This document shows, one piece after another, positions 1 through 29,481 of a DNA stretch of 29,481 nucleotides. Position numbers and translations under genes: made by a program. The number at the start of each line of letters is the position of its first letter. Within the stretch, counting starts at the first letter, position 1. The stretch is from a virus: the IMG/VR virus record IMGVR_UViG_3300031141_000028, positions 1 to 29,481 of that record; one strand, 5' to 3'. The notes beneath the pieces are model-generated. The model was not told where the DNA came from, searched no databases, and worked only from the letters and a program-made list of their open reading frames with translations.

Positions 1-16
1 GGTTCGGTGTTTTAGC

Positions 17-31
17 TTGTGATGTTCACAA
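17..31. promoter_or_regulatory. Perfect palindrome upstream of the ardC-like gene (candidate operator)
   Basis: TTGTGA and TCACAA are perfect inverted halves separated by TGT. The site lies about 85 bases upstream of the first gene of the accessory operon, a usual place for an operator. The half-site TGTGA/TCACA recurs as TGTGATCACA at 8379-8388 beside attP. No convincing -35/-10 pair is visible next to it. That a repressor binds here is inference from symmetry and position. Confidence 0.35.
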
Positions 32-115
32 ATACACTTTTTTTAAGAATAGCGGGAACCCTACCACTAGTGCAAATATTACTCTTGCGCACACTATTGA
101 GAAGGGAGCCAAACA

Positions 116-1012
116 ATGAGCAAAGTACATGACACACTCACCGCAGTATCAGCCCTTGTCATAGGTATGATGGAGGAGCATGGCGCTAACTGGACCAAAC
201 CCTGGAAAGACGCTGTACGCAATGCGGGTGACCCAGTGAGCGCAAAGAAGCGCGTTTATACTGGGTTCAACCGTTTCAACCTTGGTTTGGTTATGGCTGT
301 TAAAGGCTTTCAATCCCCAGTCTTTGGAACCTTTAAACAATGGCGCTCACTGGGTGCTAACGTAAAGAAAGGTTCAACCGGGTTCCCGGTGATGTTCTAT
401 TCCACATTCAAGGTTGAAGATAAGCAAACCGGAGACAGTAAGTTTATCCCATGCCCCAAAGCGTTCACGGTCTTTAATGCTGACCAGGTAGAAAACTGGA
501 ATGGCAATTGGATCACAGAAGATACTTCTGAAGAAGCTATTCAGGCATGGGATGACGTTCAAACGGCTGATGAATTGCTAGCGAATATTCCCGCATCAAT
601 CACATATGTAAATCAGAACCGGGCATTTTACATGCCTTCAAGCGATAGCATCACGATGCCAAAGCGTGAGCAATTTGTGGACGCTTCCGGCTTTTATGGA
701 ACTGTACTTCATGAACTGATCCACTGGACCGGGCATGAAAGCCGGGAAAACCGTCAATTTGGTAAACGCTTTGGCTCTGATGATTACGCTTTTGAAGAGC
801 TGATTGCAGAACTAGGCGCTGCAATGCTTTCCAATCATACAAAGGTTGATGCAACGCCACGGGAAGATCATGCCAAGTATCTAAACAACTGGATAGCTTG
901 CCTTAAAGATGACCCTAAAGCGATCAGCAAAGCCGCGTCATTGGCTGAGAAAGCTAGCGCCTTTGTAATAAAGAGCGCCTCACAAACTGAAGCTTTGGAG
1001 GTAGCAGCGTAA
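116..1012 (+). CDS. ArdC-type antirestriction protein with zincin-like metallopeptidase domain
   Basis: The 298-aa protein matches the ArdC family architecture. The N-terminal part (about 1-130) looks like the ssDNA-binding DUF1738 domain, with the characteristic run from NRFNLGLV through FGTFKQWRSLGA to KKGSTGFPVMFY. The C-terminal part is a zincin-like domain with an HELIH motif (H199, E200, H203). Family members protect entering plasmid or phage DNA from host restriction and bind ssDNA. The ATG has a good ribosome site, AAGGGAGC, and the stop overlaps the next start (TAATG). As first gene of the leftward accessory block it is well placed for early expression. Family assignment is strong; the anti-restriction role here is inferred. 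Confidence 0.88.
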   Translation: MSKVHDTLTAVSALVIGMMEEHGANWTKPWKDAVRNAGDPVSAKKRVYTGFNRFNLGLVMAVKGFQSPVFGTFKQWRSLGANVKKGSTGFPVMFYSTFKVEDKQTGDSKFIPCPKAFTVFNADQVENWNGNWITEDTSEEAIQAWDDVQTADELLANIPASITYVNQNRAFYMPSSDSITMPKREQFVDASGFYGTVLHELIHWTGHESRENRQFGKRFGSDDYAFEELIAELGAAMLSNHTKVDATPREDHAKYLNNWIACLKDDPKAISKAASLAEKASAFVIKSASQTEALEVAA

Positions 1013-1182
1013 TGCAAACCTTTTTCATCATCATTAAAGTATTTGCCACAGTCATTGCGATAGTTTCAGGGCCTTGGGTCCTGATGTTTATAGCTGAAAG
1101 CATAGCGCCAAATTCTGGCGGCTTTGTGTTTGTTGGGGCAATGTTCTTTGTCTGTTTTTCCCCTGTTTTCTTTATTCGATAG
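1012..1182 (+). CDS. Small two-helix membrane protein (56 aa), unknown function
   Basis: A 56-codon ORF starts with the ATG of the TAATG overlap at the ardC-like stop and ends TAG at 1180-1182. The product begins MQTFFIIIKVFATVIAIV and has two hydrophobic segments, about residues 3-28 and 36-55, with a short loop containing ESIAPNSGG. Translational coupling to the antirestriction gene, and a second membrane ORF directly after it, argue that it is real. It could be a superinfection-exclusion or holin-like protein, but nothing in the sequence decides that and I do not recognise a family. Confidence 0.6.
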   Translation: MQTFFIIIKVFATVIAIVSGPWVLMFIAESIAPNSGGFVFVGAMFFVCFSPVFFIR

Positions 1183-1194
1183 GTGAGCAATTTT

Positions 1195-1308
1195 ATGACT
1201 GATCAATTAATCAAACTCTTTGAGCGCCTCACTTTGGGCGTTCAATATCTCACTGTAATTTTAATGCTGGCATTCATTGCCGGGCAAATTTGGAAGGTGC
1301 TACAATGA
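1195..1308 (+). CDS. Very small single-helix membrane protein (37 aa)
   Basis: The ORF starts ATGACTGAT, a start context that recurs in four other genes of this operon, and ends TGA inside an ATGA overlap with the next gene. The peptide begins MTDQLIKLFERL, an amphipathic stretch, followed by one hydrophobic helix at about residues 14-35. It sits directly after the two-helix protein at 1012-1182, so the two may act together. GTGAGC upstream is a weak ribosome site. Function unknown. Confidence 0.5.
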   Translation: MTDQLIKLFERLTLGVQYLTVILMLAFIAGQIWKVLQ

Positions 1309-1634
1309 TCACGACCTTAGATAAGCTCAATAATGGGTGCTACGTTTTAGCACGTAATGAAAATATTGTTCTCGCATATCATCGCGAGGCCAACGAGTTT
1401 GTGACTTGGCTCATTGATGATGATGATACTCAGCAAACCATTGATGGCGGTTATTATTCCACCCTAGAACATGGCGTTGATTGTTATTTCAAACGTGCCA
1501 GGATCAATGCCAGTTCTTCCCATAGATCAAAGCTAATCAATTTTATTAAAGTAAAACTGGTTATGGCGGGTGAGGTTCAATTTATCCTGACGGCAAACGG
1601 TAATAGAATATTTACTGAATGGAAGGGCGCATGA
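1305..1634 (+). CDS. Hypothetical protein (109 aa)
   Basis: I chose the ATG at 1305 over an upstream in-frame TTG at 1290 because it is preceded by GGAAGG at proper spacing and overlaps the previous stop as ATGA. The protein is soluble, has an acidic patch IDDDDTQQ in the middle, and carries the C-terminal segment LVMAGEVQFILTA. Nearly the same segment, LMAGEVKFILTA, lies in the gene at 2423-2620, and the DNA matches too (1561-1590 against 2463-2492 with few mismatches). The two genes probably share a recombined module. Function not recognised. Confidence 0.65.
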   Translation: MITTLDKLNNGCYVLARNENIVLAYHREANEFVTWLIDDDDTQQTIDGGYYSTLEHGVDCYFKRARINASSSHRSKLINFIKVKLVMAGEVQFILTANGNRIFTEWKGA

Positions 1635-1786
1635 TTACGCGCTCTCAGGCTCTGGATCAATTGGCAGAGCATCACAAACACATCCAAGATCAATTGATAG
1701 ATTTAATGATCACCCCAACCGAAGCACGGTACATGCGTTCGCAATTGATGAACCTTGTGCTGCAAGCTGCAATCAAAAGGAATTAG
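1631..1786 (+). CDS. Small helical protein (51 aa), hypothetical
   Basis: The ATG overlaps the preceding stop (ATGA), and the ORF runs to TAG at 1784-1786, five bases before the next gene. The peptide starts MITRSQALDQLAEHHKHIQD and is predicted mostly alpha-helical, ending LVLQAAIKRN. Its last codons form the ribosome-binding region of the next gene. The same coding frame end (LVFEAAIKRS) recurs at about 2384-2410, suggesting a second, decayed copy of this gene's 3' end. Function unknown; acceptance rests on the exact operon overlaps. Confidence 0.55.
   Translation: MITRSQALDQLAEHHKHIQDQLIDLMITPTEARYMRSQLMNLVLQAAIKRN
1764..1781 (+). repeat. 18-base direct repeat, copy 1 (operon seam)
   Basis: AAGCTGCAATCAAAAGGA occurs here and identically at 2396-2413. 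Both copies supply the Shine-Dalgarno sequence of the following gene, and similarity extends weakly upstream (AACCTTGT against AAACTTGT). Together they bracket the gene at 1791-2396. Confidence 0.85.
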
Positions 1787-1790
1787 ACCA

Positions 1791-2396
1791 ATGTCAGCAT
1801 TTTTATGTATGCCTGAGCATTTAGCTCAACTTGCAATAGCATTTTGCAATGATCGATACGAGAAGGCAGAACCCCGCGAGGTGGTTTTGCAAATGTTAGC
1901 TATGAATAAGGAGAGTTTGAAAGCTCGCTATCCTGATAGCTTTAATGAATTTGTGGAGGGAAGCTGGCAGGACTATGAAGCCAAATGCATTGCCGCAGTA
2001 TGTAAAGGTAAAGACTTAGCTTTGGGCTGGGTGGACCTCTACAAAATGGCTCAATGTTTTAGCTATCAGTCGTGTGAAAACCTAAGCATTTGGGAGGGTG
2101 GATACCAAATAGGCCACACATTCTTTAACGCCCACCGCTGCGAGTTATTAAAAGATAGGATTGTTACCAATAATAATTACACCGCCTATGAGGCTGCGCC
2201 TTGGGGCTTTTCAGAACATACTCCGCGCTATGATACAGCAATTAATATTATGGACCTTATGGGGGCTGATGTTAATTCCAAAATTGGGAGCGATAACTTT
2301 CCCTGCGATAAGTGCAAAGATATCATTAACGTAGACGGCGGTGAGCCAAGCCACGAAACAGACGATAATGTGTATGTTTGTGAAACTTGTATTTGA
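1791..2396 (+). CDS. Hypothetical protein with C-terminal CxxC pairs (201 aa)
   Basis: Start ATG at 1791 follows AAAGGA. An earlier in-frame TTG at 1755 lies inside the preceding gene and is rejected. The body is mixed alpha/beta with several scattered cysteines. The last 35 residues contain FPCDKCKD and YVCETC, a CxxC-x(n)-CxxC pattern that looks like a zinc ribbon or rubredoxin-like knuckle. The gene is flanked by the 18-base direct repeats at 1764 and 2396, so it looks like a unit inserted into, or exchanged within, the operon. No family recognised; zinc binding is inferred. Confidence 0.65.
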   Translation: MSAFLCMPEHLAQLAIAFCNDRYEKAEPREVVLQMLAMNKESLKARYPDSFNEFVEGSWQDYEAKCIAAVCKGKDLALGWVDLYKMAQCFSYQSCENLSIWEGGYQIGHTFFNAHRCELLKDRIVTNNNYTAYEAAPWGFSEHTPRYDTAINIMDLMGADVNSKIGSDNFPCDKCKDIINVDGGEPSHETDDNVYVCETCI

Positions 2397-2413
2397 AGCT
2401 GCAATCAAAAGGA
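2396..2413 (+). repeat. 18-base direct repeat, copy 2 (operon seam)
   Basis: Identical to 1764-1781. It begins at the last base of the preceding stop codon and supplies AAAGGAG for the start at 2423. Read in the frame of the 51-aa gene it still encodes EAAIKRS, so it looks like a 3' remnant of a second copy of that gene. Confidence 0.85.
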
Positions 2414-2422
2414 GCCGTTGAA

Positions 2423-2620
2423 ATGGCATTAACTGATGACCAAAAACTTACTCACCCGCAGCTTATGGCGGGTGAGGTTAAGTTTATCCTTACAGCTTTG
2501 CAGGGTCATAATTACTCTGACAAAGACGCAGAAATGTATGAAAATTTGGTGAGCTATTTAAAAGGATTGCTACCCACACGAAAAGACAACCCTCACATTG
2601 TAAAGGAGCCTACAAAATGA
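2423..2620 (+). CDS. Small hypothetical protein (65 aa)
   Basis: ATG at 2423 follows the AAAGGAG of the direct repeat; an in-frame TTG at 2387 is inside the previous gene and unlikely. The peptide begins MALTDDQKLTHPQLMAGEVK and carries LMAGEVKFILTAL, shared with the C-terminus of the gene at 1305-1634. It is soluble and partly helical. The stop overlaps the next start (ATGA). Function unknown. Confidence 0.62.
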   Translation: MALTDDQKLTHPQLMAGEVKFILTALQGHNYSDKDAEMYENLVSYLKGLLPTRKDNPHIVKEPTK

Positions 2621-2844
2621 TTACCAATATCAAAGACGCTAAGTTTAAAGTCATTGAAACTAAGCTTGATACCTTAATTGCCTTGTCGATGGAGAAAGGG
2701 GAGCAAGCTCAGGGTGAAAGCTTTACTAGGGCGGCAAACGGCATCTTTCAAAAGGACAACAGCCCAGCGGTGACCTATAACGATATAAACAATGTTCGCA
2801 TTGAGATCGTTAAAGCCATCAAAGATTATGGGGTGATGAAATGA
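2617..2844 (+). CDS. Small hypothetical protein (75 aa)
   Basis: The start has a strong ribosome site (AAAGGAGCC) and an ATGA overlap with its upstream neighbour; the stop overlaps the next start in the same way. The protein is hydrophilic, begins MITNIKDAKFKVIETKLDTL, and contains two probable helices around a Gly/Asn-rich middle. No motif recognised. The position between coupled genes supports that it is translated. Confidence 0.65.
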   Translation: MITNIKDAKFKVIETKLDTLIALSMEKGEQAQGESFTRAANGIFQKDNSPAVTYNDINNVRIEIVKAIKDYGVMK

Positions 2845-3251
2845 TTGACCCACAAGTAAGCCTTACTCTTTCCCTCGCGGATGCTTCCCAACTACAAAGC
2901 ACGTTGGAAGATGCTCTGGATAATACCCTAAGCGACATAGACAATTATCATCCTTCTGAAAATGATATTAATGATTTGAATTATTGGAAGCATTATGAGG
3001 GGTTTCTATCGCGTACCTTGCAAGATGTGACCCAACGGCTAGACTATAGCCAGGGTAGAACACCGCCACGCACCCACCTGGCTAGCAGTTCGCAGGAGCT
3101 AATTAATCAAGCGTTGAAGCAATTAGATTTACGCCCGTGCGACCTTGCCGAAAAGCTAGGCGTCTCGCGGGGTCAGATTAGTAAATGGAAAAAACATAAT
3201 GAGTATATGTCTGTATCGCGCCAAACGATGATAAAGGAGTTGATGCAATGA
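2841..3251 (+). CDS. Protein with C-terminal helix-turn-helix (136 aa), putative regulator
   Basis: Residues about 86-120 read LINQALKQLDLRPCDLAEKL followed by GVSRGQISKWKK, a clear Xre/Cro-type helix-turn-helix (L-A-x-x-L-G-V-S-x-x-x-I-S-x-W). The N-terminal 80 residues are acidic and helical and could be a dimerisation or partner-binding region. This is the only recognisable DNA-binding regulator of the accessory block, so it is the best candidate lysis-lysogeny or operon regulator. It is not in the usual divergent repressor position, and its start and stop overlap its neighbours. HTH assignment is firm; role inferred. Confidence 0.75.
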   Translation: MIDPQVSLTLSLADASQLQSTLEDALDNTLSDIDNYHPSENDINDLNYWKHYEGFLSRTLQDVTQRLDYSQGRTPPRTHLASSSQELINQALKQLDLRPCDLAEKLGVSRGQISKWKKHNEYMSVSRQTMIKELMQ

Positions 3252-3661
3252 AACCTCATTCTGGACTATTCCGCCAATTCTACGCCTCTGTCGCAGTCTG
3301 GGACTTTAAAAGCAGTTCAGAGGCTTTTGCAAAGGGCCAGACAAAAGCTGTTAGTCATGGGGATATACTCCGTGTACCGTCAGAGGGTGTAGTAGGCTTT
3401 GCAGATCGCAAATTTAAGCAGCCATTTGCAATGAGCAAAACACACGGGAAATTGACTGATATAGCTACTGAAATCATGGCTTTACGTTCTACTAACACGG
3501 ACCCCTTGACACATGAATTCGAGCTAGAGCGGCAAGACGCGGTGAGAGGCTGGTGTGAAACTCTCAAAATTGATGACATCAACATCAAATGTGCATTGAT
3601 CTTATTACTAACCGCCGACCTTGAAGTGGACCGTGCCTTATTCAAAGGGGTGGCAGCATGA
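3248..3661 (+). CDS. Hypothetical protein (137 aa)
   Basis: ATG overlaps the HTH gene stop and follows AAAGGAG. The sequence begins MKPHSGLFRQFYASVAVWDF; the C-terminal half is helical (from TDIATEIMALRS to VDRALFKG). No signal peptide, membrane segment or recognised motif. It is the last gene before a 37-base gap. Function unknown. Confidence 0.65.
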   Translation: MKPHSGLFRQFYASVAVWDFKSSSEAFAKGQTKAVSHGDILRVPSEGVVGFADRKFKQPFAMSKTHGKLTDIATEIMALRSTNTDPLTHEFELERQDAVRGWCETLKIDDINIKCALILLLTADLEVDRALFKGVAA

Positions 3662-3698
3662 GACACACCATAACAACTGGACATAAAGGAATGAACAC

Positions 3699-4112
3699 AT
3701 GAACAAGCTATATGAAATATTCGGCGGAGATCACGGAAACTACAAGATTAGTGAGGAAGGTAATGCGACACCCGTGGCGTTCGTAAGGCGCAACCAAGCT
3801 GGCGGCGGCTACACAGTTAGTAGGGCAGATGAAAGCAAGTCTGTTTCAATGCGGCATATGCCCACCGCTGGGAATGGGCGTGATCAGGCTTCGAGTATCA
3901 TGGCGCTACTGGATGCAGAAAGCACCGTAGACACTCTTGAGATGTATGTCCGAATACATGAGGCATTGGACAGCCCTAGCGGTGATGAGATGGCCTCATT
4001 GCTCTCAAGACTGTCAGACTATCTTGCCACGAAGTACCACAAAGACACAGGAACAAAGGTTGGACCTGCGCTGGGATGGGACAAGCCATCTGATGGGGAG
4101 CATGTACAATGA
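3699..4112 (+). CDS. Hypothetical protein (137 aa)
   Basis: The ATG is preceded by AAAGGAATGAACAC. The first 50 residues are Gly/Asn/Arg-rich (MNKLYEIFGGDHGNYKISEE) and predicted beta; the middle holds a helical stretch SIMALLDAESTVDTLEMYVR. There is a short gap before it, but the stop overlaps the next ATG. No family recognised. Confidence 0.65.
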   Translation: MNKLYEIFGGDHGNYKISEEGNATPVAFVRRNQAGGGYTVSRADESKSVSMRHMPTAGNGRDQASSIMALLDAESTVDTLEMYVRIHEALDSPSGDEMASLLSRLSDYLATKYHKDTGTKVGPALGWDKPSDGEHVQ

Positions 4113-4420
4113 CTGATATTAAAGTAATTCTGAGCGTGATCGACAGTCATGGGGACACATGGCTTTACCCGTTTACCACTAACATTATGGCTGATGACGC
4201 CTTAGAGGCAATGAAGCTGTTGTCGGACAGGGCTGGGGACGAACTACAACTAGAGGTAATCCCATTAGAACTAACCCAATCTAAATCCGAAATTCTAGAG
4301 GAATGGGAAGATAAGTTAGAGGGAGAGACCTCAAAGAAGCTACGAAACAACTCTCCCGAATGGTTTAAGGAACTTGAGGATGTAGCTCATAGTACGATTA
4401 AGGAGCAAGATGATGACTGA
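4109..4420 (+). CDS. Acidic hypothetical protein (103 aa)
   Basis: It starts ATGACTGATATTAAAG, nearly the same start context as the gene at 5317. The protein is strongly acidic, especially the C-terminal half (EILEEWEDKLEGE), and ends EQDDD, codons that also form the ribosome site of the next gene. Small acidic early phage proteins often act as DNA mimics or bind host enzymes, but nothing specific can be claimed here. Confidence 0.62.
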   Translation: MTDIKVILSVIDSHGDTWLYPFTTNIMADDALEAMKLLSDRAGDELQLEVIPLELTQSKSEILEEWEDKLEGETSKKLRNNSPEWFKELEDVAHSTIKEQDDD

Positions 4421-4604
4421 TACACCAAAAGGCGCACCTAAATTCAGCGCAGATATTAGCTGCTACGTTGAGATTAATGGCTATACTATATATTTGGAGG
4501 TCAGTGATGCCACTTCAGGCGTCCCATCTGTAAGTTATTGGAAAAAGGATTATCCGCAGGACTTCGTAACCCATATGACCGAGGAGCAAGATGATGAGCT
4601 TTAA
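4413..4604 (+). CDS. Small hypothetical protein (63 aa)
   Basis: Two adjacent ATGs exist (4410 and 4413). I chose 4413 because it sits at the same place in the repeated seam GGAGCAAGATGATGA as the starts at 4594 and 5317, giving the recurrent MTD N-terminus. The product is short, partly beta (YVEINGYTIYLEV), with an acidic tail EEQDDEL that again encodes the next ribosome site. Function unknown. Confidence 0.6.
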   Translation: MTDTPKGAPKFSADISCYVEINGYTIYLEVSDATSGVPSVSYWKKDYPQDFVTHMTEEQDDEL

Positions 4605-5127
4605 AGCATATTTTGTAAGCGCAGCTACACCTAGAGAAATTGAGATAGTAAATAACTATGTAGAAAAGTTTAATGGTATCGCAATTTTTAATTATTATGC
4701 AGTGACAAAAAAGGGTATCAAAAAACCGTTTATAGCAGGTCAAACTATAGCCGCTATCACAGTCGATAGAGGTGATTTAGTAGAAGCTTTTTGTGAAGAA
4801 GACGGAGGAGTGTGTACCTTAGAGGAGATGCCGCGCTTTCGCCGCCTTGAAGATATGCCACTGAACAAGCACGGAGAACCAAAATTCATGGATATCCAGG
4901 AAGATAAAGAAGAGCCTAGTTTTTATGATCCTTCGGGTGAGCGTGGGCCATTTGGTGGTATGACTGATGCTGAAATGATTACATTAGTGCAAAGCCTTGC
5001 AGACGAACCTGAGTTCCGCAGAAAACAAATTGCTGCTTTGCTAATACATTCAACATTAAACCCACTTTCGGCTATAGAATTAGCAGGGTTTGCTCACGGT
5101 TTAGCAGAACAAGAGGGAGAAAGCTGA
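4594..5127 (+). CDS. Hypothetical protein (177 aa)
   Basis: The start at 4594 follows the second copy of the GGAGCAAGATGATGA seam; ATG at 4591 is an alternative. Residues 1-70 look like an alpha/beta fold (MSFKAYFVSAATPREIEIVN). The middle is acidic and Pro-rich with EDKEEPSFYDPSGERGPFGG. The C-terminal 50 residues are helical. The stop overlaps the following ATG by one base. I do not recognise a family. Confidence 0.65.
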   Translation: MSFKAYFVSAATPREIEIVNNYVEKFNGIAIFNYYAVTKKGIKKPFIAGQTIAAITVDRGDLVEAFCEEDGGVCTLEEMPRFRRLEDMPLNKHGEPKFMDIQEDKEEPSFYDPSGERGPFGGMTDAEMITLVQSLADEPEFRRKQIAALLIHSTLNPLSAIELAGFAHGLAEQEGES

Positions 5128-5324
5128 TGGCAGGTCAAAGAGATTATGAGTTTGTCTTTGAAGATGGTGCTACTGCAAGTCTGCAAGCCAAGGGTAAGGG
5201 CCAAGCTCGTATAATTTTAAGTGCTACGTGCCAAGACCGCATAGGTCAAACGGCTCAAGGCTCAGACGAGTATGGCGCTACATTTAAAGCTAAGGTAATT
5301 AAAATGGAGCAAGCTGATGACTGA
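5127..5324 (+). CDS. Small hypothetical protein (65 aa)
   Basis: It starts at the TGATGG overlap after AGGGAGAAAGC. The product, beginning MAGQRDYEFVFEDGATASL, is predicted mainly beta and carries basic Gly/Lys residues (KGKGQARI) in the middle. It ends MEQADD, whose codons form the third copy of the GGAGCAAG start seam. Function unknown. Confidence 0.6.
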   Translation: MAGQRDYEFVFEDGATASLQAKGKGQARIILSATCQDRIGQTAQGSDEYGATFKAKVIKMEQADD

Positions 5325-5622
5325 TCTTAAAGGTACATTGAGGCTTTTTTTAAGTCAGAAAAAACTGAGCCAATACGAGTTGCATGAGCAAGGGGCTATC
5401 AAAGCCACCAATCAAAATGAGAGTGGTGATTGCGAAATGGGCTACCCAGAAGATTGGTTAAAGGATGATCATGTCTGGATTGATGCAGCAAAGGAATTAG
5501 AAAGTCTTGCTTTCAAATTTGGCGATATCTGCGGGGCTTGTGGTTACGAAGAAGCAGAAGCGTATCTAGGTGACATGGACTACATAATTACATCTGTCAG
5601 TAAATTTATGGAGAAAACCTAA
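5317..5622 (+). CDS. Hypothetical protein (101 aa)
   Basis: Start ATGACTGATCTTAAAG overlaps the previous gene by 8 bases and follows GGAGCAAGCTG. The N-terminal MTDLKGTLRLFLSQKKLSQY is helical and resembles the first helices of HTH proteins, but the remainder (acidic, DICGACGYEEAEAY) does not complete a recognisable HTH. The CGAC pair is a single CxxC. Function unknown. Confidence 0.62.
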   Translation: MTDLKGTLRLFLSQKKLSQYELHEQGAIKATNQNESGDCEMGYPEDWLKDDHVWIDAAKELESLAFKFGDICGACGYEEAEAYLGDMDYIITSVSKFMEKT

Positions 5623-5924
5623 TGACTGATGCTGGAAACAAGAAGCACTCTGACGAGCTTGGCCCTGCGGTACATGTAGAATATAAAAGACTAGGTAGAC
5701 GCAAGGTTAGATCATTTACACTTCCGCAGTTTAAAAATTTATTGCTCAGTTTCTATGACTTTACCCTTGAACCCTTTGTCTTCGGGGATTTGGAAAAGCC
5801 TGATGGTACTTTCTGGGAGAGTAGCAATGCGTCACTTGATGCGTGGGCTGCACATCATAAGCTGACTGAATTTGAAGTGTCTGTGATCTTTCGGGCCAAT
5901 GACAATATACACTCGTATTCTTAG
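5622..5924 (+). CDS. Hypothetical protein (100 aa), last gene of accessory operon
   Basis: The ATG overlaps the previous stop (TAATG) and again reads ATGACTGAT. The protein is soluble with a basic N-terminal third (YKRLGRRKVRSFTL) and a helical C-terminal half containing WESSNASLDAWAAHHKLTEF. A Rho-independent terminator begins 37 bases downstream, so this closes the operon. No family recognised. Confidence 0.64.
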   Translation: MTDAGNKKHSDELGPAVHVEYKRLGRRKVRSFTLPQFKNLLLSFYDFTLEPFVFGDLEKPDGTFWESSNASLDAWAAHHKLTEFEVSVIFRANDNIHSYS

Positions 5925-5960
5925 AAGACTTTACCGCCTACCTGGCTATAAATCCTAGAG

Positions 5961-5986
5961 AACCCTGCTTAATGTGGGGTTTTTTT
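5961..5986 (+). terminator. Rho-independent terminator of the accessory operon
   Basis: AACCC pairs with GGGTT across an 11-base loop, followed directly by a run of T. It lies 37 bases after the last accessory stop codon. The stem is short but the T tract is clear. Confidence 0.7.
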
Positions 5987-6056
5987 ACGCCTATGGCACT
6001 AATTGTGGTACTGAGGGCGTTTAGGAATACATTAATTAAATTATAGCCAATTCCTT

Positions 6057-6112
6057 AGTTAAATAACGGCTCTAAACATGTTAGCCTGTTAACTACGTAT
6101 AAATACTTAACA
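6057..6112. repeat. TTAAC-type motif cluster upstream of the 85-aa gene
   Basis: AGTTAA (6057), GTTAACTA (6088-6095) and TTAAC (about 6107) occur within 60 bases of the 289-base noncoding stretch 5925-6213. The stretch otherwise holds the terminator at 5961 and AT-rich sequence without a convincing promoter. The same motif clusters at 6544-6626 and beside attP. Confidence 0.4.
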
Positions 6113-6213
6113 AACTGCTTGCTGTTGGCGAAAACGCTGCTAATCTCAAACGAGTATACCTTCATATACATCAAATAATAAATCACTAAGGCAATGTGTT
6201 ACGGGAGAAGTGA

Positions 6214-6471
6214 ATGGAAGCACCACCAAAAGACCTGATGGATAAAGGCACGGACTTATCCCCACAATTACATGGAGGTAGGAGAAGTGTGACCGACCAT
6301 GTTGTTAAAGATATTAAATATGCTCTGATTGAAGCAAATAAGAGAGCTATTGAAGAAAAGTGCAATTATTCAGTAGTTTATATAGATAGTTTAGAGGTAT
6401 TGTTAGTAGTAAACAGTAAATTATCAGGGGAGGAATATGGATGGGACCATATAGCAACGGTAACGCCGTAA
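6214..6471 (+). CDS. Small hypothetical protein (85 aa) in the integration region
   Basis: The ATG follows GGGAGAAG at good spacing, and the gene is isolated between noncoding stretches with its own terminator 33 bases downstream. The product begins MEAPPKDLMDKGTDLSPQLH, then a helical section DHVVKDIKYALIEANKRA and a beta-like end. Stand-alone expression next to the integrase would fit an excisionase, Cro-like or immunity role, but there is no recognisable HTH and no function can be assigned. Confidence 0.6.
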   Translation: MEAPPKDLMDKGTDLSPQLHGGRRSVTDHVVKDIKYALIEANKRAIEEKCNYSVVYIDSLEVLLVVNSKLSGEEYGWDHIATVTP

Positions 6472-6504
6472 ACATTAAAAGACATTGTGAGCAACACACA
6501 CCAA

Positions 6505-6530
6505 AAGGTTCCTTAACAGGAGCCTTTTTT
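6505..6530 (+). terminator. Rho-independent terminator after the 85-aa gene
   Basis: AAGGTTCC pairs with GGAGCCTT (8 bp with one G-U) around the loop TTAACA, followed by a T run. It separates the small gene from the integrase transcription unit. Confidence 0.8.
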
Positions 6531-6543
6531 CGTTACAACACAT

Positions 6544-6626
6544 AGTTAACAGTTTTAACTTGCATTAACTAAGTGGCTTTCGTACAGTTAACAGATTAAC
6601 TAAACCAATGAACTGACATTTAACTA
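6544..6626. promoter_or_regulatory. Cluster of TTAACT/AGTTAA repeats before the integrase unit
   Basis: Six TTAAC-type motifs in both orientations fall in about 80 bases: AGTTAAC at 6544 and 6586, TTTAACT near 6554, ATTAACT near 6564, TTAACTA near 6596 and 6620. They occupy the whole gap between a terminator and the ribosome site of the leader ORF, so they should control or be bound near the int promoter. They could be integrase arm-type sites or operators. Motif repetition is seen; function is inferred. Confidence 0.5.
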
Positions 6627-6637
6627 GGAGTATTGTT

Positions 6638-6724
6638 ATGAGTAAAGGAAAGATAATCTACAAGCCGAGTAAGGCTACAGCCGCTCTGTTAAAGGCTTTG
6701 TTAATAAAAGGAGAAGTAAAATGA
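6638..6724 (+). CDS. 28-aa leader peptide ORF coupled to integrase
   Basis: An ATG with a clean AGGAG seven bases upstream opens 28 codons, starting MSKGKIIYKPSKATAALLKA, that end in TGA overlapping the integrase ATG (ATGA). The peptide is strongly basic. It may be a translational-coupling leader that sets integrase level, or a minimal DNA-binding excisionase-like peptide, though it is shorter than typical Xis proteins. Acceptance rests on the ribosome site and exact overlap. Confidence 0.5.
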   Translation: MSKGKIIYKPSKATAALLKALLIKGEVK

Positions 6725-7977
6725 TTAAAGCACCGTATGTAAGACCGCGTATACTAAAGTCGGATAGCAGTATTGTTTATGACCTCAGACCTACAGATGA
6801 ACTACTGAAGGCGTTCCCTGAATTAATGCGCCAATCAACCCCAGATAAGAAATATGCAAATTCTATAGGATACGAGTGGAAACGGAAGCTAGACGTATGG
6901 TTAAAGAATGGTCAGGTAGACAATAAATACGGCCCTAATTCAGTAAATTCTATTATTGATTACTATAAAGGTTCTATGGCCTTTCGGGTGAACCTCACTG
7001 CTAGCAGTCGAAGATCATATCTACATCACTTAGATTATCTTAGGAAAGTAAGAGTTCAGCGCCAAGAGTTTGGCGCAATGGACGTAGATGATGTTAACTA
7101 TGATTATGCTGAAAAACTTTGGCTTTTCATTCGCGAGGACATCAGTGAGCATAAGGCTAATCATTGTATCAAAGTTTTAAAGATTATCTGGTCGCTGTGT
7201 GTTAAATCTAAACGGGTGAAGTCTAATGTTTTTCGTGAACTTAAACTTCCTAAATTACCTAACCGTACAGTGCTATGGGAGATAGAAGATATACGTGGAA
7301 TGATAGATTACTGTGATGCAAACGGACACAGTAGCATGGGTACAATCATTACTATGTGTTTTGAGTTCTGCCAGCGCCCCGTAGATATACGCAAGTTTCA
7401 ATGGTCCCATATTAATGGTCGAACTGGAGTGAGTAACTTCATTCAGCAAAAGACCAAGAAAAATATGGCTATTGCAATGTCTAATGCTGTCCAGCAGCGT
7501 CTACATCTACACTTAAAACGCAATACAGATGATTTTATATGTGCATATGAGAATACAGGCCGTCCATATACGCAAGACAGTTCGAATAAGATATTTAGGA
7601 AGATGGCAAAGGGTTATGGGCTTCCTGAAGTGCTTATTAAAGATCAGTTTAACAAGGATGGTACTCAAAAGTACTCTACCACATGGCTTTCTGATCTTAG
7701 GCGTACTGGGGCTACTCATGCAGCTAGAGCGGGGTGTACTGATAGAGAGTTAATGAGTTTAACCGGACATCGTGACCCGCAAATGTTGGTTGTGTATGCC
7801 ATTGAAGGTGAGATCGAAAGTACTCATGCTCAAGCCAAACGTAGTAAGTATGACAGTGGCTTGTTGATGGACGGTGAACTGTTTGCTTCCCAACAAAAGT
7901 TGATGGCTCATGTCGCTAATGTTGATGGCCTGTCTGGGGAATGGGAGACCCAATCAGGGTTTACTGTAAATGAATAA
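6721..7977 (+). CDS. int: Tyrosine-family site-specific integrase
   Basis: The 418-aa protein is a phage-type tyrosine recombinase acting on attP/attB. Residues about 60-170 look like the SAM-like core-binding domain (SSRRSYLHHLDYL). The catalytic domain shows Arg I in CQRPVDIRKF (R219), a beta-hairpin lysine region (QQKTKKNMAI), box II LSDLRRTGATHAA (R327) and TGHRDPQMLVVYAIEG with H350 and nucleophile Y359. The usual HxxR histidine is Ser324 here. The start is set by GGAG and overlap with the leader ORF. A tRNA 3' half about 440 bases downstream is the likely core site, supporting a working integration module. Confidence 0.95.
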   Translation: MIKAPYVRPRILKSDSSIVYDLRPTDELLKAFPELMRQSTPDKKYANSIGYEWKRKLDVWLKNGQVDNKYGPNSVNSIIDYYKGSMAFRVNLTASSRRSYLHHLDYLRKVRVQRQEFGAMDVDDVNYDYAEKLWLFIREDISEHKANHCIKVLKIIWSLCVKSKRVKSNVFRELKLPKLPNRTVLWEIEDIRGMIDYCDANGHSSMGTIITMCFEFCQRPVDIRKFQWSHINGRTGVSNFIQQKTKKNMAIAMSNAVQQRLHLHLKRNTDDFICAYENTGRPYTQDSSNKIFRKMAKGYGLPEVLIKDQFNKDGTQKYSTTWLSDLRRTGATHAARAGCTDRELMSLTGHRDPQMLVVYAIEGEIESTHAQAKRSKYDSGLLMDGELFASQQKLMAHVANVDGLSGEWETQSGFTVNE

Positions 7978-8188
7978 AAAACACATAACGATGGACTTGA
8001 TCGGCTGCATAATTTGTGGGGCTGCTAAAACGGTTGTTTCGGATTCTCGCCCAGTGGTTAAGAACAATATGCATTTCACCCGCAGAAAACGAGAGTGCGT
8101 TAAATGCAATTCAAGATACTGGACGAAAGAAGTAATCGATCTTCCAGCGATGCCCTATGAACATCAAAAGGTAACTAAAAGGGCATAG
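7970..8188 (+). CDS. Stand-alone NrdR-like zinc-ribbon protein (72 aa)
   Basis: The protein has CIIC (C13, C16) and CVKC (C43, C46), and between and around them TVVSDSRPV, RRKRECVKCNSRYWTKEV. This follows the N-terminal zinc ribbon of the RNR repressor NrdR (CPxC, VxDSR, RRRRECxxCxxRFTTYE) almost point by point. The ATP-cone that lets NrdR sense nucleotides is absent. It overlaps the int stop by 8 bases; Met8 (7991) is a possible alternative start. It may bind NrdR-type operators without nucleotide control, or be an Ogr-like activator; Ogr has a different cysteine spacing. Homology is convincing by motif; role inferred. Confidence 0.75.
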   Translation: MNKKHITMDLIGCIICGAAKTVVSDSRPVVKNNMHFTRRKRECVKCNSRYWTKEVIDLPAMPYEHQKVTKRA

Positions 8189-8244
8189 GTTGACTTGTAG
8201 CCAGGTTAAGAGCCTTACGATACTACCGTAACACATAACTAAGA

Positions 8245-8276
8245 GGTCAGCTAATTTGGGGCTGGCCTTTTTTTTT
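8245..8276 (+). terminator. Rho-independent terminator of the int-zinc-ribbon unit
   Basis: GGTCAGC pairs with GCTGGCC (7 bp, one G-U) around an 8-9 base loop, followed by nine T. It lies 57 bases after the zinc-ribbon stop and before the attachment region. Confidence 0.85.
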
Positions 8277-8328
8277 GTTTAATGAGTGAGTCGGTGTCTT
8301 TTACAAAATAGTATGGCCCCTACGACAC

Positions 8329-8388
8329 AGAAATGGCAGAAATGGCAGTCTGCCACCGCACGTTCTGCCATGCCATTATGTGATCACA
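8329..8388. promoter_or_regulatory. Palindrome and tandem-repeat block beside attP
   Basis: The 9-mer AGAAATGGC is tandemly repeated (8329-8337, 8338-8346). It overlaps a perfect 13-base palindrome TGGCAGTCTGCCA (8343-8355), and CTGCCATGCCAT follows at 8365-8376 as a further inverted copy. TGTGATCACA, a perfect 10-base palindrome, is at 8379-8388. All lie within 100 bases of the attP core in DNA without a gene, where accessory-factor or integrase sites are expected. Which protein binds is unknown. Confidence 0.5.
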
Positions 8389-8419
8389 AACACACTATTA
8401 TCGTTATTAATCAATACAT

Positions 8420-8457
8420 TGGCTCCGGCGGTAGGGATCGAACCTACGACCAATTGA
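8420..8457 (-). other. attP: attP core: 3' half of a tRNA gene, probably tRNA-Asn
   Basis: Read on the minus strand this is an exact tRNA 3' half: anticodon-stem strand TCAAT, variable TGGTC, T arm GTAGG-TTCGATC-CCTAC, acceptor strand CGCCGGA, discriminator G and CCA. No 5' half exists beside it, as expected of a phage attP whose core restores the tRNA on integration. The implied U1-A72 pair with G73 fits tRNA-Asn best. Inverted CCTACG (8443-8448) and CGTAGG (8459-8464) frame its inner boundary. The uncoding stretch 8189-8631 around it holds the terminator, palindromes, TTAAC motifs and this core. Confidence 0.85.
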
Positions 8458-8488
8458 GCGTAGGGAGCCGTTGTTTTTAAACGATAAA

Positions 8489-8518
8489 TTTAACTATCTC
8501 CAGAATACCTGTTAACTT
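8489..8518. repeat. TTAACT motifs next to the attP core
   Basis: TTTAACTA (8489-8496) and GTTAACTT (8511-8518) lie 30-60 bases from the tRNA-like core and repeat the motif clustered upstream of int. Spacing and position resemble arm-type integrase sites. This is inferred from placement only. Confidence 0.4.
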
Positions 8519-8561
8519 TAGGTGTTGTTGTAAATCATTTACTAATTGGCGCAGTTAGCTG

Positions 8562-8587
8562 TTGACAGATCAGGATACCTATATAAG
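8562..8587 (+). promoter_or_regulatory. Weak candidate promoter before primase
   Basis: A perfect TTGACA (8562-8567) is followed after only 14 bases by TATAAG (8582-8587). The spacer is shorter than the usual 16-18, so strength is doubtful, but a promoter is expected here because the upstream unit ends at a terminator. Confidence 0.3.
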
Positions 8588-8593
8588 CTGACG

Positions 8594-8613
8594 CTGTCCC
8601 TATGAGGGGGCAG
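8594..8613 (+). other. Hairpin in the primase leader
   Basis: CTGTCCC pairs with GGGGCAG around TATGAG (7 bp, one G-U). It ends 18 bases before the chosen primase ATG and sequesters an alternative upstream ATG at 8602. No T run follows, so it is not a terminator; a translational control role is possible. Confidence 0.4.
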
Positions 8614-8631
8614 TATAGCCAAAGGCTTATA

Positions 8632-9399
8632 ATGACCTACGCTGAACAACTCCAGATAATTAAAGATATACCTTTAAGAGAAGGTGATACAAAAGTTATA
8701 ACATGCCCGTTCTGTGGAGGTCAAAAGAAGCTAGCCATATCTAAGATAGACGGTAAGTTAATGTGGAACTGCTACAGAGCGTCCTGTGAGGGCAAAGGCA
8801 TCCATTCGGGTAAGAGAGACATACAATCAGCCAAGAACTATCTTACAGGGCAGATACGGAAGCGTGAGGTGTATGTGAGACCTCTACCATCGATTACAAC
8901 ATCTGTAGAGAACCACAAACCAGCCCTCGACTACCTGGCTAGCGTGAACAGTTTAGAAGCTTACCGAAATGGATATATAAAAGTTAGATATGACCCTTCT
9001 CAGGATCGTGTACTGTTTTATAGTGGTGAAGGGGTAGTTGCTAAATCTCTGCGTTCTTATGGCCCTAAATGGATGACCCTTGGCTCTATACCCGCTGGGG
9101 TGCATATAGGAACAGGTACAACAGCGGTATTAGTTGAGGACGTACCATCTGCATGTTCAGTATCCAGAGTTAACGGCTTAGTTGGTGTTGCTATGTTGGG
9201 GACGAATATTACTAAGGCACTTAACAAAGCCACAGAAAAGTACCTTAATAAATATTTATGCCTTGACAAAGATGCCTCTGCTAAGGCTATTGTTATAAAG
9301 CGCCAACTAGGGGCTAGCTTAAAAGTGCGGTTTATTAGCAAAGATTTAAAAGTATTAACTACTAGCCAAATACGCCACACATTAAAAATCGACCTTTAG
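8632..9399 (+). CDS. DNA primase, zinc-binding plus Toprim (T7-type)
   Basis: The 255-aa protein makes RNA primers for lagging-strand synthesis. The N-terminal zinc domain shows C25PFC28 and C47YRASC52, the T7 gp4-type pattern. The Toprim domain has the acidic motif VLVEDVPSACSVSR and the metal-binding LDKDASAKA. There is no helicase domain; the helicase is the separate gene at 9995. I chose ATG 8632 (after AAAGG) over in-frame ATG 8602, which lies in a hairpin and lacks a ribosome site. The adjacent helicase and polymerase place it in the replication module. Confidence 0.9.
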   Translation: MTYAEQLQIIKDIPLREGDTKVITCPFCGGQKKLAISKIDGKLMWNCYRASCEGKGIHSGKRDIQSAKNYLTGQIRKREVYVRPLPSITTSVENHKPALDYLASVNSLEAYRNGYIKVRYDPSQDRVLFYSGEGVVAKSLRSYGPKWMTLGSIPAGVHIGTGTTAVLVEDVPSACSVSRVNGLVGVAMLGTNITKALNKATEKYLNKYLCLDKDASAKAIVIKRQLGASLKVRFISKDLKVLTTSQIRHTLKIDL

Positions 9400-9456
9400 G
9401 TTGGTATGCAGAATGGCCCAGACTATACGTGGGTCAGAAACAGGGGGATTTAAATT

Positions 9457-9585
9457 ATGGCATTTATAGCCAGACAACTTGATGATTCATCGGGTGTTAG
9501 CTCAGAAGGAATAGGTTTTTTTGGCATTAGTGTAACGAGCTGGTGCAACACGGCACGGTCAGGCCCAACTACCGCATTTACTTAA
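9457..9585 (+). CDS. Possible small ORF (42 aa), uncertain
   Basis: An ATG preceded by CAGGGGGATTT opens 42 codons (MAFIARQLDDSSGVSSEGIG...) to TAA at 9583-9585. It fills most of the 277-base gap between primase and the next gene. The peptide is Ser/Thr/Gly-rich with no motif and shows no overlap coupling. It could equally be noncoding leader. Confidence 0.3.
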   Translation: MAFIARQLDDSSGVSSEGIGFFGISVTSWCNTARSGPTTAFT

Positions 9586-9603
9586 TTATATTAACTAAGT
9601 AAG

Positions 9604-9649
9604 TGCAGTGGCAGACGAGGAATAACGTCTATAAATACCACCCACTGCA
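9604..9649 (+). other. Two-tier stem-loop upstream of the 67-aa gene
   Basis: TGCAGTGG (9604-9611) is perfectly complementary to CCACTGCA (9642-9649), and inside it AGACG (9613-9617) pairs with CGTCT (9626-9630). The stacked structure sits 27 bases before the ATG at 9677 and is not followed by a proper T run. It could be an RNA regulatory element or an ssDNA initiation structure. Confidence 0.5.
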
Positions 9650-9676
9650 AAATTTTGCATAAGAGGATACAGACCA

Positions 9677-9880
9677 ATGAAAATTCGCGCTATTACGATT
9701 ATAGATTTAGAAATAGATGGTGGCTTTAGAGATGCGGCAGACGTAGAAGACGCATTAAAAATTGTAATAAAACAGTTTTGTGACGGACGAAAGGGCGTAG
9801 TATCTAGCCAAACGGAGGTACGTGACCGTAGAGGGGATACCCCACCCAACTTGTCCACGATGAAATTTAGAGCAAACTAA
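9677..9880 (+). CDS. Small hypothetical protein (67 aa)
   Basis: ATG follows AGAGGA and the gene ends 26 bases before a strong terminator, so it is its own short transcript end. The product starts MKIRAITIIDLEIDGGFRDA and looks like a small alpha/beta fold with a basic tail. It lies between primase and helicase. No family recognised; the structured leader at 9604-9649 suggests regulated expression. Confidence 0.6.
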   Translation: MKIRAITIIDLEIDGGFRDAADVEDALKIVIKQFCDGRKGVVSSQTEVRDRRGDTPPNLSTMKFRAN

Positions 9881-9906
9881 ACTAACTATAACCGTTTAGG
9901 ACTTAA

Positions 9907-9939
9907 AAGAGCTTCTCAGAAATGAGGGGCTTTTTTTTT
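9907..9939 (+). terminator. Strong Rho-independent terminator before helicase
   Basis: AGCTTCTCA pairs with TGAGGGGCT (9 bp including G-U pairs) closed by a GAAA tetraloop, followed by nine T. It separates the 67-aa gene from the helicase-polymerase block. Confidence 0.9.
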
Positions 9940-9994
9940 GTATCTCCTTACTCTAAGGTGGCGTCAAAAGACATTTAGTTGAAGGACGAGTAGA

Positions 9995-11212
9995 ATGGAC
10001 CAATCTTTACTTAAAAGCTGCCTTAGTTACGATTTTTATAACAGTAACAAGGCTAAATTAAGACCCACACTTTTTGATGACTCATTAAAAGACATATATA
10101 AAACATTAGTTTCTATGCACGATAAGTTTGAGCAAGACATCAGCCCACTGGAAATGTTTAGCTTTTGGAAATCGCAAAACCCTACCTCAACAGCCAGTTG
10201 GGATGACGAAATAAAAGGGCTAATCCACTCAATAGACAAGGCTGAAATATTAACCCCCGTGATTGCTACAGAAGTTATTGAGAACCTTTGGCGGCAAGCA
10301 ATAGGCTTAGACATTGCTAACCTCGGAATAAAAATGAGTGAGGGTGATGTTTCTGCAATGGACCAATTGAATGAGTTATTACAAAAGGTGGCTGGGGGTT
10401 ATGTACCCAATCAATTTGATGATTGCATATGTGACGCCGACATCTACGAGATGCTTGCCGCAGTATCTAACGAGAACAAGTTTAAGTTTAACATAGAAAC
10501 ACTGAGCCGAAATGTTTATGGGATCGGGCGCGGAGACTTCGGAGTTATAGCGGCATATAGCAACGTGGGTAAAACTGCCTTTGCAATTAGCTTATGTGCG
10601 GGGCCAGGAGGATTTTGCGAACAGGGTGCTAAGGTAGGCTATATTGCCAACGAAGAAATTTCTATGAAAAGTAGACTTCGGGCGCTCATGGCATACACAG
10701 GTTTAACGAAAGAAGAATGTGAGTTTGACCCTCAAGCTGCGGGAGCAAGGTTTCAGGGAATAAAGGATAAAATTACTTTTGCTGATGCACAAGCTTGGGA
10801 CATCACTACACTTGATGCTTTTATTGCCAGAGAGAAATTTGATGTAGTAATTGTGGACATGGGAGATAAAATTTCCCTAACTACCCAGTTTGCTAGCGAC
10901 CACCTACGCCTTCGACATTTATACTATCGACTTCGAGAATTGGCAAAAACCCACAATCTTGCGCTATTGGCCCTATCGCAAGCTAGTGCGGAGGCTCAAG
11001 GCAGAACACGCATTACTATGGATATGATGGAAGGCTCTAAGCTAGGTAAGGCTGCGGAGAGCGATATTATGCTAGGCATTGGTAAGGCTGATGATCCTAA
11101 CAACCCTGACGATCCCACCCGCTATATAAATGTGATGAAGAATAAGATTTCTGGTTGGCACGGTTTAGTGACATGCAGCTTAAATATAGGCAATCATCGC
11201 TTTGAAGTTTGA
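9995..11212 (+). CDS. Replicative DNA helicase, DnaB-like
   Basis: The 405-aa protein is a RecA-fold hexameric helicase that unwinds DNA at the phage fork. The C-terminal ATPase begins with GRGDFGVIAAYSNVGKTAFA; the P-loop Lys is K193 and Thr T194, and the first P-loop Gly is Ala. Walker B is VVIVDMGD (D288). A sensor-like LALSQAS follows. The N-terminal 150 residues are helical and lack a primase domain. GAAGGACGAG precedes the ATG. The stop overlaps the polymerase start by 11 bases, indicating co-translation with its fork partner. Confidence 0.88.
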   Translation: MDQSLLKSCLSYDFYNSNKAKLRPTLFDDSLKDIYKTLVSMHDKFEQDISPLEMFSFWKSQNPTSTASWDDEIKGLIHSIDKAEILTPVIATEVIENLWRQAIGLDIANLGIKMSEGDVSAMDQLNELLQKVAGGYVPNQFDDCICDADIYEMLAAVSNENKFKFNIETLSRNVYGIGRGDFGVIAAYSNVGKTAFAISLCAGPGGFCEQGAKVGYIANEEISMKSRLRALMAYTGLTKEECEFDPQAAGARFQGIKDKITFADAQAWDITTLDAFIAREKFDVVIVDMGDKISLTTQFASDHLRLRHLYYRLRELAKTHNLALLALSQASAEAQGRTRITMDMMEGSKLGKAAESDIMLGIGKADDPNNPDDPTRYINVMKNKISGWHGLVTCSLNIGNHRFEV

Positions 11213-13370
11213 TTTAGGTCAACGATGGTTAGTTTTAGATTTAGAGACAACTGTTGATCATATCGAAGGCCGTATCGATAACTCCCCCAAGAACCCCCTA
11301 AACAAGTGCGTGTCTGGTCACTATGGCTGGCTGGGTGAGGACACGGTTGATCTAGTACATGCAGATGTGTGGAACCATACTGAATATGAGGGTTGTGATC
11401 CGATACAAAGGCTAGAGGAGCATCTGGCTCAAGCTTACGGCTGCATCATGCACAACGCTAAGTTCGACACTGAATGGCTGATGGAAATGGGATTTAAGTT
11501 ACCACCCTTTATCTATGACACAATGATCGTGGAATATCTATTATCTAAGGGCCAACGCAGACCGTTAAGCCTGAAAGAGAGTTGCCTTCGTAATGCCACT
11601 AAAAGCATAAAGAAGTCAGACCTTGTTGATGAGCTTTTCCATAGTGGAATCGGGTTCGAAAAAATGCCTTTGGACGTTGTTCTGGAGTACGCAGAAGCTG
11701 ATGTTAAAGCTACAGGGGAACTGTTCTTAGCCCAGCGCAAAGCTTTAGATCGTGAACACAACACCTCACTAAAGACAGTTATCCCCTTCATGATGGAGAT
11801 GATGCTGTTCTTGTGTGAGATTGAAATGAATGGCGTAAAGATAGACACTGAAGCCTTAAATCTAGTTGAGCTTAAATTTAGGGCTGAGAAGGTGCAACTA
11901 ACGGACGATCTATCTCGCATTATTGAACGGGTAATGGGTGACACTCCTATAAACATCAACTCCGGTAGAGATATGACTAAGGTTATATACTCGCGTGATG
12001 TCACTAACCGTGAAGCTCACATACAGACCTTTAACATTGGTACAAATGCAGCGGGTAAGTCTCTGAGACCTCCCTTTATGTCTAATGCTCAATTTGCAGA
12101 CGCCGTTAGAGCTTCCACAAGCATCGTGATGCGTACACAAGCCTCTCAATGCCCTGACTGTAGAGGCGCTGGTAGTATTCAGAAATACAAAGTGGTTACT
12201 AAGACTAAACTTGGAAAGAAGTACCGCACTACCGGAGAAGCCTATAAAAACCGTACAAAGTGTGCCGTCTGTGATGGTGCTGGTGCATTATATATCAGCA
12301 CAGGAGTATCAGCGGGACTCAGGATGTCACCTAAAGGCCCTAATGATGCCAGTGCTAACGGATTTAAGACCGATAAAGGGACTATTCTTGAACTGATCAA
12401 AAGGGCAGAGGCCAAAGGTAATCTGCAAGCTGTTGAGTTCCTGACTAAGATGTCGAGGCTCAAAGCCGTCACTGTCTACCTGGACAGCTTTTGCGCTGGC
12501 ATTCAGCGAGGTACTAGAGCAACTGGCTTTCTTCACGCTAACTTCAATCAGTGTGTAGCAGCAACAGGTCGGTTGTCTTCAGGCGGTGGTATTACACTTA
12601 ACCTCCAGAACATGCCTAAGAGAGGTTTTCCTGTTAGGGCTTGTATCGTCAGTCGATTTGAAAACGGGAAAATAATCGAGTCGGATTATTCTGGGCTTGA
12701 ATTTCGCACGGCTTGCGAACTGTCTAGGGATAGCCAAGGCATAGCTGACATTTTAGACGGTAAAGATATTCACAGGCAGACAGCCTCAATAATAAATCAA
12801 TGCAGTACTACCGAAGTATCAAAGGATGCTAGACAACGAGCGAAGGCATTTTCGTTTCTCCCCCTTTTTGGCGGAACTTCCTTTGGACATCCACCTCACA
12901 TCGCTGCGTATCTGGATGGCTTCTACGATATATATGAGGGTATTCATGGCTGGCACAAATCTCTAATGGACGGCACTCTGAAGGATGGGACTGTGCAGAC
13001 CCCGTCAGGACGCCAGTACTTTTGGCCTAACGTAGAGCGCACTCGCAACCAGCGCGTCACGAATGCTACTCAGATATTAAATTATCCTGTCCAAGGCTTC
13101 AGTGCCGACCTTGTTCAGCTAGCTTGCATCCGCGCATTTAGGTTATTTAAGGCTGAAAATCTACGCTCCAAGCTTATCTTAACTGTTCACGACAGCATAG
13201 TTGTAGACACTCATCCTGATGAAATAGAGCAAGTTAAAAGTATTTTAACAGAGGCTATGACTAAGGTTGGAGAAGAGTCTGAAAAGCTGTTTAATTACAA
13301 GCTAGTAGTTCCATTAGACATTGAAATTTCAGGAGGTATAAACTGGCTTGACCAAGAGGAATATGCTTGA
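11202..13370 (+). CDS. Family A DNA polymerase with internal DnaJ-type zinc finger
   Basis: The 722-aa replicative polymerase has a 3'-5' proofreading domain: Exo I LVLDLETT (D13, E15), Exo II HNAKFD, Exo III Y163AEAD167. Residues about 317-361 hold CPDCRGAG (C317, C320) and CAVCDGAG (C354, C357), a half DnaJ cysteine-rich zinc finger. The polymerase domain follows: motif A SDYSGLE (D495), motif B RAKAFSFLPLFGG (K548), motif C VHDS (D664). Motif C has Ser instead of the usual Glu. Only TTG at 11202 gives a complete Exo I, so it is the start. This exonuclease-DnaJ-polymerase order is the hallmark described for HMO-2011-type phages. Confidence 0.95.
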   Translation: MKFDLGQRWLVLDLETTVDHIEGRIDNSPKNPLNKCVSGHYGWLGEDTVDLVHADVWNHTEYEGCDPIQRLEEHLAQAYGCIMHNAKFDTEWLMEMGFKLPPFIYDTMIVEYLLSKGQRRPLSLKESCLRNATKSIKKSDLVDELFHSGIGFEKMPLDVVLEYAEADVKATGELFLAQRKALDREHNTSLKTVIPFMMEMMLFLCEIEMNGVKIDTEALNLVELKFRAEKVQLTDDLSRIIERVMGDTPININSGRDMTKVIYSRDVTNREAHIQTFNIGTNAAGKSLRPPFMSNAQFADAVRASTSIVMRTQASQCPDCRGAGSIQKYKVVTKTKLGKKYRTTGEAYKNRTKCAVCDGAGALYISTGVSAGLRMSPKGPNDASANGFKTDKGTILELIKRAEAKGNLQAVEFLTKMSRLKAVTVYLDSFCAGIQRGTRATGFLHANFNQCVAATGRLSSGGGITLNLQNMPKRGFPVRACIVSRFENGKIIESDYSGLEFRTACELSRDSQGIADILDGKDIHRQTASIINQCSTTEVSKDARQRAKAFSFLPLFGGTSFGHPPHIAAYLDGFYDIYEGIHGWHKSLMDGTLKDGTVQTPSGRQYFWPNVERTRNQRVTNATQILNYPVQGFSADLVQLACIRAFRLFKAENLRSKLILTVHDSIVVDTHPDEIEQVKSILTEAMTKVGEESEKLFNYKLVVPLDIEISGGINWLDQEEYA

Positions 13371-13395
13371 TTAAGCCACCTAACTACTGTATACT
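13367..13395 (+). promoter_or_regulatory. Sigma-70-type promoter for the SSB-like gene
   Basis: TTGATT, a 17-base spacer and TATACT overlap the polymerase stop codon. A start near 13402 would leave a short leader before the ATG at 13423 (ribosome site AAGAAGGA). It would let the next genes be expressed above helicase and polymerase level. Confidence 0.65.
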
Positions 13396-13422
13396 GAAAG
13401 TCCACAAGAAGGATATTTCTTT

Positions 13423-14253
13423 ATGACGGAACTAATGATACAAGAAAATGGCTTAACTTTAGATGAACTAAGTGCAGAGCTAGGAGCGGCTTCTTCAGGA
13501 AAGGGGTCTAGTATACCTCTTCTGAAGATCAACAGGGATGGCGAAGACCACAGTGGGACTCAAATTCCGCTAGGGGCATTCTTCTTAAATACGGCTGAAG
13601 ACCGTGTTTATGCCAAAGAGGGCGTGAGGCTACGGGCGTTTAGTAACCATATTCAGTATCAACACTGGGCTGATGGTAAACTAGTTAATAAATCTTTGTT
13701 AATTAAAAACCAACGTGAAGAGGCGAGAGATCAGCTAGGTGGGCTTATGTGTGGGCAACCCACATATGAAGAGTCTATAAAAATGGACGCTGATCAACGT
13801 AAAGAATTTGAAGGACGCGATAAATACAGAATTATTCGAGGTCTAATCTCCTACACAGGTAAAACTGCCCAGGGTAAAGAAGTCACCATCGAAAATCAGC
13901 CTGTTTTACTGTCCCTAAAGCGTAAAAACTACGGCCCTTTCTGGCACGATGTGACAAAGAAAATGCCTACAGGAGTTAATCTCTGGGATTTTGAATGTCT
14001 TCTTAATGCAGAGAAAAAGTCTACTGAAAAAGGGGCTAACTATTATGTCATGCACTTCAGCCCTCAGTTTGCCACTTCTCTGGCAATGGATCAAATTACT
14101 TACGATAGTTTAAGTCATGTAAAAAATCTTATTACTGCTGAAAACTCGCGTATTGATGAAGCCTACAAAGAAGCTCTGATGCAAGTGGATGATGAGGCAG
14201 AAGCGGCCCGTATTATGGAAGCCGTAGATACGTTTGATGCGGATTTCGTTTAG
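13423..14253 (+). CDS. Putative single-stranded DNA-binding protein
   Basis: The 276-aa protein has no textbook motif. Its context (after polymerase, before exonuclease), its own promoter and an acidic tail ending EAVDTFDADFV, like the acidic aromatic tails of phage SSBs such as T7 gp2.5, suggest an ssDNA-binding protein. The middle, from DKYRIIRGLI through VLLSLKRKNYGPFW, could be an OB-like beta fold. The C-terminal 60 residues are helical and acidic. The call is an inference. The stop overlaps the GTG of the next gene (TAGTG). Confidence 0.5.
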   Translation: MTELMIQENGLTLDELSAELGAASSGKGSSIPLLKINRDGEDHSGTQIPLGAFFLNTAEDRVYAKEGVRLRAFSNHIQYQHWADGKLVNKSLLIKNQREEARDQLGGLMCGQPTYEESIKMDADQRKEFEGRDKYRIIRGLISYTGKTAQGKEVTIENQPVLLSLKRKNYGPFWHDVTKKMPTGVNLWDFECLLNAEKKSTEKGANYYVMHFSPQFATSLAMDQITYDSLSHVKNLITAENSRIDEAYKEALMQVDDEAEAARIMEAVDTFDADFV

Positions 14254-15023
14254 TGGGCATCATTGAAGGTATGTACAACGAGATATATCACGCAACGGCT
14301 GGTATATCTTCCTCCGCAGTAAAGGCGGTCTACAAGAAATCTCTGGCTCACTGGAAGGGTGAGAAGAGGTCTCAAACAGCCGCTTTTACAATGGGAACAG
14401 CAATCCACAGCCTCTTGCTCGAAGAAGACAGAGACCTTGTTGTAAAAGGCCCCAAGACAAAGGCCAGTGCAGCTTTCAAGGCTATGAAAGAAGAGCTTAC
14501 TGAGGATCAGGTACTCCTCACAGAGGTCGAGTATAATGTAGCTAATCGCATTGCTAAGGGGGCCTTAGACAACCCTGCCTGTAAGGACGCTTTGAGGCAT
14601 AAGGATCGTAGAAACGAAGTCAGTATCTTCGCTGAAGACCCGATCTCAGGGCTGATGCTTAAAACCCGTCCAGATTTGATGATTGAGTCTCAACAAACCG
14701 TTTATGATGTTAAGAGTACTCAAGACGCTAGCCCGAAAGGCTTTGCATCCGAATGCTCGAAATATGCGTACTTCATCCAAGGCGCGTTTTACGTTTACGT
14801 CTGTAAATTGGCTGGCCTAGACATTGAAGAGTTTAACTTCATTGCCTGTGAGAAATCCGCTCCGTATGTCTCTCATCTGCATGTCTTAGGACCAGAAGCT
14901 ATGGAGTGGGCTACTGAACATATGCACCGCACCCTGGCTGTAATGGCTGAAGCAAATTCCAAAGAAGATTTTGGTACAGGCTGGGGTGATTATACCATCC
15001 TAGAGAAACCGAAGTGGGGATAA
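14253..15023 (+). CDS. RecE-like PD-(D/E)XK exonuclease
   Basis: The 256-aa protein fits the RecE/exodeoxyribonuclease VIII-like (PF12684-type) nucleases. ISSSAVKAVYKKS and GTAIHSLLLE are the N-terminal signatures. The active site is RPDLMIE with VYDVKSTQDASP (D...D-x-K). YFIQGAFYVYVC is the C-terminal QxxxY helix. Such enzymes resect dsDNA 5'-3' for annealing recombination or recycle host DNA. GTG at 14253 is preferred because it overlaps the previous stop and keeps the usual GIIEGMYNEIYHA start; ATG 14271 would cut it. Confidence 0.82.
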   Translation: MGIIEGMYNEIYHATAGISSSAVKAVYKKSLAHWKGEKRSQTAAFTMGTAIHSLLLEEDRDLVVKGPKTKASAAFKAMKEELTEDQVLLTEVEYNVANRIAKGALDNPACKDALRHKDRRNEVSIFAEDPISGLMLKTRPDLMIESQQTVYDVKSTQDASPKGFASECSKYAYFIQGAFYVYVCKLAGLDIEEFNFIACEKSAPYVSHLHVLGPEAMEWATEHMHRTLAVMAEANSKEDFGTGWGDYTILEKPKWG

Positions 15024-15370
15024 CTACAGCCAGCGGTAAGGCTAAGGGGCGCAAACATCAGCAGTGGGTGAGGGATCAAATATTAGCTCTCTATCCTACT
15101 GCACTTCTCCCAGATGATGTAAAAAGCACCTCTATGGGCGCTGGTGGTGAGGACGTTCAACTGTCTCCCGCCGCCAGACGCCTCTTTCCATATTCAGTAG
15201 AATGTAAGGCTCACAAAGCCTTCGCCTTTTACAAGATCATGGAACAGGCCGCAGCTAACTCTCCCAAAGGATCAGAGCCTTTGGTCATCATTAAAGGTGA
15301 CCGCAAGAAGCCTCTTGCCGTGGTGGACGCAGAACATTTTTTTAAACTGACAAATAGAGGTGAGAAATGA
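15014..15370 (+). CDS. PD-(D/E)XK endonuclease, possible Holliday junction resolvase
   Basis: The 118-aa protein shows G-E-D (GAGGEDVQLS) followed by YSVECKAHKAFAFYKIMEQA, the D-x(n)-E-x-K core and following helix of small restriction-like nucleases. Its size suits a junction resolvase like T7 endonuclease I or Hjc, needed to clear branched DNA before packaging. The GTG start overlaps the exonuclease stop by 10 bases, and no in-frame ATG keeps the active site. Nuclease fold likely; resolvase role inferred. Confidence 0.7.
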   Translation: MGITTASGKAKGRKHQQWVRDQILALYPTALLPDDVKSTSMGAGGEDVQLSPAARRLFPYSVECKAHKAFAFYKIMEQAAANSPKGSEPLVIIKGDRKKPLAVVDAEHFFKLTNRGEK

Positions 15371-15729
15371 CTAAAATAGCTATTAACACGGTTCATTTTA
15401 TATTGGCTATTGACCAAGACACAGGTGTCAACACGATTTCCGCAGAATATAATTTAAGTAGTACGATGCCTGAAGAACAGCATGAATATTACAAAGATGC
15501 TATCGCGGGTATGATTTCAAAAGCTCAGACTGAATTAGATTCATTCGCTAAAGAAGGCTTCTTTATACGAGAGTTGAACGATCTGCGAAACACCCTTGAT
15601 GATGAAGAGTTTAATGATGACAGCGGCTTCTCAATTGAATTTGAAGCTGATGAAGAGCTTTTGGATAAAATTACTGAAAAGAAGAATGGCAGCAAAGTAA
15701 TCCTCTTTAATGATAAGAAGATACACTGA
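15367..15729 (+). CDS. Acidic hypothetical protein (120 aa)
   Basis: ATGA overlap at the start and a one-base overlap at the stop place it inside the replication operon. The protein is very acidic, with a DDEEFNDDSG segment and FEADEELLDKITEKK near the C-terminus, and no membrane segment. I do not recognise it. Its place between endonuclease and DUF3310 suggests an accessory to DNA metabolism. Confidence 0.65.
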   Translation: MTKIAINTVHFILAIDQDTGVNTISAEYNLSSTMPEEQHEYYKDAIAGMISKAQTELDSFAKEGFFIRELNDLRNTLDDEEFNDDSGFSIEFEADEELLDKITEKKNGSKVILFNDKKIH

Positions 15730-16019
15730 TGGCTAAGTGGGGTGCAATCCCGCCGCAGATCGTTAGGCCACCCGCTCCTGATCCTGTAAATAAGCCACCC
15801 CATTATAATAGCTCCTCCATAGAGTGCATCGATGCAATGGCAGCAATGTCAGAGAATACAGAGATGCCCTCTCACGCGGCCTACTGTTGGCAGAACGCTT
15901 TCAAGTACCTGTGGAGATTTCCCTACAAGCACAAAACTGTCCAAGGAAGCCTGACTGACCTGAAGAAGTGCCAATATTATCTAAACCGCTTAATTAAACA
16001 GATAGAGGCCAACCAATGA
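15729..16019 (+). CDS. DUF3310 family protein (96 aa)
   Basis: VNKPPHYNSSSIECIDAM, then AYCWQNAFKYLWRFPYK and LTDLKKCQYYLNRLI, are the conserved DUF3310 signatures found in many phages, often annotated as nucleotide kinase-like without proof. The N-terminal 20 residues are Pro-rich. It overlaps both neighbours and lies beside MazG and RNR, consistent with nucleotide metabolism. Family call is firm; biochemical role is not established here. Confidence 0.85.
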   Translation: MAKWGAIPPQIVRPPAPDPVNKPPHYNSSSIECIDAMAAMSENTEMPSHAAYCWQNAFKYLWRFPYKHKTVQGSLTDLKKCQYYLNRLIKQIEANQ

Positions 16020-16456
16020 GTGTTGCACAAAATGTAAACGAGCTTGAGCCAGTTAGAGGTCGGATGCCTCACATCGATAGTATTTTAACGATGGTACGAG
16101 ACTTCGCACAGAAGATGGATCAACCATTGGATAAAGTGTGGCCCACCAGCCTGAAACTAGAAGACCTGCGCTGGGGGATGATTCAAGAAGAATACGCAGA
16201 AGCTTTTGATGAAAGCTGTAATCGAACTCACGAAGAACAAATGCTCAAAGAGTTAGCGGATTTAGTCTACGTCACCTTTGGCTATTCAGCCACATACGGC
16301 TGGGACTTAGACGAGGCAGTGCGCCGCGTACACCGCTCGAACATGTCTAAACTAGGAATAGACGGAAAACCTTTAAAAAATCCAATGGGCAAAGTTCTTA
16401 AAGGCCCAAACTACCAAAAATGTGATCTTTCAGACTTAGTGGGGCCAAACATATGA
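16016..16456 (+). CDS. MazG-like nucleotide pyrophosphohydrolase
   Basis: The 146-aa protein has the all-alpha NTP pyrophosphatase motif EExxE (QEEYAEAF) followed by ExxD (KELADLVYV), which bind Mg2+ to hydrolyse (d)NTPs or related nucleotides. The helix with GWDLDEAVRRVHRSNMSKLG is typical of the family. Phage MazG proteins are proposed to clean nucleotide pools or lower ppGpp. It overlaps DUF3310 upstream and RNR downstream, so all three are translated together. Confidence 0.87.
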   Translation: MSVAQNVNELEPVRGRMPHIDSILTMVRDFAQKMDQPLDKVWPTSLKLEDLRWGMIQEEYAEAFDESCNRTHEEQMLKELADLVYVTFGYSATYGWDLDEAVRRVHRSNMSKLGIDGKPLKNPMGKVLKGPNYQKCDLSDLVGPNI

Positions 16457-18423
16457 GTAACTATCTACCAACTGACTACCAAACTTTTATTGCCACAAGC
16501 CGTTATGCCCGTTGGTTAGATAAAGAAAATCGCCGTGAAAACTGGGGTGAGACTGTTGAGCGTTACATGGAGAACATAGTTTATCCGCTTGTGGGCAGAG
16601 ACAGTTACACAAAAAAACTAGAGCAAGCCATCCTTGGGTTAGAAGTAATGCCATCAATGCGGTCCCTCATGACGGCTGGCCCAGCGGCTGACCGTGACAA
16701 TACCTGCATGTACAATTGTAGCTACTTACCTGTGGATAGCCCAAGAGCATTTGATGAGGCCATGTTTATTCTCTTATGTGGAACGGGGGTTGGTTTTAGT
16801 GTAGAGCGTCAATTCATTAACAACCTGCCTGAAGTACCTAAACTCATGTGGACTGATACGGTTGTCGTTGTTCAGGACAGCAAAGAGGGTTGGGCCAAAG
16901 CATTCAGGACTTTGTTAGCGTTACTCTGGGCTGGTGAAATACCAAAGTGGGATGTGAGTAAAGTTCGCCCAGCGGGTGCTAAGTTGAAGACCTTTGGGGG
17001 CAGGGCATCAGGCCCAGCGCCTTTGATTGATCTGTTTAATTTCGCAGTCACTACATTTAAAGGCGCACAAGAGCGTCAGCTATCAAGCCTCGAATGCCAT
17101 GATATAATGTGCAAGGTTGGGGAAGTAGTAGTGGTTGGAGGTGTCCGTAGATCAGCAATGATCTCTCTGTCGAATCTATCTGATGATCAGATGCGCCATG
17201 CCAAATCTGGTGAGTGGTGGGATGATGAGGCAAAGGGCATCAAACGAAAAGGGTATAGGTCCTTAGCTAACAACTCCACGGCTTATACTAAAAAGCCAGA
17301 TGCTCTGTCATTCATACGCGAATGGACCTCATTAATTGCCAGCAATTCCGGTGAACGAGGTATATTCAATCGACAGGCGGCTAAAACTCAAGCGGCTAAG
17401 AATGGAAGGCGTGATTCTAACTATGATTTTGGCACAAATCCTTGTAGTGAGATCATCCTGAGAGGGCCAAAAATAGATGCAAAAACTGGAAACCCTATAC
17501 CTGGTACTGGGGGACAATTTTGCAACCTCACAGAATGTGTAGTCAGGGCTACAGACACGATTGAGACTTTGACTAATAAAGTACGCCTAGCTACAATATT
17601 AGGTACTATTCAATCTACCTTTGTAAAATTCCCTTACTTGAGAAAGGTATGGGCGAATAACACGGCTGAAGAAAGGCTTCTTGGAGTATCCCTTACAGGT
17701 ATCATGGACAACCCCTTAATGACCTTAGCAAATGGTGGACTAGCACAAACCCTTGAGCATCTTAAAAAGGTCGCGGTAGATACAAACAAGGAGTGGGCTA
17801 AACGGTTAGGCATACCACAATCGGCTGCTATCACTTGTGTTAAGCCTAGTGGCACTGTCTCCCAGCTTGTTGACTCTTCTAGTGGTATTCACGCTCGTCA
17901 CAGCCCATATTACATTCGTACAGTACGGGGGGATAATAAAGACCCGCTAACGCAGTTTTTGATAGACCAAGGCATTCCTTCAGAGCCAGAGATGCAGAAG
18001 CCAGACAAAACTACAGTGTTCAGCTTCCCAGTAAAATCACCTGAAGGGTCAGTCTGTACAAAAGACATGAGTGCTATTGAGCAACTAAATATGTGGCTAA
18101 TGTATCAGAGGCATTTTTGCGAACATAAACCTTCGGTCACGATAAATGTGAAAACGGATGAATGGCTGGAAGTAGGGGCATATGTTTATAAGCATTTTGA
18201 TGAGATGTCAGGCGTTAGCTTCCTACCGTTTAGTGAGCATATCTACCAGCAAGCTCCTTACACAGATGTCGAAAAAGAGACCTATGATGAATTGCTTGCA
18301 AAGATGCCAGGGCGCATAGATTGGAGTAAATTATCTGAGTATGAGCTAGAAGATACAACTACTGGCATGAGTACTATGGCATGTAGCGGAGACTCATGTG
18401 AAATCGTAGATATATCTGCATAA
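16453..18423 (+). CDS. nrdJ: Class II (B12-dependent) ribonucleoside-triphosphate reductase
   Basis: The 656-aa enzyme matches monomeric adenosylcobalamin-dependent RNRs, which make dNTPs without oxygen or a second subunit. Motifs: CMYNCSYLPVD (C89, redox cysteine), GTGVGFSVE, NPCSEIIL (C331, E333), CVKPSGTVSQLVDSSSGIHA, and the C-terminal shuttle pair CSGDSC (C644, C649). No intein or truncation is seen. The host must supply or import cobalamin. It ends the plus-strand replication operon and is coupled to mazG by ATGA. An NrdR-like zinc ribbon is encoded about 8 kb upstream. Confidence 0.95.
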   Translation: MSNYLPTDYQTFIATSRYARWLDKENRRENWGETVERYMENIVYPLVGRDSYTKKLEQAILGLEVMPSMRSLMTAGPAADRDNTCMYNCSYLPVDSPRAFDEAMFILLCGTGVGFSVERQFINNLPEVPKLMWTDTVVVVQDSKEGWAKAFRTLLALLWAGEIPKWDVSKVRPAGAKLKTFGGRASGPAPLIDLFNFAVTTFKGAQERQLSSLECHDIMCKVGEVVVVGGVRRSAMISLSNLSDDQMRHAKSGEWWDDEAKGIKRKGYRSLANNSTAYTKKPDALSFIREWTSLIASNSGERGIFNRQAAKTQAAKNGRRDSNYDFGTNPCSEIILRGPKIDAKTGNPIPGTGGQFCNLTECVVRATDTIETLTNKVRLATILGTIQSTFVKFPYLRKVWANNTAEERLLGVSLTGIMDNPLMTLANGGLAQTLEHLKKVAVDTNKEWAKRLGIPQSAAITCVKPSGTVSQLVDSSSGIHARHSPYYIRTVRGDNKDPLTQFLIDQGIPSEPEMQKPDKTTVFSFPVKSPEGSVCTKDMSAIEQLNMWLMYQRHFCEHKPSVTINVKTDEWLEVGAYVYKHFDEMSGVSFLPFSEHIYQQAPYTDVEKETYDELLAKMPGRIDWSKLSEYELEDTTTGMSTMACSGDSCEIVDISA

Positions 18424-18458
18424 GTGCATGTTTTTTATAAAAAAAGACCACAGATCGC

Positions 18459-18487
18459 TTGACCTGTAGCCTCTATTTAAGTATACA
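18459..18487 (+). promoter_or_regulatory. Strong sigma-70-type promoter in the convergent gap
   Basis: TTGACC and TATACA are separated by exactly 17 bases. Downstream there is no plus-strand gene, only about 70 bases ending at a terminator, so it should drive a small RNA. The -35 and spacer start, TTGACCTGTAGCC, closely repeat TTGACTTGTAGCC at 8190-8202. Confidence 0.65.
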
Positions 18488-18493
18488 TAAGTA

Positions 18494-18563
18494 GAACTGG
18501 TTAATTGGTCATCGGTTCGTTGGTTGAAGCCCTCCACTACGCACGAAGTGGGGGGTTTCTTTT
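18494..18563 (+). ncRNA. Candidate phage small RNA (about 70 nt)
   Basis: It is defined by the promoter at 18459-18487 (start expected near 18494) and the terminator at 18530-18563. The 5' part carries four GGTT/GGTC blocks at 18499, 18507, 18514 and 18522, a 7-8 base period that could give an unpaired GU-rich seed. No ORF of useful size lies inside it. It sits between convergent operons, and its 3' end touches the stop codon of the large minus-strand gene. A mere read-through terminator for RNR is the alternative, but that does not explain the promoter. Confidence 0.45.
18530..18563 (+). terminator. Rho-independent terminator at the operon convergence
   Basis: CCCTCCACT pairs with AGTGGGGGG (9 bp with one G-U) around ACGCACGA, followed by TTTCTTTT. 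The T tract serves the plus strand only; the minus-strand side lacks one. It can end both the RNR message and the candidate small RNA. Confidence 0.85.
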
Positions 18564-21500
18564 ATTGGAAAGCACCCTGCATTTGGGTTTCTAGGCTAGA
18601 CGGTAAGTTTTCGGGGTCCACTTCGCCGTCACCTTCCAGTGCGCCTATAGTGGCTACACTGGGTTTGGTTGCTCTGTTCACCGTAGAAGTAGCAACTGAC
18701 TTTGACACATACTTAACACCATCCCAAATGTACCCTAAAGGAGCGCCGATATAACCTTGGTCCTTAACCCGTGTTTGTATGTTGCCCAGCGCCTCACGAA
18801 GTTTGTCTGTAGCTCTTTTTTGAATTACAGGGTTCTTCGAAATATAATCGCTCAACAGATTAGGATTTAAGAAAAGAAACTCCATCTGTTCTGCTTTCTT
18901 TTTAGCAGGTAATTTATCTACTAAGTTCTTCATAAAGGCAGAACCAATAGCCGCTGCCTGAAGACTTGCATCACCTTTACCAAACAGTACACCTATATTA
19001 GCACCCGCTAACCTGGCTATGTTGTTTATCATAGTCTCAGAGTCCTGCATAATTTGATTAAACTGGCGCGGCTGGGCAGTACTTTTTTGTACTCTAATTG
19101 ATTCAAACATTAATGAAGCCACTGCTTTAGCGGTGTCATCATCCATCAAACCATTTTGGATCATTACGTCCATACGAGTTAGCCCTGAAGATGCGTTATC
19201 CATAGGACTAAACAACTGGTTAGACAGACCAACAAAGTCAAGATCGTCACCCTTCTTGGATGAAGTAATCATCATATCAAAGGTAGAGGCGCGTAACTGA
19301 TCCAACGCTTTAGAAGGGTCTTCTCCCTGACGTACTGCGGCAGTCCGAATGGTTTCTACTAATTCAGTAAACCCTTTATTAGGGGCATCAGAGGCAAATA
19401 CTTCAGCCACTGCATTGTTGAACTTCTCGGTAGTACTAAACTTATCTACCTTAGCTACCAGAGTTATGGCTTCTTCCTGTGCAGCAATAAGTTGAGTTGC
19501 TCTTTCCTTAACTTCAGGAAACCGCTCAACCAATTTGGAGTTGTCCGACAACCAACGGTTCAGAGCTTCGGGGGTAGGTATACTATCCCTGACTGAAGCA
19601 TCTGCCAATTCCCTAATCTCATTCTGCAAGGCTACCCTTTGAGCCGCATTCATAGACGGACCTAGAGCTTTCTTATCAGGAAGGGGGATTAGCTGACCGT
19701 AAACTTCTTCATTATCTAAGGAGTAAATGCCTTCTCCGTCAAAATCATTGGTAGGAGGGGCCTCTTTAGGCCGTGGCGGTACTTTATCATACACCACATT
19801 ACCTGTTGCGTCTTCTCTAACACGGGCTTCAGCATCAGATTTAGGCTTATCCATCTCTCGCATTCTAGTAGTACCACCTACTGTAGGGTCTATAGATGTA
19901 TTTGGTGGTCCTCCAATTTCAGTAGCTAAGGTATTTAGTTCAGGCCCTACATTTCCAGCCTCAGACGCGGCTTTCTTACCCTCTGCAATACCTAGATCAA
20001 TCATTTGCTGTCGTTCAGTACCTACAGATGCAGAGTCAGTAAAATCAGCAGCATCTTGGGAGTCCCTTAGATTTAGATTAGTCTGGGAAGCACTACCTGA
20101 AGTAGCGTTTTCTAAAGTAAGTCTAGGGTCTTTGGATAAACCTCCTCCAGAAGCACTGGCTAAAGTGTCCTTTATCCAGAAACGATTATAGGTCTCATTT
20201 AACTTTAGACTGAATTTCCTAGCCATATCGATTACGGCTTTGTCAGCCCCATCCAAGGTATTTAATACATTAATCGCAGCGGCTGCAATATTATCAAATC
20301 TATCAGCAGAACCAAAGTTACCAGCGGCTCCCTCTGCCCTAGAAAGGTCTAAGAAATAGGTTCTGAAGTTTAACACTTCGCCTACACTGATAGCTTCACC
20401 ATTATCTGCCCTTGTAATAAAGTCATTTAACACCTGTGCAGGTTCGCCTTGAGCAACAGAGGCTGCGTTAGGTACTCGGCCTTCTTGGGTACGGATGGTT
20501 TTAGCTATCTCGTTTACATCTACTTTTTGAGTACGGTCCACGCGGTCCCACCAAAAAGTTTCCATCTTGCGTAGGTTAGTTTTGCCCTCCCGTAGGATAT
20601 TCTGTACGGCTACAGAAGCGGCTTCCATATCACCTTTAGGTATTGTCTTTAATACATCCTGAATAATTTGGCCCTTATCCAGTATCTCTTTCTCTAAGAG
20701 GTTTTGGATATACCGGGTTTGCATTAGCTCACCCATGCGCCTTGTGCCTTCGTTTTTCATTAACTTGGTAGCCAATGACCACTGACCTGCAAGAGCTTCG
20801 TTAATTTGCTCATTTGCAGCAAACCTGAACTTTTCACTGGTCTGCATAAGCGTGTTTTGAATACCTAACAGACCTTCATTCTCAGAACCTGTACCTGCGG
20901 GAAGCTGGGCAGAACCATCACTTTTCTGAGATGCTTTCAGGGCAGCTAACACATTATCAACGGTGTATGCGTCTGCTTCTGCTTTAAGGGCAGCGCCGTC
21001 TACATCCCTACCTTCATCCAATGCAACCTTTGCTCTATTTAAAAGGTCAGTTTTGGTAGCGTCTAATGCAATTAGTATCTCTTGAGCCGCTGCTTTTCGT
21101 GCAGCTTCAGTCCCCATACCTGCGTAAACCTGCTTAACGGTCCTACCTACAATGGCTAATGGGCTGTTTGCAGCTACGGCCTTAACAACGGCTGTGCCTG
21201 TACCTATTCCTACAGAGCCTATTATTTCTCCACCCATAGACCAGTAAGGATTATCAGGAGCCAAGCTCTCCGCAGTACCTGATCCTATAGCGCCACCCAG
21301 TATAGCAACAGCTTCCCCTTTAGCAAATGCAGAGGGGTTCTTAGCCATAGCAGCCACAAAGGGGTGCATATTTGGATTGGCCCCAATTTTAATAGCATTT
21401 GCAATTGCAAGTTTATATAGACCCGCCGCTGGTAACAAGTTCTCACCTACTACTCGACCACCTTGATATAAACTACGATATTTAACGGGGATTTCTCGTT

Positions 21501-22419
21501 TACTGTCAGGGATATCAACTGCGCCTATGTCTCGCAATCCAGCCCTAATATTATCCCCACTTAAAAGCGCACCCTCTTCAGCAGGTCGGGAAAAGGTCAT
21601 GTCTTCTGGATTAGTGCTTAACTCTGTACCAGCTACCGCATTAACCCCGGCTCTAACGCCTTGCTCTACTTTCCTAGTGAGCCAGTTACTTAGTTCAAAC
21701 GGCATACCTGCAAAGCTGGTTATACCCGTGTTAACTCCCATAACTGTGGCTTCTACTGCACCTACGTCACGGATTACCTTACCCGTAAGCAAGAAATCCA
21801 TAATCTCTTGAGGGTCTCCTCCATCCTCTACAGCTTTTTTTAAGTCGTAGGCTTTACCATCAACCTCTAAAACGTCTGTACCCTGAGTATACATAAACTC
21901 TACAATATCCGCCGCAGACGTTCCTTTTTGAAGCTCGTCTAGAAAGCCCCTAGCATTATAGTCCTCTGCATCAGTGCTTTGGACAACCTCTGCTTCCTTC
22001 AAGGCAGCATCTGTCTCCGTATTTTCTGCTACAAACTTTGCAGACTCGGCTGCATATCCTTCAGCATCTGAAACAACTTCCACGGGAGGAGGTAAATTCT
22101 CCAGTCCCAAGTCCTTAGCCATCTGTGACTGTTGAAACTCGGTGTCCCCAGGAAAACGGGGTACAAAGCCTGAAGGCTCTATCGTAGTTGGTTCCACAGG
22201 TACGGGTGCTACTATCTCTGTATTTTCTGCTACAAACTTTGCAGACTCGGCTGCATATCCTTCAGCATCGGATACACTATCCGCAGATACAGGTTCTGTA
22301 GCCGCAGGAGTAAAGAATTTTTCTGTAATTTGACGTTGCTCTTCCTCCGTAGGCTCTTCACCTACGATATTAACAAGTACGCGGCCTTCATCAGGGGTAT
22401 CAATGTATATCTGTCCCAT
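18562..22419 (-). CDS. Giant putative internal virion / DNA-ejection protein (1285 aa)
   Basis: It begins MGQIYIDTPDEGRVLVNIVG, a start recalled from large internal proteins of marine podoviruses. The N-terminal 140 residues are acidic and contain the duplicated unit DAEGYAAESAKFVAENT (51-67 and 118-134). A Gly/Ala-rich hydrophobic region follows (about 355-420, GGAIGSGTAESLAPDNPYWS). The rest is long alpha-helix rich in Ala, Lys and Glu. Such proteins form the trans-envelope conduit on infection (T7 gp15/gp16 analogues), but no lytic transglycosylase motif is visible. GGAGGGAG precedes the ATG, which overlaps the upstream stop (TAATG). Role inferred from size, composition and context. Confidence 0.65.
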   Translation of the reverse strand: MGQIYIDTPDEGRVLVNIVGEEPTEEEQRQITEKFFTPAATEPVSADSVSDAEGYAAESAKFVAENTEIVAPVPVEPTTIEPSGFVPRFPGDTEFQQSQMAKDLGLENLPPPVEVVSDAEGYAAESAKFVAENTETDAALKEAEVVQSTDAEDYNARGFLDELQKGTSAADIVEFMYTQGTDVLEVDGKAYDLKKAVEDGGDPQEIMDFLLTGKVIRDVGAVEATVMGVNTGITSFAGMPFELSNWLTRKVEQGVRAGVNAVAGTELSTNPEDMTFSRPAEEGALLSGDNIRAGLRDIGAVDIPDSKREIPVKYRSLYQGGRVVGENLLPAAGLYKLAIANAIKIGANPNMHPFVAAMAKNPSAFAKGEAVAILGGAIGSGTAESLAPDNPYWSMGGEIIGSVGIGTGTAVVKAVAANSPLAIVGRTVKQVYAGMGTEAARKAAAQEILIALDATKTDLLNRAKVALDEGRDVDGAALKAEADAYTVDNVLAALKASQKSDGSAQLPAGTGSENEGLLGIQNTLMQTSEKFRFAANEQINEALAGQWSLATKLMKNEGTRRMGELMQTRYIQNLLEKEILDKGQIIQDVLKTIPKGDMEAASVAVQNILREGKTNLRKMETFWWDRVDRTQKVDVNEIAKTIRTQEGRVPNAASVAQGEPAQVLNDFITRADNGEAISVGEVLNFRTYFLDLSRAEGAAGNFGSADRFDNIAAAAINVLNTLDGADKAVIDMARKFSLKLNETYNRFWIKDTLASASGGGLSKDPRLTLENATSGSASQTNLNLRDSQDAADFTDSASVGTERQQMIDLGIAEGKKAASEAGNVGPELNTLATEIGGPPNTSIDPTVGGTTRMREMDKPKSDAEARVREDATGNVVYDKVPPRPKEAPPTNDFDGEGIYSLDNEEVYGQLIPLPDKKALGPSMNAAQRVALQNEIRELADASVRDSIPTPEALNRWLSDNSKLVERFPEVKERATQLIAAQEEAITLVAKVDKFSTTEKFNNAVAEVFASDAPNKGFTELVETIRTAAVRQGEDPSKALDQLRASTFDMMITSSKKGDDLDFVGLSNQLFSPMDNASSGLTRMDVMIQNGLMDDDTAKAVASLMFESIRVQKSTAQPRQFNQIMQDSETMINNIARLAGANIGVLFGKGDASLQAAAIGSAFMKNLVDKLPAKKKAEQMEFLFLNPNLLSDYISKNPVIQKRATDKLREALGNIQTRVKDQGYIGAPLGYIWDGVKYVSKSVATSTVNRATKPSVATIGALEGDGEVDPENLPSSLETQMQGAFQ
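22019..22068 (-). repeat. 50-base exact direct repeat, copy 1
   Basis: Identical to 22220-22269, offset 201 bases (67 codons, so in frame). It encodes DAEGYAAESAKFVAENT in the 1285-aa protein. Confidence 0.95.
22220..22269 (-). repeat. 50-base exact direct repeat, copy 2
   Basis: Second copy of the repeat at 22019-22068, nearer the N-terminus of the 1285-aa protein. Synonymous positions are identical too, so duplication is recent or maintained by recombination. Confidence 0.95.
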
Positions 22420-25310
22420 TAGTTACTCCCTCCAAAAGTGTAAATTTTGGTTCCGTCTGCGGCTACCCCAGATTCAGTTAGGGTGCTGGTTGCGGCAGGT
22501 TTATTTCCGGTAGAAACAGTTTCCGTAAGCTGTAAATTTGAGGAGATAGGTACTTTTGCCGCTTGCTCACTAGCGTTCCACTCAGCAAGAAGATTTGTAT
22601 ACGCATCAAGAAGCGGCTTTAAGGACTGCTTCATAACATAGGCTTTTGATTTAGCAGAGGGAGTAGTCCTAGCCTCTGGCGCTAAAGTGGCTTCTTGAGC
22701 ATTAAACGCCCGTGTTAACTCTTGAACAGCACCCATTAATTTACTCTTAGCTTCCTTTTTATTCTCGAAGAAAGTAGTTGGTTTTGGTAAGGTTTCCATA
22801 ATAGCTTGTTTATTAAAGACACTGTCTTTAGAGCCAGCTATAGCTACAGATATCATACGCATGGCGCTATTATTTAAGTTTTCAATGTATGTATTCATCT
22901 GAGTAAGTTCAGGGAAAGTCTCCCACCCGACAATGGCAGTGCCTTCACTTGCAATATTGGCTAACCATGAACCAGAACCAAAGGCTTTGCTTATTGGTAG
23001 ATTACCTCCTGGCTTCTGGACTCTATTTAAGAAGACTTTTGAATCCTTTATTTCTTGAGGAGTTATCGTAACGGTTTGACCATTAACGTCTGTGGTAAAG
23101 CCATTAGCACTTATAGCACTCATATCCTGAACAATCTGCATAGTCTCTGCTTGGTAGGATGCAGGAACACTTACATCTAATCGGTCAAAATTCACCAGTG
23201 ACTGTTCGCCTGTAACGGCGTCTTTTACTATTTCAGTAGTTCCACCTACCATTGCCCGTGCCAAGCCTTGTTCAACGCCGCTATCTATCAAAAATGCTAA
23301 TTTAGCTTCCTGAGTAAGAGTAGTGCTATTAACGCCTACAAGACCCTTCATCATATTAGGGAGAGTATTATCTAAGAAAGCTTTACCTTCAGCTTGCTTA
23401 GTTGGATCAGTAGAAGAAAGTAATTGGTTAGCTTTGAATATTTCCCCGGCTACAAACTCGGAATTAAACGCTTTATCAGCAGGGGTAGCCGCAGTACCGT
23501 CTTTCCAGGTAGTTTCCCAATTAGTCATTACGTTAATAAGGTCTTGCCCTGTTTTTCCTTTATTTGCAGGAAGCATTAGATGGGCTTTAAGGGCTACTTG
23601 GTAAGCATTAATATCCTCATCAGCTTCAAGTATACCTTGCTGTCTAGCTAGAACTCCACGAACTCTGGCAAAGTCTGCCAATGCGTCATCATCTATCCTA
23701 TCTATACCTAGACCTGATACGAATTGATCTAACTCGTTAGTATCTTTAAATGACCTATTAGAAGGGTCTAATTTTTCACTAAGCTTAGTAGCAGCTTGTA
23801 CTTCAATCCGCTTATCCAGTATTGCAGTAACATTAGTTAAGGCTACAGTCTTACCCTTCAGAATGTCAGTATCTCTCAGTACCTGTAAGTCTTCTACACT
23901 CATTTTCATTAGGTTGGCATCAGAGAACCAGCTTTCAGGTTCCTTACTAATATCGGTAAGTTTCTTCCAGCTTGTTTCGAATTTAGCCATATCTGCAACA
24001 CTTGGGACTTTAACTGCCTTTCCTTCAGCGGCTTTTACGAAGAACTCATTTGCAATGTAAAATGCTTCTAGTGCAGTTTGTTTAACTGTGCGTGATTTAT
24101 CAGTATCTAATCCTTCGGCATTTGTTTTATCTACTTCAAAGGCCAGTAGAATATTTAGTTTGCGTAGGGATTCCAGATTAGCGGCATATGACCCGTCACT
24201 TGCGTCCAATACTCCATAAGCAGCAATAGCTTTACGATAATAATTCTCATCTCCCGCAAGGTTCGCACTCGCTTCTGCTAAAGAAACAGAACTGTCCATT
24301 GAAGTTCTAAGTGCAAGTGCGTTTACAACATTATTATACTTCGGACTGTCTGGGGTCAGAGTGCCTAACGCCATTGTTAGGAAGCTCGCGTCTTTAGCTA
24401 TTAATTCCTCTGGCTTCATAAATATTTGTTTATTATCTTCAGTAACTTTTTTAACTGCAACAACAGCGTCCATAGAGGACACAGCGGATGCATTCGTGGT
24501 AGGAATGCTGCCTTGGATTTCTAGTAGTTCTTCTAGGGACTTTGTGTTTAGTTCTTTTAAAGTGTAGCCAGGAATTATATTGACATATCCTTCGTTCGTT
24601 GCCCAAGCTTCAATAGCCGCAATGGCTTTAACATTAGGAACTTCTTTAGCTTTTTCATCTGCCAGCGTACCGGACCAATTAGTTTCAGTTAAACCTGCTA
24701 ACTCAAAGGCTACTGGTTGCTCACCAAATTCTATGCGCCCTGTTGTATCTTCAGGATTAGCTATTTTAGGAGTAACATCTACTAATGTTCCGTCTGTATC
24801 TGTCCTTTGATCAGGGTTTCTGGCTACGGGCTTTAGAGCTTTTAACATATCATCTGTCTGCGTAACCATGCCGCCATCAACTAAAGTTTCAAATTCGGCT
24901 TGATTCACTACAGGTTCGCCTGTTTGACCAGGGACGTAGGCAGACTGCGCTTTCATAAATTCGTTAAGACCAGAAAAATCCGTAAAGTTACCTTGTTTTA
25001 CAGCACTTAATACCGCAGCCTGTGTCTGTGGGTTGTTTTCAATATTAGAATTAGAAGTTAACCAAAACCTAGCTAACTTTGTTTGATCTTTAGCCACTTT
25101 CTCTGCGGCGTCCTGCGCGGCTTTAATTCGGCGGTTCTCTGCACGGGTTTCACGCTTCTCTTCTAAGGCTTCCTGTCGTTTAGCTGCGTCTGACCTTTTC
25201 AGACCACCCACCAGTTCATCAAAGAAACCTGCAAAAGGGTCTGATTTCTTCTTGTACCCGCCAGAAGCAATTCCAGCCCGTACATTAGCCGCTTCAGATT
25301 TAAAGCTCAT
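22419..25310 (-). CDS. Large putative internal virion protein (963 aa)
   Basis: The protein starts MSFKSEAANVRAGIASGGYK; residues 40-75 are a charged coiled-coil-like stretch (KRQEALEEKRETRAENRRIK). The remainder is almost entirely helical, rich in Ala, Lys, Asp and Thr, with no membrane segment or enzyme motif. It is co-translated with the 1285-aa gene (TAATG) and overlaps the 194-aa gene by 11 bases; GAGGA precedes the ATG. Paired giant helical proteins at the end of a late operon are typical of podovirus core/ejection proteins. No direct family recognised. Confidence 0.62.
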   Translation of the reverse strand: MSFKSEAANVRAGIASGGYKKKSDPFAGFFDELVGGLKRSDAAKRQEALEEKRETRAENRRIKAAQDAAEKVAKDQTKLARFWLTSNSNIENNPQTQAAVLSAVKQGNFTDFSGLNEFMKAQSAYVPGQTGEPVVNQAEFETLVDGGMVTQTDDMLKALKPVARNPDQRTDTDGTLVDVTPKIANPEDTTGRIEFGEQPVAFELAGLTETNWSGTLADEKAKEVPNVKAIAAIEAWATNEGYVNIIPGYTLKELNTKSLEELLEIQGSIPTTNASAVSSMDAVVAVKKVTEDNKQIFMKPEELIAKDASFLTMALGTLTPDSPKYNNVVNALALRTSMDSSVSLAEASANLAGDENYYRKAIAAYGVLDASDGSYAANLESLRKLNILLAFEVDKTNAEGLDTDKSRTVKQTALEAFYIANEFFVKAAEGKAVKVPSVADMAKFETSWKKLTDISKEPESWFSDANLMKMSVEDLQVLRDTDILKGKTVALTNVTAILDKRIEVQAATKLSEKLDPSNRSFKDTNELDQFVSGLGIDRIDDDALADFARVRGVLARQQGILEADEDINAYQVALKAHLMLPANKGKTGQDLINVMTNWETTWKDGTAATPADKAFNSEFVAGEIFKANQLLSSTDPTKQAEGKAFLDNTLPNMMKGLVGVNSTTLTQEAKLAFLIDSGVEQGLARAMVGGTTEIVKDAVTGEQSLVNFDRLDVSVPASYQAETMQIVQDMSAISANGFTTDVNGQTVTITPQEIKDSKVFLNRVQKPGGNLPISKAFGSGSWLANIASEGTAIVGWETFPELTQMNTYIENLNNSAMRMISVAIAGSKDSVFNKQAIMETLPKPTTFFENKKEAKSKLMGAVQELTRAFNAQEATLAPEARTTPSAKSKAYVMKQSLKPLLDAYTNLLAEWNASEQAAKVPISSNLQLTETVSTGNKPAATSTLTESGVAADGTKIYTFGGSN

Positions 25311-25884
25311 TTACTAATTCCTCTTCAACCACAGCCTCTTCTTCAAGCGGGACTTCTTCTTCAGGCTCTACAGACCCTAACATTTTAGCCTGTTCATCCT
25401 CAGACGCAGACATGCCCTCTGGCATAGCCATCAGACTACCTGTAGGCTCCTCTGGGACTACCTGTTCCTCTGGAAGTACTTCTTCCTCATCTTCTTGGTC
25501 CACTATGCCTAGAGAGGCTTTTAGAAGGGTAGGCGTAATGATAACGCGGTCTTTATCCTCAACGCCCATCTCGTATTTTAAGCCTACGTCTTTAGCAGCA
25601 ATCTCAATGTAACGGGCGATGGGTCCAGCAATAAGGATTGCAAGGTCAATGCCTATCTTACCTTTGCTGACTGCCTGAAGGAGTATTGTGGTAACAACTG
25701 TAGTTATGTGAGCATCGATACCCAACATCGCAAATACTAATTCTATCTGTTCAGGCTCATCGATCTTATCAATTATATAAGAAACAGCCTCATCATAATC
25801 CACCAAATCCGGTGGCCTGTGCCACGAATAGTTTCGAGTATCTGAAGTATAATTTCCACCAGGGATTGGTGCATCAAGCTGCAT
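25300..25884 (-). CDS. Acidic-tailed virion-associated hypothetical protein (194 aa)
   Basis: Start ATG at 25884 has a perfect AAGGAGG upstream; the longer reading frame to 25929 runs into the previous gene and is rejected. The body begins MQLDAPIPGGNYTSDTRNYS and has a hydrophobic helical middle (TTVVTTILLQAVSKGKIGID). The last 70 residues are Glu/Pro-rich, with EDEEEVLPEEQVVPEEP and a second acidic block. A long acidic tail suggests a chaperone, DNA mimic or partner-binding role in virion assembly. Function unknown. Confidence 0.65.
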   Translation of the reverse strand: MQLDAPIPGGNYTSDTRNYSWHRPPDLVDYDEAVSYIIDKIDEPEQIELVFAMLGIDAHITTVVTTILLQAVSKGKIGIDLAILIAGPIARYIEIAAKDVGLKYEMGVEDKDRVIITPTLLKASLGIVDQEDEEEVLPEEQVVPEEPTGSLMAMPEGMSASEDEQAKMLGSVEPEEEVPLEEEAVVEEELVNEL

Positions 25885-26068
25885 CTTTAGCCTCCTTATC
25901 TTTTTCTTTTTTACTCTTAGTCGGCTCATCTAAAAGATCGTCTTCAAGTGCATCGAAATATTCAGGAGTGTACATCAAGCCTTCTTCTTTAAGCTCCCCA
26001 GTTTTCATAGGCATATTACCCTTTAGAAATACTTTGATTGATTTTTTAACAGCTTCATCAAATGTCAT
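25874..26068 (-). CDS. Small hypothetical protein (64 aa) with Lys-rich tail
   Basis: ATG 26068 follows AGGATAAGTATA and lies just after the stop of the 749-aa gene; an extension to 26122 would overlap that gene without a ribosome site. It begins MTFDEAVKKSIKVFLKGNMP and ends in a charged KSKKEKDKEAKDAA tail. It overlaps the start of the 194-aa gene by 11 bases, so the acidic and basic tailed proteins are coupled and might bind each other. No family recognised. Confidence 0.6.
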   Translation of the reverse strand: MTFDEAVKKSIKVFLKGNMPMKTGELKEEGLMYTPEYFDALEDDLLDEPTKSKKEKDKEAKDAA

Positions 26069-26085
26069 TATACTTATCCTGTAAT

Positions 26086-28335
26086 TTACGTAGTTTTGCC
26101 GCCTAGAAGGGAGGTCATCCATTCCGACCCACTATCAGAGCCAATGAAAGCCCCACCTAATTTTAGAAGGCCGTCTAAGAACCCACCGCCGCTTGATTGT
26201 CCTGCTTGTGCATTCATCTGGGCAACTAAAAGCCTAAGCTCCCGGTCTTGATCGTTGTCAGCAGTTTTCCAAATATAATCTAAGAGGTTGTCTGCGCTGT
26301 CCCATATGTTGTTCTGGACTTCTTGCGTAAGGTCCAGCGCAGCCTTTACATCGGCTGTATGGGCATCTGCCATAAGATTGGTATTGGCAGTTTCCACGGT
26401 TTGACGCCACTTAGCATTTGCAACATCAATATTATATTGCATATTAGTAACAAACTGTTCGCGGGAGTTTTTAATGTCTGCATTGAACTTAGCCGCAGAG
26501 TTTATTTCTCCAGCGTTAAATCTTTTTAAAGTGTTCATTTCTGAAGTATTATGGCGCTGAATAACCGAATTTAATTCAGCATAAAATTTGTCTCGGTCAT
26601 TATTAGTTTCGGCTGTGAACAATCGATTTGCGTTCACTTCTTTTGTATTTTCAAACATAGCCTGAACCAGAGCTTGTTTATTTATTACTTCAGCCTGTTG
26701 CTCATTATTTAAATTAGCCATGTCCATTGCCATGAAGTTTTTAGCATTTAGAACTGCGGCCTGAGAGCGTACATCTAGGTTAGCCATTTCCAGTTTTGCA
26801 AGGACGTTAGCCTTGTTAAGAATAGACTCTTGTTTGTTGTCTAGGTTTTTTACGGTTAAAGTTTGGAAGAAGCTTGCTTCCTTCTCTGCTACACCCAAGG
26901 TGGCTTCCATAATTGCGTTAGCCATTGCAGCCGTAGCAGCGGTTCCTGAGATGCCGCTAAAGGCAATGGACTTCATTGCATTTCGGTGCAGGGAAGCGGC
27001 CCACGGGGGAATCACAGGCTCTCCGTTGGGTCCTTTAAATTCCGCAGTAATGGTCTTCATTTGAAATAAGATTGAAGTCTTAGCGTCTACAAAATCTTTG
27101 CCTTCACTATTTAACTTATCAGCAAGTAGCTTTCCCGCCGCAGTGCTGGTGTCAATTACTTTAGATATGTCTACGTTAGCCCAAGTGTTTAAAGCTATTC
27201 CTAGCTCATTCTTTGTGCCGTCAGCATTAGTGCCTGTAGCTGAACCTGTAATATCAATCGCAAATTTATCTGCGTCTACTAAGGCGTCATCGCTGACTGT
27301 ACCTGTTACCGCATTAACTGTCTCTTTATCCGTAATCTCGTTAAGCTTGGAATCGTAAGTGGAGGTTGCAGTTTGGTCAACTGTACCTACGAGAGAAGCA
27401 TCTCCAGTTGTTACAGCAGTGTATCCGCTGTCTTCTCCTAATTTATATCCATCAGCATCAGGGTTAAGGCTTGTGCCTGAAGCATCTCCATCAACTTGCG
27501 TCATTAAGTCGGCTAATTTTAAACCTCGGTCGGCTAAAAATTTGTTAGGGTCTGCAAGTATTTCATCCATATCGGCTTGGACTTTGAGAAGACCCGCTTT
27601 TTCAGCCATAGCCATAATGTCGCTGCTTGCGTAGCCACCTGAGCCACCAGAGCTAAACGCGGCTTGATTATTTTGCTGGTATGTAGCCACCTGGGCAGCA
27701 CCATCATTATCACCAGAGTCGGTTAGTTTTTGTTGATTAAACTGATACCCAGTCATAGTTCCTTCTGGGTCTAGGTCTCCATTCTCATTTACCTTCATAG
27801 CAAGTTTATCAGTAACGGTTTTTTTGTCTTTGCTAACCACTACTTCATACATCATTCCCAGCGCGTTGTATGAGTAAGACATACCGCCGCCTTTTTTGGT
27901 ATACACGGCTCTACCGTCTACTTCGGTCTCTGGGTCTACTGCGGGGTCCACTCCGTTCGCCCAAGAGGCTATACCGTTAAGAACTTTAGGCAGTGCGCCA
28001 AGAGGGTTAAGAGCTACGCCTAATGCAGCCGAAATCCCTGACTTATCTTTTTCTGGGGCTTTACCTTTTGGCCGGGGTTTAACAATACCACTTGAACTTA
28101 CCGTACCGTCATTACTTGTGGAATTTGCAGTCCCGAAAATAGGTGTGCCATTAATATTCGTGTTGGGTGCAACGGATACTAAGCTAGATGTAGGGTTAGA
28201 TTGTTGATTATCATAGCTAGCCTGAGTTACTAAATCACCGCCACTATAGACAGCCCCATCGTCAGGCGTAAATACGTTTGCAACGCTCTCTGTGAAGCTA
28301 TTACCACCGCCAAAGGTGCTAGACCATAATCCCAT
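26086..28335 (-). CDS. Putative virion structural / internal protein (749 aa)
   Basis: The first 400 residues are Gly/Ser/Thr/Asn-rich and low in hydrophobic helices (MGLWSSTFGGGNSFTESVAN). Residues about 440-700 are a long helical Asn/Gln/Ala-rich region, with repeated units such as LAKLEMANLD and FMAMDMANLNNEQQAEV. The C-terminus, GGGFLDGLLKLGGAFIG and a short tail, looks membrane-active, like internal core or ejection proteins. AGGATAAATAA precedes the ATG, directly after the Rz1-like stop. Tail or internal core protein are both possible; no fold is recognised. Confidence 0.6.
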   Translation of the reverse strand: MGLWSSTFGGGNSFTESVANVFTPDDGAVYSGGDLVTQASYDNQQSNPTSSLVSVAPNTNINGTPIFGTANSTSNDGTVSSSGIVKPRPKGKAPEKDKSGISAALGVALNPLGALPKVLNGIASWANGVDPAVDPETEVDGRAVYTKKGGGMSYSYNALGMMYEVVVSKDKKTVTDKLAMKVNENGDLDPEGTMTGYQFNQQKLTDSGDNDGAAQVATYQQNNQAAFSSGGSGGYASSDIMAMAEKAGLLKVQADMDEILADPNKFLADRGLKLADLMTQVDGDASGTSLNPDADGYKLGEDSGYTAVTTGDASLVGTVDQTATSTYDSKLNEITDKETVNAVTGTVSDDALVDADKFAIDITGSATGTNADGTKNELGIALNTWANVDISKVIDTSTAAGKLLADKLNSEGKDFVDAKTSILFQMKTITAEFKGPNGEPVIPPWAASLHRNAMKSIAFSGISGTAATAAMANAIMEATLGVAEKEASFFQTLTVKNLDNKQESILNKANVLAKLEMANLDVRSQAAVLNAKNFMAMDMANLNNEQQAEVINKQALVQAMFENTKEVNANRLFTAETNNDRDKFYAELNSVIQRHNTSEMNTLKRFNAGEINSAAKFNADIKNSREQFVTNMQYNIDVANAKWRQTVETANTNLMADAHTADVKAALDLTQEVQNNIWDSADNLLDYIWKTADNDQDRELRLLVAQMNAQAGQSSGGGFLDGLLKLGGAFIGSDSGSEWMTSLLGGKTT

Positions 28336-28578
28336 TTATTTATCCTTTTCTTCTTGGCAGGTTCTTATCCTGTCGCGCAAGTTCACATAATCTGTGAGAG
28401 CCGTTTCCAGAGCGGTGCTTGAGGCAGGAAGATTATCAACTTCATCTGCTAATTTCTGGGCATATTCAGGTGAATAATCTGCCATTGGAGGGCAGTATAT
28501 TTCCAGCTTGGTTCTATAGACCGTTCCCGCGCAACCTGTCAGTAAGACTAGCCCGGTCATTAATATCATCTTGTTCAT
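28336..28578 (-). CDS. Outer-membrane spanin lipoprotein (Rz1-like)
   Basis: Starting at ATG 28578 the 80-aa product has a lipoprotein signal MNKMILMTGLVLLTGC with lipobox LLTGC and lipidated Cys16; the upstream extension to 28632 would bury the signal and is rejected. The mature part is soluble with two further cysteines. The gene begins inside the Rz-like gene in another frame, overlapping it by 65 bases, the classic Rz/Rz1 arrangement. It would pair with the inner-membrane spanin to fuse the membranes at lysis. Confidence 0.8.
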   Translation of the reverse strand: MNKMILMTGLVLLTGCAGTVYRTKLEIYCPPMADYSPEYAQKLADEVDNLPASSTALETALTDYVNLRDRIRTCQEEKDK

Positions 28579-28753
28579 GCTCTGCCATCTTCTTATAAAA
28601 GTGAGTGGTCTTTTGCTGTGCTTGTAGATCATCTTTAAGTACTTTGTTTTTTTCAGCGGCGTGACCTTTTACTCTCCCCATCAGATAGATAAGGGGAAGA
28701 GCTATTGTTAAAGTCATAATGATGTAGGATTTAATCTTGCCAAAGATAAACAC
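28514..28753 (-). CDS. Inner-membrane spanin (Rz-like)
   Basis: The 79-aa protein has one N-terminal membrane segment (about residues 9-26, SYIIMTLTIALPLIYLMG) followed by a charged, helical periplasmic region with KDDLQAQQKTTHFYKKMAEH. That topology is typical of i-spanins. It starts GTG at 28753, overlapping the endolysin stop by one base (TAGTG), and its 3' end overlaps the lipoprotein gene. Assignment rests on topology and gene order more than on sequence identity. Confidence 0.75.
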   Translation of the reverse strand: MFIFGKIKSYIIMTLTIALPLIYLMGRVKGHAAEKNKVLKDDLQAQQKTTHFYKKMAEHEQDDINDRASLTDRLRGNGL

Positions 28754-29481
28754 TAGTGAATACCGTCTTTATTATCTTTAAACCGTGCGTAGGCCGCTAA
28801 AGCTATGCCCCCAATAGCGCAGAGTAAGAATACAGTTTTAAGCATAGGTGCATAAGCAATAAGCCCCTGCATCTGACCAGCGACTTCGTTCATCGCTGTA
28901 GCTGCCCCTGCAATACCTGCACCCGCCATTGTCTTAGACTTAGCTAAAGACTTAGGGCTTTCTGCTGTAGGTTTCTGAACCATTAATGGCCCACCTTCAT
29001 CGGACGGCAATTGTGCGTCCCGACTAAATATAGCTGCTTCAGCGGTACGGCGTCTTGTGAGACCTCTTAAAGCCTGTAGCTGACCGTCTACACGGGCTTT
29101 ATTCCAACGTAGTATTTGTTCGGGAACTTCATCATAGAGGCCCTTATTAAGCTTTTTAAGAAGGGTAGAGGTTTGAAAGTTTTTACCCCCGCCTAAGTTA
29201 AATACAAAGGATACAAGGGCATCATACTGGCCTTGAGTTAGAGGTACATTGACGTATTTCTTAACAGCCCGTCCAGCTTCGTTAAGATCATCTAGTAGAA
29301 ACTGATCAGCCTCACCCATAGTGATCTTCATTCCAGAACGGACACCTGTGCAGTGACCCCAAGCTATTGTCCACTTTCCAGCAGGACAACGATAGGAATA
29401 TACTAGTCCATCGTCTTTAAGGGTGTGTAAGCCCTCAAACTTTTTAACTATCTCTACACAGTCTTTTGATACGGTTACTGG
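28753..29481 (-). CDS. Endolysin, GH24 (T4/P22-type) lysozyme with C-terminal membrane segment; 5' end outside window
   Basis: The open frame continues to the window edge, so the true start is outside; an internal ATG at 29331 would lose the active site. Numbering from the first visible codon, IVKKFEGL carries catalytic Glu16, and YRCPAGKWTIAWGH carries Cys32 and Thr38, the E-C-T triad form of phage lysozymes. The body continues through LTQGQYDALVSFVFNLGGG and LRGLTRRRTAEAAIF. After the domain come a linker and a hydrophobic helix (about 208-229, TVFLLCAIGGIALAAYARF), which would tether it to the inner membrane. The enzyme cuts peptidoglycan; spanins follow directly. Confidence 0.88.
   Translation of the reverse strand, partial: PVTVSKDCVEIVKKFEGLHTLKDDGLVYSYRCPAGKWTIAWGHCTGVRSGMKITMGEADQFLLDDLNEAGRAVKKYVNVPLTQGQYDALVSFVFNLGGGKNFQTSTLLKKLNKGLYDEVPEQILRWNKARVDGQLQALRGLTRRRTAEAAIFSRDAQLPSDEGGPLMVQKPTAESPKSLAKSKTMAGAGIAGAATAMNEVAGQMQGLIAYAPMLKTVFLLCAIGGIALAAYARFKDNKDGIH

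Follow-up and report, generated by a model that had tools for sequence, protein, structure and literature searches.

The 38-bp block TGGCTCCGGCGGTAGGGATCGAACCTACGACCAATTGA is very probably the attP of an HMO-2011-type podovirus, which the adjacent tyrosine integrase would recombine with the tRNA-Asn(GTT) gene of a host, in its 3' half and most likely within TCAATTGG. The basis is the observed sequence identity, its position, its conservation, the integrase family and the presence of target-specific integrase clades; from these we infer the recombination itself, the crossover position and the roles of the IHF-like and arm-type sites. The block lies in an IMG/VR virus record whose 29,481 bases are the whole stretch analyzed here (the window). 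All feature coordinates are given in Table 1.

The tRNA-Asn block and its phage

The reverse complement of the block is the end of the full gene TCCGGCGTAGCTCAGCGGTAGAGCAGTTGACTGTTAATCAATTGGTCGTAGGTTCGATCCCTACCGCCGGAGCCA, which is present in many IMG/VR stretches and which ARAGORN identified as tRNA-Asn (gtt) at all 17 loci tested. Identity begins with tRNA position 39, where the 3' strand of the anticodon stem starts. The sequence-only reading had described a tRNA 3' half without its 5' half, running from that strand to CCA near a tyrosine integrase, and had assigned it to tRNA-Asn by U1-A72 and G73; both statements proved correct, and tRNA-Asn(gtt) genes match the 38-bp core exactly. ARAGORN found no complete tRNA gene in the window, and an Rfam search of positions 7500 to 9500 gave chance matches only. 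The block is single copy in the record, allowing up to 3 mismatches over 32 nt, with the end of the integrase gene ca. 440 nt to its left and the start of the DNA primase gene ca. 145 nt to its right. Exact copies of the 38-mer were found in at least 119 IMG/VR stretches and include 17 distinct full tRNA-Asn contexts.

Table 1. Coordinates of the features of the window discussed in the text
Feature	Position	Strand	Evidence
Tyrosine integrase, 418 aa	6721..7977	+	PF00589 E 1.1e-11; PHROG integrase 2e-30; catalytic residues
NrdR-type zinc-ribbon protein, 72 aa, between integrase and attP	7970..8188	+	PF22811 2e-10
Five-copy pentamer array TGGCA-TGGCA-N10-TGGCA-N3-TGCCA-N4-TGCCA, candidate arm-type array	8334..8375	-	inferred
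Imperfect inverted repeat around core, left arm	8398..8414	.	76% complementary to right arm
IHF-consensus-like site AATCAATACATTG (consensus WATCAANNNNTTR), abuts tRNA CCA end	8409..8421	+	consensus match
attP identity block TGGCTCCGGCGGTAGGGATCGAACCTACGACCAATTGA (+ strand letters), 3' part of tRNA-Asn(GTT), positions 39 to CCA	8420..8457	-	exact match to full tRNA-Asn genes and relatives' attPs
22-nt imperfect palindrome CCTACGACCAA/TTGAGCGTAGG, possible core-type integrase sites around overlap TCAATTGG	8443..8464	.	inverted-repeat search
Imperfect inverted repeat around core, right arm	8471..8487	.	partner of 8398-8414
GTTAACAGGTATTC, candidate arm-type site, primase side	8503..8516	-	TAACAGG at fixed offset
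DNA primase, conserved right-hand neighbor of attP	8602..9399	+	PHROG DNA primase 1.1e-12
DNA polymerase, family A, DnaJ-like CXXCXGXG insert	11202..13370	+	PF00476 1.3e-55, PF00684 0.0073

The contig belongs to the HMO-2011-type podoviruses, near CRP-3 and CRP-738, to judge from its family A polymerase (which contains a DnaJ-like insert), its gene order integrase-primase-helicase-polymerase and its best integrase match (CRP-738). Such a polymerase is a published hallmark of these phages (PMC9038755), and CPDCRGAG and CAVCDGAG are both present in the translated PolA of the window. The position of the integrase gene upstream of the primase-helicase-polymerase module matches CRP-3 and HMO-2011. 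The closest cultured relatives are CRP-3, CRP-212, CRP-235 and CRP-738, which suggests a placement in subgroup III of PMC9038755. By megablast, the window gave two short matches to phages and nothing longer. Its other genes include an ArdC-type anti-restriction protein with a zincin-like metallopeptidase domain (116-1012). The small NrdR-type gene next to the integrase, possibly a directionality factor or regulator, is limited to close relatives plus a few others (L104, L024, L008 and L184).

The integrase keeps the catalytic residues R219, K244, R327, H350 and Y359; the first active-site His is a Ser, at a position that is variable across the group and not kept in CRP-3 either. It is 56% identical to that of CRP-738 and about 33% to that of CRP-3, and a PDB sequence search with it gave no match. 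Integrase phylogeny follows the tRNA target. In a tree of 71 integrases the window falls in an Asn-targeting clade, with Met and Ile in a sister clade, and the target changes 8 times along the tree versus a mean of 23.6 after shuffling.

The att locus in related phages

Of the at least 119 stretches carrying the 38-mer, more than 60 come from HMO-2011-type phages, in which the block is next to the primase gene and has the integrase gene on its other side wherever the contig reaches that far. We also gathered a set of relatives blind to the att site, collected by primase alone (80 loci, 69 of them with at least 500 nt upstream). A tRNA 3' half stood upstream of the primase, on the minus strand, in 63 of the 69 (66 including three shorter loci), so the repeat that the sequence-only reading expected in related integrase-bearing phages is indeed there. 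Counting both strands, 952 kb of relatives contained 67 tRNA-3'-half motifs, and 66 of these were just upstream of primase. This single location, together with the exact identity over 38 nt in at least 119 viral stretches, excludes a chance match. The targets listed at the primase-anchored locus were 25 Asn, 35 Met, 5 Ile and 1 Asp. Primase loci without an integrase belong to contigs that stop before it, have it farther off or never reach it, and no host junction was found among them. The earlier claim of an attP is supported by the exact tRNA match, the adjacent integrase and the same placement in relatives. In L106 and L125 the primase is 98% identical to that of the window and the helicase, the next large gene, 45%, indicating a sharp recombination boundary directly downstream of attP and primase.

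Roseobacter phage CRP-3 provides a positive control for the attP reading. Its integration at tRNA-Met(CAT), with the core at the tRNA 3' end, was established by sequencing and PCR (PMC6918029). CRP-3, like CRP-235 and CRP-212, has a tRNA-Met copy at the homologous place, and as in the window this minus-strand copy begins with the 3' strand of the anticodon stem, ends at CCA and is found immediately upstream of the primase gene, with a related integrase upstream. CRP-3 differs in the tRNA and in the more distant integrase, and its integration has been demonstrated by experiment. CRP-3's is the only published integration site that we found for HMO-2011-type phages. The Roseobacter phage CRP-738 is closer, with a tRNA-Asn attP at the same place, a TGGCA array and the most similar integrase; unlike the window, it has GTTGG/CCAAC as T stem and keeps the anticodon loop CTGTTAA. 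We found no report of this attP in the main text of the CRP-738 paper.

The Asn attPs come in several alleles. The GTTGG/CCAAC T stem of CRP-738 also occurs in L184 and L198 (GTAGG/CCTAC in the window), and L181, L183, L195 and L196 have a C in the T loop and the acceptor sequence CGTCGGA. Since tRNA pairing is kept although the phage copy is no tRNA, the alleles are most likely host derived. The Asn block is found as well in distantly related phages of other integrase lineages (L011, L014, L034, L065, L066, L086 and others), which makes tRNA-Asn a crowded, shared docking site.

Crossover position and flanking motifs

In tRNA sites the overlap is usually at the anticodon loop (PMC8371274, PMC4383910). 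We rejected this sublocation (A) for the window because it lacks the 7-nt loop match, having CCTACGC where the tRNA has CTGTTAA. The loop is only partly kept among Asn attPs, and likewise among 18 distinct Met attPs, with CRP-3 itself mismatching there. On the other hand, tRNA positions 39 to 48 are, apart from a single base in one phage, the same in 31 distinct Asn attPs, while the rest of the block varies solely as tRNA alleles and identity fades just upstream of it. A crossover in the T loop, with the T-stem pair GTAGG/CCTAC as core sites, would make use of a perfect 5-7-5 inverted repeat and would belong to a known class (PMC4383910). It is nevertheless unlikely: such a crossover would leave positions 39 to 48 on its 5' side, free of tRNA constraint, yet they are kept. 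With the anticodon loop unmatched and this conservation left unexplained by the T loop, the best candidate is TCAATTGG, and strand exchange most likely takes place within it, just 3' of the anticodon loop.

Both inverted pairs pointed out by the sequence-only reading exist. The first is the T stem, an improbable recombination core on the above grounds. The second, CCTACG/CGTAGG (8443-8448/8459-8464), had been offered as possible core-type integrase sites. In the window the pair would fit as flanks of TCAATTGG, but it is absent from most relatives and its spacing is one base off in the closest. The CCTAC left arm is found only in the window and in the L039 and L080 groups, with a spacing of 12 or 13.

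The attP of phage lambda has a core flanked by IHF sites and repeated outer sites. The window may resemble it in layout, with a core between IHF-like sites and repeated outer sites (consensus-like motifs, all candidates); the core here is tRNA derived, the arm sites are candidates only, and any likeness would be one of layout. Of 28 distinct attPs, 8 have a site fitting WATCAANNNNTTR on the primase side and 15 have one on the integrase side, against a background of 0.127 per kb; the attPs come from related phages, so that the counts carry no exact probability. The offsets of these sites cluster at -2 or +9/+10 on the integrase side and at about -31 on the primase side. The GTTAACAGG motifs, like the IHF-like ones, sit at fixed offsets, and TAACAGG is found at -57 in many Asn attPs, window included. 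The arms of the inverted repeat around the core reach 17 of 18 complementary positions in relatives.

The pentamer array, on the integrase side of attP, has a fixed layout (offsets 0, 5, 20, 28 and 37, with the last two copies inverted). Its unit varies between phages and agrees among the copies within one phage: TGGCA, TTGCA, TCGCA or ATGCA, and more loosely TGGAA or TGTCA. The array was also seen in L064, L016, L005, L024, L089 and CRP-738 (L121). The best 28 arrays score 23 to 25 of 25, versus 16 to 22 for shuffled flanks. L064 has the TTGCA unit despite a primase 99% identical to that of the window. Over the family there was no clear correlation between the unit and the N-terminal domain of the integrase. 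Compared with L085, which has a different unit, the window integrase is 75% identical between neighbors at 88 to 98%; compared with L039, which has the same unit, it is 90%. We read this as a protein-binding array, most likely of arm-type integrase sites (about an even chance); it might instead be an operator, or an RNA hairpin lying downstream of the restored tRNA. The array does fold as RNA (z from -2.1 to -5.3). As an RNA hairpin only, it was rejected, since the third copy, mostly in the loop, keeps the unit too.

Rather tentatively, the whole att locus may be a modular cassette, in which Asn, Met, Ile and Asp cores are swapped at one place, the crossover, unlike those of the usual classes, lies on the 3' side of the anticodon loop, and a five-copy array switches its unit in concert (TGGCA, TTGCA, TCGCA, ATGCA, TGGAA) at fixed spacing. 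If true, this would imply a co-evolving binding protein and perhaps a code, specific to each phage, for recombination or immunity.

Integration, host and lysogeny

In the proposed mechanism, the neighboring tyrosine integrase would recombine attP with the 3' half of the host tRNA-Asn(GTT) gene, and the exchange, most likely in TCAATTGG, would have IHF-like bends and arm-type sites on both sides. The 38 bp of the phage would replace the displaced 3' half, leaving an intact tRNA facing the 3' end of the integrase gene. The prophage would then end in the integrase module at attL and in the primase/replication module at attR.

The sequence-only reading had stated that this sequence can identify the host directly, which is not supported as put: the 17 genomic contexts of the 38-mer, some of them phage-borne tRNA clusters, indicate a broad group only, as a published survey by the same method leads one to expect (PMC3861242). 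On four viral contigs (L003, L051, L074 and L088) this same tRNA-Asn belongs to a cluster of several tRNA genes, all complete; a phage-borne tRNA-Asn could be an integration target itself or could blur host prediction. The relatives point to Roseobacter-type hosts. As the tRNA-Asn allele of the window differs from that of CRP-738, the host is likely a lineage other than FZCC0089. In the plasmid collection the 38-mer had no match in near mode, and none of the matches listed in distant mode was a near-identical full tRNA. The tRNA-Asn of E. coli, among the matches listed, is only 82% alike.

An attP that is intact and lies between phage genes indicates the unintegrated form, as had been proposed earlier. 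An alignment-based scan of 84,980 species genomes recovered no HMO-type DNA polymerase, only PolA-type proteins of other bacterial phyla (34% identity at most) that we read as bacterial Pol I; the search patterns matched 27 of the 27 known HMO-type members, including those used to build them. Searching IMG/VR for attL-type junctions (full tRNA-Asn plus HMO-type integrase-side flank) gave 0 and 0 for the patterns, which would fit the flanks of 28 of the 63 free attPs. With hosts poorly represented and IMG/VR favoring free virus, the absence of prophages is weak evidence that limits only their frequency in these collections.

Several other explanations were weighed. That the block is a non-functional relic of an old integration site would agree with the loss of the anticodon-loop part in the window and its close relatives, but it is very improbable: the 38 bp remain perfect between flanks that have changed, the integrase is intact, the flank motifs are conserved and relatives are adapted to other tRNA alleles. 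Hardly credible at all is that the match is due to chance, or that this piece of tRNA has some other role (as a decoy, a terminator or a regulatory RNA). The window does lack a complete tRNA gene, but nearly all relatives have the block beside the integrase gene, at least four different tRNAs are represented, and the copy in CRP-3 is a proven integration core. A much more serious contender, rival to the word temperate and not to a functional attP, is that integration is rare and transient, with no classical lysogenic cycle and a phage that is in practice lytic; we rate it just short of an even chance. T7-like cyanophages with an integrase and a tRNA-Leu attP integrate without forming stable lysogens (PMC8776855). 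Two of them, P-SSP7 and S-TIP37, are like the window marine podoviruses with an integrase and a tRNA-matching attP and have no prophages in host genomes; they differ in phage group, host and tRNA, and for them transient integration without lysogeny has been demonstrated (PMC8776855). The two empty searches described above, for polymerases and for attL junctions, go in the same direction, and so does the failure to find a convincing CI-type repressor in the window, where the sole candidate lysogeny regulator seen was a 136-aa protein (2841-3251) with a C-terminal helix-turn-helix and weak repressor-like matches. Against it, CRP-3 is reported to integrate, with attL and attR verified (PMC6918029), the hosts grow slowly and are under-represented in genome collections, and matching tRNA alleles are retained across very divergent phages, which implies that integration has a bearing on fitness. 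That this is a functional attP in the unintegrated form is well supported and an integration-competent phage is supported, but temperate, the word of the sequence-only reading, is in its classical sense an evenly balanced matter given the lack of prophages and attL junctions and the similarly equipped cyanophages.

Phages commonly have attP sites that match tRNA genes. Here, an entire phage group, and an abundant one, has tRNA ends at the same spot, and its integrated form did not appear in the collections searched; the case cautions that an integrase together with an attP is no proof of lysogeny. For much of the HMO-2011-type group the att locus is now defined, with tRNA-Asn as the second main target. 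Exact junctions can also be predicted and sought in SAGs, MAGs and cultures: attL would read host ...GACTGTTAA, then the 38-bp core and ATGTATTGATTAATAACGATAATAG, and attR would consist of the primase-side flank, the core and host DNA.
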